Shown piece after piece: positions 1-64,000 of a stretch of DNA of 64,000 nucleotides; within the stretch, counting starts at the first letter, position 1, and the number at the start of each line of letters is the position of its first letter. The notes below the pieces were generated by a model. It saw only the letters and a list, made by a program, of their open reading frames with translations, did no database searches and had not been told where the DNA came from. A program made the position numbers and the translations under genes. Origin of the DNA: Phycisphaerae bacterium (GTDB lineage Bacteria > Chloroflexota > Anaerolineae > 4572-78 > J111); the NCBI GenBank assembly GCA_028285035.1, contig JANQQF010000133.1, positions 83,622 to 147,621 of the forward strand, in the 5' to 3' direction.

Positions 1-606
1 CCGTGCTTCCCACAAACTGTTTAGCTGTGCTGGATTTGGTGGATTTAACCTTTTATTATTGGATGAATTCGTTTGTTTGAGTACCCGCAGATGAATTTCC
101 CCCTCACCTGCTGGATACCAGCCCCATTGATTGAGTTCAATTGAAACATCAACACCAAGGTGAGCTAACATTGGGAGATACACCTGCTGGATGTAGTGAA
201 AAGATGGACTCCAGGAGACGTGCGTCCCCCCACGAATGGTGACCTCACTCGCTTCAGGGATGAGCGCCAGCGGCAAAAGAATGGTTTGCAGGACTAACGT
301 GGTTGCTCCGGCGCTGCCTCCGGTACGAGCATCTGCAATATTAAACTCATAAATCCCATTTATAGGTGGGCTGGTTGGAGTAAAGGTTAAGGTTGTCGAG
401 CCAATTTCAGCACCTGTGATCTCTGCATTACACAGCAATGCACTAGCGTTCACAGCTGTGAGGTGCTGTGCTGCTAAGCCTGGCGTTTTTCGTTGCGCTC
501 GAATGTTAGTGATTTGAACAGGTTGACCTAAGATCGTGGCTAAAGTTAGAGTGGTACGGATGATTTGTCCGCCGCCCTCACCATAAGATCCATCAATTTT
601 TAACAT
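1..606 (-). CDS. rtcA: RNA 3'-terminal phosphate cyclase, N-terminal part (runs off window)
   Basis: The first 202 residues are visible; the frame is open to base 1, so the C-terminal third or more lies outside. RtcA converts RNA 3'-phosphate ends to 2',3'-cyclic phosphates using ATP. The N-terminus MLKIDGSYGEGGGQIIRT matches the family's hallmark start, and RAQRKTPGLAAQH and ARTGGSAGATTLVLQT are also typical. The ATG at 606 gives the canonical start; upstream there is only a weak purine stretch. The usual partner rtcB is not visible. Function is a confident family assignment; physiological role is not shown here. Confidence 0.93.
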   Translation of the reverse strand, partial: MLKIDGSYGEGGGQIIRTTLTLATILGQPVQITNIRAQRKTPGLAAQHLTAVNASALLCNAEITGAEIGSTTLTFTPTSPPINGIYEFNIADARTGGSAGATTLVLQTILLPLALIPEASEVTIRGGTHVSWSPSFHYIQQVYLPMLAHLGVDVSIELNQWGWYPAGEGEIHLRVLKQTNSSNNKRLNPPNPAQLNSLWEAR

Positions 607-902
607 AATATGTTCCTAATAGTTTACCAAAGTATTATACCATACTCGTTGAAATGCCTAAGACGGTGTAGAAAATTATTGAAATAAGGTGGCAATATTT
701 AGCTCTGGTTATCACTTTCTCTAGTTTACTTAACCGAAACTTGCAAAAATTTAAGGGCGTAGTACCATGCGGAAAATTGAATATCGCTAGATAAATGATT
801 GAGGTGCTGATAGTTTTTAAGATCGCGTCATTGGGGACACATTGTTGCGGTGATGATAAAGCACTATCAGGATTGGAAACTTTTTAGGAAGGAGTGTTTG
901 TC

Positions 903-1142
903 ATGAGTCTAAAATCTCAGGCTCGAATCTTATTGCAAATTATTGTAAATTTTGCTAATAAGGACAATCTAGGGCCAGGAAAAAGGGCAAACCAGACAAT
1001 TGATTCGCTATATCCCGAAATCCGGCAACTCGAAAAAAAGTTAGCGACTGCCCCTACTCGCCCCTCACAAGTTGTTCGGGGAAACTCTCGGATGTTGGAA
1101 CCGATGACTGAACAGCAAAAAATTATGGATATATCGGGATAA
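903..1142 (+). CDS. Small hypothetical protein (79 aa)
   Basis: Not recognised. The ATG at 903 is chosen over a GTG at 894 because an AGGAAGGAG ribosome site (886-894) lies 8 bases before it. The product is basic in its first half, has no membrane segment or cysteines, and has a possible helical stretch (PEIRQLEKKL). It stands alone, with a strong terminator directly after the stop and about 300 bases without a gene before it. I see no clear promoter in 607-893. The good ribosome site and terminator argue for a real gene. Confidence 0.5.
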   Translation: MSLKSQARILLQIIVNFANKDNLGPGKRANQTIDSLYPEIRQLEKKLATAPTRPSQVVRGNSRMLEPMTEQQKIMDISG

Positions 1143-1166
1143 CTCGAGAATTCTGTAATCAAATAA

Positions 1167-1197
1167 AAACTCTACCGATCTCAGGTAGAGTTTTTTT
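1167..1197. terminator. Rho-independent terminator, bidirectional
   Basis: Arms AAACTCTACC (1167-1176) and GGTAGAGTTT (1184-1193) pair perfectly around a 7-base loop and run into a T tract (1191-1197). An A tract precedes the other arm, so it can act on both strands: after the small plus-strand gene and after the minus-strand response regulator. Confidence 0.85.
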
Positions 1198-1296
1198 ATT
1201 TGCAATAAACTTTCACAGGATGTTTACAGTCAATCTATAAGTTTTGTGATAAGGTGAAAGAGATACTATGGATTGATGTTTACAGGACCGTTAATT

Positions 1297-2019
1297 CTAA
1301 TCATTAGCAATGGTATAGCCACGACGTGGAATAGTCAGAATAAACTTAGGTTTGCTGGGATCCGCCTCAATTTTATTGCGAATATTTTTGATATGCATTC
1401 GCACTAAATCAGGGCTGCCGCTTTCTGATGGATAGTCCCACACTTCTTGTAGCAGACGGTCGCTTGTGAAAACTTCTTCTGGATGCATCATCAGATGATA
1501 CAAAAGATCGAATTCAATTGGTGTTAGCTTTGCTTGTTTTTCATCTGTTTTAGCCGTGTAACTGGTTTTATCAAGGGTTAAGTTGGACGCTTTGAGTTTT
1601 GAAGTTGGGGGAGCGGTTGGAGGCATAACTCTTCGTAAAATTGCTCTGATACGTAGCTGCAGTTCTTCAAGATTGAACGGTTTGGTAAGATAATCGTCTG
1701 CTCCGGCACGCAGTCCCGCAATACGATCCTCAGGTCGTCCTAAAGCGGTTAGAAATAGGATTGGAACATTAGCCAGGGCGGGATCCATCCGAAGTTGATT
1801 GCAGGTCTCCAGACCATCCATACCTGGCATAACAACATCCAAGACGATCAGATCTGGGGGATGACGTCGAGCTTCCTTAATCGCCTCAATCCCACTGTAA
1901 ACAATATAGACTTTGTATTGTTTTCTCAATGTTGCTTCAATTGATTTTGCTACATCAGGATCATCATCCACAACTAATACACGAGGAGGGACTTCCTCTT
2001 GTGATGAGGAAATGCTCAT
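1297..2019 (-). CDS. OmpR/PhoB-family response regulator
   Basis: A 240-aa DNA-binding response regulator. The receiver domain (about 12-128) has the acidic pair at D18-D19, phosphoacceptor D61 in LDVVMPG, T91 and K113. A winged helix-turn-helix output domain fills 140-238, with the typical wing sequence PRRGYTI at the end. No histidine kinase lies next to it, so it is an orphan regulator whose partner and targets are unknown. A good promoter lies 33 bases upstream of the ATG. Confidence 0.93.
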   Translation of the reverse strand: MSISSSQEEVPPRVLVVDDDPDVAKSIEATLRKQYKVYIVYSGIEAIKEARRHPPDLIVLDVVMPGMDGLETCNQLRMDPALANVPILFLTALGRPEDRIAGLRAGADDYLTKPFNLEELQLRIRAILRRVMPPTAPPTSKLKASNLTLDKTSYTAKTDEKQAKLTPIEFDLLYHLMMHPEEVFTSDRLLQEVWDYPSESGSPDLVRMHIKNIRNKIEADPSKPKFILTIPRRGYTIAND

Positions 2020-2051
2020 AAATCGTTAGCCTCTTAATTTAAGAAAAGATA

Positions 2052-2080
2052 ATTATAGCATAATGGACCGCGAGATACAA
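2052..2080 (-). promoter_or_regulatory. Sigma-70 promoter of the response regulator
   Basis: On the minus strand, TTGTAT (2080-2075), a 17-base spacer and TATAAT (2057-2052). An imperfect GGACC...GGTCC inverted repeat overlaps the -35 region and could be an operator, but this is only suggestive. Confidence 0.65.
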
Positions 2081-2203
2081 TGGTCCAAGAATATAAGTTA
2101 ACTTCATATTAATTTACAAATGATAGAATGATTTGACAATAGGATAATAAGCACGGGTAAGATAAGTAATTCTTTGCATCTCTAAAGTTAGTTAAAAAAG
2201 GTG

Positions 2204-2260
2204 TTGACATTTTACTAATATGAGTGGTATAATACGTGGTATATACTGGTATAGTACCAC
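2204..2260 (+). promoter_or_regulatory. Consensus promoter and candidate operator of the GntR-B12 regulator
   Basis: TTGACA (2204-2209), 18-base spacer, TATAAT (2228-2233). Immediately downstream, at about the transcription start, GTGGTA (2236-2241) and TACCAC (2255-2260) form an inverted repeat, and TGGTATAGTACCA (2247-2259) is a tighter internal one. Its position predicts autoregulation by the gene that begins at 2277. Confidence 0.75.
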
Positions 2261-2276
2261 TTAGTACAGGTAAAAT

Positions 2277-3248
2277 ATGATGCAGTTGAATAAGCAACAT
2301 CCTACACCGATCTATCTTCAACTTAAAGAGGTGTTGAGGAGCCAAATAGAGCAGGGTGTTTACTTTTCACATCAAAAATTACCATCAGAGCGTGATCTCT
2401 GTCAGCACTATGATTTAAGCCGTATGACGGCGAGGCGTGCGTTACAGGAATTGATTGATGATGGGTTAGCTTATACCAAGGTTGGTAAAGGTACATTTGT
2501 TAGTGAGCGGCCCAGTACAAAAAAAATCTCAACCATTGCAAAAAATTACTTGCAGGGTTTTGATGTAAAAAACGGGTTAACCTTAGATAACGCTCATAAT
2601 CAGCTGACCGAGCATTTACTAAATTTTGAGACAGATGAGGTAGAGAAACTTGTTAATAGTTGTATTGCTACATTCTCATTTGAAGTTGTAGCAATAGAGC
2701 TTTTCCCCTCAGTTATTCATCAGTTGGAAAAGCTCTGGCATCAAAATGATATAGACTTACTTACACAGAACTATGCATTGACCACATTACGTTCTCATTT
2801 GACTGCAATGGTCAATGCTACGGCAACCGTTGGAACGGGACCAAAAGCAATATTAGGCGCAGTTCTGGGAGATCAACATGAAATGGGGCTGTTGACGCTG
2901 GCACTTTGTTTAAGACAACGTGGCTTTAAGGTCATTTATATTGGTCCAAATATAAATACAGCCCATTTGAACAAGGTGATGAACAAACTCAAACCTGACC
3001 TTGTTTGTATCTCAGCTGCGACTCAACAGGCAGCAGAGACAACTATAGAGATAACTCGAGAACTTTATACACAATCGGTGAGCCAAGATAATCAGGCAAG
3101 TGATGAGATAAATCAAAATGCACTAATTACCTTTGGTGGGGTTGCCTACTCTCAAAACCCGGTGCTTGTTTCATCGGTTTCTGGAATTTTTTTAGGCTGT
3201 ACGATTGATGCAGCACTTGTAAATATCGAAAAGTTTTTTCAGATTTAG
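2277..3248 (+). CDS. GntR-family transcriptional regulator with C-terminal cobalamin-binding module
   Basis: The N-terminal 75 residues are a GntR winged helix (KLPSERDLCQHYDLSRMTARRAL, split here as PSERDL at 36-41 and SRMTARRAL at 48-56; wing GKGTFV). Residues about 110-185 are helical and resemble the B12-binding-2 cap: W154-H155 matches the Trp-His pair that covers the upper face of cobalamin in CarH. Residues 190-323 form a B12-binding Rossmann fold with GDQHEMG (198-204), a full DxHxxG base-off/His-on motif with H201 as predicted lower ligand, followed by a GG near 279. The cap motif Wx9EH of CarH reads Wx9QN here. Inference: a cobalamin-responsive, possibly light-responsive, repressor. 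The start could equally be ATG 2280. Neighbours give no target. Confidence 0.85.
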   Translation: MMQLNKQHPTPIYLQLKEVLRSQIEQGVYFSHQKLPSERDLCQHYDLSRMTARRALQELIDDGLAYTKVGKGTFVSERPSTKKISTIAKNYLQGFDVKNGLTLDNAHNQLTEHLLNFETDEVEKLVNSCIATFSFEVVAIELFPSVIHQLEKLWHQNDIDLLTQNYALTTLRSHLTAMVNATATVGTGPKAILGAVLGDQHEMGLLTLALCLRQRGFKVIYIGPNINTAHLNKVMNKLKPDLVCISAATQQAAETTIEITRELYTQSVSQDNQASDEINQNALITFGGVAYSQNPVLVSSVSGIFLGCTIDAALVNIEKFFQI

Positions 3249-3280
3249 GCTTTTTTAAGGAAGACACAGGCTAACGATCT

Positions 3281-3991
3281 ATGTTATCAGAAGACACGAA
3301 AATGCCATTATTTCCTCTTGAATTAGTGCTATTTCCAGGAATGATGTTGCCTCTACACATTTTTGAGCCACGCTACAAGGCCATGATCAAAGAATGTTTA
3401 GGATCAGGTCAGCCATTTGGTGTTGTGCTTGTTAAACGAGATACAGATAAACAACAGGCTGATGTTAAGAACAGAGCCTCTTTTGGAGAAATGTACAATG
3501 TAGGGACGACGGCTCATATTACGGCTGTTGAGCATCTTGATGATGGCCGTATGAACTTGATCACAGTGGGACAGGATCGATTTGTTATTAAGGATGTCAA
3601 TGTAAGCGAAGAGGATTTTTTCGTCGGTCAGGTTGATCCATTTCCGATGGTGGATGCTATTCAGCCAGAGAAAGCTGAGTTTTTGACCGGGAAATTGCGC
3701 CCGATTGTACAACGGTACATTGAAAATTTGGCGCAAGCCTCAGGTGAAAATCTATCTGACACTAATTTACCAACAGATCCTGTAGCTTTGGCCTATCTGG
3801 CTGGAACGGCTATTCAGGGACCGTTAGCGGATAAACAACGATTATTATCAACACAGTCCCTACAGAAGTTGATTTTGAAAACATTAAGTCTGTTGGACCG
3901 AGAAGACCAAATTCTGGCTTATATGTTGAAGGCGCACAATCAGCATCATCAAATTGAGCGGTTACCATTTGTCGATTACTCGCTCAACTAG
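3281..3991 (+). CDS. LON substrate-binding domain protein
   Basis: A 236-aa protein made of a stand-alone LON N-terminal domain. MPLFPLELVLFPGMMLPLHI and FEPRYKAMI are the signature strands, and there is no AAA ATPase or Ser-Lys protease domain. Such proteins are thought to bind peptides or act as adaptors; the activity is unknown. It lies 32 bases after the GntR-B12 gene on the same strand and may be cotranscribed with it. ATG 3302 (MPLF) is an alternative start. Confidence 0.85.
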   Translation: MLSEDTKMPLFPLELVLFPGMMLPLHIFEPRYKAMIKECLGSGQPFGVVLVKRDTDKQQADVKNRASFGEMYNVGTTAHITAVEHLDDGRMNLITVGQDRFVIKDVNVSEEDFFVGQVDPFPMVDAIQPEKAEFLTGKLRPIVQRYIENLAQASGENLSDTNLPTDPVALAYLAGTAIQGPLADKQRLLSTQSLQKLILKTLSLLDREDQILAYMLKAHNQHHQIERLPFVDYSLN

Positions 3992-4221
3992 CTTCAAATA
4001 TGAGAACATTTGAAGTAATTAAGCTGAAAATGCGTAAAAATTGAGTAACAAACTAATTATCGATCATCAATGCAGCCAAAGAAATGGCTCTGACCTTTAA
4101 CAACAAAGGCAAATGCTCGTTTTTGAATCTGGCACTTGATGTGAATTATCAAGGATTTTTTGAGAATAGATTGCCAACCTATACCTTGGGAAATCCCTAC
4201 TAAAAAGTGAGGTGATGAATC

Positions 4222-5145
4222 ATGACAACAACATGGGCACCCGAAGAAGCGCTTTTCAGACTGAGCATTGCGGACTTGGCTGCAACAGCCCCTGTTTCAC
4301 CCGCCGAAGAAAAGCGGTTGATTCAAGTGATGATTGCTGGACAAGCGGCAAAAGCTCAGTTAGAACAAAATGATACATCAAATGATGAAATGCGTCAGGA
4401 ACTCTTAATCAAAATCGACGAGGGACTAAAAGCACGCAGCAAATTGATTGAGGCCAATGGCCGATTGGTGATAAGTATTGCTAATCGCTACACTGGCCAC
4501 GGTCTAAGTTTAGCTGAATTATCCCAAGAAGGTGTTTTGGGCTTAATCCGAGCGATTGATAAATTTGATGCTGAAAAAGGCGTTCGTCTGAGTACTTACG
4601 CCAGCTACTGGATACGTCAAAGTGTTAGCCGGGCCGTGGCTGTTCAAACCCGGGTCATCCGATTACCGGTTCATAAGGTTGATCATTTAGGCAAAATCAA
4701 GCGTGTAATGGGCCAATTAACCCAAAAGCTTGGGCGTGTGCCAGAGCTAGAAGAGATTGCAGCACAAACTGGGGATGCTCCTGAGCAAATCCATGAGTTG
4801 CTTCAAGATGGGCAAGAGACACTCAGTCTTGAAGAGCCTGTGGGTGATGACGGGGCTACTTTAGCTGATTTTGTAGAGAATGATTTGACTCAAGCTTTAG
4901 AGGATCAGGTCGACTCTGTATTGCTTGAAAATGAAATTCGACAAGCACTTGGCCGCCTAACAGCTCGCGAAAGTCGCATTGTAGAGCTTCGTTACGGCTT
5001 ACGAGATGGTCAACCGTTAACGCTACAGGATGTGGCTGAGCGTTTTGGTTTAACGCGTGAGCGTATTCGCCAGATTGAGAAAGAGGCTTTGGCAAAATTA
5101 CGACGACCAGATCATGCTAATCGTTTGATGGGATTTGTTTCCTGA
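4222..5145 (+). CDS. RNA polymerase sigma-70 family factor (RpoD-like, group 2)
   Basis: A 307-aa sigma factor with region 1.2 at the N-terminus (ADLAATAPVSPAEEKRLI), region 2 (NGRLVISIANRYTGHGLSL, AIDKFDAEKG, STYASYWIRQSVSRA), region 3 and region 4 (LTLQDVAERFGLTRERIRQI). It lacks the long region 1.1 of a primary sigma factor, so an alternative RpoD-like factor is likely. The start is set by GTGAGGTGATG, about 7 bases before the ATG. The 230 bases before it (3992-4221) show no clear gene or promoter. A strong terminator follows the stop. Confidence 0.92.
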   Translation: MTTTWAPEEALFRLSIADLAATAPVSPAEEKRLIQVMIAGQAAKAQLEQNDTSNDEMRQELLIKIDEGLKARSKLIEANGRLVISIANRYTGHGLSLAELSQEGVLGLIRAIDKFDAEKGVRLSTYASYWIRQSVSRAVAVQTRVIRLPVHKVDHLGKIKRVMGQLTQKLGRVPELEEIAAQTGDAPEQIHELLQDGQETLSLEEPVGDDGATLADFVENDLTQALEDQVDSVLLENEIRQALGRLTARESRIVELRYGLRDGQPLTLQDVAERFGLTRERIRQIEKEALAKLRRPDHANRLMGFVS

Positions 5146-5174
5146 AAACTTTGAAGTATTTGTGTTTCTGAATC

Positions 5175-5207
5175 AAAAAGCCTTCAGCATAAAGTCGAAG
5201 GCTTTTT
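5175..5207. terminator. Bidirectional terminator between convergent genes
   Basis: AAAAAGCCTTC (5175-5185) pairs with GAAGGCTTTTT (5197-5207) around an 11-base loop, with T tracts on both strands. It serves the sigma factor gene and the minus-strand cyclase gene. Confidence 0.88.
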
Positions 5208-5219
5208 TCTTTTCACTTG

Positions 5220-8200
5220 TTACAGTTGTTTGACGTTTTTGTGTTCAGCAATGTTGAGATAGTTTTTCCGGGTTTCACAATCCTCAATTTCATTGGCCTG
5301 ATTATCTATCAGAGATTTCGCCTGATTTAAGGCTGCATCTGCCTCTTCTAATCTGTTGTTTTGTTTTAAGATCTTAAAACAAATCCAATAAACCAATATT
5401 GGATTTTCCATACCAGCTATACCATGCTCATCAATAAAGGCGGCGACTTGTTGGATTCTATTGTAGGCTTGCTCGATTTTATTAGCTTCAAAATCAACTT
5501 GGGCTAGATAAGCAGCGTCTTCCATTTCAGCGGCATCTTGCCCTAGTTTTTGCTCAAGCTTCATTGCTCTTCTAAAAATATTTTCAGCTTGTTCTAAATC
5601 CTTTTGGGCCGTTAGAACCAAACCGTAATAGCTTAACAAAACTCCCTCGGCCCAGGGATCACCAATTTCTTCCAGTATAATTTTTGCTTCTTCCAGAAAC
5701 ATCTTTGCCGTAACATAGTCATTAAGTCTATAGTGAAGATGTCCAAGCTGAGTCAATGTATGCGCCTCACGCCGGGGATCTTCCATTGCTTGAAAGGAGG
5801 TTAAGGCAGTCTCTAATAGGTGTCGAGCTCGTGTGTAGTCACCAAGCGAAATATGTATTCCTCCCATGTTATGTTGAGTAATTGCTTCGCCGACACGATC
5901 ACCAATTTTTTGGTGTAGCGTCATGGCTTGCTCGAAATAGCTGTATGCTTTTACAGGGTATCCTGTGTCATAATAGACTTGCCCAATATTACGTAACCCT
6001 CGACCATAACCAATTTGCTCGCCCACCTCTTCTCTCAAGGTTTGGGCCTCTTCAAAAAAATAGAGGGCGACTTCATAATCGGTTTGATAATGGGCGACAA
6101 CGCCAAGACTATTTAGTGCTTCTGCCTCTGCATTTTTGTCGTTGTACATATTTGCAATTTGTAAAGCACGTTGTAAGTGTCCATAAGCATCATTATATTC
6201 GCCTGTTAGATAGAGTAATTTCCCCCACTGATTATATGCTGCCCCTGCTAGAATTTCATCTCCTGCCTCTTCAGCTAGTTTGGCCGAACGCTCAATCATT
6301 TCTAATCCTGATGAGTAATCTCCCGCTGTTTCATAAAACCTTGCCCACTGTCGAGCGGCCAAAGCCCGGGCTTGATTATCATTGAGCGCCTCTGCGATAA
6401 CGCCTAGAGTTCCAAGATCTTCTCCTTCATGTTCACGCTGCCCAAGAAGATTATACAACTTTACTCGGTCCAAAAGGGCTTGCCAATATTCTGGGGAAAT
6501 AATTGAGATATCTTTTTCAGTGGTGGCTCGTTCGGTGATAAAGGATAATAATTCGCTGTAATAACCTACGGCGGCTCGAATCGCATATTCACGACTCGCC
6601 TTTTGGGCCGCCGCCGTAAGATAATGCACTGCTTTATTCAAATCATTGCTGCGGCCAAAATGGAAGGCGAGTCCCTCGATTTCATCAGGGAGCAACTCCT
6701 CAAGAACAGTTCCAACCGTGGTATGAAGCTGGCGTCGTTGGGCGAGAAGAAGCCCTTCATAGACAACCTCTTGTGTGATTACATTATGAAAAACATACTC
6801 CCACTTTGGGGCGGGGGCTTCCAAACGCAAGAGCTTTTCCATTTCTAATTTTTCTAATTGAGACGGCAGTAGAAATCTGGCACTAGTAACAGGGTGTACT
6901 TTTGAGAGCAAGATTCGTTGAAATTTGGCCCCGATGACCGAAGCAATTTTTAATGTTAACTTTTCAGCTTCAGATAAACGGTCTATACGAGACAAAATAA
7001 CATCTTGTACGGTATCAGGCAGATCAAGCGTTTCAGGCAACCTAAATTGCTGTTCAGATTGATTTTCTACCAAGCTAAGCAGAACGCCCGTAATCTCCTG
7101 TAGAAAGAATGGATTGCCTTGCCCCCGTTCTAATAGGATGCTCATTGCTTCAGCAGGTAATGATTTGTCAGCCAGTAACAATTTAATTAACGCCTGACTG
7201 TCCGTCTCAGATAAGGCTGTTAGTCGAAGCGCTTGAGTAAACGGGAGATTGTGAAGTGGCTGGATGACTTGTGCATAAGCCTCGTTTAGGGGGCGATGAA
7301 CTAAAACGAGGAAGAGTGGGCAATCTAACAATTTTTGACCCAAGTATGTAGCAAGAGCAATAGATAACTCATCTGCCCAATGGATATCTTCAAGTAGAAT
7401 GAGCAAAGGCCCACGTTCAACCTGATGGCGCAAAACGGCCTCAATTAAGGCAAAGGTGTTGTCACGCCGTAGGTCCCCTGGAATACCTTGGGTAAACTTA
7501 TTTTCAGGGGCATCAAAGCCCATAACGTCAGCCAGTAGGGGTAATCGATCAGCCCAATAGTTTGGTTGATCTGGCGGGTCGGGCAATTCGGCTACCCGGC
7601 TGGCTAAACGGGCGAGCTTTCGCCCCGAGTCTAGGGTGGGATCAAGGCCAAATATGGCACTTAAAATTTCTCGCCACGCTTGATAAGGAATTTGACGTCC
7701 GTAGCTTATACATTTGCTGCCATAGCCAACCTGGCCTTTTTGAATCCATTGTCGAACTAATTCAGCTGTTAAGCGGCTTTTGCCTAAACCAAGCTCACCT
7801 TCAATAAAAAGAAGCTGAAATTTTCTGTTGAGAACGGCACTAGTTACCTCAGCTATCTGAGATAACTCTTGATCTCGACCAATAATTGGATCTTCATAAG
7901 ACAAATAACGGGTGATAAACTCATCTTGTGAGTCTTGCTCACCTTTTACTTGATACGCAGGCACACTTTTTTGTTTGCCTTTGAGCGATACTTGTCCTAA
8001 GTCGTCAAGGATAAAGTGATGACCAGCTCGTTCTTTTATCCGTTGAGTAACGAGAATTGTTCCCGCTCGACCATATTGCATCAACCGAGCGGCTAAATTA
8101 ACTTGATCGCCGATGACCGTGTATTCGCGCCGTGTTGGTGCACCAATTGGACCCGCAAAAATTTGATCTTCTGTAATCCCAATGGACACACGAAGGTTTT

Positions 8201-9260
8201 GCTCCCGAGCCACGATTTGAAGAGAAAGGGCAAAGGCGACTGCCCGCTGGGCATCATCTTCATGCGAAAATGGAGGGGCCCCAAATAGAATAAGGACAAC
8301 TGTACCCTTATCATCCACTGCTACTTTACCAAGCGAACCTTCATAACGATAAAGCAGCTCTTGTGTGGCTTGGATAAAATTCTGTAACTGTTCTCCCGCA
8401 TTGGGCGCTTTATAATCTAACCCACCGATGCCGATAAAAAGAATGGTCATTCGCCGAAGTTCAGCTAACCACTCAGATTGTTTGTCCAAACGGGCTTTAA
8501 TTGCTCCCGGGATATAACACTGTAAAGCGGCCTCTGCAAGCTGCCGTTTTTCCCAGCTTAGCTGGCTCCAATCAAGGTCTGGTATTTTTTCAAGATTAAT
8601 TTGCTGAAAGGGGTGTTCGAGTTTGACAAAGCCGTCATCTAATGATGTTGCTTCAAAGAGAGTTTGAACCTCGGCCCAGGCCTGTGGACTTAGAATCGTC
8701 TGTGACGGCTGTGCTTTATGCTCCGCTAAAGAAACTTGGACCAATGGGTCCCCCCCTACCACATACTCCCAACGTCCCAAAACGCCGCCGATATTGGCCT
8801 CAAGAATTTTTCCCGCACCAATCCCCACTTTCATTGATAACGAAACATTGCCTTGTGGCGTCTCAATTACACTAAAGTTTTGCATTTCTTTTTGCATTGC
8901 CAACGCGCAAGCACCCGCCTGATGCACGGCCATTTGCATTGGCACATCTTCAGCAGGAAATAGGACGGTGATAGCATCACCCGAAAATTTTACAACCTGC
9001 CCTTGATGATTATGGACAATTTGGATCATTTGCGTGAAGTAGCGATTGATCAAAAAGGTGAGACTCTCTACACCATTTGGACCTGCTTGATTGAGCAGTT
9101 CGCTAAGGGGGGTAAAGCCTGAAATATCTGAAAATAGGATTGCAGCAGAGAGGTGGCGAGAGGTAGGTTTGGTTAGAGGTTGGGGTCGATGATATATCGC
9201 CTTGGCCACAGGCCCTGGCACATAAATGGCTAATTTTTGCAATAAATCCGGCGAGGCCAT
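5220..9260 (-). CDS. Adenylate/guanylate cyclase with AAA-type ATPase and TPR repeats
   Basis: A very large cytosolic protein (1346 aa from ATG 9260; a TTG at 9278 adds 6 residues but has its purine tract too close). Domains: class III cyclase C1 (about 36-195), cyclase C2 (about 268-435), P-loop ATPase with GELGLGKS (488-495), then about ten TPR units (about 840-1330). C1 keeps both metal aspartates (D45 in FSDISGF, D95 in FSGDA) and lacks the Asn-Arg pair. C2 has lost the metal aspartates but keeps D385, N388 and R392 (GDQVNLAARLM). The layout resembles mammalian soluble adenylyl cyclase. It should make cAMP or cGMP under control of a ligand or partner sensed by the ATPase/TPR part. No membrane segment is evident. 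Confidence 0.9.
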   Translation of the reverse strand: MASPDLLQKLAIYVPGPVAKAIYHRPQPLTKPTSRHLSAAILFSDISGFTPLSELLNQAGPNGVESLTFLINRYFTQMIQIVHNHQGQVVKFSGDAITVLFPAEDVPMQMAVHQAGACALAMQKEMQNFSVIETPQGNVSLSMKVGIGAGKILEANIGGVLGRWEYVVGGDPLVQVSLAEHKAQPSQTILSPQAWAEVQTLFEATSLDDGFVKLEHPFQQINLEKIPDLDWSQLSWEKRQLAEAALQCYIPGAIKARLDKQSEWLAELRRMTILFIGIGGLDYKAPNAGEQLQNFIQATQELLYRYEGSLGKVAVDDKGTVVLILFGAPPFSHEDDAQRAVAFALSLQIVAREQNLRVSIGITEDQIFAGPIGAPTRREYTVIGDQVNLAARLMQYGRAGTILVTQRIKERAGHHFILDDLGQVSLKGKQKSVPAYQVKGEQDSQDEFITRYLSYEDPIIGRDQELSQIAEVTSAVLNRKFQLLFIEGELGLGKSRLTAELVRQWIQKGQVGYGSKCISYGRQIPYQAWREILSAIFGLDPTLDSGRKLARLASRVAELPDPPDQPNYWADRLPLLADVMGFDAPENKFTQGIPGDLRRDNTFALIEAVLRHQVERGPLLILLEDIHWADELSIALATYLGQKLLDCPLFLVLVHRPLNEAYAQVIQPLHNLPFTQALRLTALSETDSQALIKLLLADKSLPAEAMSILLERGQGNPFFLQEITGVLLSLVENQSEQQFRLPETLDLPDTVQDVILSRIDRLSEAEKLTLKIASVIGAKFQRILLSKVHPVTSARFLLPSQLEKLEMEKLLRLEAPAPKWEYVFHNVITQEVVYEGLLLAQRRQLHTTVGTVLEELLPDEIEGLAFHFGRSNDLNKAVHYLTAAAQKASREYAIRAAVGYYSELLSFITERATTEKDISIISPEYWQALLDRVKLYNLLGQREHEGEDLGTLGVIAEALNDNQARALAARQWARFYETAGDYSSGLEMIERSAKLAEEAGDEILAGAAYNQWGKLLYLTGEYNDAYGHLQRALQIANMYNDKNAEAEALNSLGVVAHYQTDYEVALYFFEEAQTLREEVGEQIGYGRGLRNIGQVYYDTGYPVKAYSYFEQAMTLHQKIGDRVGEAITQHNMGGIHISLGDYTRARHLLETALTSFQAMEDPRREAHTLTQLGHLHYRLNDYVTAKMFLEEAKIILEEIGDPWAEGVLLSYYGLVLTAQKDLEQAENIFRRAMKLEQKLGQDAAEMEDAAYLAQVDFEANKIEQAYNRIQQVAAFIDEHGIAGMENPILVYWICFKILKQNNRLEEADAALNQAKSLIDNQANEIEDCETRKNYLNIAEHKNVKQL

Positions 9261-9278
9261 AATCAAGGGGTGCCCCAA

Positions 9279-9621
9279 ATCCTAAAATGTTGATATAACT
9301 TGAATAATACTAGATTTCACCAGCATATCAAAAAAATAGTAACTTAGGCTTTTCCAAGAAATAAATTGGTCAAAAGAACAGGCGAGGTAAAGATCAAATG
9401 GATATCTTATTGTATCTTAAGAAAAGCTTTAAAGCAGCGTGATGAGGTAGCCGATGGAATTTGAGTTACATTACACCCTTCATCATTTGCCTATTTATTC
9501 TCTTGCCACTGCTTTAAGCATAAAATTTGAATTGAGTATTCTGATCTGCTTAAGATTATGAAATGTTTCCAATATTATATCAATGGATCAAAAAGGCTAT
9601 GCTGGAATTATCAAAATGTGT
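9279..9621. other. Intergenic region without recognised gene
   Basis: About 340 bases between two minus-strand genes. It is AT-rich. It contains a loose inverted repeat (GCTTTAAAGCAG near 9427 against CTGCTTTAAGC near 9509), but no convincing promoter, terminator or RNA gene. Confidence 0.4.
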
Positions 9622-10164
9622 TTATCTAAGACGAGCCATAATTGTTGGGACACCAAGAACTAGCAAAATTCCAGGGGCAATAAGCTGAAATAAACTGCCA
9701 GAGAACAAGGTAAGAATGACAAAAGGGAGGGTTCCTAAAATGAATGCCCCAGCAGTAACATGACCCAAGTAGCGAGATCGACGTTTGCGAACGGCCCAGC
9801 GAACGGCCTCAGCAATAAAGCCGGCAATAGCAGCTACAATTGCCCCTCCAATGAGGATAATCCAAATAATAAAGAAGCCAAGACTTCCAAGAATCGCCGT
9901 AAATAATCCAGCCACAATCAAAGAGAGTGGGAATGAGATTACAGCGGCTAGAACATAATCAAAATTGGTTCCACTATAAAACTTGTCTTCAGCCTCACGG
10001 ATACAATCTGGACAGCGAAAGCCGACAGGTGTTCGATTAGCACATTTTGGGCAGATTAATTTATTACACTTGTTACAGCGGAGCGCTGTTTCAGTTTGTG
10101 GATGGCGGTAACAAAAGCCCACGCCAGTTTCTGTTTCAATTGCAGGTGAGGTTACTTCACTCAT
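9622..10164 (-). CDS. Membrane protein with N-terminal B-box-type zinc ribbon
   Basis: A 180-aa protein. Residues 18-54 hold a cysteine-rich zinc-binding segment (C18, H21, C30, C33, C38, C41, C51, C54; HPQTETALRCNKCNKLICPK), the type found at the N-terminus of some rhomboid and other bacterial membrane proteins. Residues 70-176 contain about four hydrophobic segments, with a basic cytoplasmic loop (RKRRSR) at 126-131. No rhomboid catalytic residues are present, so the function is unknown. Its start overlaps the end of nadK by 8 bases, so it is the last gene of the hisS-nadK operon. Confidence 0.8.
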   Translation of the reverse strand: MSEVTSPAIETETGVGFCYRHPQTETALRCNKCNKLICPKCANRTPVGFRCPDCIREAEDKFYSGTNFDYVLAAVISFPLSLIVAGLFTAILGSLGFFIIWIILIGGAIVAAIAGFIAEAVRWAVRKRRSRYLGHVTAGAFILGTLPFVILTLFSGSLFQLIAPGILLVLGVPTIMARLR

Positions 10165-11062
10165 TGCCTTTCATATCTCCTCTTAGCCCCTTTTTTGCCT
10201 GGGGCCAACCCATACGTTCCATTAACGTTCGATAAAAATAATTTTTCTCTTGTAATCGTATAAAATGAGCTGCCCAAGGACTGGCCTGCATGACCAACTC
10301 ATCCTCATCAGCAAGCTCTACTTCAAATTGGCCATCAACCGTAAGGATGGCGGTGTGATCAGTGTAAATTTTGACTCGAACCGTTGCTCCTTTGGACAAA
10401 ACCAAGGGGCGTTCTAGACTTAGGTGTGGCGCTAGAGGGACCAATAAAAAATTTTCTAGTTCTGGTGGTAGGATTGGTCCCCCAGCGGCCAAAGCATAAG
10501 CTGTTGAGCCTGTCGCCGTTGAAATTAACAAGCCATCAGCCGTGTAAATTGTTAAAAAACTTCCGTCGATATCTGTATGCAGACGAACAACCCGAGCTAA
10601 CTGGCCTCGACTAATGACAATCTCATTGAGGGCTTCATAGGTTTGCGCTGGCTCGCCTTGACGAATGTGTCTGGCGTGAACCATCATTCGTCTTTCAATC
10701 CAAAACTCCCCCTTTAATGCTTGCTCGATTCGTTCTGGCCACTCAGCCGGCTGAACCTCTACAAGAAAGCCGAGACGTCCCATGTTGACTCCTAAGATAG
10801 GAGTGCTGCGTTGAGCTGTTAGGCGAGCCGCTCGCAACATTGAGCCATCGCCACCCAAGGTAATTAACAAATCAAGATATTCAAGATGATTGGTGATGTC
10901 GGCTTCATCCCAACTAGAGCTAACCCAAGCTGATGCCCCAAGCTGAGTGATATGTTCTAACATTTCTGCGGCCATCACCCGTGACTCAGCTAGCTTTGGA
11001 TGGTATAAAATACCAACCTGACTAAAAGCTGGGTTGGTTAATGCCTCATACTCAGACGTCAT
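10157..11062 (-). CDS. nadK: NAD kinase
   Basis: Phosphorylates NAD to NADP with ATP or polyphosphate. Visible motifs are GGDGS (70-74), GVNMGRLGFL, NEIVISRG and the NAD-binding TATGSTAYALAAGGPI segment. The length of 301 aa is usual for the family. It starts 3 bases after the hisS stop and overlaps the following membrane-protein gene, which indicates an operon. The symbol is given by family. Confidence 0.94.
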   Translation of the reverse strand: MTSEYEALTNPAFSQVGILYHPKLAESRVMAAEMLEHITQLGASAWVSSSWDEADITNHLEYLDLLITLGGDGSMLRAARLTAQRSTPILGVNMGRLGFLVEVQPAEWPERIEQALKGEFWIERRMMVHARHIRQGEPAQTYEALNEIVISRGQLARVVRLHTDIDGSFLTIYTADGLLISTATGSTAYALAAGGPILPPELENFLLVPLAPHLSLERPLVLSKGATVRVKIYTDHTAILTVDGQFEVELADEDELVMQASPWAAHFIRLQEKNYFYRTLMERMGWPQAKKGLRGDMKGNE

Positions 11063-11065
11063 AGT

Positions 11066-12337
11066 CTAAAGTCTCGCTTTGAGCCAGCCAGGTACCTCGC
11101 TTAATTTAACGAGATGTTGCTCGCTATTGTTAAGGTCTCGGATCATTACATTTCCGTCATTTAACTCATCTTCACCCAGAATCACGGCAAAATCCGCATT
11201 GATCCGATTGGCCCGTTTTAATTGGGCCTTGAGACTTCGATCTCCAGGTGTAAACAAGGCCCCAATGCTTTCATTGTGTAGGGTGTTGATCAGCTTTAAG
11301 GCAGCTAACTTTGCGGTTTCACCTAAATAGGATACGGTTATCCTTGGAGATGGTTCGGGCGGTGGAGTAATGCCTAGTTCTTCCATTGTGATAACATACC
11401 GCTCAATACCTGAGCCAAACCCAATGCCCGGTGTCGATTTTCCGCCTAGCTCCTCGATCAATCCGTCATATCGCCCCCCACCACAGATTGTATTTTGATT
11501 ACCTAAAACATCTTTTGCCATTATTTTAATTTCAAAGACTGTTTTGGTGTAGTAATCTAAACCACGGACAATACGATAATCAATTTCATAAGGTAGCTCA
11601 ATTGCTTCTAAATAAGATCTAAGTTTAGCAAAGTGTTCAGCACACTCCTCACAGAGATAATCAATAATGTGAGGCGCATCTTCTATGAGTGGTTGAGTTG
11701 CAGTCTCCTTACTATCCAATATACGGAGAGGATTCTTTTGGAGTCGCATTTTGTCAACATCTGGTAATTTATCGGCAAATTGAGTGAAATACTCAACTAG
11801 AATTTGTACATATTGCGGTTTACAAGAAGGACAACCTGTTGAGTTGATATATAACTGCAAATTTGTGAAGCCAAGCTTTGTGAATAGGTGCCAGGCCAAA
11901 TTGATTACCTCAGAGTCAACTGCTGGATCAGTTTCGCCTATCACCTCAATATCAAATTGTGAGTGTTGTCGAAAACGACCTCTTTGCTTTTTCTCGTGTC
12001 GAAATAAGGGGCCAACTGTCCAGACCTTCAAGGGAGGGGGTTCGGTATGTAGCCCATTCTCAACAAAAGCGCGCATAATCCCTGCGGTAAATTCTGGGCG
12101 AAGGGCCAGCATATCTCCATCGCGATCCTCGAAAATATACATTTCTTTTTCGACGATATCTGTGCCCTCACCGACGCCTCGAATAAACAAATTTGCTTGC
12201 TCAAGAAGAGGCGTGTCCAATCGTTTGTAGCCGAACAAATCCACAGTTTCCTGAATTGTGGCTAAAATAAAGCGCCAATATTGTTGCTCTTCAAATAAAA
12301 CATCACGCATACCTGTGATGCGTTTATACTTGGCCAA
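11066..12337 (-). CDS. hisS: Histidyl-tRNA synthetase
   Basis: A 423-aa class II synthetase that charges tRNA-His. Motif 2 (RHEKKQRGRFRQHSQFD), the histidine A and B peptides (GLDYYTKTVFEI, CGGGRYDGLI), motif 3 (GIGFGSGIERYV) and the C-terminal anticodon-binding domain (GDRSLKAQLKRANR) are all present. The start is TTG at 12337, supported by CCAGGAGATG about 10 bases before it. First gene of the operon with nadK. Its leader holds a strong inverted repeat. Confidence 0.96.
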   Translation of the reverse strand: MAKYKRITGMRDVLFEEQQYWRFILATIQETVDLFGYKRLDTPLLEQANLFIRGVGEGTDIVEKEMYIFEDRDGDMLALRPEFTAGIMRAFVENGLHTEPPPLKVWTVGPLFRHEKKQRGRFRQHSQFDIEVIGETDPAVDSEVINLAWHLFTKLGFTNLQLYINSTGCPSCKPQYVQILVEYFTQFADKLPDVDKMRLQKNPLRILDSKETATQPLIEDAPHIIDYLCEECAEHFAKLRSYLEAIELPYEIDYRIVRGLDYYTKTVFEIKIMAKDVLGNQNTICGGGRYDGLIEELGGKSTPGIGFGSGIERYVITMEELGITPPPEPSPRITVSYLGETAKLAALKLINTLHNESIGALFTPGDRSLKAQLKRANRINADFAVILGEDELNDGNVMIRDLNNSEQHLVKLSEVPGWLKARL

Positions 12338-12360
12338 GGCTCATCATCTCCTGGATAAAT

Positions 12361-12413
12361 TTGTGCAAAGTCATTTAGAGCAATGTTAATATGGATTTTA
12401 TGACTTTGCACAA
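12361..12413 (-). repeat. Perfect 14-bp inverted repeat in the hisS leader
   Basis: TTGTGCAAAGTCAT (12361-12374) and ATGACTTTGCACAA (12400-12413) pair perfectly around 25 bases. It lies between the hisS promoter and start codon, so it can be an operator or a leader hairpin. No T tract follows, and no T-box consensus is visible. Confidence 0.8.
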
Positions 12414-12434
12414 GGTTTTGTCAAAGTTTAGAAA

Positions 12435-12463
12435 ATTATAGCTCAGTTTAACCGGGTTGTCTA
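12435..12463 (-). promoter_or_regulatory. hisS promoter
   Basis: On the minus strand, TAGACA (12463-12458), 17-base spacer, TATAAT (12440-12435). A second possibility, TTGACA with TAAAAT, lies closer to the gene and overlaps the first arm of the inverted repeat. Confidence 0.6.
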
Positions 12464-12533
12464 AGAGGTTGATTAAGACCGTATCTAGGTAACAATTTTG
12501 CCTCAATTTTTTTCTTATGGTAATTTTTAATTT

Positions 12534-13175
12534 ATGCGATATGCGATCTTTTCAGACATTCACAATTATACCGCTGCTTTGGAGGCGGTGTTAGAACACG
12601 CGGAAACACAATCAATTGATCAATATATGTGTTTGGGCGATATAGGAATTGATGCGTGTGTGGATCTGGTGAGACAGGTGGAGGCAAGCACCGTTTTTGG
12701 GAATTGGGAAGTATCTGGCTGGCGAAGTCTGCTGCCGCAAAACCAACAATGGACTTTAAACTTACCGCCTATTATCAAACAACCTTCTTTTTGGCTAACC
12801 CATGCGGCTCCATTTTGGATCGACTCGATTCAAACGTTACAAGATTATTTAGCAGACCGTCATTTTAAGCCAATGTCACACCTTTTCCCTTACCTACATT
12901 TTGAGTCAGAGCCTTTGTGGGATGCGATAGGCGTGCTGAGTGAAGCTACCATTCCTGTGCTTTTTCACGGTCATACGCATCGACAAATGATTTGGCAGTT
13001 TACTGCCGATAATCAACTAAAAAGCTCATTTAGCCGAAGATTTTCTGTTGTTGAAGGTGATACATTGATTGTTGGGGTTGGGAGTGTAGGTCATCCCGAA
13101 GATGGGCCTGGTGCAGCTTATGTCGTTTATGATGATGAAGCCCAGCAAATTGAGATGGTTCGCGTAAATATTTAA
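12534..13175 (+). CDS. Metallophosphoesterase (calcineurin-like, YfcE/MJ0936 type)
   Basis: A 213-aa soluble phosphoesterase. Metal-ligand motifs are in order: D8-x-H10 (SDIHNY), D36 (LGDIG), N57 (GNWE in place of GNHE/D), H90 (LTHAAP) and H147/H149 (GHTHR). The aspartate/glutamate of GNHD is shifted to E59 and the histidine is Trp, a known type of variation that weakens prediction of phosphodiesterase or protein phosphatase activity. No good ribosome site is seen before the ATG. A terminator follows. Confidence 0.85.
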   Translation: MRYAIFSDIHNYTAALEAVLEHAETQSIDQYMCLGDIGIDACVDLVRQVEASTVFGNWEVSGWRSLLPQNQQWTLNLPPIIKQPSFWLTHAAPFWIDSIQTLQDYLADRHFKPMSHLFPYLHFESEPLWDAIGVLSEATIPVLFHGHTHRQMIWQFTADNQLKSSFSRRFSVVEGDTLIVGVGSVGHPEDGPGAAYVVYDDEAQQIEMVRVNI

Positions 13176-13193
13176 GTGGAAGCTATTACAAAT

Positions 13194-13232
13194 AAAACGA
13201 CAGGCACTTGTCAATCAAGCGCCTGTCGTTTT
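13194..13232. terminator. Bidirectional terminator
   Basis: AAAACGACAGGC (13194-13205) pairs with GCCTGTCGTTTT (13221-13232). An inner CTTG/CAAG extension leaves a five-base loop. It separates the convergent phosphoesterase and CpXC genes. Confidence 0.85.
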
Positions 13233-13243
13233 GAGTTTCTCTG

Positions 13244-14431
13244 CTACGGAAGATGAATCGTTGGCTTTGGGGGCGCTTCAGGTGCTGCTTGTTCCTCTTG
13301 CTGAGGGGCAACGCGTTGTTGAATCAAAGCCATCGCCGCATTACCCAACATTTCCATTGCTTGTGCCGTTTCAGGTTGCTTTTGACGCTGGGCTTCTTGA
13401 ATGTTTGCTGATAAGATGGCGAAGAAAGCTTCATCAATTTCATTAAGTCGTTCTTCAAGTGTTTTTAATGGATCATTGGATTGTAGGACATCTTTCAGGA
13501 GTTGTGCTGATTTTTCAAAGGCTTGTCGACTTTCCTCCTCCTGCTTACCTTTGACCTCCAAAATCTTTGAACGAAGGGCTATTAAACGATTTGCTTGCTT
13601 CTTATCCCCTGATTTGTTAATTTGATCAATTTTATCGGTGAGCGTTTGAAAAAATTGATAATCCAACATTTGATGCCCTGCCGCAATAAGTTGTTCAAAC
13701 TCGTCCTCACTCGTCGCTTCCTGTAATCTTTCCAAAAGGTCTTCAGGGCTGCGTAACGATACAATCCCTAACTCTTTATCAATTTCAGCGACAATCTCTG
13801 TCCCTCGGCTGCTTTCTTGAGCGAGATAGGCTCGTAAGGCAAAGAGCGCCTGAGCCCCGGATGCATTTCCTTCATATTGTGCGGCTTGCATTGAGGCTGT
13901 TAAAATTTCAAAGAACTCTTGATCCAGCAAGTTATCATTCTCTTTGATTTTTGCCTTTAATTTAGTTTCATCCTCAAGCCCCAAAAATTCTTCCAGCAAC
14001 TGGACTTTAGCTTTTTGCGCCTCATACATTTCTTCTGTAATGCCATCCGCTTCTAAGACCGCTTTAATTAAGCTCTCCATTCCTAAAAAAGGCTTAGGGT
14101 TCAGTAAGTAGAACTTTCTTTTCTCTTCAGGTAAGGAATTAAAGACTGCGTTTGTTAAACTTCCCACAATTTTTTCTTGTTCTACTTGGGTCATTTGTAA
14201 ACTATTGGGCACAAATACAAATGATAATTCTTTGTCGAGGTCAAAAAAGAATAGTGGGGCTGTGATAGGTGCTACTTGCTGACATTGAGGGCATTGGACA
14301 AGATTCAGGCGGCCTTGAATCAAGGCGGATTTTTGAGATGGGTCTTGACCGTTAACAATGCTTTCAATGGGGGCTGTGAATTGGGCTGAACATACCGGGC
14401 ATGTTACGGGTGCAACTTGTTGAGTTGCCAT
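13244..14431 (-). CDS. CpXC-domain protein
   Basis: A 395-aa protein whose N-terminal 150 residues match the CpXC domain: C11-P-x-C14 (TCPVC) and C47-P-x-C50 (VQCPQC) form a zinc ribbon. The remaining 240 residues are glutamate/lysine-rich and mostly helical, with two internally similar stretches (the leucine-rich segments ending in EFFEILTASMQAA and EAFFAILSANIQEA). The tail is PPKPTIHLP. The function of CpXC proteins is not established. Monocistronic by layout. Confidence 0.85.
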   Translation of the reverse strand: MATQQVAPVTCPVCSAQFTAPIESIVNGQDPSQKSALIQGRLNLVQCPQCQQVAPITAPLFFFDLDKELSFVFVPNSLQMTQVEQEKIVGSLTNAVFNSLPEEKRKFYLLNPKPFLGMESLIKAVLEADGITEEMYEAQKAKVQLLEEFLGLEDETKLKAKIKENDNLLDQEFFEILTASMQAAQYEGNASGAQALFALRAYLAQESSRGTEIVAEIDKELGIVSLRSPEDLLERLQEATSEDEFEQLIAAGHQMLDYQFFQTLTDKIDQINKSGDKKQANRLIALRSKILEVKGKQEEESRQAFEKSAQLLKDVLQSNDPLKTLEERLNEIDEAFFAILSANIQEAQRQKQPETAQAMEMLGNAAMALIQQRVAPQQEEQAAPEAPPKPTIHLP

Positions 14432-14544
14432 AAATTATACCTTTCCTTGGCTATTGTTCCAGAAAAACGACTCAGCTATCATACTCACCTGTTAATGATA
14501 TGTCAAAGAATCAGATTTAGCAGACTGGTAAATCGGGCGTTTCT

Positions 14545-14594
14545 AACATATAAAAAATCGCCATCATTGTATAGATGGCGATTTTTTATATGTT
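14545..14594. terminator. 21-bp perfect hairpin terminating the kinase operon
   Basis: Arms 14545-14565 and 14574-14594 pair perfectly over 21 bases (core ATCGCCATC/GATGGCGAT) around an 8-base loop. T tracts lie within the outer stem on both strands. It lies directly downstream of the minus-strand operon that starts at 20100. Confidence 0.85.
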
Positions 14595-14680
14595 GGACTA
14601 ATTGTGCTAAATGTTGAAGCAACTTCACAATTCACGCTTAGCTAATCAAATGAATGTAAAGCCTACGATTCACAATTGTG

Positions 14681-14926
14681 CTAATCTCGGAAGAAGGACT
14701 CGACTGCTTCCTGATCTTCATCACCTGGCATTGTTTCTAAAAAGCTAATACGGTGCCAGGGGAAAAGAACTTTAGTCGCTTCAGCTTCAATATATGTCAC
14801 CGGCTTACCATTACGTAATCGTGGGTTTGTAATTGTGATAAAGCTAGCACTGGGAGATGGAAGCTCATCAACCTCTGCTAAAAACGGCTCTTGATTCATA
14901 ACGTGAACAATCACAGTAATTGCCAT
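14681..14926 (-). CDS. Small conserved-type hypothetical protein (81 aa)
   Basis: Not recognised by name. It reads like a small beta-rich domain (ITVIVHVMNQEPFLAEVDEL, RNGKPVTYIEAEATKVLFPW) with an acidic tail (GDEDQEAVESFFRD). No membrane segment. A good ribosome site (AAAGGAGAATTTAA) precedes the ATG. It is the last gene of the kinase-phosphatase-VWA-FHA operon, 53 bases after the FHA gene, so a role in the same signalling module is likely but unproven. Confidence 0.7.
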   Translation of the reverse strand: MAITVIVHVMNQEPFLAEVDELPSPSASFITITNPRLRNGKPVTYIEAEATKVLFPWHRISFLETMPGDEDQEAVESFFRD

Positions 14927-14979
14927 TTAAATTCTCCTTTGGTTAGGTTAATAATGAATAAACCTTGCGGGTAAAGTAA

Positions 14980-15489
14980 CTAAGCCATTTCTATCTCAAT
15001 CAGCAACTTACCTAATTGAAGCTGATCGTGATCGTGTAAAACCTCAGGTAAATAGGGAGCTAAACGTTTACCGTTAATAAAAGTGCCATTAATGCTGCCT
15101 AAATCTTCAACAACAACAGTTCCTTCGCGCTTCAGAATACGAGCATGTCTGCGAGAGACGCCTTTTTCCAAGCCGTTATCATTAGTAAGGTCAATTTCTG
15201 GAAAAACATCACTAGCAGGATCAAGCCGACCAAGATGTAGAGCCTTGTTTAAGGGGGCTTCAAGCTGTCGAGCGTGCTCACCGATTGTCAGTCGAATAGC
15301 ATTGGGTCCCTCAACTTGAGCAGAGGGTGTACCTTCGCCATCCTCATCCCCCTCGCCGACCCATTGAATTTCATCAGTACCTAGAGGATCTGTGCCTCGA
15401 TGGTCATCCTCTAATAAATAGGTTCCACATTCACTACAGAAAAGTGTATTAGCAACATGTTGAGTTCCGCAAAATGGACACTTAATCAC
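14980..15489 (-). CDS. FHA-domain protein with N-terminal zinc ribbon
   Basis: A 169-aa protein. The C4 zinc ribbon uses C4, C7, C18 and C21; a flexible acidic linker runs from about 27 to 62; the FHA domain covers 80-165 with GR (87-88), SRRH (112-115) and GSINGTFING (131-140). FHA domains bind phosphothreonine peptides, so this is the predicted reader for the kinase encoded upstream. It overlaps the J-domain/VWA gene by 8 bases, which suggests coupled translation. Confidence 0.9.
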   Translation of the reverse strand: MIKCPFCGTQHVANTLFCSECGTYLLEDDHRGTDPLGTDEIQWVGEGDEDGEGTPSAQVEGPNAIRLTIGEHARQLEAPLNKALHLGRLDPASDVFPEIDLTNDNGLEKGVSRRHARILKREGTVVVEDLGSINGTFINGKRLAPYLPEVLHDHDQLQLGKLLIEIEMA

Positions 15490-16963
15490 GATGTATCTCC
15501 TTTGGCAAAATTGATAGACTACGTGTCCCGTATCTAATCTTTTTGCGACCCTCCGCTGAAAGATCTCCTGTACGCGCTAAACGTCCTGCTTCTAACAATG
15601 CAGCACGTGCTAATTCAGTTTCGCCCAGGTTAAGAAGACGGGTAGCAATTGTTTCTAGGCGTTGTGTGGCTGCACTAATTTGTCCGTTTTCTAAGTCATC
15701 CATAGCTTTTTCTTGCATTTTAAAGATGGCTAATTTTCCGAGTGCTGTCACGATTGTAGGGGGAATATTTGGGGGGCCTTCAATCTGGGGCACAAATTCC
15801 CCGTGAACCTCGGTCCATTCCCAATTTCGACGATTTACTTGACCTGGAACGTCGCCATCAAACGTAATTCGTACCAATCTATTTTTTCCAGGGGTGACCT
15901 CACGGGCCACTCTAAATTCAAGTAATAATGTCTTTCCTTGATCAGTCCCAAGCGGACCAAGCATCATTTTTTCACCATGAACATCAAGGCGTTGAATATG
16001 TGGTGTCACTTGGAATCCTTCTTTTAGCGTAACATTGCTCGCTGGCGTAAAGCTCATTGTTAATTCACGAGCGACCACTGTGCTAAGATTACGCATTGTA
16101 TCTTTGAACACATCGATGACTTTTCTGGGGGAGTCGATATAAACCGAGGTGCCACCCGAGGCTGAAGCCATCTGATCCAACAAATTCTCATTCCAATCCG
16201 AGCCAATTCCCAATGTCGTTAGACTGATTTGGTGTAGCCCAGCTAATTTTGCCTGCTCTAAACACCCTTCCTCATCCCCATAGGTTTGGCCATCAGTTAA
16301 CAAAATCATATGGTTTACGGAAGCTTCAGTTCTAAATCGACTGAGTTCCTTTAAACCAGCCAAAAGCCCTTGCAACATTTCTGTGCCACCACTGGCTTGA
16401 ATCGTACTCGCAATTGATTTTGCCAAAGGTTTGTCAATATCCCGTTGAGCGGGCAAAACAACCTCGGCTCGATCACTAAAAACAACCAAACTTAGGGCGT
16501 CATCGGGGTTTAAGCTATCAATAATTTCACGCGTAGCTTCTTTGACCTGTTGTAAGCGAATGCCTTGCATTGAGGTGCTTCGATCAAGCACAAGACATAA
16601 GTTCACTGGTAAACGAGAGGTTGGCAGATTGGTCGCGGGAGAAATATCAATCCAGGTGTAAACCGCTTGTTCTTCTACATGGGTTTGCAAAAATTGATGG
16701 CTGGCAATGGATCGCACACTGAGTGCCGATGATTTGTCTGAGCCTTGTGCCTCACGAGCTCGATCATAAGCACGTCTTTTTGTCGGGTCACTTAGTGTTT
16801 CAAATGCTTGTTGAATGTCTTTGAATATTGTCGCAGCATTTGGATTATCACTAATGTCAGGGTGATATTCTTTCGCCAAAGTACGGTAGGCTTGCCGAAT
16901 TTGCTCTTCGGTAGCGAACGAATCAATTTTTAAGATATCATAATGGTCTTTATCAGCTTGCAT
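15482..16963 (-). CDS. J-domain / von Willebrand factor A fusion protein
   Basis: A 493-aa protein. The N-terminal J domain (6-70) has the HPD motif (34-36) needed to stimulate DnaK. A VWA domain (about 118-290) has a complete MIDAS start D127-R-S-T-S131 and a later TDGQTYGDE. A beta-rich domain and a helical C-terminal part follow. J-VWA fusions are uncommon. Inference: a metal-dependent binding scaffold that recruits DnaK to the kinase/phosphatase module. It starts 43 bases after the PP2C gene. Confidence 0.88.
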   Translation of the reverse strand: MQADKDHYDILKIDSFATEEQIRQAYRTLAKEYHPDISDNPNAATIFKDIQQAFETLSDPTKRRAYDRAREAQGSDKSSALSVRSIASHQFLQTHVEEQAVYTWIDISPATNLPTSRLPVNLCLVLDRSTSMQGIRLQQVKEATREIIDSLNPDDALSLVVFSDRAEVVLPAQRDIDKPLAKSIASTIQASGGTEMLQGLLAGLKELSRFRTEASVNHMILLTDGQTYGDEEGCLEQAKLAGLHQISLTTLGIGSDWNENLLDQMASASGGTSVYIDSPRKVIDVFKDTMRNLSTVVARELTMSFTPASNVTLKEGFQVTPHIQRLDVHGEKMMLGPLGTDQGKTLLLEFRVAREVTPGKNRLVRITFDGDVPGQVNRRNWEWTEVHGEFVPQIEGPPNIPPTIVTALGKLAIFKMQEKAMDDLENGQISAATQRLETIATRLLNLGETELARAALLEAGRLARTGDLSAEGRKKIRYGTRSLSILPKEIHRD

Positions 16964-17006
16964 TCGACGGACTTTCGTCTGAAAAATTAAATCTTAAAGA
17001 GGAAGT

Positions 17007-17921
17007 TTACTCCTCATCAATGCCCATTGAAATGATAATAATGGTGATATTATCTTCACCGCCCTTATCATTTGCTATTGAAACTAACTCGTCACAAGCT
17101 TCTTGAGGAGAGTTGGCTTGATCTAAAGTTTTTTGGAAAAGTGCATCATCATCAATACCTTTCCATAATCCATCACTGCAAATTACAAGTGAACTGCCTG
17201 AAGGTAAATGTTGGACATAGGTATCGGCCTCGACTGTGTCCCCTTGACCAATCGCGCGATATAACACATTTTCAATTTGTGCAATTTGCTCCGCTGGAAC
17301 CTGCCCTGTGGACTTTAGGCGTTGGGCTAATGAATGATCTTCTGTAATTTGCTTGAGACCGTTGTCATTAAATAAGTAAGCTCTTGTATCACCTACATGA
17401 GCAATATACGCACTGTTCCCCATAAGCATTGCTGCGGTTAATGTTGTGCCGCCATCAGGTGCTGCTTCACGAACTTGCTCATTTGCTTGTTCCACAGCTG
17501 CTGTGAGTGCTTCATTGATGGGACGACCAGCATTGTTTTGATGGTCAGGCGTTAAGGTCGGTAAATAAATTTCCTCTAACAGGCCTTTCGCTGTTGACTG
17601 TGCGGCTACAGCACTTGCTACATCGCCCTTTTCGTGGCCGCCCATTCCATCTGCAACAATAAAGATACCAAACGGTTCATTACCGTAGCTTTGATACATG
17701 ACTGTTTCGATAGTGTACACGGAGTCTTCATTACGCTCTCGTACCTTACCAACATCAGTTAATTTTCCAACATGTAAGCCAGGTGGTAGATGTTTTAGAC
17801 TTTGAGTCATTAAAGTGGGCTGACTCTTTGAATCTTGCGGCCCTTCTAAGGAAGATGGTTCAGATGCATTCTGATCGATGTCACTTTTTGATTGAGTAAA
17901 GAGCCGCTGAAAAAAGTTCAT
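17007..17921 (-). CDS. PP2C-family Ser/Thr protein phosphatase
   Basis: A 304-aa metal-dependent phosphatase of the Stp/PrpC type. Motifs present: VRERNEDS with D66, VADGMGGH with D91, TLTAAMLMGNSAYIAHVGDTR, DGLWKGID and GGEDNITIII. The first 45 residues are polar and probably disordered. No membrane segment. It lies 58 bases downstream of the kinase gene and is its likely antagonist. Confidence 0.93.
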   Translation of the reverse strand: MNFFQRLFTQSKSDIDQNASEPSSLEGPQDSKSQPTLMTQSLKHLPPGLHVGKLTDVGKVRERNEDSVYTIETVMYQSYGNEPFGIFIVADGMGGHEKGDVASAVAAQSTAKGLLEEIYLPTLTPDHQNNAGRPINEALTAAVEQANEQVREAAPDGGTTLTAAMLMGNSAYIAHVGDTRAYLFNDNGLKQITEDHSLAQRLKSTGQVPAEQIAQIENVLYRAIGQGDTVEADTYVQHLPSGSSLVICSDGLWKGIDDDALFQKTLDQANSPQEACDELVSIANDKGGEDNITIIIISMGIDEE

Positions 17922-17979
17922 AAAGTAGAGCTTTCCTGTTCGTTTAGATGTAACTAAAGAATTTTGTTAATTCTTTAGC

Positions 17980-20100
17980 TTAAGCAGGTAGTGCATAAAC
18001 ATGATGGTCGGTTGAGCCGATATAAACAATTCCATCCTTTATCAATGGTGAGCCAGGAATTGGCCCACCTGTCTTGAATCTCCACCGTAAGCGTTTATCT
18101 TTGCGATTAATGCTAATCACTTCTCCTGTTGTGGTCCCGAAGTAAACCGCATCTTCAGTTACAGCAGGGGTAGAGACAATGGGTGACTCAGCATTAAATT
18201 TCCAATTGACACGTCCAGACTTTGTATCAATTGCATATAAATGCTTGTCTGTTGAACCAATATAAACAATTCCTTCAAAAACAACAGGGCTAGAAATAAC
18301 CGCATTACCTGTCCGTGTTCGCCAGTTACTGTAGCCGCTTTTCGCATCAACACTGTAAATATTCCAATCAGTTGATCCAACGATAACCATACCATCGTGT
18401 AATACTGGGCTAGATGTAATCGGACGATTGGCTCTAAATTTCCAGCGAGATGCACCAGAAGAAAGATCAACGGCATATAAATGATGATCCTCACTGCCAA
18501 CATACACCAGTTCATCCCCTAGGGCGGGGCTTGACCGAATAGGCCCCATCGCCTCAAATCGCCAGATGACACGGCCAGTTTTAGTGTTGACCGCATATAA
18601 ACGGTGGTCATCGGAGCCAAAGAAGGCGTGATCATATGCCGCAACAGGAGATGATCGAATACGACCTTCTGTTGGGCAGGTCCAAATCATGCGGCCACTA
18701 TTTGTAATGGCATAAGCAACCCGATCCTCTGAACCAAAGATCAGGCGATCTTTGTAGACAGCGGGCTTTCCAGCAATTCCCCCATCGCTAGCAAATTTCC
18801 ATTTAAATTTGCCGTCCTTTAAATCAAGGGCATAGATATTATTATCATAGACCCCGACATAAAGGGTTGTATCGTCAGCCGAAGGTGCTTTACCTCGAAT
18901 CTCATCTTCGCATTTAAATTTCCAGACAGGAAGAATAGAGTCTTCTACTTCAAATTCACCCGAGAGCATCGAAGTGCCTGGGATATGTTGAGGTGGATAG
19001 CCAGGTGGCGGTTGTTGCGGATACTGTTGAGGCGGATAGCCAGGCTGAGGCGGATAACCGGCTGGCGGTTGTTGCGGATACTGTTGAGGTGGATAGCCAG
19101 GCTGAGGTGGATAACCGGCTGGTGGTTGTTGTTGTGCTGGTGGAGGTGGTGGCTGCGTCAACATTTGAGTAGCATTCGACTGAGGCGCTGCTCCCACCCC
19201 AGACGTATCATTACGTTGAGCCGCTTTCAAAGCATCTCCGAACTCTTGAGCAGTACTGTATCGCTTTTCAGGGTCATACTCTAAAGCTTTCATAATTACT
19301 ATATTGGTGGCTTCAGAGATAGAAGGATTGAGTAATCGGGCTGGTTCCTCATGAAAAGTAAATGGTGGTTCCAAACGAGGATCACGCTTTGTTAGGAGGT
19401 GGTGCATTGTAGCGCCCATTGCATAAATGTCACCCCGTGGTTCCGCCACCCCACGATACTGTTCAGGGGGAGAATATCCCTCGGTTCCAATCATTGTCCC
19501 TTTTTGACCTACCTCAAACGCCTTAGCAATACCAAAATCGATCAAAGAAATTTTATTATCGCGCCCTTTTCGAAGCATAATATTGGCAGGTTTTATGTCT
19601 CTAAACACGATGTTTTTGCTATGGAGGTATACAAGCACATCACAAACCTGAAGTGCCCAGTCAAGGACAATATCCTCTCGAATCATGCCTTCACTATTTT
19701 CAAGAACATCCTCAAGATCCTGGCCTTCAATATACTCCATAACCAAGTAACTGCGGACCGATTCGGTAAAGAAGTCGTAAATATCAGGGATACCTGGGTG
19801 CTTTAATTCAACTAAAATATTAGCTTCTCGTTGAAAACTCTCCAGAGCGACCTTACGAATCTGGGGATCAGGTGTTGTACTAATCATTTCCTTGACAGCA
19901 CATTGACGTGTAACACCCGAAAATCGTAAATCCTGAGCCAGATAAACGGCCCCCATCCCCCCGACACCTAAAACCTTGATAATTTCATATCGGCTTTGGA
20001 GAATAGCCCCCTTAGGAAGAATATTTTCATCTTGTTGTTGACTATCTCCTGAGTCTTTAGGTGACTCTGGAGTGTTTAAAAAACGTGTTTCAACTGTCAC
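17980..20100 (-). CDS. Ser/Thr protein kinase with C-terminal PQQ-type beta-propeller
   Basis: A 706-aa kinase of the PknB type without a membrane segment. The kinase domain (38-295) has the glycine loop GVGGMG (45-50), K70, FRDIKPAN (167-174, with Phe replacing His of HRD), DFG (188-190) and PPE in place of APE. A proline-rich repetitive linker (316-372) follows. Residues 385-706 carry eight or so repeats of the type VYVGSEDHHLYALD...GRVIWRF, a PQQ/PknD-type propeller probably used for sensing or docking. The start is GTG 20100 with TAGGAG before it. First gene of the phospho-signalling operon. Confidence 0.93.
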   Translation of the reverse strand: MTVETRFLNTPESPKDSGDSQQQDENILPKGAILQSRYEIIKVLGVGGMGAVYLAQDLRFSGVTRQCAVKEMISTTPDPQIRKVALESFQREANILVELKHPGIPDIYDFFTESVRSYLVMEYIEGQDLEDVLENSEGMIREDIVLDWALQVCDVLVYLHSKNIVFRDIKPANIMLRKGRDNKISLIDFGIAKAFEVGQKGTMIGTEGYSPPEQYRGVAEPRGDIYAMGATMHHLLTKRDPRLEPPFTFHEEPARLLNPSISEATNIVIMKALEYDPEKRYSTAQEFGDALKAAQRNDTSGVGAAPQSNATQMLTQPPPPPAQQQPPAGYPPQPGYPPQQYPQQPPAGYPPQPGYPPQQYPQQPPPGYPPQHIPGTSMLSGEFEVEDSILPVWKFKCEDEIRGKAPSADDTTLYVGVYDNNIYALDLKDGKFKWKFASDGGIAGKPAVYKDRLIFGSEDRVAYAITNSGRMIWTCPTEGRIRSSPVAAYDHAFFGSDDHRLYAVNTKTGRVIWRFEAMGPIRSSPALGDELVYVGSEDHHLYAVDLSSGASRWKFRANRPITSSPVLHDGMVIVGSTDWNIYSVDAKSGYSNWRTRTGNAVISSPVVFEGIVYIGSTDKHLYAIDTKSGRVNWKFNAESPIVSTPAVTEDAVYFGTTTGEVISINRKDKRLRWRFKTGGPIPGSPLIKDGIVYIGSTDHHVYALPA
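18988..19125 (-). repeat. 57-bp tandem repeats encoding a Pro-Gln-Tyr linker
   Basis: Two near-identical 57-base units and a partial third encode PPAGYPPQPGYPPQQYPQQ in the kinase linker. The unit number is likely to vary between strains by slippage. Confidence 0.85.
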
Positions 20101-20226
20101 TATACACTCCTACAAAGCATCTTTTAATAATTATATGCATCCGTGTTTTGTAATGCAACAAACAAGGGATTTATTCAGGTGAAGTAGCGGGGTTTCTTTT
20201 ATATGCATGTTCAACAAGTCTATCGA

Positions 20227-20255
20227 ATTATACTATTCCCTCTGGCTTACGTCAA
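20227..20255 (-). promoter_or_regulatory. Promoter of the kinase operon
   Basis: On the minus strand, TTGACG (20255-20250), 17-base spacer, TATAAT (20232-20227). It predicts a leader of about 120 bases before the GTG start. Confidence 0.75.
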
Positions 20256-20392
20256 CCGCATTTTTTAAACCTAGTTACCATTCTTATTCATGAGGCGTCA
20301 AAGGAAGCCAAGCCAAGATATAGTTAGTGTGACCTATGCCCTAAAATCAAGCAACTTTCTAGTTAAATTCAATCGTGATACATTTCTAACTA

Positions 20393-20420
20393 TTGTGCCA
20401 TTTTCTAATAGTGGTATAAT
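20393..20420 (+). promoter_or_regulatory. Candidate promoter for the response regulator-ppk1 group
   Basis: TTGTGC (20393-20398), 16-base spacer, TATAAT (20415-20420). The long leader that follows (about 20427-20707) has no recognised riboswitch. It contains repeated TACCTGT/TAACCTG-like words (near 20440, 20590 and 20618) of unknown meaning. Confidence 0.5.
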
Positions 20421-20707
20421 TTAGGCCACTTGCAACCGCTTGATAACCTGTGTATCACTCACCAAACAAAATTTTTTATTTTTATACTTAACCAGAATAG
20501 TCGCACCCTTTTTCACTTAAAGTAGAGCTAGACTGGTTCAAGTAAATTAGCGTGAGTCTTTGAAAATAAGTACCTAAACGGGTAAAAATTACCTGTCAAT
20601 GACCTAATTCTTGATTTACCTGTTAATAATTCGCCAAAAGCTGCCCAATTTTTATTTGCGATTACTTTTTGCGAATCACTCAAATTTCTTCTGGAGTACA
20701 AACCGCT

Positions 20708-21073
20708 ATGAAGACCATATTATGTGTTGATGATGACCCTACCCAATTGATGTTGTTAAGATTGGCTCTAACACGGGCAAACTATAAGGTTTTGGAAGCC
20801 GTGAATGGGCAGGAAGGTGTCGATTTGGCCTTGAAGCATCAACCAGATTTGATCATCATGGATTTGATGATGCCCATTATGGACGGTGCGGTAGCAGTAC
20901 AACATATCAAGCAAAATGCAAAAACGAAAGATACACCTGTTTTGATTTTATCCGCTTATGCTCGTGGGGAACAGGCAAAGCGAGCGCTGGAAGCCGGTGC
21001 GGCTGAAATGATCTCAAAGACCTTTATTCTGACAGATCTAGTGGATAAAATTAAAGGCTATTTTAAGGACTAG
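20708..21073 (+). CDS. Single-domain response regulator
   Basis: A 121-aa stand-alone receiver (MKTILCVDDDPTQLMLL, phosphoacceptor in LIIMDLMMPIMDG, then LSAYARG and SKTF). There is no output domain. ATG 20708 is preferred over an upstream in-frame TTG (20669) because the receiver fold begins there and GGAG lies 12 bases before it. It precedes ppk1 by 51 bases on the same strand, so phosphorelay control of polyphosphate metabolism is possible. No kinase is adjacent. Confidence 0.88.
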   Translation: MKTILCVDDDPTQLMLLRLALTRANYKVLEAVNGQEGVDLALKHQPDLIIMDLMMPIMDGAVAVQHIKQNAKTKDTPVLILSAYARGEQAKRALEAGAAEMISKTFILTDLVDKIKGYFKD

Positions 21074-21124
21074 TCAATTTGAAAAATTTGTGCTTCAGGG
21101 AACTACTATAGGGAGGGTAATACT

Positions 21125-23281
21125 GTGGCATTGTCATCTATTCCTGAGTCTACATCAAATGTAGCAATGGCGGATGAACAACAAAATGGAAAATTAGATC
21201 AAATCCAGGATCTGAATAATCCAGAATTATTTATTAATCGAGAGCTGAGTCTCGTTGAGTTTAATCGTCGTGTTTTAGCTGAAGCAAAAGATGAGAGTCA
21301 TCCTTTATTAGAGCGCGTTAAGTTTTTAGCGATCTATAGTTCTAATATGGATGAATTTTTCATGGTCCGAGTTGCCGGATTGATGCAACAAGTCGTTGCC
21401 GGTGTGACAAATACACCGGCAGATGGTCTGACTCCTCAACAACAACTTTCTGAAATCAGAGCACGAGTTTTGCAAAACCTCGAAATGATGTCAGGGTGTT
21501 TTGCCTCGCTTCAAAAAGAGTTGCGAAAGTCTGGGGTATATCTCCATGAGTATCATGAGCTTTCAAAATCTCAACAAAAGGCTGCTGACCAGCTTTTTCA
21601 TAACGAAATTCTGCCAATCGTAACCCCTTTAGCTTTTGATCCTGGCCGCCCCTTTCCTCACATATCCAACTTGAGTCTAAATTTAGCGGTTGTCGTCCGT
21701 GATCCAGCCAATGACGAGGAGTATTTTAGCCGGATTAAGGTCCCAAGTACACTGCCCCGTTTAATTTCAGTTCAGCCCAGTCGAAATGATGACGAGCAAA
21801 CCCATCGCTTTATCTTTATTGAAGATTTGATTTCGCATAATCTTGATGAACTATTTCCAGGGTATGACATTGTAGAGGCACATCAGTTTAGAATTACCCG
21901 CGATGCTGATATGGCGATTGAAGCTGATCAAGCTGATGATCTATTGTCGGCGATTGAAGCAACCGTACGTCGTCGTCGCTTTGGTTTTGTCGTCCGCTTG
22001 ACGGTTGGACCAAACATTTCTGAAAAAATCTTGAATCTTCTGTCTAAAAATCTTGAGGTTGGTCCAGAGGAGATTTACACAATGTCAGGCCCACTTGGCC
22101 AGAGTGGGTTGATGAGCTTATTAAAAATTGATCGGCCTGAGTTAAAGGATAAACCCTTTCAACCCATTATTCATCCACGCTTGAAGAATTTGGAGCGGCG
22201 TGAAGATATTTTTACTGTGATTCGCAAGGATGATATTCTTCTGCATCACCCGTTCTATTCATTTGTTCCTGTTGTTGATTTTCTCACTGCCGCTGCTCGC
22301 GATCCAAAAGTATTGGCTATTAAACAAACGCTATACCGGGCTGGTAAAAATTCACCGGTTGTGGCCGCTTTGATGGAGGCCATCGAGAATGGTAAACAGG
22401 TCTCTGCGTTAGTAGAGTTAAAAGCTCGGTTTGATGAGGAAAGTAATATTGGTTGGGCCAAAGCCCTTGAACAAGTTGGGGTTCACGTCGTATACGGTTT
22501 TGCTAGTTTGAAAACACACTCCAAGATTTGTATGGTGGTTCGCCGCGAAGATGATGGTCAACTAATGCGGTATATTCATCTTTCAACGGGCAATTATAAT
22601 GCAATCACGGCTCAAATTTACACAGACTTGGGTCTTTTAACCTGTAAACCTGAATTTGGGGATGATGCTACTGATTTGTTTAATGCCCTGACCGGATATT
22701 CTAAAAAGGAAGATTACAAGAAGTTTTTGGTTGCGCCCCGTACCCTGCGCCGTAATTTAGCGGCCCTTATTGATAATGAAGCTGAATTGGCCAGACAAGG
22801 GAAACCGGCCAAAATCGTCTTCCAGATGAACTCCTTGATTGACCCTGAATTTATTCAGCATCTGTATCGAGCCTCGCAGGCTGGGGTTGAAATTAACTTA
22901 ATTGTTCGTGGAATTTGTGGATTGCGTCCTGGTATTGAAGGGATTAGCGACAATATTCGCGTTATCAGTATTGTGGGGCGCTTTTTGGAACATTCACGCA
23001 TCTATTACTTCTTTAATAACGGTGACCCAACTATTTATTTAGGATCAGCTGATCTAATGCAGCGCAATTTGGATCGCCGGATTGAAACATTGTTCCCAAT
23101 AGAAGACACGGCCTTGAAAGAAGAACTTGTTGCCCTGTTGGAGATTTTATGGGAAGATAATATGAATGCCCATGAGCTGAATGCCGATGGAACTTATGCC
23201 CAGTTGTCCCCTAATACAGAGGATGAGGCATGTAACAGTCAATATGAGTTTATGATGCGGGCTAGAAATCACGCAAACTGA
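21125..23281 (+). CDS. ppk1: Polyphosphate kinase 1
   Basis: A 718-aa enzyme that polymerises the ATP gamma-phosphate into polyphosphate. N-terminal signature FINRELSLVEFNRRVL and SNMDEFFMVRVAGL; the phosphorylated catalytic histidine is H465 in LKTHSKICMVVRRE, followed by HLSTGNYN. A second phospholipase-D-like half ends with YLGSADLMQRNLDRR. The start is GTG 21125 with GGGAGGG before it. Full length for the family. Confidence 0.96.
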   Translation: MALSSIPESTSNVAMADEQQNGKLDQIQDLNNPELFINRELSLVEFNRRVLAEAKDESHPLLERVKFLAIYSSNMDEFFMVRVAGLMQQVVAGVTNTPADGLTPQQQLSEIRARVLQNLEMMSGCFASLQKELRKSGVYLHEYHELSKSQQKAADQLFHNEILPIVTPLAFDPGRPFPHISNLSLNLAVVVRDPANDEEYFSRIKVPSTLPRLISVQPSRNDDEQTHRFIFIEDLISHNLDELFPGYDIVEAHQFRITRDADMAIEADQADDLLSAIEATVRRRRFGFVVRLTVGPNISEKILNLLSKNLEVGPEEIYTMSGPLGQSGLMSLLKIDRPELKDKPFQPIIHPRLKNLERREDIFTVIRKDDILLHHPFYSFVPVVDFLTAAARDPKVLAIKQTLYRAGKNSPVVAALMEAIENGKQVSALVELKARFDEESNIGWAKALEQVGVHVVYGFASLKTHSKICMVVRREDDGQLMRYIHLSTGNYNAITAQIYTDLGLLTCKPEFGDDATDLFNALTGYSKKEDYKKFLVAPRTLRRNLAALIDNEAELARQGKPAKIVFQMNSLIDPEFIQHLYRASQAGVEINLIVRGICGLRPGIEGISDNIRVISIVGRFLEHSRIYYFFNNGDPTIYLGSADLMQRNLDRRIETLFPIEDTALKEELVALLEILWEDNMNAHELNADGTYAQLSPNTEDEACNSQYEFMMRARNHAN

Positions 23282-23303
23282 TTTGTAACACTTAGGATAA
23301 GCT

Positions 23304-23678
23304 GTGGATTTTGCAACATTATTTTTTATACATGAGCGAGTCGGAAATGCGGCTCCATTGTTTATGGGCCTTTTAGGGGCCTTAAGTCTGATCAATTATA
23401 TTCGTGGTTTGGGACTTGATGGCAATGTCATTGGGGTAATTGTGGTTGGCGAATTGATGATGATTGTTCAGGTCGCCTTAGGTCTTATTCTGTGGATTGC
23501 TGGCCCCTTTCAGGCGCATATTATTCATTTTTTATATGGTAGCCTGACCATTTTGACCTTTCCGGCGATGTGGTTTTACACGCGAGGTGAGATGGACCGT
23601 CGGGCTTCTCTTATCTGGGCACTCGTTGGTTTGTTTATGATGGGGCTTGCCCTACGGGCAATCGGAACTTCAGCATAA
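23304..23678 (+). CDS. Small integral membrane protein
   Basis: A 124-aa protein with about four hydrophobic segments (roughly 12-30, 37-60, 66-84 and 96-116) and short charged loops. The function is not recognised. GTG start with AGGA 7 bases upstream. Close spacing after ppk1 (22 bases) suggests cotranscription. Confidence 0.75.
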   Translation: MDFATLFFIHERVGNAAPLFMGLLGALSLINYIRGLGLDGNVIGVIVVGELMMIVQVALGLILWIAGPFQAHIIHFLYGSLTILTFPAMWFYTRGEMDRRASLIWALVGLFMMGLALRAIGTSA

Positions 23679-23804
23679 AAGGGTCAAAATGATTTGGTCA
23701 ATATGCCTAGACAGATATGCTACTTTATAATGCCGAGCGTTTTGCCCAAAATGTCTTATCTAACTCTGTGGTAACTTTATAATAACCTGGGAGCACCGTC
23801 CAAA

Positions 23805-24782
23805 ATGTATGGAGAAATTGCCCTTTTTAGCGGTACGGGAAATCCTGATCTAGCTAAAGAGATTAGCCAAGCTTTAGCTGTCCCTCTATGTCCTGCTGAT
23901 GTCTTTAAATTTCCCAATCAAAATATCTTTTGTCGACTGCGTACCAGTGTGCGGGCCAAAGATGTTTTTATTATTCAACCCATCTCAAACTCATACGATG
24001 AGGCGGGTACCTTGTCTTCTGTCAATGATAATTTGATGGAATTGTTGGTGATGATTGATACAGCCAAGCGTGACTCCGCAGGCCGTATTACAGCGGTCGT
24101 ACCATATTATGGGTATGGCCGAACTGATAAAAAAGATCAGCCACGGGTGCCTATTACAGCCCGTTTGGTGGCAGACCTCATTAGCACCGCTGGTGCCCAC
24201 CGCTTCTTAACCCTGGATTTGCATGCTGGACAAATTCAGGGTTTTTTTAATATTGAGGTTGATGAACTCACTGCATTTTATCTGTTAAGCGACTATATTC
24301 GGGATAAAAAAATCCCTAATGCAGTTGTAGTAGCGGGAGATATTGGGGCAACCAAACGGTCTCGTAATTTTGCCCAAGCCCTAGATTTACCATTGGCTAT
24401 CATTGAAAAGCGTCGGATTCAGCAACAGGATGGCAGTAAAGCTCAAGCCTTAAATATCATCGGTGATGTTAAAGATAAAAATTGCATTATTTTTGATGAT
24501 GAAATTGACACCGCTGGAACCATGGTTGAGGCGATGACCTTTTTGGTGCAGGAAGGGGCCAAAGATATTTATGCTTGTGTTACACACTCTGTCTTCTCCG
24601 ACCCTGCGGTGGCCCGGCTAACAGCAGCACCTGTTAAAGAAGTGGTCGTGTCCAATACAATTTCATTGCCGCCTGAAAAGCAGTTTGAAAAATTAACCCG
24701 TCTTTCGGTTGCCCCCCTATTAGCAGAAGTAATTCGCCGTATTCATCTAGGAATTTCAGTAGGTGAAATGTTCAATGAATAG
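23805..24782 (+). CDS. prs: Ribose-phosphate pyrophosphokinase
   Basis: A 325-aa enzyme that makes PRPP from ribose 5-phosphate and ATP for nucleotide, histidine and NAD synthesis. Visible motifs: the flexible loop YGRTDKKDQPRVPITA, LDLHAGQIQGFF, VVAGDIGATKRSRNFA and the PRPP-binding loop FDDEIDTAGTM. These are variants of the classical ARQDRK and DDxxDTGGT motifs, but the key residues are kept. Convergent with the transglutaminase gene; the stops are 8 bases apart with no terminator between. Confidence 0.93.
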   Translation: MYGEIALFSGTGNPDLAKEISQALAVPLCPADVFKFPNQNIFCRLRTSVRAKDVFIIQPISNSYDEAGTLSSVNDNLMELLVMIDTAKRDSAGRITAVVPYYGYGRTDKKDQPRVPITARLVADLISTAGAHRFLTLDLHAGQIQGFFNIEVDELTAFYLLSDYIRDKKIPNAVVVAGDIGATKRSRNFAQALDLPLAIIEKRRIQQQDGSKAQALNIIGDVKDKNCIIFDDEIDTAGTMVEAMTFLVQEGAKDIYACVTHSVFSDPAVARLTAAPVKEVVVSNTISLPPEKQFEKLTRLSVAPLLAEVIRRIHLGISVGEMFNE

Positions 24783-24790
24783 TCACGTTT

Positions 24791-27085
24791 TCATCCTTTT
24801 TGGTCTCTTAACTTTGATTGAATGCCGACCCGCAGGCCCTCTTTCCATCGTTCTAAAACAACAATAACCCAAACTAAAGTGAGCCGCCAACGAAGGCGTT
24901 GCCATAGCTCAATTGCCTTCGTTTGATCAATTGTATGAGCTTGTTTTTGACTGTAAAGCGATTCAACGTAAAGCTTGGTGAGTTGGACTATCTCATCAAT
25001 GGCAGGCATCAACCGAGTTTGCCAGCGGCTCTCGCTAGATATCACTGAAATTTGTGAAGTCAGTGCCGCTGCGAATTCATACGGTGTATGCTCTGGCTGT
25101 AATGACCCTTGAATCGATTTGCTCATTCGGTATAAACGTCGATTGATAACAGTAATCGCCTCTGCCGCTGTGTATTGACGTAATCGCCATACACTAAACC
25201 ACGCTAAGCCAAAACCGAGACTAATTGATAGTAATGAACTTGTGACCAATAGGCTGAGCCAGCGGGGTAACCAAGATGATGCTTCATTATTGACAAAGGC
25301 TGGACGTGTGGTGGACGGTTGAAGATCGGTTGGTTCAAATGATGGAGGGGCTTGTTGTTGGGCTGTGCTTCGATCAATGGCTGGGCGGCCTCCTGTGGGC
25401 TCAAAAGTAATCCAACCATATTCAGGGAAGTAGACCTCGACCCAAGAATGGGCCTCGGCCTCGGTCACAGTATAACGTTGGTTTTCTGAATCATACGTAC
25501 CATGTACATAGCCAATGGCTAAACGGGCGGGCAGTCCAATTGAACGGGCCAAGGTAACCATACTGGTGGCATAATAGTCGCAATACCCCTGCTGTAAATC
25601 AAATAGAAAATAATCAACAATATCCTGATCTTCGGGCGGTGGTGGTAGGTCAAGAGAGTAAGGAAAGGTGCGAAGATAGCTTTCAAGGGCTTTTGCTTTG
25701 TCGTAAGCGGTCGGGGCATTATTCGTTAGCTCGTGGGCTAAAGTAGTTACTCTATCTGGAATGGTATCTGGCAGTGCTAAATAACGGGCTTGAATTTCAT
25801 CTGGATAGGTTGTGTCTGATCGTCTTAGGTCAGCTTCAGAAAAAATTGGTAATCGGCTTTCTACTTGATAGGTTCGAGCCTCAACATTTGCTCCAAATAT
25901 ATCATTCTGGCTTCGCTGTGCTACCCTGATGTCTTGATTAGCTGTTATGACTTCACCAGTCGCGTGCAATAAATTGCTAACGTTGCCCACAACCTCTACC
26001 GTTTGATTGATAAGCTGGTACTGATCAGATAATGCCGTTGTCACAGGATCTCCTGCTTGATACAAAACCGACTCGGTCGGAGATGTGGTCCAACCTTGCC
26101 CGATGTATTGATCATAGGTGATGCTACGCCAATAATACAGCTGAGAGGCGGCCGGTGAGTCTACATCAATGACCAACATCACCTGTTCTGACAATTCAGG
26201 CCCACCCCCCAAAAGGTGACTGCGAGGTAAGCCCCCCAATCGTGCCGCATCAAAACCTACATTTTCACCCGGTTGAGACATCAAGCCCAAAGCTTGGGCT
26301 GTAGAGATAAAATGAGGCGGATTATCCCGCCAAATAAATTGCCAGATAAATTGATTGACCGATTTTAGCGGAGTAATAATGATCATTCCGGCTAAAATCA
26401 CCACGACAAGGGTAGTTGGAATAATGACTGTATAAACCTCGACACCAGCTTCATCCCAGCCTTTATAGTGTTTGTTTTGCCAGGCCCCCTCGTGAAGATT
26501 AAAGGAAACCAGACCAAGTAGTAAGATTAGTGCCCCAAGAAAAAATAGTAGCGGGGTGGGTGGTTTGTTGGTATGGGCCATCGTGATGACCAAGAGTGTA
26601 CCGGCGGGTGCTAGGGCCAGCAGAGGATTTGCTTGACGCCGCACTCCCCATCCTGCCCAAGCCGCGATACCCCACAAGAGTGAATGCCATATCGATGTGG
26701 TCACCATTGGGTCAAAATTTGGATTGTCTGACCAAAGTGCCTCAATCCACGTCGTGTAACGTGTGATGATTGTTGTCAATAGCTCAGTGAGGTTTGATTG
26801 CTCACTGGATGATAATGAGATATCGGAGCTTAGAAACGATTGACCTAAATTTAGCAACTCATTGGTTAGCGGGTCAATCTGGCTGAAAATGACAATCAGA
26901 CCCAAAACGGTTAATAAGCCAGTCACGCGCCACCCCGACCAAGATGATTTGGCCAATAGCCAACTGATGATGAGACCTAATAAGGTAATCCCAATCATCT
27001 CAATCAGAGCAAAGGTTGCGAGAACCAAACTTAATCCATTAAGAACGCTGCCCAGCGCGATGGCGACTAACAATAATAACAACAA
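24791..27085 (-). CDS. Transglutaminase-like membrane protein (TgpA type)
   Basis: A 764-aa protein. The N-terminal 240 residues hold six or so membrane segments. An extracytoplasmic region then carries a transglutaminase core: Cys in GYCDYYATSMVTLARSIG, His in EAEAHSWVEVYFPE and a later acidic residue in FEPTGG. One more membrane helix lies near 630-650, followed by a C-terminal DUF4129-like cytoplasmic tail. The start is TTG 27085 because GGAG lies 7 bases before it. It follows the DUF58 gene by 40 bases; the pairing is widespread and usually has an AAA MoxR ATPase nearby, which is missing here. Confidence 0.9.
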   Translation of the reverse strand: MLLLLLVAIALGSVLNGLSLVLATFALIEMIGITLLGLIISWLLAKSSWSGWRVTGLLTVLGLIVIFSQIDPLTNELLNLGQSFLSSDISLSSSEQSNLTELLTTIITRYTTWIEALWSDNPNFDPMVTTSIWHSLLWGIAAWAGWGVRRQANPLLALAPAGTLLVITMAHTNKPPTPLLFFLGALILLLGLVSFNLHEGAWQNKHYKGWDEAGVEVYTVIIPTTLVVVILAGMIIITPLKSVNQFIWQFIWRDNPPHFISTAQALGLMSQPGENVGFDAARLGGLPRSHLLGGGPELSEQVMLVIDVDSPAASQLYYWRSITYDQYIGQGWTTSPTESVLYQAGDPVTTALSDQYQLINQTVEVVGNVSNLLHATGEVITANQDIRVAQRSQNDIFGANVEARTYQVESRLPIFSEADLRRSDTTYPDEIQARYLALPDTIPDRVTTLAHELTNNAPTAYDKAKALESYLRTFPYSLDLPPPPEDQDIVDYFLFDLQQGYCDYYATSMVTLARSIGLPARLAIGYVHGTYDSENQRYTVTEAEAHSWVEVYFPEYGWITFEPTGGRPAIDRSTAQQQAPPSFEPTDLQPSTTRPAFVNNEASSWLPRWLSLLVTSSLLSISLGFGLAWFSVWRLRQYTAAEAITVINRRLYRMSKSIQGSLQPEHTPYEFAAALTSQISVISSESRWQTRLMPAIDEIVQLTKLYVESLYSQKQAHTIDQTKAIELWQRLRWRLTLVWVIVVLERWKEGLRVGIQSKLRDQKG

Positions 27086-27125
27086 AGGTATTGCTCCAAT
27101 ATTGCAAATGGGTTGATTTTTATAC

Positions 27126-28418
27126 TCAACGTAGGCTTCGCCATGTCATTTCACGTGCAGGCCGTTGCGATACAGCCCGCCCTAACGGTGAAACTTGCCA
27201 CTTCCACTGCCCTTGTTTGCCAGGCCGACTCTCTGACCGATCAAGTAAATCGGGGGTAATATGATGATGGGCGATGCCCCATTCTGAAAGAAGATGTTGG
27301 CTTGGCTTGATGTCACCTTCCCCCCCAAATGCCTTGGGATCAAGAAGCATGGCCGTGGTGACCGCACCGTGCTGATGCAATGGGGCTAAAGCCTCTAGCC
27401 AGATGTGGCTGGTATCTGGTGTAATCACGACTAAACTTGTGCTCTGCCCCTGAGGTAACTGATAAAGGAGGTGAGCGAGTGAATGGGGACCAGGTTGAGC
27501 TAAGGCTAAGGCCTGAAGCATTTGCCAACGTTGATGTTCACCTGTACGAGGTGGCAACCAAATCAAATCTACCCCATTGCCGATGAGACCTACCGCCTGT
27601 CCTGCTCGTAAGCCCTGTGCGGCCAAAGAGGCCGCCAGAATAATACTGTGTTCTAATGTTGATGTTTGGCCGGAACCAACTTGAACTGCCGCTGCCAAAT
27701 CTAGCACAATCAACCAATCGCTGGCCGGTGTATTTTGAAATCGATGTACAAACAGGCTGTTGTGTTTTGCCGACGTCGGCCAATGAATTGCACGAAGCGG
27801 GTCACCTGGGATATAAGGTCGTATGCCTTCTACGCTAACTGTGCGCTCCAGAGCTTGATGATGCGAATATCCTTCTCTGCCCCTCCCTCCCGGTGCAACC
27901 TCTATGGTTGGGAGTGGTACAACTGGCGGGGTGACTGTCAAGTTCAACGTATTTGGGTGCTCAATAGTAATCGTGTACAAACCGAAAGGATCACCACTTC
28001 GCAAAGTGGTTGGTCCCAAGGTGAAAACGCCTCGCTGTGTACAAGGTCGCTGGATTTTCCATTGATTGGTGGAATGGCCATCAATGCCCTGTACTTTGTT
28101 GATCGTACTCCCCGGCAGGGTGGAATGATCAACGATGTCTAACCAAAGGGCAGGGAGCATACTTCGATTACTAACCATAAAACGCTCTTCAAGCTGATCG
28201 CCCACTTGCGCCCAACCAAAGCGTACTTGGCGATCTAAGGTTAGACTGTTGGCCAGGGCACGTGCCCAAAAATAACTGATGAGCCATAACGCGCTTAGCC
28301 CAACCAATAACGTTAGCCAACTTGTATGAGGTAAGGCCAAATAGGTTAGCAATAATAGACCCACAAGAATTGGTAAGAGATGGGTATTCCGCTTTAAGGT
28401 GATATGTGAAGGTTGCAT
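27126..28418 (-). CDS. DUF58-domain protein
   Basis: A 430-aa protein with two N-terminal membrane helices (about 12-55). The DUF58 core begins at the family signature RPYIPGDPLRAIHWPTSAK, followed by a VWA-like fold (DWLIVLDLAAAVQ). DUF58 proteins partner with MoxR ATPases and transglutaminase-like proteins in envelope processes of uncertain chemistry. First gene of a two-gene operon with the TgpA homolog. The -10 box lies so close that the transcript may be leaderless. Confidence 0.88.
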   Translation of the reverse strand: MQPSHITLKRNTHLLPILVGLLLLTYLALPHTSWLTLLVGLSALWLISYFWARALANSLTLDRQVRFGWAQVGDQLEERFMVSNRSMLPALWLDIVDHSTLPGSTINKVQGIDGHSTNQWKIQRPCTQRGVFTLGPTTLRSGDPFGLYTITIEHPNTLNLTVTPPVVPLPTIEVAPGGRGREGYSHHQALERTVSVEGIRPYIPGDPLRAIHWPTSAKHNSLFVHRFQNTPASDWLIVLDLAAAVQVGSGQTSTLEHSIILAASLAAQGLRAGQAVGLIGNGVDLIWLPPRTGEHQRWQMLQALALAQPGPHSLAHLLYQLPQGQSTSLVVITPDTSHIWLEALAPLHQHGAVTTAMLLDPKAFGGEGDIKPSQHLLSEWGIAHHHITPDLLDRSESRPGKQGQWKWQVSPLGRAVSQRPAREMTWRSLR

Positions 28419-28424
28419 AGCGAC

Positions 28425-28430
28425 ATTATA
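28425..28430 (-). promoter_or_regulatory. -10 box of the DUF58 gene, predicting a leaderless transcript
   Basis: TATAAT (28430-28425, minus strand) ends 6 bases before the ATG at 28418, so transcription would begin at or next to the start codon. No clear -35 hexamer is seen and no ribosome site precedes the ATG. Confidence 0.45.
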
Positions 28431-28516
28431 GCATATGTATCATTGATGACAGTGAGGGTTGTGAAAATGTGATGGGGCCAAAATTTATAAACTATTAGGA
28501 GTGACTCCCTTCTGAC

Positions 28517-28532
28517 CAACGCAGAGCATTGG
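28517..28532. repeat. Short dispersed repeat, copy 1
   Basis: CAACGCAGAGCATTGG, identical to a second copy at 39082-39097. Flanking bases make an ACCAA...TTGGT inverted repeat here. It lies in the divergent intergenic region between the DUF58 gene and the hybrid kinase. Confidence 0.7.
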
Positions 28533-28632
28533 TCCAGGTGCCTAAGTGCGTAGCTCCTATATATATTCCTTTCCCTCGTTTTGTGTTAAAATTGATTATC
28601 TCAGAACTATCCAAAAGATCAGGAGATACAAT

Positions 28633-31600
28633 ATGACCATTCTCTCTGCTACTCGACTCTCACCGCGACTGAACTCTTGCTTCAAGGTTGTATTTTTTAT
28701 GCTATTGGGCTTGATTGTTGGCTGGCCCAGCATTGTAGAAGCACAAGGCCCGACAATTCGCTTTGATCACCTCTCAACCAATGAAGGATTGTCGCAAAGC
28801 ACTGTTTTGGACATCTTTCAGGATAGTCAGGGCTTTATGTGGTTTGCCACTCGAGATGGCCTCAATAAATATGACGGTTATGAATTCACCGTTTATAAAA
28901 ATATTCCAGATGATCCAAACTCTTTATCAAACAATTTTGTTTATACCATTTATGAAGATAACCAAGGATTGATTTGGATTGGTACCGTTGATGGCTTGAA
29001 TAAATTTGACCGCAATATCGAGACCTTTACCGCTTACCAACACGACCCCGATGCCCCGACAACGCTTAGCGAACATCAGGTGCGAGCGATACATGGAGAT
29101 GATGAGGGTAATCTGTGGTTGGCTGTAGAAGGGGGCGGCTTAAACAAATTTGACCCTGCGACCGAAACATTTACTGCCTATCGACATGACCCTAATGACC
29201 CGAACAGCCTCAGTGATGATAGCGCCTCGACCTTGTTTGAGGATGCCTCAGGGGCATTATGGGTGGGCACCTTTGCCGGGGGCTTAAACAAATTTGATCC
29301 GGCGACCGAAACCTTTGTCCGTTATCAAAATGATCCCGATAATGCGAATAGTTTGGGAGAAAACACAATTCGAGCGATTGCCCAAGATCAAAGCGGTGCC
29401 CTTTGGCTTGGAACCTTCAATGGGGTGGATCGTTTTGACCCAGCGACCGAAACCTTCACCCACTTTCCCGCAGATCCAGATAATCCAAACACTTTAAGTG
29501 ACAACGCCGCTGTCTCACTGCTGGTTGATCAGAGTGATACCCTTTGGGTGGGCACCGAGGATGGGGGACTGAACCGGTACGATCCCAAGACAAATAGTTT
29601 TATTGCTTATATGCATGATAGCAGTATCCCTACCAGTTTAAGTGATAATTGGGTTGCCTCGCTTTATGAGGATCAAACCGGCCAATTATGGGTCGGGACA
29701 TTCGGAGATGGTCTTAACAAAATTTCAACGTTTAAGGAAAAATTTCCGCTTTATCAGCACGACCCAAACCGTCCCGCTCAAACTTTGAGCGACAATTATT
29801 TGTGGTCGTTATTTGAAAGCCAAAATGGCGACTTATGGGTAGCCACTAACGGTGGGGGACTTAATCGGCTTGATCGAGAAACGGGCACGGTCACTGTCTA
29901 CAACCATAATCCTGACAATCCAGCGGTTAGTATTGGCGATGATCGGGTCGTATCATTGTACGAGGATTATGATGGTTATCTGTGGCTGGGTACCTGGGGC
30001 GGTGGCTTGAGCCGCTTTGACCCGATCACTGAGACCTTTACCACGTATCAGAATAACCCCGATGATCCAGCTAGTTTAAGTAACAACGACCCTTGGGCTT
30101 TGTATGTTAGTAAGGATAACACGGTGTGGGTGGGCACTTTTGGTGGAGTCAATAAGTATGATCCGCAGACCGATAGTTTTATCCGTTATCAAAATGACCC
30201 AGATAATCCTAATAGCTTGAACAGCGACTCGGTCTTATCCATCACCGAAGACCCATCCGGCATCCTATGGATTGGCACTTATGCGGGGCTAAATCGCTTT
30301 GATCCAGCCACCGAAACCTTCACCAGTTACTCTGCCGATCCAGATGACCCCAACAGCCTTAGTAATGATCGGGTTTATACCATCTATGCCGCTGAAGCGG
30401 ACGGAGAGGCGGGTACAGGCACGTTGTGGATTGGCACCGACGGTGGGGGGATTAACAAATTTGACCTGGCAACCGAAAGTTTTACCCGCTTTACCGAACA
30501 AGATGGCTTACCCAGCAACGTGGTTAATGGCATTTTGGAAGATGAGGAAGGCTATTTTTGGTTGAGCACCAACAAAGGCTTGTCTAAGTTTGATCCAGAA
30601 AATGGTATTTTCCGCAACTATGATGCGCAAGATGGCTTGCAGAGTACAGAATTTAATTTTGGGGCCTATCATAAAAGCCGACAATCAGGCGAAATGTTCT
30701 TCGGCGGCGCAAATGGGCTTAATATTTTTGACCCAGTAAATATTGTTGATAATCCCAATCCGCCTCCGGTCGTGTTAACCGCTTTTCAAAAGTTTAATCA
30801 AGATGTAAAGCTCCCGATTGATGCGGCCAAAGTTGAGGATATTGAGCTGTCCTATGAAGATTATGTTGTATCCTTTGAGTTTGCGGCCCTGGATTATACT
30901 GCCTCTGAAAAGAACCAATATCGTTATCGACTGGAAGGATTTGATGAGGATTGGCGAGAGGTCGCGGCCAATCGTCGATTTGCGACCTACACTAATCTTC
31001 CGGCTGGGGATTATGTCTTTCGCATCCAAGGGTCAAACAACGATGGAATTTGGAATGAGACCGGGACAGCCATCAACATCACCGTGACACCGCCTTGGTG
31101 GGAAACTACTTGGTTTAGAGGTCTAGCTGTGGCTGCGATTGTTGCATTGGCCTTTGCTGGCTTTCGTTGGCGAGTGAGCAATATTGAAGCGCGGAATCGA
31201 CAGCTGGAGCAGCAAGTTGCCACCAGGACCCAAGCCTTGGCCGCATCAAATGCTGAACTCGAGGTGGCTAAAGAGAGGGCCGAAGTGGCTAATCAGGCCA
31301 AAAGCACTTTCCTGGCCAATATGAGCCACGAGCTGCGCACACCACTCAATGCCATTCTTGGCTTTGCCCAAATTATGAATCGGAGTCAAACTATTCCGCG
31401 TGAGCAGCAAGAAAATCTTGGCATCATCAGCCGTAGTGGGGAACACCTACTGACCTTGATTAATAATATCCTTGATCTGTCCAAGATTGAGGCAGGTAAA
31501 ACCACCCTGAATCCACAAAACTTCGATTTTTATCGGTTTTTGGATGATTTAGTAGAGATGTTCCAACTTCGGTCTGATGATAAAAAGCTGCTTTTGGGAT

Positions 31601-32688
31601 TTGAACGGGGAGCAACTGTCCCCCAATTTATTCGAACTGATGAAACAAAGCTACGACAGGTTTTGATCAATTTGCTCAATAACGCCTTGAAATTCACAGA
31701 GTCGGGAGGGGTGACCCTGCGGGTAGCTGTGCCCGACTCCCAGCCCGGAATAGATCAGACTACACTTCATTTTGAGGTGGAGGATACTGGCCCAGGGATT
31801 GCCCCTGAGGAATTTGAAGCGTTGTTTGAGGCCTTTGTGCAAACGGAAACGGGACGCCAGTCGCAAGAAGGTACAGGCTTAGGTCTCCCCTTGAGTCGTC
31901 AGTTTGTGCAGCTGATGGGTGGAGATTTGGCTGTTAAGAGTGAGGTTGGCGACGGGGCAACATTCTTGTTTGATATTCCCGTCGATGTTGTCGCCGAGTC
32001 GGTTGTTGCTAAGAAAGATGGCCCGTCAGCCCAGCAAGTGATCGCCTTGACGCCGGGGCAACCCCGTTATCGGATATTGATCGTGGATGATAACTGGACC
32101 AATCGACAGTTGTTATTGCGTTTGCTAAACCCACTCGGCTTTGAGTTGAGAGAAGCCGAAAACGGACAGGAGGCTGTGGCGCAATGGGAAATGTGGTCAC
32201 CCCACTTAATTTGGATGGATATGCGGATGCCTGTGATGGATGGCTACGAGGCGACACGCCAAATCAAGGCCAGCACCAAAGGACAGGCAACGGCGATTAT
32301 CGCGCTGACTGCTAGTACATTGGAGGAGGAGCGAGCTGTCGTACTTTCTGCAGGCTGCGATGATTTTGTGCGTAAGCCTTTCCGTGAGAGTGAAATATTT
32401 GATACGATGCACACGCATCTTGGGGTTGAGTTTGTCTATGCTGAAACAGAAGCCGGTGATATCGACCCAGATCATGAAGAATCGACAATTGATTTAGCTA
32501 AACTATCTCCCAACCTGTTAAACCGGTTACAACAAGCTGCGGAGGATAACGATCTGTCGGCAATGAACACGATAGTTGATGAAATTCGTCTTGATGATCA
32601 TGGCTTGGCCGAAAGTCTAACCAGATTGGCCGATGCTTTTGAATATGAACAGATTGCGGACTTGGTCCGTCAGGTAAATAACACATGA
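28633..32688 (+). CDS. Hybrid sensor histidine kinase with periplasmic two-component-propeller domain
   Basis: A 1351-aa inner-membrane receptor. The start at 28633 is supported by AGGAG 7 bases upstream. A signal peptide (cleavage near VEA-QG, residue 37) is followed by about fourteen propeller repeats of the type LWIGT-GGGLNKFDP-TETFT-Y--DP (about 40-700), forming two seven-bladed propellers. Next come a Y_Y_Y domain (about 735-805), one membrane helix (about 828-848), a coiled coil, HisKA with H899 (SHELRTPLN), HATPase (NNALKF, DTGPGIA, GTGLGLPLS) and a receiver with D1196. The last 60 residues may be Hpt-like. The family senses polysaccharides or oligosaccharides in Bacteroidetes; the ligand here is unknown. 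The stop overlaps the next start. Confidence 0.94.
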   Translation: MTILSATRLSPRLNSCFKVVFFMLLGLIVGWPSIVEAQGPTIRFDHLSTNEGLSQSTVLDIFQDSQGFMWFATRDGLNKYDGYEFTVYKNIPDDPNSLSNNFVYTIYEDNQGLIWIGTVDGLNKFDRNIETFTAYQHDPDAPTTLSEHQVRAIHGDDEGNLWLAVEGGGLNKFDPATETFTAYRHDPNDPNSLSDDSASTLFEDASGALWVGTFAGGLNKFDPATETFVRYQNDPDNANSLGENTIRAIAQDQSGALWLGTFNGVDRFDPATETFTHFPADPDNPNTLSDNAAVSLLVDQSDTLWVGTEDGGLNRYDPKTNSFIAYMHDSSIPTSLSDNWVASLYEDQTGQLWVGTFGDGLNKISTFKEKFPLYQHDPNRPAQTLSDNYLWSLFESQNGDLWVATNGGGLNRLDRETGTVTVYNHNPDNPAVSIGDDRVVSLYEDYDGYLWLGTWGGGLSRFDPITETFTTYQNNPDDPASLSNNDPWALYVSKDNTVWVGTFGGVNKYDPQTDSFIRYQNDPDNPNSLNSDSVLSITEDPSGILWIGTYAGLNRFDPATETFTSYSADPDDPNSLSNDRVYTIYAAEADGEAGTGTLWIGTDGGGINKFDLATESFTRFTEQDGLPSNVVNGILEDEEGYFWLSTNKGLSKFDPENGIFRNYDAQDGLQSTEFNFGAYHKSRQSGEMFFGGANGLNIFDPVNIVDNPNPPPVVLTAFQKFNQDVKLPIDAAKVEDIELSYEDYVVSFEFAALDYTASEKNQYRYRLEGFDEDWREVAANRRFATYTNLPAGDYVFRIQGSNNDGIWNETGTAINITVTPPWWETTWFRGLAVAAIVALAFAGFRWRVSNIEARNRQLEQQVATRTQALAASNAELEVAKERAEVANQAKSTFLANMSHELRTPLNAILGFAQIMNRSQTIPREQQENLGIISRSGEHLLTLINNILDLSKIEAGKTTLNPQNFDFYRFLDDLVEMFQLRSDDKKLLLGFERGATVPQFIRTDETKLRQVLINLLNNALKFTESGGVTLRVAVPDSQPGIDQTTLHFEVEDTGPGIAPEEFEALFEAFVQTETGRQSQEGTGLGLPLSRQFVQLMGGDLAVKSEVGDGATFLFDIPVDVVAESVVAKKDGPSAQQVIALTPGQPRYRILIVDDNWTNRQLLLRLLNPLGFELREAENGQEAVAQWEMWSPHLIWMDMRMPVMDGYEATRQIKASTKGQATAIIALTASTLEEERAVVLSAGCDDFVRKPFRESEIFDTMHTHLGVEFVYAETEAGDIDPDHEESTIDLAKLSPNLLNRLQQAAEDNDLSAMNTIVDEIRLDDHGLAESLTRLADAFEYEQIADLVRQVNNT

Positions 32689-33878
32689 CAAAATTTCCCC
32701 TTGCTAGAATATTAGTCGTTGATGATACACGGGCCAACATTCGCCTGCTCGCCAGTTTGTTGGATGAACAGGGATACAATGTTCAATTTGCGTTTGATGG
32801 TGAGAAGGCACTGGCTTCGGTGGATAAGAATCCGCCCGATTTAATCCTGCTTGATGTTGAGATGCCAGGTTTAAACGGCTATGAAGTGTGTGAGCGGCTC
32901 AAAGCCAATTCTGAGACGCAAGATATCCCAGTCATATTCATTAGCGCTTTGAGTGAGTTGGTGGACAAAGTCAAGGGATTTGCTGTCGGTGGGGTAGATT
33001 ATGTGACCAAGCCCTTTCAGGTCGAAGAGGTCTTGGCTCGTGTCGAAACGCATCTAATCCTGCGTAACTTGCAACTGACCCTGCAGGCCAGAAACGAGCA
33101 ATTACAAAGTGAGCTGGCTTTGGCCTATAAAATTCAGCAAGGCTTACTCCTACCTGTCAGGCCGATTTGGCCTCATTTGGATATGCTTTGCTACAATACC
33201 CCGGCCCGTCAACTGGGTGGCGATTTTTATAACTATCACGCCTTTTCCTCCCACAATCCAGCGGTGACTGGGCATCGCTATGCTGTCGCGATTGGTGATA
33301 TCTCGGGCAAAGGAGTGGCCGCTGCACTTTTGATGGCCACGGCCTTGTCACAATTGGATGCCTCTTTAGCTCAGCCGTTTAACGCTCGTGAGCGCCTCCT
33401 CCATTTAGATCAAGCCCTGCTGCCTTATACCCAATCCTCGCAACAGAATTGTGCGATGTGTTATGTTGAAATTACCATATTTCCGCAAAGTCAGGGCATT
33501 ACTGATGGGGAAGTCGGTTGGCTGCATGTGGTCAATGCTGGCTGTATTCCCCCCTTCCTACGGCGAGGTGATGAAGTCACTTGGTTAGAGGCGATTGGGC
33601 TGCCGCTTGGCTTAGGTCTGGGTATTGACATGGATTACGTTGAAGTTGAGATGGGCCTCAAAAAGGGCGATTTTCTGGTGCTGACCAGTGACGGCTTGGT
33701 TGAGGTTATGAACGATGATCGGGAAATGTTTGGTTTTGAGCAACTTGAAAAAGCAATTGCCGTGGCCCCTAACCATAATGCCAAAGCCATGTTAGATTTT
33801 TTGATTACCGAGGTCAGAACTTTTGTGGGTGAGATGGAATTGAGCGATGACTTGACTTTGACTGTGATCAAGATTTGA
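32685..33878 (+). CDS. Receiver-SpoIIE (PPM) phosphatase response regulator, RsbU-like
   Basis: A 397-aa protein. The receiver (6-125) has D13-D14, phosphoacceptor D57 (LLDVEMPG) and K109. A short coiled coil (125-150) joins it to a PP2C-like SpoIIE phosphatase (about 165-397) with GGDFYNYH, GDISGKGVAAAL, SDGLVEVMN and DDLT. It is the predicted phospho-target of the hybrid kinase, with which it overlaps by 4 bases (ATGA). Such proteins usually dephosphorylate an anti-sigma antagonist; no such partner lies in the window. Confidence 0.93.
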   Translation: MTKFPLARILVVDDTRANIRLLASLLDEQGYNVQFAFDGEKALASVDKNPPDLILLDVEMPGLNGYEVCERLKANSETQDIPVIFISALSELVDKVKGFAVGGVDYVTKPFQVEEVLARVETHLILRNLQLTLQARNEQLQSELALAYKIQQGLLLPVRPIWPHLDMLCYNTPARQLGGDFYNYHAFSSHNPAVTGHRYAVAIGDISGKGVAAALLMATALSQLDASLAQPFNARERLLHLDQALLPYTQSSQQNCAMCYVEITIFPQSQGITDGEVGWLHVVNAGCIPPFLRRGDEVTWLEAIGLPLGLGLGIDMDYVEVEMGLKKGDFLVLTSDGLVEVMNDDREMFGFEQLEKAIAVAPNHNAKAMLDFLITEVRTFVGEMELSDDLTLTVIKI

Positions 33879-33920
33879 ACCGACCCTCTAAATCGTTGCT
33901 TATTTTTAACTCCTCAGATA

Positions 33921-33957
33921 AAATGCGGTCCTTGATGATTATGAAAGGACCGCATTT
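33921..33957 (+). terminator. Terminator after the receiver-phosphatase gene
   Basis: AAATGCGGTCCTT (33921-33933) pairs with AAGGACCGCATTT (33945-33957) around 11 bases and runs into T residues. Only 6 bases separate it from the next ATG. Confidence 0.8.
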
Positions 33958-33963
33958 TTCCTT

Positions 33964-34722
33964 ATGACAACCAAAGAAAAACCGTTTATTGAAGAGGATG
34001 CCCACTGGTGGTTCGCCAGTCGGACTCGTGCGCTCAATGCGGTGATGCAACCGATTCTGCCTAAAAAAAGTGATTTTCGCCTGCTTGATGTAGGTTGTGG
34101 GGCTGGCAACATGATCCACCATTTAAGCGAGTATGGTCAGGTGAAAGGTCTGGAGATTGATCCCCGTCCCGTTAAAAAGGCCCGCGAGCGGGGCTATGAT
34201 GTCGATGAGTTTGATGTCACTAAACCAATGCCCTTTGAAGAGGGCACTTTTGATGCAATTACGGCTCTTGATGTGATTGAACATAACGACGATGATATGG
34301 CCATCCTGCGTGATAGTCATCGTGTCCTCAAACCTGGTGGACACATCATCATCACTGTCCCCGCCTTTATGTTCTTGTGGAGTCACAACGACGAGATCAA
34401 CGCCCACTATCGCCGCTATACCGCCAAAGAATTGCGACAAAAGCTCGAACAAACTGGCTTCAAAGTCCGTCGGGTCAGCTACAACAACTTCTTCGTTTTC
34501 CCCCTCGCCGCTGGTATCATTCTGATGCGTCGCGGCGCCGACTCCGAACCCGAACTCGCCTCTCACCATCTTGATGAGGATGAATATCAAGTCGAAATGG
34601 AACCTGCCTCCCCCCCTGTCAACGCCGTTCTTACCACCGTCGGCCAAGTTGAGGCAGGCTTGATTCGTTTTGTGAATTTGCCGGTGGGTACGTCGCTGAT
34701 TGCGGTGGGGGAGAAAATTTGA
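33964..34722 (+). CDS. Class I SAM-dependent methyltransferase
   Basis: A 252-aa protein. SAM-binding motif I is LLDVGCGAGNMIHHL (38-52), with an acidic residue in GLEIDP and the post-motif ITALDVIEHNDDD. The Methyltransf_11 fold is clear but the substrate is not. A hydrophobic stretch at about 172-185 (NNFFVFPLAAGIIL) may contact membrane or lipid. The usual ribosome site is absent because a terminator hairpin ends 6 bases before the ATG. Confidence 0.85.
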   Translation: MTTKEKPFIEEDAHWWFASRTRALNAVMQPILPKKSDFRLLDVGCGAGNMIHHLSEYGQVKGLEIDPRPVKKARERGYDVDEFDVTKPMPFEEGTFDAITALDVIEHNDDDMAILRDSHRVLKPGGHIIITVPAFMFLWSHNDEINAHYRRYTAKELRQKLEQTGFKVRRVSYNNFFVFPLAAGIILMRRGADSEPELASHHLDEDEYQVEMEPASPPVNAVLTTVGQVEAGLIRFVNLPVGTSLIAVGEKI

Positions 34723-34751
34723 TTGACGAATCTTACCCTGTCAGGTATAGT
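34723..34751 (+). promoter_or_regulatory. Promoter of the small acidic protein gene
   Basis: TTGACG (34723-34728), 17-base spacer, TATAGT (34746-34751). The -35 box begins one base after the methyltransferase stop. The predicted start of transcription is near 34758. Confidence 0.75.
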
Positions 34752-34788
34752 ATTCTTATCAATTGGCCTTACAAAGAAGGAGAATAAA

Positions 34789-35028
34789 GTGGCGACAAAA
34801 GCAGATGATAATGGACCCGTCAAAGAGTTTGATTTTGAGGCGTGGATTAAAGAAGGAATGGATGGATTTAAGCAGACCGTGGATGGGCAGATGAAGGGAT
34901 TTGATGTCTCTTCATTCAAAGAGCATCTTCGTAATGCCCAAAAAGAGCAATTGTTGGCGATGCGTAGCTTGCTGGATAGTGCCATCGACTTCTTTGACAA
35001 AGATGATGATGACACTAAGAAAGCCTAA
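34789..35028 (+). CDS. Small acidic hypothetical protein (79 aa)
   Basis: Not recognised. GTG 34789 is chosen because GAAGGAG lies 7 bases before it and its own promoter lies just upstream; an in-frame extension to 34723 would start inside the promoter. The sequence is amphipathic-helical (FDFEAWIKEGMDGFKQTVDG, LLAMRSLLDSAIDFF) with an Asp-rich tail (DKDDDDTKKA). It carries its own promoter and terminator, so it is expressed alone. Confidence 0.7.
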   Translation: MATKADDNGPVKEFDFEAWIKEGMDGFKQTVDGQMKGFDVSSFKEHLRNAQKEQLLAMRSLLDSAIDFFDKDDDDTKKA

Positions 35029-35069
35029 GTTGATTTATTGAAAAATATCTTAAAGACACGTTATTTCAT

Positions 35070-35105
35070 AAAGCCCACTAGGTTTATAAGTGGGCTTTAT
35101 TTTTT
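35070..35105 (+). terminator. Rho-independent terminator
   Basis: AAAGCCCACT (35070-35079) pairs with AGTGGGCTTT (35089-35098) around 9 bases, followed by ATTTTTT. Confidence 0.9.
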
Positions 35106-35126
35106 GATGACAGGGAGGCAGACGAA

Positions 35127-35975
35127 GTGAACATTTTTCTTAATCCTTTAGACCGTATTCGTTATCAACTCTTTAATACGACAGCCCCACGCTATGATGA
35201 TTTGATTATGCCCGCTTTTGGCCCATTGGCAGAGGAGTTGGTCGATTTAGCAAAATTGCAGGCCGATGAAGACGTCCTTGATTTAGGAATGGGAACAGGG
35301 GCAGTCACTTTCCCCGCCAGTCAGCACGCCGAACAGATTGTGGGGATGGATTACGCCCCAGCTATGGTGCGCACCACCCACACACAAGCAGTTGCTGATC
35401 AAGCCGAAAATATTAGGCTTTATCAGGGCGATATGCACCAACTGCCCCATCCCAGTGACTATTTTGATGTGGCGATTGCCTCATTTGGCTTCAATGGGAT
35501 TGATCCAAAACGGGCCTTACCCGAGGTGTATCGGGTCCTCAAATCGGGAGGACGACTGATTTTTCAGGAATGGGGAGCCGTTGATGAAGCGAGTCAACTG
35601 GTTAAGGCAGCCGTCAAACAGCGCAAGGTGAAAGATGCGCAGGGATTTTTAGCCGATCTTCGGTTACTGGGAGCAACACCCCGAGCCTGGGATAAATTGG
35701 GAGATGCAGAACAAATCAGCCAGTTTTTGCAAGAGATTGGGTTTAACGAGGTGAACTTTACCTTCGACCAAACCGCCATTCCAATTGAGCCTAAAACCTT
35801 CTATCGATATAAAACGGCTTGGGCCCCCTATCAAGCTGAATTAGGTGCAATGTCGGAGAATGAACGAGCAGCCACAGAGGCAGAGGTATTAACGGCTTTG
35901 GAGAGTGAAATTAATGCCGATGGTTGTTTTGTGTGGCGACCGGAGCTGCTGCGGATGACAGCCTGGAAGAAGTGA
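35127..35975 (+). CDS. SAM-dependent methyltransferase, UbiE-like
   Basis: A 282-aa Methyltransf_11/25 protein. Motif I is VLDLGMGTGAVTFPA (49-63), followed by GMDYAPAMV, DMHQLPHPSDYFDVA and a FQEWG post-motif. The substrate is unknown; methylation of a quinone or small molecule is a guess from the family. GTG start with GGGAGG 8 bases upstream. It converges on the inositol locus, separated by a repeat hairpin. Confidence 0.85.
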   Translation: MNIFLNPLDRIRYQLFNTTAPRYDDLIMPAFGPLAEELVDLAKLQADEDVLDLGMGTGAVTFPASQHAEQIVGMDYAPAMVRTTHTQAVADQAENIRLYQGDMHQLPHPSDYFDVAIASFGFNGIDPKRALPEVYRVLKSGGRLIFQEWGAVDEASQLVKAAVKQRKVKDAQGFLADLRLLGATPRAWDKLGDAEQISQFLQEIGFNEVNFTFDQTAIPIEPKTFYRYKTAWAPYQAELGAMSENERAATEAEVLTALESEINADGCFVWRPELLRMTAWKK

Positions 35976-35978
35976 ATT

Positions 35979-36032
35979 GTGATGCGTGTTGCGTAAGATG
36001 ATGAGAGGAGATCATTACGTATCACGCATCAC
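35979..36032. repeat. Heptad-repeat inverted arms between convergent genes
   Basis: Left arm GTGATGCGTGTTGCGTAA (35979-35996) and right arm TTACGTATCACGCATCAC (36015-36032) pair with two or three mismatches around 18 bases. Each arm is built of 7-base units (GTGATGC-type). The hairpin may also serve as terminator between convergent genes. Confidence 0.8.
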
Positions 36033-36046
36033 GGATGATTTTACAA

Positions 36047-36784
36047 TTACCCTAAATCTTCCAACGGCTCTTTCTCATGAATCGCATCGGTTGTGTATGA
36101 GTAAGCTGGACCTCCTGAAGGTGCAGCCCACTTAATCCCATTGGCAATCACCTGCTGGATGGTTTCGTTGTAATAAATGGGATAGGTTTCGTGTCCAGGC
36201 CGGAAGTAGAAAATTTTGCCGTGTCCGCGATTGAAGCAGCATCCACTGCGGAAGACATTGCCGCCGGGGAACCAACTGACAAACACCAGCTCATCTGGGG
36301 CCGGAATATCAAATAACTCGCCATACATCTCAGTGGCGGGCAATTCAAAATAGTAATCCAATCCCGCCGCAATGGGGTGGGCTGGATTGACCACCCAAAT
36401 CCGCTCTTTTTCATCAGCCTCGCGCCAGCGCAAGCTGCAGCTGGTCCCCATCAATTTTTTGAAGATTTTTGAATGATGTCCAGAATGTAATACGATCAAA
36501 CCCATCCCCTGCAGAACACAGGTGTGTACACGATCAACAATCTCATCTTGAACGTCCTGATGAGCCTTGTGCCCCCACCAGATCAAAACATCAGTCTCAG
36601 CCAAGACCGCCTCAGTTAAGCCATGTTCAGGCTCATCCAGCGTGGCTGTTTTCGTCTCAAACCCTTTCGCAGCCATTGCCTCGGCGATGACCGCGTGCAT
36701 TCCTTGCGGGTAAACTTCTTTGACTTTCTCATTTGATTTTTCGTGTCTGAATTCATTCCAAACTGTAACGCGAATAGTGCTCAC
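36047..36784 (-). CDS. ThuA-domain protein
   Basis: A 245-aa protein of the ThuA (trehalose utilisation) family, a glutamine-amidotransferase-like fold. Recognisable segments: [52 protein letters not shown]. ThuA is reported to help oxidise disaccharides or polyols, but its mechanism is unclear. Start is GTG with GGGAG upstream. Last gene of the iolA unit, 50 bases after the aldolase gene. Confidence 0.88.
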
Positions 36785-36834
36785 AGATTAATCTCCCTAT
36801 TTTTGTGAATGATATAAAATTGAAATATGGTTAC

Positions 36835-37839
36835 CTACTCCGGCATATTATATTCAATATACCATTCAGCCTCAAGCTTGGGCATCCGTGCTTCGACACG
36901 AGTGGCCCACGGGGTGGCGCGATAATTGACTGTGTCGGTAAGCACACGCATTCGGCTTACGGCAATGGTGCTGAGGAAGTGATCACGAACCGCAGCATCT
37001 GCAATGTCAAGGGCCTCACGCCACACTGCTCGACCGACGACCACCCCGCTAGCCCCAGCCGCGCAGGCGATCTCAGTTTGAAGTTGGAACGTTGGAAAAT
37101 CTACACCCGCGCTGAGCAGTACCCAAGGAATGCCTGCTGTAATATTTGATAATTCACGACAATACGTGGTCATTTTTCCTTGATCCGTTTCGTGCCGGGC
37201 CTCAGTGGGAAATTCGACCTTGAGAATGTCTGCCCCCAAGGGCACTAAACGACGCGCCGACTCCATAATAATTTCTGGCCGCTGCTGGGCGAAATCGGGA
37301 TCAGTTTTTCTTTGTTTTGAGTCGAGAGGGTAACAGATAGGTTCTAACATAAAAAGAATCTCGTGTTTTTCACATTCAGCCGCCAGGGCTTGGACCGTCG
37401 CTTCTTGTTCTGCTACGTTTGGGGCTTCCGGGTGATAATAAAGCAGCAACTTGACAGCCGCTCCCCCCATTCGCTTAATTGCACCCACACTCCAATCAGG
37501 CAACAATTCAGTATTCTCCCGCATAGCCTTGCTGCCATAGCTGGATTTTTCGCGAGCCACAGCAAAGCCAACATTGCCCGGCAAGGCCCCCGCTGTAATC
37601 ACCGGTCCGGCACTATAAAGTGGATCGAGAAGAACGCCACTTGAATGGGGTCCCAAGGCTTGGGCGATGCGAATTTTTTCGGCAGCAATCCGCTGCCAAC
37701 TGACTTCCACTTCACCCAGCGTTTGGGTCAACGCGGCCACAAAACCATCACGATGGTCAAAGGCAGCCACGGCAAACACCCCAAACTCATTGGTTAGTTG
37801 TTGCATACAGCGAATTTTGCCGAGCGAAAGAGGGGACAT
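36835..37839 (-). CDS. LacD/YihT-type class I aldolase
   Basis: A 334-aa TIM-barrel aldolase of the tagatose-1,6-bisphosphate/sulfofructose-phosphate aldolase family. The Schiff-base lysine is predicted at K207 (ADILKVEFP); FAVAAFDHRDGF, VKLLLYYHP (K130) and VVVGRAVW are family segments. In this inositol operon it is a candidate for cleaving 2-deoxy-5-keto-gluconate 6-phosphate to DHAP and malonate semialdehyde, in parallel with the class II enzyme at 51494; LacD-like action on another ketose phosphate is the alternative. GGAG lies 8 bases before the ATG. Confidence 0.85.
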   Translation of the reverse strand: MSPLSLGKIRCMQQLTNEFGVFAVAAFDHRDGFVAALTQTLGEVEVSWQRIAAEKIRIAQALGPHSSGVLLDPLYSAGPVITAGALPGNVGFAVAREKSSYGSKAMRENTELLPDWSVGAIKRMGGAAVKLLLYYHPEAPNVAEQEATVQALAAECEKHEILFMLEPICYPLDSKQRKTDPDFAQQRPEIIMESARRLVPLGADILKVEFPTEARHETDQGKMTTYCRELSNITAGIPWVLLSAGVDFPTFQLQTEIACAAGASGVVVGRAVWREALDIADAAVRDHFLSTIAVSRMRVLTDTVNYRATPWATRVEARMPKLEAEWYIEYNMPE

Positions 37840-37902
37840 AGAAATTCTCCAGCTAATAGATTTGGAATTTTAACCGTATGGATAATGAATATTTTGGTGT
37901 AT

Positions 37903-38048
37903 ACAGTAAATGGTAAACAGTAATTGATTATTATTTACTCGGACATAGAAGACTAAACCAAAGTTCTGTCCTGTGAACGGCTGTAAAGCGCTGGGAAAGT
38001 TATGATTGGGTCAGAAAGTCATTTACCATTTACCAATTACTAATTACC
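37903..38048. repeat. Heptad repeats with inverted arms
   Basis: Left: ACAGTAA ATGGTAA ACAGTAA (37903-37923). Right: ATTTACC ATTTACC AATTACT AATTACC (38021-38048), the reverse complement type. They bracket about 97 bases with no gene, between the aldolase and iolE genes. Confidence 0.75.
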
Positions 38049-38053
38049 AGCTT

Positions 38054-38992
38054 TTAGAGTCCAATTGAGGCCAGATACGCTCGATTGCGACGGGCACTTT
38101 CTTTAGGTTTCCCCATCCCAGGTAGAACATCCTGCTCAACCAGAATACCTCCATTATAATCATTTTCACGAAGCCAGGTCAAGACGGCGGGAAAATCAAC
38201 ACAACCCTGCCCCAACTCACAAAAGACGCCTTGACCAACAGACTCAAAGTAATCCCACTCATTTTGCCGAGACTGGGCAGCGATTTGAGCATGGCAATCT
38301 TTGAAATGCACATACCATATTCGCTGGGCAAAGCGATCAAGCCCATCGATAACTTGATCACACCCAGTTACCCCTGCCCCAAACACATAGTGCCCAGTGT
38401 CATAGGCTAAGCCCAACAGGTCAGGATCCGTTAAATCGAGCAGGCGGGCAATCTCATCAGGCGTTTCTACATACCCCGCGCAGTGATGGTGGAATACGGT
38501 ACGAAGCCCAGCCTCATCTCGTACTGCTTTTGCGATTTGATTGGCTCCTGTCGCAAACACCTGCCAGTTTTGTTCACTCAAACCTAGTTCCGAGGTGATC
38601 CGGCCCGCCTGTTTTGTTCGTGTCGGATTGGAACCGTTTTTATCAGCCAAAACCAGAAATGGCTGACGAGGCTGCCCAACACTGACGGCTGCCATCAACT
38701 TAGCAATTTTAACCGTTCGCGCTATGCCTTCATCGTGGGCCGCAGGATTAACTAAATTAACATCAACAAAATCACCCCACATTTCGACCTTGCGTTGTTC
38801 TAGCTCTGCTTTAAGGGCCTCTGCCTCTGTCGGCATAAAGCCCCAGTCCCCCAACTCGGTTCCGGTGTATCCCGTTTCGACTAGTTCATCCAACATTTGC
38901 GCATAGCCAATCCGCTCACCAGCTAATCCTTCAAACTCAAGGGTGCCCCACGAGCAAGGCCCATTTCCAACTAAAAATTGTTTGTTTGACAT
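38054..38992 (-). CDS. iolE: Inosose dehydratase-like sugar isomerase/epimerase (copy 1)
   Basis: A 312-aa AP-endonuclease-2-type TIM barrel. The start is ATG 38992, since TTGGAG (which begins an upstream in-frame TTG) is really its ribosome site. Typical IolE segments: [52 protein letters not shown] and EQDVLPGMG; the conserved Glu, Asp and His residues are metal ligands. It dehydrates 2-keto-myo-inositol in the pathway. A second copy lies at 53380. Confidence 0.9.
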
Positions 38993-39007
38993 CTTTGTCT
39001 CCAATTC

Positions 39008-39160
39008 AGGGTAACAGGGTCACAAAGTCATAGGGAGCAAAGTGAAAATTGATGTGATGCTTTGCGTCACGCCAATGGTATCAACGCAGAGCATTGGCAC
39101 CAGTCTCGGATTGCCTTTTACCTTGCTTCCTTGCGACCCTGCTTCCTTGTTACCTTGTCT
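39008..39160. repeat. Octad repeats with inverted arms after iolA
   Basis: Left: AGGGTAAC AGGGTCAC AAAGTCAT AGGGAGCA (39008-39039). Right: CCTTGCTT CCTTGCGA CCCTGCTT CCTTGTTA CCTTGTCT (39121-39160), whose last unit contains the iolA stop codon. The arms are complementary in type. A short dispersed repeat lies between them. Confidence 0.75.
39082..39097. repeat. Short dispersed repeat, copy 2
   Basis: CAACGCAGAGCATTGG, identical to 28517-28532. Here it sits in a larger inverted repeat GCCAATG (39071-39077)/CATTGGC (39092-39098). Confidence 0.7.
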
Positions 39161-40634
39161 AAAATTGACGGCTCCACTCTTTGGGCCAGCGTTCAACAAC
39201 AACTTTGGTTTCGGTGTAAAATTCAACACCATGTTGTCCTTGGGCATGTAGATCGCCAAAGAAGCTTTCGCGCCACCCACTAAAAGGGAAGTAGGCCATT
39301 GGCGCAGCAACGCCGATGTTAATTCCAATATTACCTGCATTTGCCTCATAACGAAACTGTCGAGCGACCGCCCCACTGCTCGTGAATATACAGGCCATAT
39401 TGCCAAAGCTTCGATTATTGACGATGTCGATTGCCTCATCAACGATGTCTGCTCGCATGACGCTTAGAACCGGTCCAAAAATTTCGGTATGGGCAATCTC
39501 ACTGTTCGGATTGACGCGATCCAGAATGGTAGGATGAACAAAGTAACCGTTTTCATAACCGTTGACTGATTTTCCGCGACCATCTACTAAAATGTCAGCC
39601 CCAGCTTGCCCCCCTTGCTCAATTAAACCTTCAATCCGGCTTTTGCTTTCAGCGGTAATAACTGGCCCCATCTGGGTGCTCTCATCAAGTCCATACCCTA
39701 CTTGTCGACTGCTGGCTGCATCGGCCATCTGCTCCACAAAAGAGTCTTGTGCTTCACCGACAGCTACTGCGACAGAGGCAGCTAAACACCGTTGTCCGGC
39801 GCAGCCGAAGGCAGAGTCAGCCATAATTTTGGTGGTCATTTCCATATCCGCATCGGGCATGATGACTACCGGATTTTTTGCCCCACCTTGACACTGAGCA
39901 CGCTTGCCGTTTGCGGCTGCTCGGCTGTAAACATATTTTGCCACTGGGGTTGAGCCAACAAAGCTGATGGCACGGACACCAGGGTGGTCCAGAAGTGCGT
40001 CGACCGTTTCTTTCCCGCCGTGCACTAGCTGCAAGACGCCTTGTGGAAAACCAGCTTGTTCAATAACCTCAAACAATTTGGCGCTGGTCATGGGCACTTT
40101 TTCGCTGGACTTCAAAATAAAACAGTTGCCTGTCGCGACAGCGTAGGGAAGGAACCAGAGCGGGATCATCCCTGGAAAGTTGAAGGGCGTGATAGCGGCG
40201 ACCACACCGAGTGGTTGGCGATACATATGCTCATCAATGCCTCGGGCAATGTCTTCGTTGTTGTACCCTTGCATTAGGCTGGGGATGCCACAGGCCACTT
40301 CTACATTTTCGATACCCCGCTGCATTTCACCCATACTTTCGCCAAAGGTCTTGCCACACTCATTGGTAATCACTTGGGCAATTTCTTCTTTATTTTCATC
40401 CAGCAATGCTTTGAGACGAAATAGCGGTTGAATTCGCTCTCCAGCAGGGGTGCGACGCCATTCTAAAAAAGCCGTTTGCGCGGCTTGTACCGCCGCTTCG
40501 ACCTCTGCTCCTGGTGAGAGCGGCACTTGGCTGAGGACTTGGGCCGTGGCTGGGTTCATAACATCAAGGTATTCCCCTGTGCCAGAGTGCTGCCACTGAC
40601 CATCAACAAAGTTGAGTAATTGATGAGTGCTCAT
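39159..40634 (-). CDS. iolA: Methylmalonate-semialdehyde dehydrogenase (CoA-acylating)
   Basis: A 491-aa ALDH-superfamily enzyme converting malonate (or methylmalonate) semialdehyde to acetyl-CoA (or propionyl-CoA), the last iol step. Segments: [51 protein letters not shown], catalytic C283 in [20 protein letters not shown]. There is no conserved catalytic Glu, as usual for MMSDH. ATG has AAGGAG 8 bases upstream. First gene of a unit that continues to iolE, the class I aldolase and thuA; its upstream region carries the shared palindrome. Confidence 0.93.
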
Positions 40635-40671
40635 TAGAATGCTCCTTTATGTTTGTGGTAATAAAATTTTT

Positions 40672-40685
40672 TGCACACGTGTGCA
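40672..40685. promoter_or_regulatory. Shared operator TGCACACGTGTGCA upstream of iolA
   Basis: Perfect 14-base palindrome 37 bases before the iolA ATG. It is identical to those at 45219 and 57636. It has the CG-centred form typical of LacI-family operators. Promoter boxes around it are not clear. Confidence 0.85.
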
Positions 40686-40697
40686 GTGAAAGTTTAG

Positions 40698-40734
40698 AAA
40701 AAAGCGTAACCTGGTAGAGATTTAAGGTTTACGC
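40698..40734 (-). terminator. Terminator of the iolB-iolC unit
   Basis: On the minus strand, GCGTAAACCT (40734-40725) pairs with AGGTTACGC (40712-40704) with one bulged A, followed by TTTTTT (40703-40698). It ends the transcript coming from 45162 before the iolA promoter. Confidence 0.8.
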
Positions 40735-40749
40735 TCAATTTTTTGTGTA

Positions 40750-40803
40750 GCCGAGATTGGAAATCTCGGCATACGTTCCAAGAGCGAGATTGGAAACCTC
40801 GAC
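40750..40803. repeat. Two tandem hairpin repeats of the GAGATTGGAAA type
   Basis: GCCGAGATTGGAAATCTCGG (40750-40769, extending one base to C) is a stem-loop with GCCGAGAT/ATCTCGGC arms. GCGAGATTGGAAACCTCGAC (40784-40803) is a second, imperfect copy 13 bases further. Confidence 0.8.
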
Positions 40804-40834
40804 TACTCCAAATAGTAGATGACGGTTTTGGTAT

Positions 40835-41470
40835 TCAACCCACTCTCTTAAAAATATAGGCACTTCCTGATTTTTTGTACCCAATCCCTCGTCCAATTTT
40901 CTCCAAATATGACTTTGTAATTTCGATCTTTGTCGATTTTGGGATGAAATATTCATCTAGATTGTTTTCAACCAAACGATATTGCCCCGACCGATGATTG
41001 ACCACCCCTACCAGATCATAATCCTCATCTAACCAAGCCATACTCGCATCCCCGTGACTGTTATTTACAAGTAATAGCCCGCCGATTTTGAGATATTTTT
41101 TGCAAGGTTGTGAGACAAATCCAGCATATTGGGAGATTAATAGATCAAAAGAACCTTCTGGTGCTGGAAAGGTTTTATAATAATCTGTGGCGTAAAATGT
41201 GACCTTCGGCTCCTCAGAATAACGTTTGTGTTTGGTAATAAATGTTAAAAGATTAGGATCATTGAAAAACTTTTTGCCCCGTTTATCCATTTCAACATAC
41301 GTTGTAGTAGGATAGAAGAAGGAAGGGGTGATGTGAACAAAACACCCCGGATATAGGGCACTCATTATCCCATACCTGTCGGCCAAAAGCTCAAACAGCC
41401 CTAATCGCTCATCATTTTTAGCAACGTGATACTGCTGATAGAGTTGCATTAGAAAATCAGAGGCCTCCAT
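40835..41470 (-). CDS. Hypothetical protein, possible methyltransferase-like fold
   Basis: About 211 aa from ATG 41470, which overlaps the iolC end by 14 bases; ATG 41449 is an alternative. It is not a clear family member. The order of segments looks Rossmann/methyltransferase-like: GIMSALYPGCFVHITPSFF, TTYVEMDKRGKKFF (acidic residue after a strand), VTFYATDYYKTF and FDLLISQYAGFVSQPCKKYL followed by GGLLLVNNSHGD. The glycine-rich SAM loop is missing or replaced by ALYPGC. No inositol role is evident; it may be a passenger at the end of the unit. Confidence 0.65.
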   Translation of the reverse strand: MEASDFLMQLYQQYHVAKNDERLGLFELLADRYGIMSALYPGCFVHITPSFFYPTTTYVEMDKRGKKFFNDPNLLTFITKHKRYSEEPKVTFYATDYYKTFPAPEGSFDLLISQYAGFVSQPCKKYLKIGGLLLVNNSHGDASMAWLDEDYDLVGVVNHRSGQYRLVENNLDEYFIPKSTKIEITKSYLEKIGRGIGYKKSGSAYIFKRVG

Positions 41471-42488
41471 ATCCTTCAACGAACTGCTCAATTTCAGACA
41501 TTGTCGGCATAAAATTGGCGCAGCCATGCTTGGTTACAACAATCGCCCCACAGGCATTCGCCAAACGAGCCGATTTGTACCAGCCCCAATCGTTGACATA
41601 GCCGTAGAGGAAACCTGAGGCAAAGGCATCACCGGCTCCGAGAATGTTGTACACGTCTACAGGGAATCCAGCCGCATCAATTTGCTCGACTGTGCCATCT
41701 TCCTGCTTAACGTGAACCCGCACCCCATCGGCCCCTAATTTTTGCAATAAGACCCGTGGACCCAATGATAGAAGCGTAGCGATGGCCTGGTTGACATCTC
41801 CCTCAACTTTTGTGTCAGACACTTGCGAGTCAGTGATACGCATTTGGCTTGTGTCAAGGAGCAAGGCTGCATTAAGTTCATCTTCGGTGCCGATGACGAT
41901 GTCTACCAGCGGTAAGACACTGCGGACGGCTACGCCAAACGCACGCGGGTCGTGCCACTGGTCGGGTCGAAAATCAATATCAAGGACCACCTCTGTGCCT
42001 GATTGTCGAGCCAGTTCAGCCGCAAACATGGTGGCGCTACGGCTTGGTTCTTTGCTCAGATTGGTGCCCGCAAATTGGAAGATTTTGCTCTCGGCCACCG
42101 GTGAGCCGAGGACATCATCAATTGTCAGTTCAATGTCCGCGCAGTTGTCCCGATAGAAAACCAACGGGAATTTATTTGGCGGCTCAATACCTAACACCAC
42201 CGCACTTGTCCGATGCTCGGGTTTGCGAGGAATAAACTTCGTTTCCACACCCTCATTGTTGAGAAAGTTGAGAATAAAATCACCAACCGGATCGTCACCG
42301 ACTCCAGTTAACAAGGCCGACTTTAAGCCCAGCCGACGTGTTCCTACACTAATATTTGTCGGTGATCCACCAATATATGCCGCAAAGCTACCAATGTCTT
42401 CAAACGGTGAGCCAACATCATTCGAATATAAATCGATGGAGGAACGACCCATGTGGAGGGTGTCGTAGGGGAGGGGGTTAGTGGGCAT
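41457..42488 (-). CDS. iolC: 5-dehydro-2-deoxygluconokinase (PfkB family), copy 1
   Basis: A 343-aa sugar kinase that phosphorylates 2-deoxy-5-keto-gluconate. PfkB signatures are GGSPTNISVGTRRLGL near the N-terminus and NILGAGDAFASGFLYG, with the catalytic Asp of GAGD, near the C-terminus. ATG 42488 is chosen because CAGGAGG lies 7 bases before it. Heptad repeats lie immediately upstream of this ribosome site. A second copy is encoded at 52354. Confidence 0.9.
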   Translation of the reverse strand: MPTNPLPYDTLHMGRSSIDLYSNDVGSPFEDIGSFAAYIGGSPTNISVGTRRLGLKSALLTGVGDDPVGDFILNFLNNEGVETKFIPRKPEHRTSAVVLGIEPPNKFPLVFYRDNCADIELTIDDVLGSPVAESKIFQFAGTNLSKEPSRSATMFAAELARQSGTEVVLDIDFRPDQWHDPRAFGVAVRSVLPLVDIVIGTEDELNAALLLDTSQMRITDSQVSDTKVEGDVNQAIATLLSLGPRVLLQKLGADGVRVHVKQEDGTVEQIDAAGFPVDVYNILGAGDAFASGFLYGYVNDWGWYKSARLANACGAIVVTKHGCANFMPTMSEIEQFVEGYGGL

Positions 42489-42512
42489 TGGGGGCCTCCT
42501 GATAAATTGCAA

Positions 42513-42540
42513 GTGATGCGTGATGCGTGATGCGTGATAG
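42513..42540. repeat. Direct heptad array GTGATGC x4
   Basis: GTGATGC three times and GTGATAG once. Together with the inverted-type array at 43073 it flanks the four-helix-bundle gene. Confidence 0.85.
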
Positions 42541-42550
42541 ATAAGTAAAT

Positions 42551-43027
42551 TTAATGTTCTGATATCGGGGCATTTTGTAGAAGATTTGATAAAGGTTTTG
42601 TTTCATAAGATATATCCTCCTCTTTAATATATTTTCCTCGAGATTTAGGCACCATTTTTAATAATAAGCGAATGATTTGGGCTAATAAATCTATACGGTG
42701 ATTTGTCACCTCATTACCAAGAATATGCCGAGCTTTGAAATACCAATCTCGTGCTTCACGAGCAGATCCGAGGGCATATTCATAGAATCGGGCTTGATCT
42801 TTACCTGATGCTCGACTGTACCCTTCACTAATATTTGCACTAATGCTACCAGTAGATCGATATAACTGGTCAGACAATGATAGAGTACGACGGTCTTTAC
42901 TCAATTTTGAAACATCATGCCAAGCTAAATCACTTAAAAATAAAGCGATACGATAAACTTCTGCACGCCAAAGTGTATCATTTATTATGACTTGCGGAAC
43001 TTCCGCCAACCATTCTGGATAATTCAT
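42551..43027 (-). CDS. Four-helix-bundle protein (S23/IVS family)
   Basis: A 158-aa protein of the TIGR02436-type four helix bundle family first found in 23S rRNA intervening sequences. Signature segments: DQLYRSTGSISANISEGYSR, KDQARFYEYALGSAREARDW and a C-terminal helix with LLKMVPK. Related bundles (Avd) assist diversity-generating retroelements, but no reverse transcriptase is near. Function unknown. It splits iolB from iolC and is bracketed by heptad repeats of opposite orientation, which suggests insertion. Confidence 0.88.
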   Translation of the reverse strand: MNYPEWLAEVPQVIINDTLWRAEVYRIALFLSDLAWHDVSKLSKDRRTLSLSDQLYRSTGSISANISEGYSRASGKDQARFYEYALGSAREARDWYFKARHILGNEVTNHRIDLLAQIIRLLLKMVPKSRGKYIKEEDISYETKPLSNLLQNAPISEH

Positions 43028-43072
43028 TTTTGTTATGCCTTGTAGCTTGTTTATGTACAGAGTCTAGTCAGG

Positions 43073-43090
43073 CACCACGTATCACGCATT
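43073..43090. repeat. Heptad repeat, inverted relative to 42513
   Basis: ACCACGTATCACGCATTA region; its reverse complement reads GTAATGC GTGATAC GTGGT, the same family as the array at 42513-42540. Confidence 0.75.
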
Positions 43091-43093
43091 ACT

Positions 43094-43990
43094 TTAAAAG
43101 AGCGGCAGTCTCTCATCCATCCCCCCATACTCCTCCTTCACCCACGTATACTTCGGATCATCCTGATTGGCCAGACTTTGAGCTGACCCGGCCAGGACGT
43201 TGAGATAGTAGGTGGTGTAGCCAGGGGCGCTGACGACAGGGTGGTAGCCTTCGGGCACGAGAACGGCGGCGTTGTTGGTAGCGCGAACAAGGGCGTCGAT
43301 GGGCTTGCCTGCTTGGTGGAGCGGCGAATTTGCGTCGGTGTAGATGCGCTGGTAGGCATAGCCTTCGGGCTTGTCGATTTTGTAGAAATATACCTCTTCC
43401 AGGTCAGCCTCGATTAAGTTGCCCTCATCATCCTCGATATGAACATCGTGCTTATGGGGCGGATAGCTACTCCAGTTCCCACTGGGGGTGTAGACCTCAA
43501 CCAGCACGAGCCGATGGACAGGGGAGCCGGGAGGAATGGGATCGACGATTTGGCGGGTAACGTTGTCACCACCGCGTAGATTATTGGGCATTTCTTCGGG
43601 CTTGATCAGCCAAGGCTCATGATCTTCATCCGTTGGCACCCAAGTGACGGCGAATTCGCTGTCACGTTCAGCGTTGATCGTAAACTCAGTGTGACGAGGC
43701 AGGTACAATGTATAACTCGCACTTTTGAACACACTTTCTCGTTCCATCCCGGACCATTCGCCGCGGTTAGAACTGACACTAATGGCTCCATTGAATAGCA
43801 CAATAGCTAACTCATTTTCGCCGGAATTGAAGGACCAACTGTTGCCCCCAGACAAACGCCGAGCTTGAAATGAAATATAATCCCACCCTGCGTCTTCTGG
43901 CGTGACAGAGAGAATTAAATCAGGATCGTTAGAATTGACTATAGGTAAAACCAGAATATTGTCGGACGTGTATTGCATCATTGACCTCAT
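43094..43990 (-). CDS. iolB: 5-deoxy-glucuronate isomerase
   Basis: A 298-aa bicupin that isomerises 5-deoxy-glucuronate to 2-deoxy-5-keto-gluconate. Family segments: [30 protein letters not shown] (metal histidines in PPHKHD), [23 protein letters not shown]. The ATG at 43990 overlaps the stop of the upstream dehydrogenase (ATGA); ATG 43978 is an alternative with GAGG at better spacing. Second gene of its unit. Confidence 0.93.
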
Positions 43991-45162
43991 TCAGTGATTT
44001 TGATTGACTCAACAGTTTCCCAGCGCTCCGACTCCCACGAGCGCTCAATGGCCGTTTGTACATTTGCCACAGCTAGAGCGTCCTGAAAACCGGGCGAGCT
44101 TTGCTTCCCTTCAGCCACGGATTTTAGGAATTCGTAGGCTTCTACAACCTTTAGGTCTTCATAACCAACGCCAATTCCAGGACCAGGATTAAATCGGGCG
44201 TGATACGGGTGGGCTGGGCCCCCAAGGATTGTGCGATAGCCATCCTCGGCGTCATCTGCACTGCGGAATTGCACTTCTAGCTCGTTCATGCGCTCGAAAT
44301 TCCATTTGATGGCTCCCTCAGTGCCATGGATTTCGAAAGTGTATTCGGCTTTGGGGCCGTTAATCACCCGGCATATCTCCATCGTGCCCTGAACGCCATT
44401 CTCAAAGCGAACTAACGCGCCAACATAATCTTCATTGGTCACTTCGCCCATTGGATCATTTGGACCACCGACACTGAAGTGCGTGCCACTGGCTTGGGGG
44501 AGGGGGCGTTCACGAATAAAGGTTTCTTTGTTACCGATGATTTTTTCAATAGGACCGGCAATAAAGTGAGCAGTATCAATGGCGTGTGATCCCAAATCGC
44601 CCAAAATACCCAAGCCGTTTTCGCGTAGAAAGCGCCACGATAAAACGCCATAGGGATCACTGGCATAGCACGCTACATAACGACTACGATAGTGGGTCAG
44701 TCGGCCTAGCCGGCCTTCATCAACGAGCTGCTTGGCATATTGAACCATCGGCGGCCAGCGATAATTGTACCCCACAAAGCTGAGGACGCCTGCCTGTCGA
44801 GCTGCATATTCACATTGAGCTGTTTCTTCGGGGTCTTTGCCAACAGGTTTTTCACAGAGAATGTGCTTTCCTGCGGCCGCGGCGGCCTGAACCATTTCCA
44901 AATGAAGACCATTGGGGGCTGCAATATTCACCACTTCAATGTCAGGATTAGCAATCACATCCTGCCAATGTGTGGTATGTTGTTCAAACCCAAAACGCTC
45001 TTGAGCCTTTTGGACCCGTTCTGGAACATTGTCAGAACACATAATCAAATGGGGTTGAATATCACTCTCATAAAAGCGATCACGAATTTCTCGATAGGAC
45101 CGGCTGTGAACCTCACCCATCCAGCCCATTCCAATTACCCCAATGCCAATTTTACGCGGCAT
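43987..45162 (-). CDS. Gfo/Idh/MocA-family oxidoreductase (inositol locus, copy A)
   Basis: A 391-aa NAD(P)-dependent dehydrogenase. ATG 45162 has AAGGAGG 6 bases upstream; longer in-frame starts are rejected. Rossmann start [18 protein letters not shown], and the catalytic region [14 protein letters not shown] has the EKP lysine. It is about 50 residues longer than a typical IolG and is closely similar in layout to the product at 57722. The substrate is probably an inositol isomer or an oxidised inositol. First gene of its unit. Confidence 0.88.
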
Positions 45163-45218
45163 CTTTGCCTCCTTGGTTTGATGTGTAAGTATGATTAGGG
45201 AATGATTGTTACTTGCTC

Positions 45219-45273
45219 TGCACACGTGTGCATAAAGGGTTGCAAGTATATAGGTTATTGTAGAATTTGTCAA
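45219..45273 (-). promoter_or_regulatory. Promoter and shared operator of the dehydrogenase-iolB-iolC unit
   Basis: On the minus strand, TTGACA (45273-45268), 17-base spacer, TATACT (45250-45245). The palindrome TGCACACGTGTGCA (45219-45232) starts about 6 bases past the expected transcription start. Binding there would block the initiating polymerase. Confidence 0.85.
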
Positions 45274-45412
45274 CTATCAGGGCAAGTCTTACTATGATAC
45301 ATAAATTCAGTGGATTTGGTAAGATGTTGATATATAGCCTTATTGGAAATGCAAGCATCTTATTTCAACACTCCTCAATTTTAATAACAATGCAGACATC
45401 CATTATTCGTGC

Positions 45413-45418
45413 TATAAT
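45413..45418 (+). promoter_or_regulatory. Possible -10 box for the propeller-phosphatase receptor
   Basis: TATAAT in an AT-rich divergent intergenic region, 65 bases before the preferred ATG. No good -35 hexamer is seen. Confidence 0.35.
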
Positions 45419-45483
45419 TAAATCGATTATTACCTTTTCCTCACTTTATTATCCATTATTTCTTGATTATACTTGTAGAAGTA

Positions 45484-48400
45484 ATGGGCACATTGATGAT
45501 GAGTCATTTTCGCTGGTTAATAATACCTCTTTTTGTATACCTCCTGATTTTTAATAATCAGAGCCACGTCCAGGCTCAAGAGCCTATCGTTTTTTTCGAG
45601 CGCCTTTCATTGGAGCAAGGCTTATCACATAACACCGTTTTTTCGATTGTGCAGGATAAAAACGGATTTTTGTGGTTTGGTACACAAAGCGGGCTTAATA
45701 AATACGACGGTCATAGCATCACCGTTTTTCGGCACGAGCCAAATAATTCGGATTCAATTTCCAGTGACAATGCTGGCAATCTTTTTGTTGATCGAGCTGG
45801 TATTATCTGGATTGGTACTTGGGGGGGCGGCCTCAATCGATTTGATCCGAACACAGGGCAGGCTATCACCTACCTGCCGGACCCTGATGATCCCAACAGT
45901 TTAACCTCTGATCGAGTGCAGAGTATCTTTGAAGATCGTGCTGGCAATTTGTGGGTGGGAACGGCTGGTGATGGCTTGAATAGGTTTAATCGGGAGGCTG
46001 AGACTTTCACGCATTATCGGCACGACCCTGATAATCCCAACAGTATCAGTCACGATCGTATTTGGCGTATGGCGGAAGATGAGGGCGGCTATCTATGGAT
46101 TGCTACCTCTGAGGGCTTGAACCGATTTGATCCACAAACCGAAACATTTACGCGTTTTTTCCATCAGCCTGATAGATCCAGTAGCCTCAGCCATAGTTTG
46201 ATCCGCACAGTCTACATTGATTCGGCCAACCAACTGTGGGTGGGGACTGAGGAAGGTCTCAATAGACTTGATCTAAATGAAGGTTTGGAACTTGCGCCAG
46301 ATCAAGTAGACTTTATCCGGTATAAACATGACTCGATTAACCCCAATAGTTTGGGCGATGATATTATCAATGCCATTCTGGAGGACCGGGTTGGAAATTT
46401 ATGGGTGGGGACCAGTCGAGGCGGCCTCGATAAATTTGATCGCCAGCAGCAGGCCTTCTATACCTACACTAACGACCTCCGCAATCCCAACAGCTTGAGC
46501 TATAATGATATTCGTTGGATTCACGAAGACGAGTCTGGGGTTTTGTGGCTGGCGACGCGGGGAGGCGGGGTAAACAAGTTTATCCCTACCTTAGAAAATT
46601 TTACACATTGGACCAACGATCCCATTAATCCCAATAGCCTCAACAATAATGATGTTCGCTCTATTTATATGGATCACGATAACAATCTCTGGATGGGCAC
46701 AAGGGGTGGTGGTCTTAATAAATATTCGTCTCGAACTCAGCTTTTTACGCATTATAAGCATAACCCAGACGAGCCAAACAGCTTGAGCAGTGATGATGTT
46801 TATGCTATTCACGAGGACCGAAACAACCAACTATGGTTGGGGATGTCTGGTGGGGGATTGATGAAATTGGACCCTAGTGATAAGACCTTCATCCATTACC
46901 CCTATGACCCTGACAATCCAGCTGGTTTAAGCAGCACTGATATTAACTCTATCTACGAAGATGATTTTGGCCGTCTGTGGATTGGTACTAAAGGCGGTGG
47001 CCTGAATCTTTTTGATCCAATGACAGAGGAATTTATTCGATATCAGCATCAAGATGATGACCCTACCACTTTGGGGAATGATGATGTTTACGCGATTTCT
47101 GCTGCCCCTGCTGATACACTGTGGATTAGCACTTATGGCGGTGGTCTAAATAAACTAACATTAACACCCGAAGCCCATGCCAGCCCTGAGCAAGTTCAAC
47201 CCCTCATTCGTTATCAATATGATCCCGCTATTCCGACCAGTCTTAGCAACAATGATGTTTACACGCTTTATCCTGATAAACAAGGGCAACTCTGGGTGGG
47301 AACAGCCAATGGGGGCCTTAATCAATTTGATCCTGCCACCCAGCAATTTAGCCGATTCACCCAAAATGATGGGCTGTTGAGCGATGTGATTTACGGGATT
47401 TTGGCTGATGAACAGGAACGCCTATGGCTGAGTACCAGCAAAGGCCTATCTCGCTTTGACCCTCAAACGCAGCAGGTCATCAATTATGATACCACGGATG
47501 GGTTGCCCAGTATGGGCTATAATGAAGGAGCTTATTACAAAAGCTCTGATGGCCGTCTATTTTTTGGCGGGATCAATGGAGTGTTGAGTTTTGATCCGGA
47601 TGAGATTGCCACAATGACTAAACCTTCCCCCGTTGTGTTAACAAACCTCATCGTTTCCAATCGTACCATTCCCTTACCCTATCCCTCAACGATTGAGTTA
47701 GCTTACGGTGATAATGTCCTCTCCTTCGAATTTGCGGTCTTGGATTATGTGAACCCGAGCAAAAATCAATATGCTTATAAGCTGGATGGGTTTGATGACG
47801 ATTGGGTTGAGGCGGGTAATCGGCGCTTTGCGACCTACACCAATCTTGATCCAGGGATTTATACGTTTCAAGTGCGAGGGGCAAACAGCGCCGGGATTTG
47901 GAATGAAACGGGAACATCAATTAGCCTCACGGTGGCTCCGCCATTTTGGGAAACATGGTGGTTTACTATGGCAATGATATTGGCGGGCGGCGGTGTTCTC
48001 TACGCTGGCTATAAGCTCAGAGTTCGTGGAATCAAAGCCCAAAGCCGAAAATTAGAGGGGCTTGTGGCCGAACGAGCCGCTGAACTCTTACAGGCCAATG
48101 AACGACTACAAACCTTGACTGATCATCTTCAGGGTGAGTTAGTTTTGGCCCAGCAAATTCAGCGGAGTTTGCTTCCTCTCGCTCGTCCAGATTGGCCCAA
48201 CCTCGACTTTACCTGCTACTCTAACCCTGTTTATCAGGTGGGTGGCGATTTCTATGCTTATCATGCCTTAAGTGGCAATCTTCTCATCGATGGAGAGTCC
48301 GCCACCCGAAGTGTTGCCTTGGCTGTCGGCGATGTTTCTGGCAAAGGATTGCCAGCAGCCCTGTTGATGGCAGTTAGTTTGGCCTCATTGCAATCGGTTA

Positions 48401-48879
48401 TCGACCATGCTTTCCCGCCAAATGAATTATTGGCGCATCTAGATGAGGTGTTAGTCCCCTACACCCGTACCACCCGACAAAATTGTGCCCTTTGTTACAT
48501 TGAATTGCATCATCATACCTTGCATGTGGTGAATGCTGGGTGTATTGCTCCTGTCATCAAGCGAAACGATGGGACGATCGAGTGGGTTGAAGTGGGTGGT
48601 GTCCCGTTGGGTTTAGGGCTTGGGGCTGACACAGGCTATAACGTCGCCAGCCTGGAATTAACCGAGGGCGATTTGATTATCTTGACCAGTGATGGCGTCC
48701 TTGAGGCCTTTAATGCGGCTGGGGAAATGTTTGGCTTTGATCGTTTAGAAACGTCGATTGTGACTGGCCCAACGACCAGTTCGGTGGCGATGCTTGAGCA
48801 TCTCATCACCGAAATCAATACCTTTGTCGGGGAGACAGAACCCCACGATGATCTAACGATGGTTGTGATTCGGGTGTAG
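45484..48879 (+). CDS. Propeller receptor fused to SpoIIE phosphatase
   Basis: About 1131 aa from ATG 45484; TTG 45463 and ATG 45496/45499 are alternatives, none with a strong ribosome site. A signal sequence or anchor (WLIIPLFVYLLIF) precedes about fourteen two-component-propeller repeats (WIGT-GGGLNRFDP type, about 35-690), then Y_Y_Y (about 720-810), one membrane helix (about 826-846), a coiled coil and a SpoIIE phosphatase (about 890-1131) with GGDFYAYH, GDVSGKGLPAALL, SDGVLEAFN and DDLT. It links periplasmic sensing straight to dephosphorylation, without a kinase. Its position inside the inositol locus suggests a related signal. Confidence 0.92.
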   Translation: MGTLMMSHFRWLIIPLFVYLLIFNNQSHVQAQEPIVFFERLSLEQGLSHNTVFSIVQDKNGFLWFGTQSGLNKYDGHSITVFRHEPNNSDSISSDNAGNLFVDRAGIIWIGTWGGGLNRFDPNTGQAITYLPDPDDPNSLTSDRVQSIFEDRAGNLWVGTAGDGLNRFNREAETFTHYRHDPDNPNSISHDRIWRMAEDEGGYLWIATSEGLNRFDPQTETFTRFFHQPDRSSSLSHSLIRTVYIDSANQLWVGTEEGLNRLDLNEGLELAPDQVDFIRYKHDSINPNSLGDDIINAILEDRVGNLWVGTSRGGLDKFDRQQQAFYTYTNDLRNPNSLSYNDIRWIHEDESGVLWLATRGGGVNKFIPTLENFTHWTNDPINPNSLNNNDVRSIYMDHDNNLWMGTRGGGLNKYSSRTQLFTHYKHNPDEPNSLSSDDVYAIHEDRNNQLWLGMSGGGLMKLDPSDKTFIHYPYDPDNPAGLSSTDINSIYEDDFGRLWIGTKGGGLNLFDPMTEEFIRYQHQDDDPTTLGNDDVYAISAAPADTLWISTYGGGLNKLTLTPEAHASPEQVQPLIRYQYDPAIPTSLSNNDVYTLYPDKQGQLWVGTANGGLNQFDPATQQFSRFTQNDGLLSDVIYGILADEQERLWLSTSKGLSRFDPQTQQVINYDTTDGLPSMGYNEGAYYKSSDGRLFFGGINGVLSFDPDEIATMTKPSPVVLTNLIVSNRTIPLPYPSTIELAYGDNVLSFEFAVLDYVNPSKNQYAYKLDGFDDDWVEAGNRRFATYTNLDPGIYTFQVRGANSAGIWNETGTSISLTVAPPFWETWWFTMAMILAGGGVLYAGYKLRVRGIKAQSRKLEGLVAERAAELLQANERLQTLTDHLQGELVLAQQIQRSLLPLARPDWPNLDFTCYSNPVYQVGGDFYAYHALSGNLLIDGESATRSVALAVGDVSGKGLPAALLMAVSLASLQSVIDHAFPPNELLAHLDEVLVPYTRTTRQNCALCYIELHHHTLHVVNAGCIAPVIKRNDGTIEWVEVGGVPLGLGLGADTGYNVASLELTEGDLIILTSDGVLEAFNAAGEMFGFDRLETSIVTGPTTSSVAMLEHLITEINTFVGETEPHDDLTMVVIRV

Positions 48880-48884
48880 GGTTT

Positions 48885-49832
48885 CTACACTAACTGCCCC
48901 GTTTCATATTGTTGTCGATATAAGCCAATGATATCCCGCACTGAAGGCAAACTATAGTCTAACTGCTCAGCCGTGTAGGTAGCCGAGAGGCTGGTGTCCC
49001 GAGGGATTGAAATCCCTGCCATATCGCCCCATTCGGGAGCGGTGATTTGGATCAAGCTCTCATCTAGTTCAAAAACCTCAGCCGTTGTAAGGGCTAGCGC
49101 CTCACGAGTCATACTTTCCCCACAACAACAGTGGAACATCCCCTGCTTATCTTTCTGAATAATCCGCATCATCATCTCAGCACTTTCGCTGGCCAGACTG
49201 GGTGTGGCGTACATATTGATATCGCCAGCCCAAAGAGGGAACGGTTGATTTTGTTGCAGAGCCTCAACGACAGCCGTCATAAAATGGCCAAACCCAACAT
49301 TTTGTGATCGTGGCTCATTGGGTCGGGTCCAATGCATCCCGTTCACCCCAGATACCCGAGCGACAGCCCCGTTTTTTGCTGACTCCAACACGACCGTTTC
49401 GGCGACAACTTTGAGCACCCCGTATAAATTAATCGGATTGGGGGGCGTCGCTTCATCGGCACCTCGCTGCGTGCCATCAAAGACCCAATCGGTTGAGACC
49501 AAAATCATCTTTGCCCCAACTGCATTGGCCGCCTTGGCGAGATAGCGGGTTGACTCAACGTATGATTGCCAGGCGAGATGGCGATCCTGATACATACGCA
49601 AAAAATCATTCAAAATAGCCGAATGAATAATAGCATCTGGTTTAAATGCCTGAACACTACCCAAAATCTGAGTCCGATCCCGAATGTCCACCGCTGCATA
49701 TTCAAAATCAACCGGAGCATCAGCTTGCCAGGCGTTTACGGTGGTAAAAACGGTTGCTTGGTGTTTTTCGATGGCAACTTTTAGAATGTTGCTGCCTAGG
49801 AAGCCAGTGCCTCCGGTGATGTAAAGACGCAT
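48885..49832 (-). CDS. NAD-dependent sugar epimerase / RmlD-like reductase
   Basis: A 315-aa short-chain (extended) dehydrogenase. Nucleotide loop GGTGFLG, AVDIRDR, DAIIHSAILND, STDWVFDG and the catalytic YGVLK (NLYGVLKVVAE) resemble dTDP-4-dehydrorhamnose reductase. No other rhamnose genes are nearby, so the substrate is open. ATG 49832 is chosen; an in-frame TTG at 49847 is unlikely. It ends 5 bases from the convergent receptor gene with no terminator. Confidence 0.85.
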   Translation of the reverse strand: MRLYITGGTGFLGSNILKVAIEKHQATVFTTVNAWQADAPVDFEYAAVDIRDRTQILGSVQAFKPDAIIHSAILNDFLRMYQDRHLAWQSYVESTRYLAKAANAVGAKMILVSTDWVFDGTQRGADEATPPNPINLYGVLKVVAETVVLESAKNGAVARVSGVNGMHWTRPNEPRSQNVGFGHFMTAVVEALQQNQPFPLWAGDINMYATPSLASESAEMMMRIIQKDKQGMFHCCCGESMTREALALTTAEVFELDESLIQITAPEWGDMAGISIPRDTSLSATYTAEQLDYSLPSVRDIIGLYRQQYETGQLV

Positions 49833-49916
49833 CATTACTGACCCCAATCATAACTTTCTGAATTTTTTACAATGGTTCATGAAATAAGAATTTTGGTTTA
49901 GCTTGGTCTATCCGGG

Positions 49917-50945
49917 TCAGTCGACTCCTGGATCAATCTCGCTCAAGGCTACAGGGCGTTTTTCCTGTAAGGACTTGCCCGCAGCTAACCCAATGACTAA
50001 CGGATAGCGCCCATCAAGGCCGGTGACGATAGGAGTGGTGTCATTTTGAACACAATCGACAAATGCCTGCATTTCAGCCACGTATGCCTCAAAGTATAAC
50101 TCAAGAAAACCATAGTGAGGTCGGGCAGACTGGGTGCCCGAGCGACTGTAATAGTGGGTGTTATGAGGTGTGTTGTTGTCTGCAAGCGCCATCCCTTCCG
50201 AGCCAAAGACCTCGGCTCGTTGATCATAGCCGTACACCGCCTCCCGACTGTTATCAATGGTGCAGATGGCTCCATTTTTATAGGTCAGGACAATGACAGT
50301 AGTGTCGATATCACCTGCTTCGCCGATTTCAGGATCGACCATTACGCCACCCGTCGCATAGACCGTTTCAATTTCGTCTCCAATCAGAAAACGGGCCATA
50401 TCAAAGTCGTGAATGGTCATATCCAGGAAAATGCCACCGGAAACCTTGACATAGCTCACTGGGGGTGGAGCTGAGTCGCGGCTGCTGATCCGCACAAGGT
50501 GAGGCGTGCCAATATCGCCATTCATCACTAAATCGCGGATTTGTTTGAAGTTAGGATGGAATCGCCGATTAAAGCCAACCTGTAATTTGACCCCACTTTT
50601 ATCTATGGCTGCCAAGGCTTTATCAATCTCGCCAAGATCAAGCGCAATTGGTTTTTCGCAGAAAATATGCTTCCCAGCTTGGGCCGCTTCAATCATAAAC
50701 TGCACGTGCGTATCGGTGCTGGAGCAAATTGCTACCGCGTCGATTTCTTCGCTCTCAAAAATTTCTTTGGCAGAGGGGGTAACGGTTGGAATACCATACT
50801 CCTCAGCACAGGCCTTTGCTGCCGCTTCATGGTAATCAGTCACCATCATCAAATCTGCATTTGGGACACGATAGGCCAACACTTCGGCGTGAATACGACC
50901 AATACGACCCGCCCCGATTAGCCCGATATTAATTTTTTCAGACAT
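49917..50945 (-). CDS. iolG: Inositol 2-dehydrogenase
   Basis: A 342-aa Gfo/Idh/MocA enzyme that oxidises myo-inositol to 2-keto-myo-inositol with NAD. GLIGAGRIGRIHAEVL, HIFCEKPIALD (catalytic Lys), the GFNRRFHPNFK segment and LDMTIHDFDMARFL (Asp and His of the catalytic triad) match classical IolG. Length is typical. It lies 21 bases after the Nudix gene. Confidence 0.92.
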   Translation of the reverse strand: MSEKINIGLIGAGRIGRIHAEVLAYRVPNADLMMVTDYHEAAAKACAEEYGIPTVTPSAKEIFESEEIDAVAICSSTDTHVQFMIEAAQAGKHIFCEKPIALDLGEIDKALAAIDKSGVKLQVGFNRRFHPNFKQIRDLVMNGDIGTPHLVRISSRDSAPPPVSYVKVSGGIFLDMTIHDFDMARFLIGDEIETVYATGGVMVDPEIGEAGDIDTTVIVLTYKNGAICTIDNSREAVYGYDQRAEVFGSEGMALADNNTPHNTHYYSRSGTQSARPHYGFLELYFEAYVAEMQAFVDCVQNDTTPIVTGLDGRYPLVIGLAAGKSLQEKRPVALSEIDPGVD

Positions 50946-50966
50946 TGAATTTCCTTGTTAGTTGAG

Positions 50967-51479
50967 TTATACCCACTCATTTGCCACCAACTGGGGCAAT
51001 AATGGGTGTAGTATGCGGTAGGTTACCCCCCAGACGCGGTTTGGCCCAATCTGATAGAAGGGTGTTGATTGAGGTTTTGGCCACGTCGGGAATTGTAGAA
51101 TAGCCTCCTGATGTGCTGTGGGAGTGAAAAAGTCATCGATTTTGATTTCGATAACTTCTGCTATTTCCCGCGCTTCAGGCCGCCATTTATCAGGGGGGAT
51201 GATCCGCCCTAAAAACGGATAGATCCGAAAGCCTGTCGTTCGAGTTTCCGCGATGGGGAGATGTTCAAGGATCGTAATTTGTGTAGACGCTAACCCAATT
51301 TCCTCTTCGGTTTCTCGCAGGGCCGTCCCTAACATTGATCGATCTTGTGGCTCCGATTTTCCTCCTGGAAAGGCCAATTGCCCCCCGTGAACTCCACCTT
51401 CGCTTCGGCGGACCAAAACGATGTGCAACTCACCAGCCCTATCACGAAATATGGGGATCAAGACTGCCGCTTCTTTCAT
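50967..51479 (-). CDS. Nudix hydrolase, CoA-pyrophosphatase-like
   Basis: A 170-aa protein. The Nudix box lies at about 39-61: GGKSEPQDRSMLGTALRETE followed by EEIGL. The preceding LAFPGGK and the following LPIAETRTTGFRIYPFLG resemble NudL/YeaB CoA pyrophosphatases. It might clear oxidised CoA derivatives or simply be carried in the operon; no link to inositol is proven. Confidence 0.88.
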   Translation of the reverse strand: MKEAAVLIPIFRDRAGELHIVLVRRSEGGVHGGQLAFPGGKSEPQDRSMLGTALRETEEEIGLASTQITILEHLPIAETRTTGFRIYPFLGRIIPPDKWRPEAREIAEVIEIKIDDFFTPTAHQEAILQFPTWPKPQSTPFYQIGPNRVWGVTYRILHPLLPQLVANEWV

Positions 51480-51493
51480 GAAGAGACCCTCTA

Positions 51494-52351
51494 CTAAGCG
51501 CCTAACCTTCCAATTGACCCCAACATCTCCATACTGGCCTTAATCTCATTTGCCATCGCTTCCTTCCCGACGTGCATAATATCTCGTACCTCAGTGGTTG
51601 TTGGGTCATCGCTTAAGGCCGCGTGGATCGATTGCATATAAGCCCGGCGTACTTTGGAGGCGATGTTGATTTTGGCAATACCAAGGGTGATGGCTTTTTG
51701 GATCTGATCAACCGGAATACCCGTGCCACCGTGCAACACAATTGGCACATTCGCTTGCTGACGAATGGCTTGTAAGCGTTCCAGGTCCAGCTTCGGTTCT
51801 TTCTTGTAGAAGCCGTGCGCATTACCAATCGCCACGGCTAGCGCATTTACGTCTGTTTCCTGAGCGAAGCGAGTGGCCTCACCCACATTGCTCAAGGTCG
51901 CTTCATGCTCGCTGACAGTAAGGTCATCCTCCACCCCCTGAATTCGGCCCACTTCCCCTTCCACAGAGACACCTACGGCGCGGGCTGCCTCGACGACCCT
52001 CTTTGTGATCTGAATGTTTTCGGCCAAAGGGTGATGTGATCCATCGTACATCACCGAGGTGTAGCCCGCTCGGATACATTTCATCGCCATTTCAAAGGAG
52101 TCACCATGGTCGAGATGAAGCACGATTGGCGTTTGATATTTTTCGACCAACGCCTTAGCCATACTGGTGGCTACGGCTGGCTCAAAATATCGCGCTTCGG
52201 CTGATGAGGTAGAGACGATAACTGGCGATTTCATCTCAGCCGCCGTACGAATCACCGTATCCATCATCTCAAAATTAGCGACGTTGAAGGACCCGACGGC
52301 ATAGCCACCTGCTTCAGCCGCTTGAAGAACAGATTTTAATGAAACGAGCAT
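51494..52351 (-). CDS. iolJ: Class II fructose-bisphosphate-type aldolase (IolJ-like)
   Basis: A 285-aa zinc aldolase. D81-H82 (VLHLDHGDSFEMA) hold the catalytic Asp and a zinc His; YDGSHHPLAENI, EGEVGRIQG, GNAHGFYKKEP and LHGGTGIP complete the site. In B. subtilis IolJ cleaves 2-deoxy-5-keto-gluconate 6-phosphate; the neighbouring iolC and iolE genes support that role, although a GatY/KbaY-like activity is possible. It starts 2 bases after iolC copy 2. Confidence 0.88.
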   Translation of the reverse strand: MLVSLKSVLQAAEAGGYAVGSFNVANFEMMDTVIRTAAEMKSPVIVSTSSAEARYFEPAVATSMAKALVEKYQTPIVLHLDHGDSFEMAMKCIRAGYTSVMYDGSHHPLAENIQITKRVVEAARAVGVSVEGEVGRIQGVEDDLTVSEHEATLSNVGEATRFAQETDVNALAVAIGNAHGFYKKEPKLDLERLQAIRQQANVPIVLHGGTGIPVDQIQKAITLGIAKINIASKVRRAYMQSIHAALSDDPTTTEVRDIMHVGKEAMANEIKASMEMLGSIGRLGA

Positions 52352-52353
52352 AT

Positions 52354-53373
52354 CTATGACCTTTTCATAAGTCTATCCTGCAAAAATGTCTCAACTTCAT
52401 CCAACGTTGGCATTGCAGCAGCACAGCCGTGTCGGGTGACCACCAAAGCCCCGCACGCGTTGGCGAATTGAGCTGCCTTCATCCAGTCAGAACCTTTCGC
52501 CCAACTGTAAATCAGCCCGCTGGCAAACGCATCGCCTGCCCCAACGGTGTTTACAACCTCGACTGGAAACCCTGATACATTGATGGGCTGGGTCTCTCGG
52601 GCAAAGATGGTGACCCCCTCAGCCCCTCGTTTGAGAATCAACGCAGTGAGATTAGGGTGCTGTTCAAATAGGGCTGGTAGTTGATCATCTAAGGCGGCTT
52701 TTTGATTAGCTGTCACGCGTTCGCCTGACATAACATTATCGGCCTCAAGCGAGAGGGCCGCACAAAACTCCTCTTCCGTCCCAATGACCACGTTTAGCCA
52801 CGGCCACAAAGTGCGCTGGGCTGAGCCAAAAGCACGAGGGTGAGTCCACTGGTCGGGGCGTAAGTCAAGATCGTGGAAAATCGTTAAGCCGTGGGCTTGG
52901 GCCTGCTCGGCAGCAACCAAAGTCGCATCACGACAACTGCCTCGGCTCAAAGCGGTGCCTGATAACAACAAGGCTCGACTATGCTCAAAGGGCAAGGTCA
53001 TAACATCATGTATGTCAAGATGAATGTCTGCCGGATTTTCACGATAAAAAACTAGCGGGAATTTATCGGGCGGCTGAATGCCCAGGACAGCCAAACCTGT
53101 TCGGGTACCTACTTTGGTGGGGATGTAATCGGTGACCACCCCTTCCTTTTGCAGATAGTTACGAACAAATTTACCAACCTCATCATCGCCAACGGCGGTA
53201 AAGGCGGCTGATTGAAGCCCCAGGCGGCTGGTGCCAATGGCGATGTTGGTTGGGCTACCACCAACGCTGGTTGAAAAACTCTCTATTTCGATAAACGGGG
53301 CACCGAGTTGCTCTGAAAAGAGGTCCATTGAGACCCGCCCCAAGGTAATTAAATCAAGGTTTTGCTGGCTCAT
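52354..53373 (-). CDS. iolC: 5-dehydro-2-deoxygluconokinase (PfkB family), copy 2
   Basis: A 339-aa PfkB kinase. ITLGRVSMDLFSEQLGAPF, GGSPTNIAIGTSRLGL and NTVGAGDAFASGLIYS are the diagnostic segments. It is clearly paralogous to the product at 41457 but diverged throughout. The gene lies between iolE copy 2 (6 bases away) and the class II aldolase gene (2 bases), a tight operon. Confidence 0.9.
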   Translation of the reverse strand: MSQQNLDLITLGRVSMDLFSEQLGAPFIEIESFSTSVGGSPTNIAIGTSRLGLQSAAFTAVGDDEVGKFVRNYLQKEGVVTDYIPTKVGTRTGLAVLGIQPPDKFPLVFYRENPADIHLDIHDVMTLPFEHSRALLLSGTALSRGSCRDATLVAAEQAQAHGLTIFHDLDLRPDQWTHPRAFGSAQRTLWPWLNVVIGTEEEFCAALSLEADNVMSGERVTANQKAALDDQLPALFEQHPNLTALILKRGAEGVTIFARETQPINVSGFPVEVVNTVGAGDAFASGLIYSWAKGSDWMKAAQFANACGALVVTRHGCAAAMPTLDEVETFLQDRLMKRS

Positions 53374-53379
53374 TGTGGG

Positions 53380-54279
53380 TTACAATCCAATCGAGCGTAA
53401 ATAAGCCCGATTTCGGGCAGCGCTTTCTTTCGGTGCGCCCATTCCGGGCAAAACATCCTGCTCAACAACCACCCAATCGTCATAGCCGATGGCTTTAAGT
53501 GCTTCTAACACCCCAGCAAAATTAACAGCCCCCTGGCCTAATTCGCAAAATACGCCAGCCCCAACACCCGTGGGACCATCCCATCCTTCCGCCCGAGCTT
53601 TCGCTGCAATATTCGCTTCATAATCTTTGAAGTGAACGTGCCAGATGCGATCAGCAAATTGGTGAATCGCGGCGATTTCATCATCCCCGCCCCCCAACCG
53701 CCAGTGACCCGTATCAAAGACCAGGCCAAGTACATCTGAGTCCGTCATCTTCATTAAACGGGCTGTTTCCTCAGGTGTTTCGACCCAAGTGCCTGTATGG
53801 TGATGCATTACCGTGCGCAGACCCGTCTCTCGTTTCACTGCTTCGGCAACACGCGTCGCCCCTTTGGCAAAGGTTTCCCATTGCGCGTCATTCATTCCAT
53901 GCTCTTCAGTGATGCGACCGGTGAATTGGTTACGCATTGGATGGGCATAGGGGCTGTCTCCCAAGACGATGATGTTGTCTGAGCCGCCAACTGCCGCGAG
54001 AAGCTTTGCTGTACGAACGGCCTCGGCCTCATTCTGAGCGTGGTTGGTCTCATCAATTAGCGAGACGCTAACCCACGATGCCAACAACTTTAGGTTGCGT
54101 TTTTCTAGCTCTGGCCACAGTACGTCAGGATTCGTGGGCATAAATCCCCAATCCCCTAACTCTGTCCCAGCATAGCCTGTTTCTTGCATTTCATCGAGGA
54201 CTTGCGTGTACCCACCTCGATCCCCTTCAATATTTTCTATGACACCCCAGGAGCAGGGCGCATTTGCTAGTTTTATCAT
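53380..54279 (-). CDS. iolE: Inosose dehydratase-like protein (copy 2)
   Basis: A 299-aa TIM barrel. [66 protein letters not shown] and EQDVLPGMG match IolE. ATG 54279 is used, since GGGAG lies 6 bases upstream. It diverges from copy 1 in the region after [13 protein letters not shown], so substrate preference may differ. Confidence 0.9.
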
Positions 54280-54319
54280 GTTGACTCCCAAATGATTGTT
54301 GAATTTATTCCTGGCAAAT

Positions 54320-55486
54320 CTAGTTGCTCTGCTGCAACCCTTTTGGCGCTAAATCTCCGATCGAACTTTCTAAGTTATCATCAGAACGGCGTCTCTGTTT
54401 AGCCTCAGCAATTGCGGGGACGGGGGTATCAAAGTAATAATCAGGGTCTTCCTGTTGCCGATACCAGGTCTCCCGCATCTCTTGCCAAGCTTGGACCAGG
54501 GTGCGTGGCTCTGGCATTTGATCCGCAATCTCGTAGTAAAGTTTTTTTAGATTGTAACAAGGTATTCCCGCAAACATATGATGCTCCGTATGCCAATTCA
54601 TCCGCCAATATAAAAACTCGGCTAACGAATTGACCTTGACCGATCGGACACATTTCCGAAAATCATCATCATTCTCTTTTAGTCCGGTGTGTTGGGTCAT
54701 CCCGAGCGAATACCCTCCCCAATTCCCGATAAACGGAGAGAGTGAAATGATAAATATAAAGACCCAGTAGCCGCTTAAAATTGAGGCAAGAATGACAAGA
54801 CCATGAAACAACAAAAGAAAACGATCCCACCAAATAGCTTTTTGATGCTCCTCGGGCTGATCCTCGTGTAGAGTTTGTAACCACTCTTGGCTTGGAATAT
54901 CCAACGACGACACCCATCCAAAAGTGCCTAAAGTTGTGACGTAAATGGTTGAAAGGAAGCCACCTTTACCAAAAGTTCGCCCTGGTTGAGTAAGGAGGTT
55001 GATTGTGAGCAGTTGTACTAAAAAGAATGGCCCAACCAATGGAGAGATTGGAAGCAGGTTTTCTCGATCGCCCTCTGGGTGAAGTGTATACCGATGATGA
55101 TAGGTGTGGCTACTTGCATAGTCAAAAGGATTCCACCAGGCTAGACAACTGTAGATGTAAAGAAAGATTTTGTTGAGAATCTTGGTCTTAAAAACTGTGC
55201 CGTGCCCTAATTCATGAGGGGCAATACCGACAAAGAAACTAGCTACTGTACCGTGGAAAAATAGAGCAATTAGAAACGGTATCCAAAGTGCCTGCGACCA
55301 AAAATAGTAGACGATTGCGCCCGTTACGATCCAAATGCCAAGATGCCCTCCCGCTTGAAACCATCCCTGTGCATCACTGCGCCTGTTCAGCTCTCGTAAC
55401 TTGGCTTGTTCAATCTTCGGACGCAACCACCTTACTTTTTTCTCTTTTCGTACATCTGCTAATGGTGCATATTCTGTTTTTCCCAC
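54320..55486 (-). CDS. Membrane fatty-acid desaturase-type di-iron enzyme
   Basis: A 388-aa integral membrane protein. Three histidine boxes: H91-ELG-H95, H127-TYH-H131 and WHTEHH near 297-302. Several membrane helices lie between boxes (about 45-87 and 225-260). Long hydrophilic N- and C-termini. It may introduce a double bond or hydroxyl group into an acyl chain. Its place between iolD and iolE copy 2 is unexpected; GTG start with GAGG upstream and 61 bases from iolD. Confidence 0.88.
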
Positions 55487-55547
55487 TTAAAACCTCACCT
55501 TCTTTGGTGCGTCTAAAGTTTGGTTGTTTTATTTGGTTCGTGAAATT

Positions 55548-57449
55548 CTAATAATAGAATTTCTGCAAATTAAAGCGATCGGTTTCATACTGTTCGCGGC
55601 TGGCTTGTGTTTCTGATGCTTTGGATACTTCTGCTGGCGCAACGTCCCACCATACGGCTGAGTCCAGGCCATATCGGTGTTTTTCAACCTCACATTCAAT
55701 TAAACAGACCTGATCTCGGACTTCGCGAGCTTCTTTCAATGCGACATCTAACTCTTCTAGGTTTGTAACCCGCCAGCCACGGCCCCCCATACTCTCGACA
55801 TTTTTGACAAAATCAATCGGAAGATACTCGCCTTCTAGTCGGTTGGCATCTTCGTTACGCCCACGGAACTCATTGCCGAAACTAACGCCAGCCCGGGCCA
55901 TTTGCAGACGGCGGATAATTTGGAAGCCGTGGTTGTTGATGAGAATAACGGTAACTTTCAAGCCTTCCTGCATTGCGGTTATCAATTCTGTGGGTTGCAT
56001 CAAGTAGGTGCCATCGCCGATGTAGCAGAACACCTCTCCATCCGGGCCTTGTGTCATCCGCACGCCGAGACTGGCCGGAATTTCATACCCCATACAGGAA
56101 TTGCCAAACTCAAGATGACAATTTCGTCCGTTGCTCGTATCCCATAGCTGGTGCAAGTCGCCGGGAGGTCCACCGGCTGCTGTGACAATTGTGTCGCCGG
56201 GTTGGGCCTGTTCATTGACCGCGTGGAGCACCTGAATTTGGTTCATAATTTCGCCATCATGCTGGACAAATGCTTCATTCGCACAGGTTTCCTCCCAAGC
56301 GGCCTTTTCTTGAGCAACTTCTGCCACATAGGCCTCATTTGGGTTTATACCCGCCGCTTGAGCCGCTTCGTGCAAGGCTGTTAGCGCAACTTGAGCATCA
56401 GCGACGACTGGGATCGCGCCTAGACGATGGGCATCAAAGCCACCAACGTTGATGCCGACAAACTTGACGTCGGGATGTTGGAATGCAGAGTGAGAGCCAG
56501 TTGAAAAATCGGTCAAACGAGTTCCGATACAGATAACGAGATCTGCTTTTTCCATCAAGTGCCCGGCTGAGGCGGTGCCCGTGACACCTGCCCCACCCAA
56601 GGCCATCGGCGAGGTGTAATCCATCGCCCCTTTACCCGCCATTGTCTCCCCAACTGGGATACCAAACGTTTCTGCGAATGCTTTGAGTTGCGCTTCTGCC
56701 TCTGAATAGATAACACCACCCCCAACCATCAGGAACGGTCGTTCGGCTGATTTGAGTAGCTCAATGACCTCAGCAATGCGTTGTACTTCCGGCGGGCGAC
56801 GTTCGATGCGCCACACCATTTTCTTGAAGAAATGGGCTGGATAATCGTAAGCGTGGGCTTGCAAATCTTGTGGAATGGCAATCGTACAGGCCCCGGTATC
56901 AGCCGGATTGGTCATCACGCGCATTGCCTCTGGCAGGGCGGTTAATAAATGCTCTGAACGGGAGATGCGGTCAAAGAAGCGGCTCAAGGGGCGGAAGGCG
57001 TCGTTTGCGCTGACATCCATTGAAACGGGATGTTGGAGCTGCTGTAGAACCGGTCCTTGATGACGCGTGGTGTAGTAATCGCCAGGGAACAGGAGAACCG
57101 GCAGTCGATTGAGCGTGGCTGTACCTGCGCCCGTTAACATATTTGTGGCGCCTGGTCCAATTGAACTGGTACAGGCCAAGGCTTGCAATCGTCGATTCGC
57201 CTTGGTAAAACCGCTGGCGGTGTGTACCATCGATTGTTCATTGTGGGGCTGCATAAAGGTCAGGGTTTCCCCCGCATCCTCTTGTAAGGCTTGCCCCAAA
57301 CCTGCGACATTTCCGTGGCCAAAAATGCCAAACATGGCGGGAATAAATCTGCGTTCAACGCCATCTCGCTCACTGTATTGGTTGGCCAAATATTTCACGA
57401 TAGCCTGCGCCATCGTTAGGCGAATTGTAGGTTGATTGTGTAACGGCAT
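55548..57449 (-). CDS. iolD: 3D-(3,5/4)-trihydroxycyclohexane-1,2-dione acylhydrolase
   Basis: A 633-aa thiamine diphosphate enzyme that opens the inositol ring to 5-deoxy-glucuronate. The N-terminal PYR domain has HNEQSMVHTASGF with the catalytic Glu; the C-terminal domain has YIGDGTYLMQ (GDG motif) leading to the metal/ThDP Asn in ILINNHGFQ; the family tail HRYGLDSAVWWDV is present. ATG has AAGGAG 6 bases upstream. First gene of the largest iol unit, preceded by a structured leader and a 40-base palindrome. Confidence 0.95.
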   Translation of the reverse strand: MPLHNQPTIRLTMAQAIVKYLANQYSERDGVERRFIPAMFGIFGHGNVAGLGQALQEDAGETLTFMQPHNEQSMVHTASGFTKANRRLQALACTSSIGPGATNMLTGAGTATLNRLPVLLFPGDYYTTRHQGPVLQQLQHPVSMDVSANDAFRPLSRFFDRISRSEHLLTALPEAMRVMTNPADTGACTIAIPQDLQAHAYDYPAHFFKKMVWRIERRPPEVQRIAEVIELLKSAERPFLMVGGGVIYSEAEAQLKAFAETFGIPVGETMAGKGAMDYTSPMALGGAGVTGTASAGHLMEKADLVICIGTRLTDFSTGSHSAFQHPDVKFVGINVGGFDAHRLGAIPVVADAQVALTALHEAAQAAGINPNEAYVAEVAQEKAAWEETCANEAFVQHDGEIMNQIQVLHAVNEQAQPGDTIVTAAGGPPGDLHQLWDTSNGRNCHLEFGNSCMGYEIPASLGVRMTQGPDGEVFCYIGDGTYLMQPTELITAMQEGLKVTVILINNHGFQIIRRLQMARAGVSFGNEFRGRNEDANRLEGEYLPIDFVKNVESMGGRGWRVTNLEELDVALKEAREVRDQVCLIECEVEKHRYGLDSAVWWDVAPAEVSKASETQASREQYETDRFNLQKFYY

Positions 57450-57495
57450 AATATCTCCTTTGATGTTAGTTATTTATCACTTCGATCCCAGAGGC

Positions 57496-57610
57496 GCGAA
57501 TTCAAACCAGTTAGAACTGTTTATGGCCCTAACTGGCCGAATTCGCTATTCAAGGAGAAGTCGTATACCGACCCAAACAGTTGCTGTGGATGTTGAGGTC
57601 GGGCTATACG
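57496..57610 (-). promoter_or_regulatory. Structured leader of iolD with two hairpins
   Basis: Hairpin 1: GCGAATTC (57496-57503)/GAATTCGC (57539-57546) outside, CCAGTTAG (57507-57514)/CTAACTGG (57529-57536) inside. Hairpin 2: CGTATA-CCGACC (57562-57573) with GGTCGG-TATACG (57597-57610, two-base bulge). On the minus strand a TATTAT box (57617-57612) just upstream of hairpin 2 is a possible -10. Confidence 0.6.
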
Positions 57611-57622
57611 TATAATAGTTGG

Positions 57623-57662
57623 TTGTTCCACGTTGTGCACACGTGTGCACAACGTGGAACAA
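57623..57662. promoter_or_regulatory. 40-bp perfect palindrome with the shared operator core
   Basis: All 20 base pairs match around the centre at 57642/57643. The core TGCACACGTGTGCA (57636-57649) is the operator found before iolA and the iolB unit. It lies about 174 bases before the iolD ATG. Confidence 0.9.
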
Positions 57663-57721
57663 GATTACATTATTCTTTTTGAAATGTCAAAATTCTCTCA
57701 TTGAAGATTACTTGAAGTGTG

Positions 57722-58897
57722 CTATTCCGATAACAGTGGAGTTACATCCTCCCACTGTCCACTCTCCCAAGAACGAGTCATTGCTGCATTTACATTGGCT
57801 ACGGCCAAGGCAGCTTCAAGCCCAGGTGCGTGTGGGGTGTCATTGGCAATAGACTGTAGAAATTCGTAGGCTTCGATGACCTTCAAATCCTCATAGCCGA
57901 TGCCTGAGCCTTCGCCTGGCACAAAGTTACCGTGATATGGATATTGATCTCCACCGACTAAGCGCATGTAACCGTTGTGGCTAAAATCATCACCTGGGGC
58001 GTACACCTGCAACTCGTTCATTCGCTCAAAGTCCCAGTTGATGGCCCCCTTCGTGCCGTTTAACTCGAAGATATATTGATTTTTCGGGCCAAAGATGGTT
58101 CGGGAGGCCTCAAATGTGCCACGTGCGCCATTTTCAAATTCGACCATTGCCCCTACATAGTCTTCATTGCTGACCGGACCCGTTGGATCCCCTGGTTGCC
58201 CGATTGAATAATGAGTGCCTTTGCCAGGGATGGGTTTGGGACGCTCAGGGATGAAGGTGTGGCCTTGGCTGCTGACGCGTTTGATGGGGCCTGCGACAAA
58301 GAGTGCCATATCTACGACATGGGACATGATGTCCCCGAGTACGCCATAACCGGACACGTCAAAATTGAACCGCCATGAGAGCAACCCGAACGGATTGCTG
58401 CCATACATTGAGAAGAATCGTCCCCGATAGTGAGTGATGTCCCCGACTTCACCAGCCTGAACTCGGTTTCGGGCCTCTTGCACCATTGGTGCCCAGCGGT
58501 AGTTGTAGCCTACACAGCTATTAACCCCAGCATCCCGAACGATTTTTGCAATCGCCGCCGTTTCTTCCGGGGTGCGGCCCACTGGCTTCTCGCAAAAAAT
58601 ATGTTTTCCTGCGTTAGCTGCGGCCTGGCCGATTTCCTGATGAAGGTTATTTGGCGTGGTGATATTAACGATTTGGACGTCAGGATGCGCAATGACTTCC
58701 TGCCAATCGGTTGTGCTTTCCGCAAAGCCGATGGTTTGCTGAGTCTGTTCTGCACGTTCTGCCACATTATCAGAGCATATTACCAAACGAGGTCGTAGCT
58801 CGCTTTGTGGAAAGCGCAAAGCGACCTGCTTATATGAACGGCTGTGAGCTTGCCCCATCCAGCCCATTCCAATCACACCAATACCAATCTCTGTACT
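57722..58897 (-). CDS. Gfo/Idh/MocA-family oxidoreductase (copy B)
   Basis: About 391 aa from ATG 58897. [18 protein letters not shown] and HIFCEKPVGRTPEE (catalytic Lys in EKP) are nearly the same as in the product at 43987, and the C-terminal halves also align (NELNGTKGAINWDFERMNEL against [20 protein letters not shown]). The pair is a clear duplication within the locus. Likely substrate: an inositol isomer. 11 bases after the 2-hydroxyacid dehydrogenase gene. Confidence 0.88.
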   Translation of the reverse strand, partial: STEIGIGVIGMGWMGQAHSRSYKQVALRFPQSELRPRLVICSDNVAERAEQTQQTIGFAESTTDWQEVIAHPDVQIVNITTPNNLHQEIGQAAANAGKHIFCEKPVGRTPEETAAIAKIVRDAGVNSCVGYNYRWAPMVQEARNRVQAGEVGDITHYRGRFFSMYGSNPFGLLSWRFNFDVSGYGVLGDIMSHVVDMALFVAGPIKRVSSQGHTFIPERPKPIPGKGTHYSIGQPGDPTGPVSNEDYVGAMVEFENGARGTFEASRTIFGPKNQYIFELNGTKGAINWDFERMNELQVYAPGDDFSHNGYMRLVGGDQYPYHGNFVPGEGSGIGYEDLKVIEAYEFLQSIANDTPHAPGLEAALAVANVNAAMTRSWESGQWEDVTPLLSE

Positions 58898-58908
58898 CAT
58901 CTTCAATT

Positions 58909-59865
58909 TTATCCTTTCCAAACCTCTGGATTAATCAGGTTTGGGGGACGTTCTCCTTTTAAATATTGAACCACTTGCCGAATGGCCATTTCGCTGATGC
59001 GATCCTTTCCAGCAAATGTGGCTGATGCAATGTGTGGTGTAACCACAACATTATCACGATGAAGTAGGGGATTATCAGGATGGGCAGGCTCCGGGTCGGT
59101 GACATCAAGACCCGCTGCAAAAATATATTGATTATCAAGGGCTTCCAGTAGTGCCGCCTCGTCAACTAATCCACCGCGTGACACATTGACAAATACTGAC
59201 CCTGGTTTCATTTGAGCAAATCTTTCGGCATTCATCAACTGTTTTGTGCTATCCATCAAGGGAATGTGAAGCGAAACGATATCCCCATTGGCTAGAACAT
59301 ACTCCAAACTGGGAGCAAGTTCGACACCCAGTGCAGCAGCTTGCTCACTCGCCACATAGGGATCATAGGCAATGATCTTCATTCCCATTGCGCGACTGAT
59401 CTGCGCAACATGACGTCCAATCCGCCCCAAACCAACCAAACCAAGCGTTTTACCATAGAGTTCAATACCATTATGGTTAGCATAAAAATTACCGCCACCT
59501 TCACGCAGCTTTCGTTCTGCCTGACGTAGTAATTTAGCTGCGGCCATCATCAACAGGATTGCTTGTTCAGCCGTTGAGTAGGTCGGCCCATCTGGGGCAT
59601 TGCATACAGCGATACCCCGCGCTGTCGCGTCAGGGATCGAAACTTTGTCATAGCCAATGCCGGTTCGGGAGATGATTTTAAGATTTGGCGCTTGGTCCAT
59701 TGCCTCAGCGGTATAGGGCAAGGCGGAGGCAATAACTCCATCAGCCTCAGTCATCGTGTGATAAGGATTATCTGAAGTGAGGTCTGCCGGACCAATTGGC
59801 TCGGCCACACCTTCTAAAAGATAAGCAAATTTAGGATTTGCTCGTTCAAACCAAATTTTGAACAT
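58909..59865 (-). CDS. D-isomer-specific 2-hydroxyacid dehydrogenase
   Basis: A 318-aa enzyme of the phosphoglycerate dehydrogenase-like family. NAD loop GLVGLGRIGRHV (142-153), catalytic Arg in VNVSRGGLVDE, Glu in DVTDPEP and His in TPHIASAT. It has no ACT domain, so it is not a typical SerA; it may reduce a keto acid formed from polyols. It lies 26 bases downstream of the zincin-like gene. Confidence 0.88.
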   Translation of the reverse strand: MFKIWFERANPKFAYLLEGVAEPIGPADLTSDNPYHTMTEADGVIASALPYTAEAMDQAPNLKIISRTGIGYDKVSIPDATARGIAVCNAPDGPTYSTAEQAILLMMAAAKLLRQAERKLREGGGNFYANHNGIELYGKTLGLVGLGRIGRHVAQISRAMGMKIIAYDPYVASEQAAALGVELAPSLEYVLANGDIVSLHIPLMDSTKQLMNAERFAQMKPGSVFVNVSRGGLVDEAALLEALDNQYIFAAGLDVTDPEPAHPDNPLLHRDNVVVTPHIASATFAGKDRISEMAIRQVVQYLKGERPPNLINPEVWKG

Positions 59866-59891
59866 TGTAAGTTGTCTTTCTCTATATTGAG

Positions 59892-60494
59892 TTAAAATTT
59901 AGATTTCCCAGCAGCCCACGCTCTCACAACCTCAATGGCTTCAGGCGAGACACGGGCCAAAGTCGGAATCTGTCGAGCGCCAAGCACGACAATAATTGCT
60001 GCCTCAGCATACTGCTCTGATGGAATACTGGCCCACTGACTTGAAGGTATATCCCGATAGGTTTGCTCAGGTCGCCAAGCCGTATCAGCGGTCAATCCTT
60101 GGGCAAGTAGAAATGGCTCCCTCATTTGTTGGTGTGCTTCACACTGAATTTCCAGGTGATGGGCCCATTCGTGAATGAGTGCCCCTTTTAATAGGGCTGG
60201 TGTTGCCGGGACACGAACAGTTACAGTTGATGTGGCTGGATCATAAAGCGCTCGATTGCCCAATGTTTCGGTGGCTTTTAGCGTGACATCGCTAAAACAG
60301 CCGATTCTGCCTTCAAACGCAATGAGAAATGCCTGCCACGTCTCTTCAGCCAAATCCTGAAAATCTCCAGCCACAGATCCATCAAATAATAAGTTAGGCG
60401 GTTCTATTGGCTGCCGACGTATTGAAGCCATAACAATCAGTAGCCCCAAAAAAATGATTGCTGTAATGGCAATAAAATAACGTCGTTGCCACAT
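59892..60494 (-). CDS. Membrane-anchored zincin-like protein
   Basis: A 200-aa protein with an N-terminal membrane anchor (about 6-24) and an extracytoplasmic domain. H108-E-W-A-H112-H is an HExxH zinc site, and E164 (EQYAEAA) could be the third ligand. It lacks other signs of known peptidase families. Two cysteines (C66, C118) could form a disulfide. It sits 3 bases after a Gfo/Idh gene in the inositol locus; peptidase activity is only inferred. Confidence 0.65.
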   Translation of the reverse strand: MWQRRYFIAITAIIFLGLLIVMASIRRQPIEPPNLLFDGSVAGDFQDLAEETWQAFLIAFEGRIGCFSDVTLKATETLGNRALYDPATSTVTVRVPATPALLKGALIHEWAHHLEIQCEAHQQMREPFLLAQGLTADTAWRPEQTYRDIPSSQWASIPSEQYAEAAIIVVLGARQIPTLARVSPEAIEVVRAWAAGKSKF

Positions 60495-60497
60495 TAT

Positions 60498-61520
60498 TTA
60501 AGTGCTGGCTTGCTGGTACAAATTTGGCGGATTTGTTTTTGGTAAGGTTACAGGTTGCCCGGTGGCTGCTGACTCAATACAAGCCTCAGCGATGGCCAGT
60601 GAAATGTAGCCATCCCAAACACTTGGTCCAGTTGGCGTATTATTCAATACGGACTGAGCCCAGGTCTGCATCTCACGAATATAAGCTGGGTCAAAGCGAT
60701 CTAGCCAATGAGGCTCAACAGCTTGGCTGCTTGTTCCGGCTTTGCGTAGAATGGGACTTTCCAATGAGTTGCTCTGTATTGTTCCTTGCTCGCCGACAAT
60801 TTCGACAAACACTTCATAGCCATAATTGGAGTCTGCGTTCAACTCAATCGTGGCTAAAGCACCGCCCCGAAAGGTCATCTGAACGCACAAGAAGCGACAG
60901 GTGGCTGGATCAGACTCCTCGGCAACAACCCGCTGCACATAGACCCGCTCTACTTCATCGCCTATCATCCAACGCGCTGAGTGAATATCATGAATTGCGG
61001 AGTTGATAATAACATCCTCTGTCGTTCGGGTTGAGCCAAGACCGAGATTGTTGTGTACCCCACGAAACATCAAAGGTCGGCCGATGTCACCTTGCGTAAT
61101 GGCTCTTTTCACAGCCTGGTGGGCCAAATCATACTCGCGCATCAACCCGACCTGGACGAGACGGCGTCGCAAAGCGACTTCGGCATCAAGGACCTTTTGG
61201 GCATCGTCCATCGTTGTTGCTAATGGTTTTTCGCACAAAACAGGTTTTTGTGCGGTTAAACACTCTAGAGTAAGTGCAGCGTGCGTTGGGTCTGGCGACA
61301 CGATAACGATAGCATCAACATTAGCGTCGTTTATCAACGCGGAAGCATCCGTAAAGACGTTTGCCCCCCCGCACTCTGCGGCGATAGCTGAAGCACGACC
61401 TTCATCGATGTCCATTATGGCTGAAACTCGTGCCCCAACAACTTGGTGTGTCAGATTGTGGGCGTGACGCTGCCCCATTCGACCTGTGCCAATAACACCA
61501 ACCTGAATTTCTGTATTCAT
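60498..61520 (-). CDS. Gfo/Idh/MocA-family oxidoreductase (copy C)
   Basis: A 340-aa dehydrogenase. GVIGTGRMGQRHAHNL, PVLCEKPLATTMDD (catalytic Lys) and INSAIHDIHSARWMIGDE (Asp/His). Its length and SAIHDIHSARWM segment resemble scyllo-inositol or myo-inositol 2-dehydrogenases more than copies A and B. It follows the ABC transporter operon after a terminator. Confidence 0.88.
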   Translation of the reverse strand: MNTEIQVGVIGTGRMGQRHAHNLTHQVVGARVSAIMDIDEGRASAIAAECGGANVFTDASALINDANVDAIVIVSPDPTHAALTLECLTAQKPVLCEKPLATTMDDAQKVLDAEVALRRRLVQVGLMREYDLAHQAVKRAITQGDIGRPLMFRGVHNNLGLGSTRTTEDVIINSAIHDIHSARWMIGDEVERVYVQRVVAEESDPATCRFLCVQMTFRGGALATIELNADSNYGYEVFVEIVGEQGTIQSNSLESPILRKAGTSSQAVEPHWLDRFDPAYIREMQTWAQSVLNNTPTGPSVWDGYISLAIAEACIESAATGQPVTLPKTNPPNLYQQAST

Positions 61521-61550
61521 AGATGATCCGTTTTACCAATAAAATTCGCG

Positions 61551-61603
61551 AAAAAAGAAGGTTTGTAATAAAACGTCAGCAGCGCTGAGGTTACTACAAA
61601 CCT
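61551..61603 (-). terminator. Terminator of the ABC transporter operon
   Basis: On the minus strand, AGGTTTGTAGTAA (61603-61591) pairs with TTATTACAAACCT (61571-61559) with one G-U pair; a T tract (61556-61551) follows. A small inner CAGCGCTG palindrome lies in the loop. Confidence 0.75.
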
Positions 61604-61635
61604 AGTCTCATTTTTATATCTAGTCGATGGCTATA

Positions 61636-62418
61636 TTACGCTTGCATTGCAGCTAATTCATCTTGAAGTCGAGCCAAATCAGCCCCACCTGCCATCATTG
61701 TTACGAGTTCGTCGCTGGTGACTTCATCTTTACGATAATCACCAAAAACACGACCGCGACGTAAAATGACAAAGTGATCCCCAACCGGGTAAGCATGGTG
61801 AGGGTTATGGGTAATAAAGACAACACCCAAACCCCGTTGTTTGGCTTGAACAATGTAACGTAAGACCGTCCCAGCCTGCTTTACCCCAAGCGCCGCGGTT
61901 GGCTCATCAAGAATGAGGACTTTCGCGCCAAAGTAGATTGCGCGAGTAATGGCTACCGATTGACGCTCCCCACCAGACATGGTGCCGACAGGTTGCTCGG
62001 GATCACGAATATCAATCCCCATTTTTGCCATCTCTTCCCGTACGGTGCGCTTGGCGAACTCCATATCCCATTGTTTAAATGGTCCCCAACCTTTTGTTGG
62101 CTCTGAGCCAAGAAAGAAGTTGCGCCAAATTGACATGAGCGGAACCAAGGCTAAATCCTGATATACTGTGGCAATTCCGGCATCAAGGGCATCACGTGGC
62201 GAATTAAAATCAACAGGCCTGCCTTCAAATAAATACTCACCACTGGTTGGTTTGTGAACACCAGATAAGGTTTTAATGAGTGTTGATTTTCCAGCCCCGT
62301 TGTCGCCCAATAAACAAGTAACCTCGCCGGGGTAAACGTGGGCTGATACATCTTGGAGGGCAATAACGCTGCCAAAGAGCTTAGAGATATTGCGAACTTC
62401 TAAAATCGGCTGACTCAT
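61636..62418 (-). CDS. Sugar ABC transporter ATP-binding protein (single-domain)
   Basis: A 260-aa ATPase. Walker A GDNGAGKS (38-45), signature SGGERQ (148-153), Walker B LILDEP with D171 and the switch His in FITHNPHHA. It is the short FrcA-like form with one ATPase domain rather than the double RbsA/MglA form. Predicted to energise uptake of inositol or a related polyol. It overlaps the permease gene by 4 bases. Confidence 0.92.
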
Positions 62419-63512
62419 GTTCCGCCTCCTTCATCGTCATCATCCTTCTTGCTTCCTTTTATTGAGCCCAAATTAACAGCTTCAGCACGCTTACGGGTGT
62501 AATCATTGACAACAACCGCCAAAAGGAGCATCGCGCCTAAGAAAGCAAAGAACCAATCCGTGTCCCAACCAGCAAAAACAATACCCGTTCGGGTCATTCC
62601 AAAAATCAGAGCTCCTAGAGAGGCCCCAATCGCTGAACCATAACCACCCGTCAGAAGACATCCACCAATAACGGCAGAGATAATATAAATAAATTCTTGA
62701 CCAATCCCTTGACTGGCAACGGCTGATCGTAATCGTAGCGCGGTCATAATACCAACTAACCAAGCGGCACCAGCTGTCGTCATAAACAAGGCGATTTTTA
62801 CCCGGGCGGCAGGAACACCAACACTACGTGCGGCGTTTGCGTCGCCACCAACTGCGAAAATCCAGTTGCCCCATTTGGTTCGTAATAAAATCCAGGTGGC
62901 GATTAAGGCGAGAGCGATCCACCATATAATCGAGGTTCGGAACACCGTCCCTAACATTGGAATTTCACTATTGAATATGAGACGAGCTGTTTGAAACCCA
63001 AGAACCTCGTCAATATCGTTGACCCGGACCTCATCGGTCACTAAACGGGTGACCCCAACATTAACCCCTCTTAGAATAAAAAAGGCACCAAGGGTCACAA
63101 TAAAACTAGGTAACCCTGTCCGTACAACCATGTAACCATTGAGAAAACCAACAGCCAAAGCAAAAGCTAGGGCTGCCAGCATAGATGTCCAAATGTCCCA
63201 GCCTGCCTCAGCACCCAACATCCCCATGATGAGTCCAGTTGATCCAGTTAATGTCCCAGCGGAAAGATCGAACTCACCGCCAATCATCAACAAAGCAACC
63301 GCCACAGCCATGATGCCTAACGTTGATGCAGGATCTAAAAAGCGAGCAGCCCCACCCACAGTCGGGAAATTTTCACTAGCGACCGTTGAGAAAAAAATAT
63401 AAACTGCAGCTGCCCCGAGAAACGCGCCAACTTCAGGGCGAAGTAATAATTTTCTAATAAGACCGATATTTGCGACACGTTCATCGGCTACAGCCGGTGT
63501 TGCCGTTGTCAT
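62415..63512 (-). CDS. Sugar ABC transporter permease
   Basis: A 365-aa membrane protein of the RbsC/FrcC family (BPD_transp_2) with about nine or ten hydrophobic segments. The family loop [13 protein letters not shown] is clear. ATG 63512 is chosen because AAGGAGAGG lies 6 bases upstream; a longer in-frame start at 63599 is rejected. The C-terminus is basic then acidic ([14 protein letters not shown]). Confidence 0.92.
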
Positions 63513-63579
63513 TAAGCCTCTCCTTGAGCAATTTCTAAGACTTTTGGCGAAAGCCAGACACAGATAAGGAAGAAATACA

Positions 63580-63601
63580 GGGTGAGAGTTTTTTCTCACC
63601 C
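63580..63601 (-). other. Hairpin between binding-protein and permease genes
   Basis: GGGTGAGA (63580-63587) pairs with TCTCACCC (63594-63601) around a 6-base loop, 17 bases past the binding-protein stop. No T tract follows on the minus strand. Such hairpins often protect the binding-protein mRNA and lower permease expression. Confidence 0.65.
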
Positions 63602-63618
63602 CGTATGTTAGTTAGAAC

Positions 63619-64000
63619 TTAGCGAGTACCACCGTCAGCGAGAGCTTTAACGCTGGCAGCATTGCTAGCATCAACAAAGCCAGGACCAGTTAGAACTGGG
63701 TTTCCACCACCAACAACGTTCAAGTTGGTGCTGTTCAGGTACAAGATGATAACAGGCAGGTACCCTTGGAGATATTGCTGTTGATCGATAGCAAACATAA
63801 TTTCGCCAGCGTCAATAGCGTCCAATACGTCAGGACTCAAGTCGAATGTCCCGAGCATTTGGCCAGTGCCAGCTGCAGCAATTGCATCTTTAGCGGCAAC
63901 ACCAACGTCAGGGTTGAGGGCCAAAACGGCGTCGATGCTAGAGTCAGCGATCAATTTATCCTGAATGCTGCCCAAGGTACCGGCGATGTCAGCTGTACCC
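63619..64000 (-). CDS. Periplasmic sugar-binding protein, C-terminal part (runs off window)
   Basis: The last 127 or so residues of a periplasmic-binding-protein type 1 fold (Peripla_BP_4). DAVLALNPDVGVAAKDAIAA, LGTFDLSPDVLDAIDAGEI and FAIDQQQYLQGYLPVIILYL are the usual C-lobe segments of RbsB/FrcB-like proteins. The frame is open to base 64000. It is the first visible gene of the transporter operon and should deliver the substrate to the permease. The ligand cannot be read from this part. Confidence 0.9.
   Translation of the reverse strand, partial: GTADIAGTLGSIQDKLIADSSIDAVLALNPDVGVAAKDAIAAAGTGQMLGTFDLSPDVLDAIDAGEIMFAIDQQQYLQGYLPVIILYLNSTNLNVVGGGNPVLTGPGFVDASNAASVKALADGGTR

Follow-up and report, generated by a model that had tools for sequence, protein, structure and literature searches.

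What does a transcriptional regulator sense, and which genes does it govern, when its DNA-binding head belongs to the GntR family and its C-terminal part resembles the cobalamin-binding module of CarH? This question is raised by one gene in the window, i.e., the whole stretch of 64,000 nucleotides analyzed here (Table 1). The reading that we prefer, with a probability of about one half, is that the gene encodes an autorepressor that depends on cobalamin and governs a sigma-factor operon, which would be CarH-like in its working without being a CarH, and whose trigger would be the state or the supply of corrinoid.

Table 1. Positions of the regulator gene, its promoter and operator, and neighboring genes in the window.
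Feature	Position	Strand	Details
Divergent OmpR-type response regulator	1297..2019	-	Neighbor; not counted as a member of the operon
Sigma-70 promoter	2204..2233	+	TTGACA 2204-2209, 18 nt, TATAAT 2228-2233; TG before the -10 box
First TGGTATA repeat	2225..2231	+	Overlaps the -10 box; window only, outside the conserved core
Conserved operator core TGGTATATACTGGTATA	2237..2253	+	TGGTATA units at 2237 and 2247, 10 bp apart
Palindrome TGGTA-TAG-TACCA on the second unit	2247..2259	+	Inverted arm in 4/8 loci
GntR-cobalamin-binding fusion regulator gene	2277..3248	+	323 aa ORF, confirmed
GntR winged helix, residues 13-75	2313..2501	+	Pfam and likeness to YvoA
Helical-bundle part of CarH-type module, residues 103-181	2583..2819	+	W154 codon 2736-2738, Q164-N165 2766-2771
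Rossmann part, residues 190-321	2844..3239	+	D199, H201 (2877-2879), G204, S246, G287-G288
Stand-alone LON substrate-binding-domain protein	3281..3991	+	236 aa; PF02190, E 3.3e-40; 32 nt after the regulator
RpoD-like sigma factor	4222..5145	+	307 aa; regions 2, 3, and 4 (Pfam); third in the row

A GntR head on a CarH-type cobalamin module

In Pfam, the GntR family (PF00392) matched the head with an E-value of 1.1e-16 and 60.6 bits against a cut-off of 27, and a B12-binding domain matched residues 190-297 (E 3.5e-13), whereas B12-binding_2, at residues 108-161, reached 20.4 bits and fell under its 23-bit cut-off. By sequence, the closest counterpart of the head was YvoA, and that of the tail was Thermus CarH. 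The predicted fold superposed on CarH, to which the cobalamin module showed 18-21% identity in the structural comparison, and the best fold matches were CarH and the photocobilins. The head of the model superposed on that of YvoA with an rmsd of 1.0 over residues 2-78 (47% identity), and thus, by Pfam score and superposition alike, it is a winged helix of the GntR family. The MerR family, which provides the defining head of CarH, was absent among the 11 Pfam matches of the regulator. Neither an aminotransferase family, the trait of MocR proteins, nor UTRA, the chorismate-lyase-like effector domain of the HutC subfamily, appeared among these matches up to an E-value of 1.

A protein search returned 170 homologues, and all residue counts given below were taken over the best 120. 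Both Pfam domains were found in 117 of these 120, while the three others (P0117, P0119, and P0120) had no GntR match. The fusion announced by the original prediction is therefore real and conserved. Where organism names were given, they read Chloroflexota/Chloroflexi, Anaerolineae, Anaerolineales, or Anaerolineaceae. At E-values up to 1e-60, the family was present in eight of the 25 genomes of one order, and in the same eight of 396 genomes of the class (G001-G007 and G216, hereafter the carriers). Because all sampled genomes are drafts for which no completeness is stated, a gene not found in them is weak evidence.

Residues of the cobalamin module and the signal they suggest

Along a gap-free stretch of the CarH alignment, W154-H155 corresponded to Trp-His (W131-H132 in CarH numbering), Q164-N165 to Glu-His (E141-H142), and H201 to the histidine of GERHEIG (H177), i.e., the lower-ligand position, in agreement with the superposition of the model on CarH. 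The sequence D199-Q-H201-E-M-G204, together with S246 and G287-G288, matches the B12 motif E/DxHxxG...GG. The Wx9QN and DxHxxG motifs had thus been read correctly from the letters alone. Conservation of the B12 motif was high among the 120 best homologues (D199 in 120, G204 in 116, G288 in 119), and H201 was kept in 113. The Trp-His pair that had been placed on the upper face was sustained for W154, which lies at the CarH cap position and is present in 108 homologues, but not as a pair, since H155 occurs in just 18 and is no feature of the family.

The upper face has been rewritten in the other homologues too. Asn165 was found in 101 of the 120, with Gln (52) or His (41) at position 164, and none carried the EH pair of CarH, which lends weight to the early suspicion that the ligand or the photochemistry may differ. 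According to the review PMC8156234, Wx9EH and the B12 motif jointly define CarH, and SignatureFinder (PMC11796333) gives a four-part signature, GxxW, EH, GxxH, and GxxxP, as the mark of light-responsive cobalamin modules. The Gly of GxxW was replaced in all 120 homologues (by Glu in 117), the Pro of GxxxP was found in four, and the Gly of GxxH in 43, including the protein of the window, which reads ExxW, QN, GDQH, and GPNIN at the four places. None of the 120 had the complete signature. Because EH and the signature are absent from the family, the regulator is not a CarH by the published definition and does not carry the light signature.

These results bear directly on an alternative in which the protein is an AdoCbl photoreceptor: a dark oligomer would repress, light would cleave the Co-C bond and switch the operon on, and the cap Trp with Gln/His-Asn would take the place of Wx9EH. 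The conservation of W154 and H201 fits this scheme, and so do the best fold matches, whose identity as photoreceptors also speaks against a corrinoid-state reading. Nor is the missing counterpart of H132 an argument against light, as CtMerR, SasPcob, and AbDPcob carry Arg, Gln, and Tyr at this position (PMC11796333); the argument lies in the loss of EH and of the Gly, and the rarity of the GxxxP Pro also counts against light. An adenosyltransferase of either family was found in seven of the eight carriers, the exception being G003, and AdoCbl is probably made in these seven, which would suit a photoreceptor as well.

The carrier genomes, on the other hand, often hold a canonical light sensor already. 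A MerR-type CarH with GxxW-x9-EH was detected in G002, G005, G006, and G007, i.e., in four of the seven carriers examined (G216 was left out), and these proteins were 23-28% identical to the module of the window. In G002, some 0.6 kb separate the start of the CarH frame from crtB, and the same contig carries a photolyase gene; in G005, the CarH frame adjoins a photolyase gene. Canonical CarH, crtB, and photolyase were all undetected in the drafts of three of the eight carriers (G001, G003, and G004). No association with the fusion gene was observed for photolyase (5/8 carriers versus 8/17 non-carriers of the order) or for crtB (3/8 versus 11/17). The lost signature and the canonical CarH paralogues weaken the case for CarH-like photochemistry, and the carriers with neither crtB nor photolyase detected make light sensing a possibility that we do not favor; overall, we consider the photoreceptor alternative somewhat unlikely. 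As the residues that hold the adenosyl group in CarH are replaced throughout the family, corrinoid state or supply appears a likelier trigger, and with modest confidence, we favor a sensor of the cobalamin state over a light sensor.

The four MerR-type CarH proteins (loci L157, L158, L159, and L160 in G002, G007, G005, and G006, respectively) are encoded by open frames of 430-471 aa and extend past the cobalamin module with an additional C-terminal part.

Promoter, operator, and gene order

The promoter in front of the regulator gene agrees with the consensus at 12 of 12 positions and is the sole such site between 2000 and 5300, a region with eight promoter-like sites versus 7.7 in shuffled sequences. 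TTGACA was present at a similar distance in all eight loci shown. The heptamer TGGTATA starts at 2225, 2237, and 2247 (12 copies in the whole window, 5.1 expected), the extra unit of the window being spaced 12 bp from the next. The tandem operator TGGTATAYACTGGTATA overlapped or lay 3' of the promoter in 8/8 loci with upstream sequence, G004 being left out since its contig ends too soon. It was exact in the window and in G001, G002, G005, G006, G007, and G216, and had one mismatch in G003. With up to three mismatches, 0.2 matches to the operator core are expected by chance in the window.

In the eight genomes searched, TGGTATAYACTGGTATA had one other copy with at most one mismatch (G002:C193, within an 82-aa frame); at two mismatches, ten more sites were found, three of which were the same operators on the other strand, and the backward control gave four matches at up to two mismatches. 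The tandem operator is thus almost exclusive to the regulator gene, and autoregulation, as foreseen by the original prediction, is strongly supported by this sequence evidence. The inverted repeat on which that idea had rested does exist (2223-2235 / 2249-2261), but the part that is conserved is a direct repeat, found in 8/8 loci, whereas the inverted TACCA arm occurs in 4/8. The operator of the GntR family is the palindrome NyGTNxACNy, but direct-repeat exceptions are known, such as those of NanR (TGGTATAW) and NagQ (TGGTATT) (PMC4494728). Arg39 and Arg49 of the regulator, present in 117 of the 120 best homologues, align with Arg38 and Arg48 of NagR, the arginines that recognize the GG in the NagR site (PMC4333415). 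In CarH, each head contacts one 11-bp direct repeat, three of which stand in tandem (PMC8156234). However, since NanR, NagQ, and MocR proteins use direct repeats without a B12 module, the operator does not by itself prove a CarH-like assembly.

A looser operator pattern gave 20 matches in 14 genomes, compared to 24 for its backward control; seven were the known operators, and one of the 13 others fell outside every frame of at least 50 aa. As these matches do not exceed the control, no second target is claimed and a regulon beyond the operon was not retained. The one site outside all frames, L169 (G216:C43:15557-15575), is a TGGTATA/TGGTCTA pair at a distance of 57 nt upstream of a 487-aa frame and may be a second target or a chance match.

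The regulator gene is followed by the genes of the LON-domain protein and the RpoD-like sigma factor in 9/9 loci, a new observation that the first reading had missed. In L001 and L005, the contig breaks off within the sigma gene, and in L006, this gene reads in two frames. Three genomes without the regulator (G306, G280, and G205) have the same neighbors and the LON-sigma pair, which therefore does not need the regulator. Neither TGGTATA nor TGGTCTA was found in the regulator-less gap of G306 and G280. In the gap before LON in G205, TTGACA and a damaged operator remain, and we take them for what a lost regulator gene has left behind; for this genome, they argue for loss rather than for the clean gain that was also considered. 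Five more distant genomes contain a sigma factor 70-74% identical, with neither a LON nor a regulator gene in the examined stretch. The OmpR-type response regulator also lies upstream in L001, L002, L005, and L007 and in the non-carriers G306, G280, and G205, but not in L003.

It may be asked whether the regulator controls only itself, the LON and sigma genes being neighbors with promoters of their own. The persistence of the LON-sigma pair without the regulator would agree with this, as would the 230 nt between the LON and sigma genes of the window and the lack of further operator copies above control. On the opposite side, no terminator-like site was found on the + strand in 2000-5300, and the lone + strand promoter-like site between the operator and the sigma gene (3064-3092, inside the regulator gene) matches 9/12 positions, which is the level of shuffled sequences. 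In L007, the frames of the regulator and the LON-domain protein share 8 nt, the gene order is kept in 9/9 loci, and G205 retains promoter and operator remnants before LON despite having no regulator gene. Control restricted to the regulator gene is thus unlikely.

According to the preferred reading of a cobalamin-dependent autorepressor, GntR heads would occupy the tandem TGGTATA half-sites in the region of the -10 box and the start, shutting a strong promoter that drives the regulator gene and, presumably, those of the LON-domain protein and the RpoD-like sigma factor. The CarH-type module would hold cobalamin with His201 as the lower ligand, and assembly would depend on the cofactor. If the upper ligand changed or the cofactor were lost, the assembly would loosen, the promoter would be freed, and the level of the sigma factor would rise. 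A broader proposal is more tentative, with odds that we place somewhat short of even: the family may form a separate class of B12-based transcription factors, known so far from one order of Chloroflexota, whose rebuilt upper face (Glu151, Trp154, Gln/His164, and Asn165) would read cobalamin in a state different from photolysed AdoCbl and which would use a tandem-repeat operator to set how much of an RpoD-like sigma factor is made.

The statement that no carotenoid or B12 genes are adjacent was confirmed: besides the regulator, Pfam matches revealed none among 14 window proteins (positions 1-20100). An 82-aa frame at 894-1142 (+), which has no Pfam match, appears to encode a small conserved protein: L001, L002, and L007 carry relatives at this place (34-57% identity), as do G306, G280, and G205. 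Behind the sigma gene, the window, G306, G280, and G205 have a gene for a cyclase/AAA/TPR protein (1352 aa; 5220-9278 (-) in the window), of which no relative was found in L002, L007, and L070, where the next conserved gene directly follows the sigma gene. Farther away, at 36835-39004 and 51494-54291 (-), the N-termini of two sets of neighboring frames resemble, by eye, iol-type sugar/inositol catabolism proteins.

Linked losses in the family and relation to known regulators

A tree was built from 117 of the 120 best homologues, three short rows being omitted and the tested columns excluded; the window protein forms one of its three long branches. Seven homologues with H201D all have W154C, Lys164, Thr246, and Ser or Cys at position 287. 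In P0038, P0039, and P0087, G204W is accompanied by the loss of Trp154, while H201 is kept. On the tree, the motif changed three times and the Trp five times; all ten rows with a broken motif are devoid of the Trp, and two rows lost the Trp with the motif intact. The linked loss amounts to 2-3 events, too few independent pairs for statistical significance (p 0.5); in kind, it supports the view that, in the remaining homologues, the Trp and the His seem to work with the same cofactor. The concerted loss in the H201D clade suggests that the other homologues hold a cofactor. A module that acts without cofactor dependence, as a mere scaffold for oligomerization or partner binding as in CarA or class II LitR, would find support in this clade and in the missing Wx9EH, which CarA lacks as well (PMC8156234), but it is very unlikely given that the window protein and most of the family keep H201 and the motif glycines.

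CarH, or class I LitR, of Thermus thermophilus (PDB 5c8d and 5c8e) shares with the regulator the helical bundle and Rossmann fold of the cobalamin module, the lower-ligand His, the Trp cap, and a tandem-repeat operator, spaced about one helical turn, over the promoter (11 bp versus 10 bp here). The regulator differs from it in the head, in the residues of the light signature, and in its neighborhood, a sigma-factor operon rather than carotenoid genes. CtMerR and the photocobilins, in contrast, retain Trp...EH and E/DxH and respond to light. In Streptomyces, the B12-module regulator LitR is tied to the sigma factor LitS; LitS is of the ECF type and serves carotenoid genes, whereas the window has an RpoD-like sigma factor with no carotenoid gene close by.

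On the GntR side, YvoA/NagR and DasR of the HutC subfamily share the head, the two GG-reading arginines, and the TGGT half-site. They differ by their C-terminal part, the chorismate-lyase-like effector domain being the trait of this subfamily (PMC4494728). The available text of the same source describes no cobalamin module for NanR, which is of the FadR type, or for NagQ, the direct repeats of which resemble those of the regulator. It names the FadR, HutC, MocR, YtrA, AraR, and PlmA types, none with a cobalamin module in that text. A parallel in plan, a GntR head with a large cofactor-binding domain, is offered by MocR/PdxR, which are arranged head-to-tail and use direct repeats (PMC5320631), but carry an aminotransferase-like domain with PLP instead of a cobalamin module.

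CarH-type modules, GntR regulators, and, in general terms, light-type modules on HTH domains are already known. We found no description of a GntR head fused to a cobalamin module in the open-licence literature. In the available part of PMC11796333, the HTH domains to which light-type modules are fused are of unnamed type, so the SignatureFinder network could include a GntR case; in PMC6016940, a GntR protein and a MerR/B12 protein are given as separate genes. If our reading is right, the B12 module of the CarH type can be combined with a DNA-binding head unrelated to that of CarH while a tandem-repeat operator is kept, and the sigma factor would bring further genes under B12 control. The family provides a natural series, with the lower ligand kept and the adenosyl cap rewritten, plus a clade in which both are lost, and so allows a test of the residues that convert a B12 protein into a light sensor. 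The fusion could also find use as a GntR-based switch operated by B12 or light.

Other searches were less fruitful: a scan of the genome contigs with the single sequence found no relative, and a protein search with residues 100-323 alone returned one other protein. An alignment-based scan of the contigs gave 58 loci, seven of which were full relatives. Among the 51 others, six were inspected and set aside: L044 and L046 match the GntR head only, and L047, L052, L053, and L058 have a GntR frame (254-276 aa) with a separate corrinoid-type frame (218-274 aa) behind or overlapping it. The latter four are Actinomycetota / Geothermincola loci, and such unfused neighbors could show how a fusion of this kind might arise.
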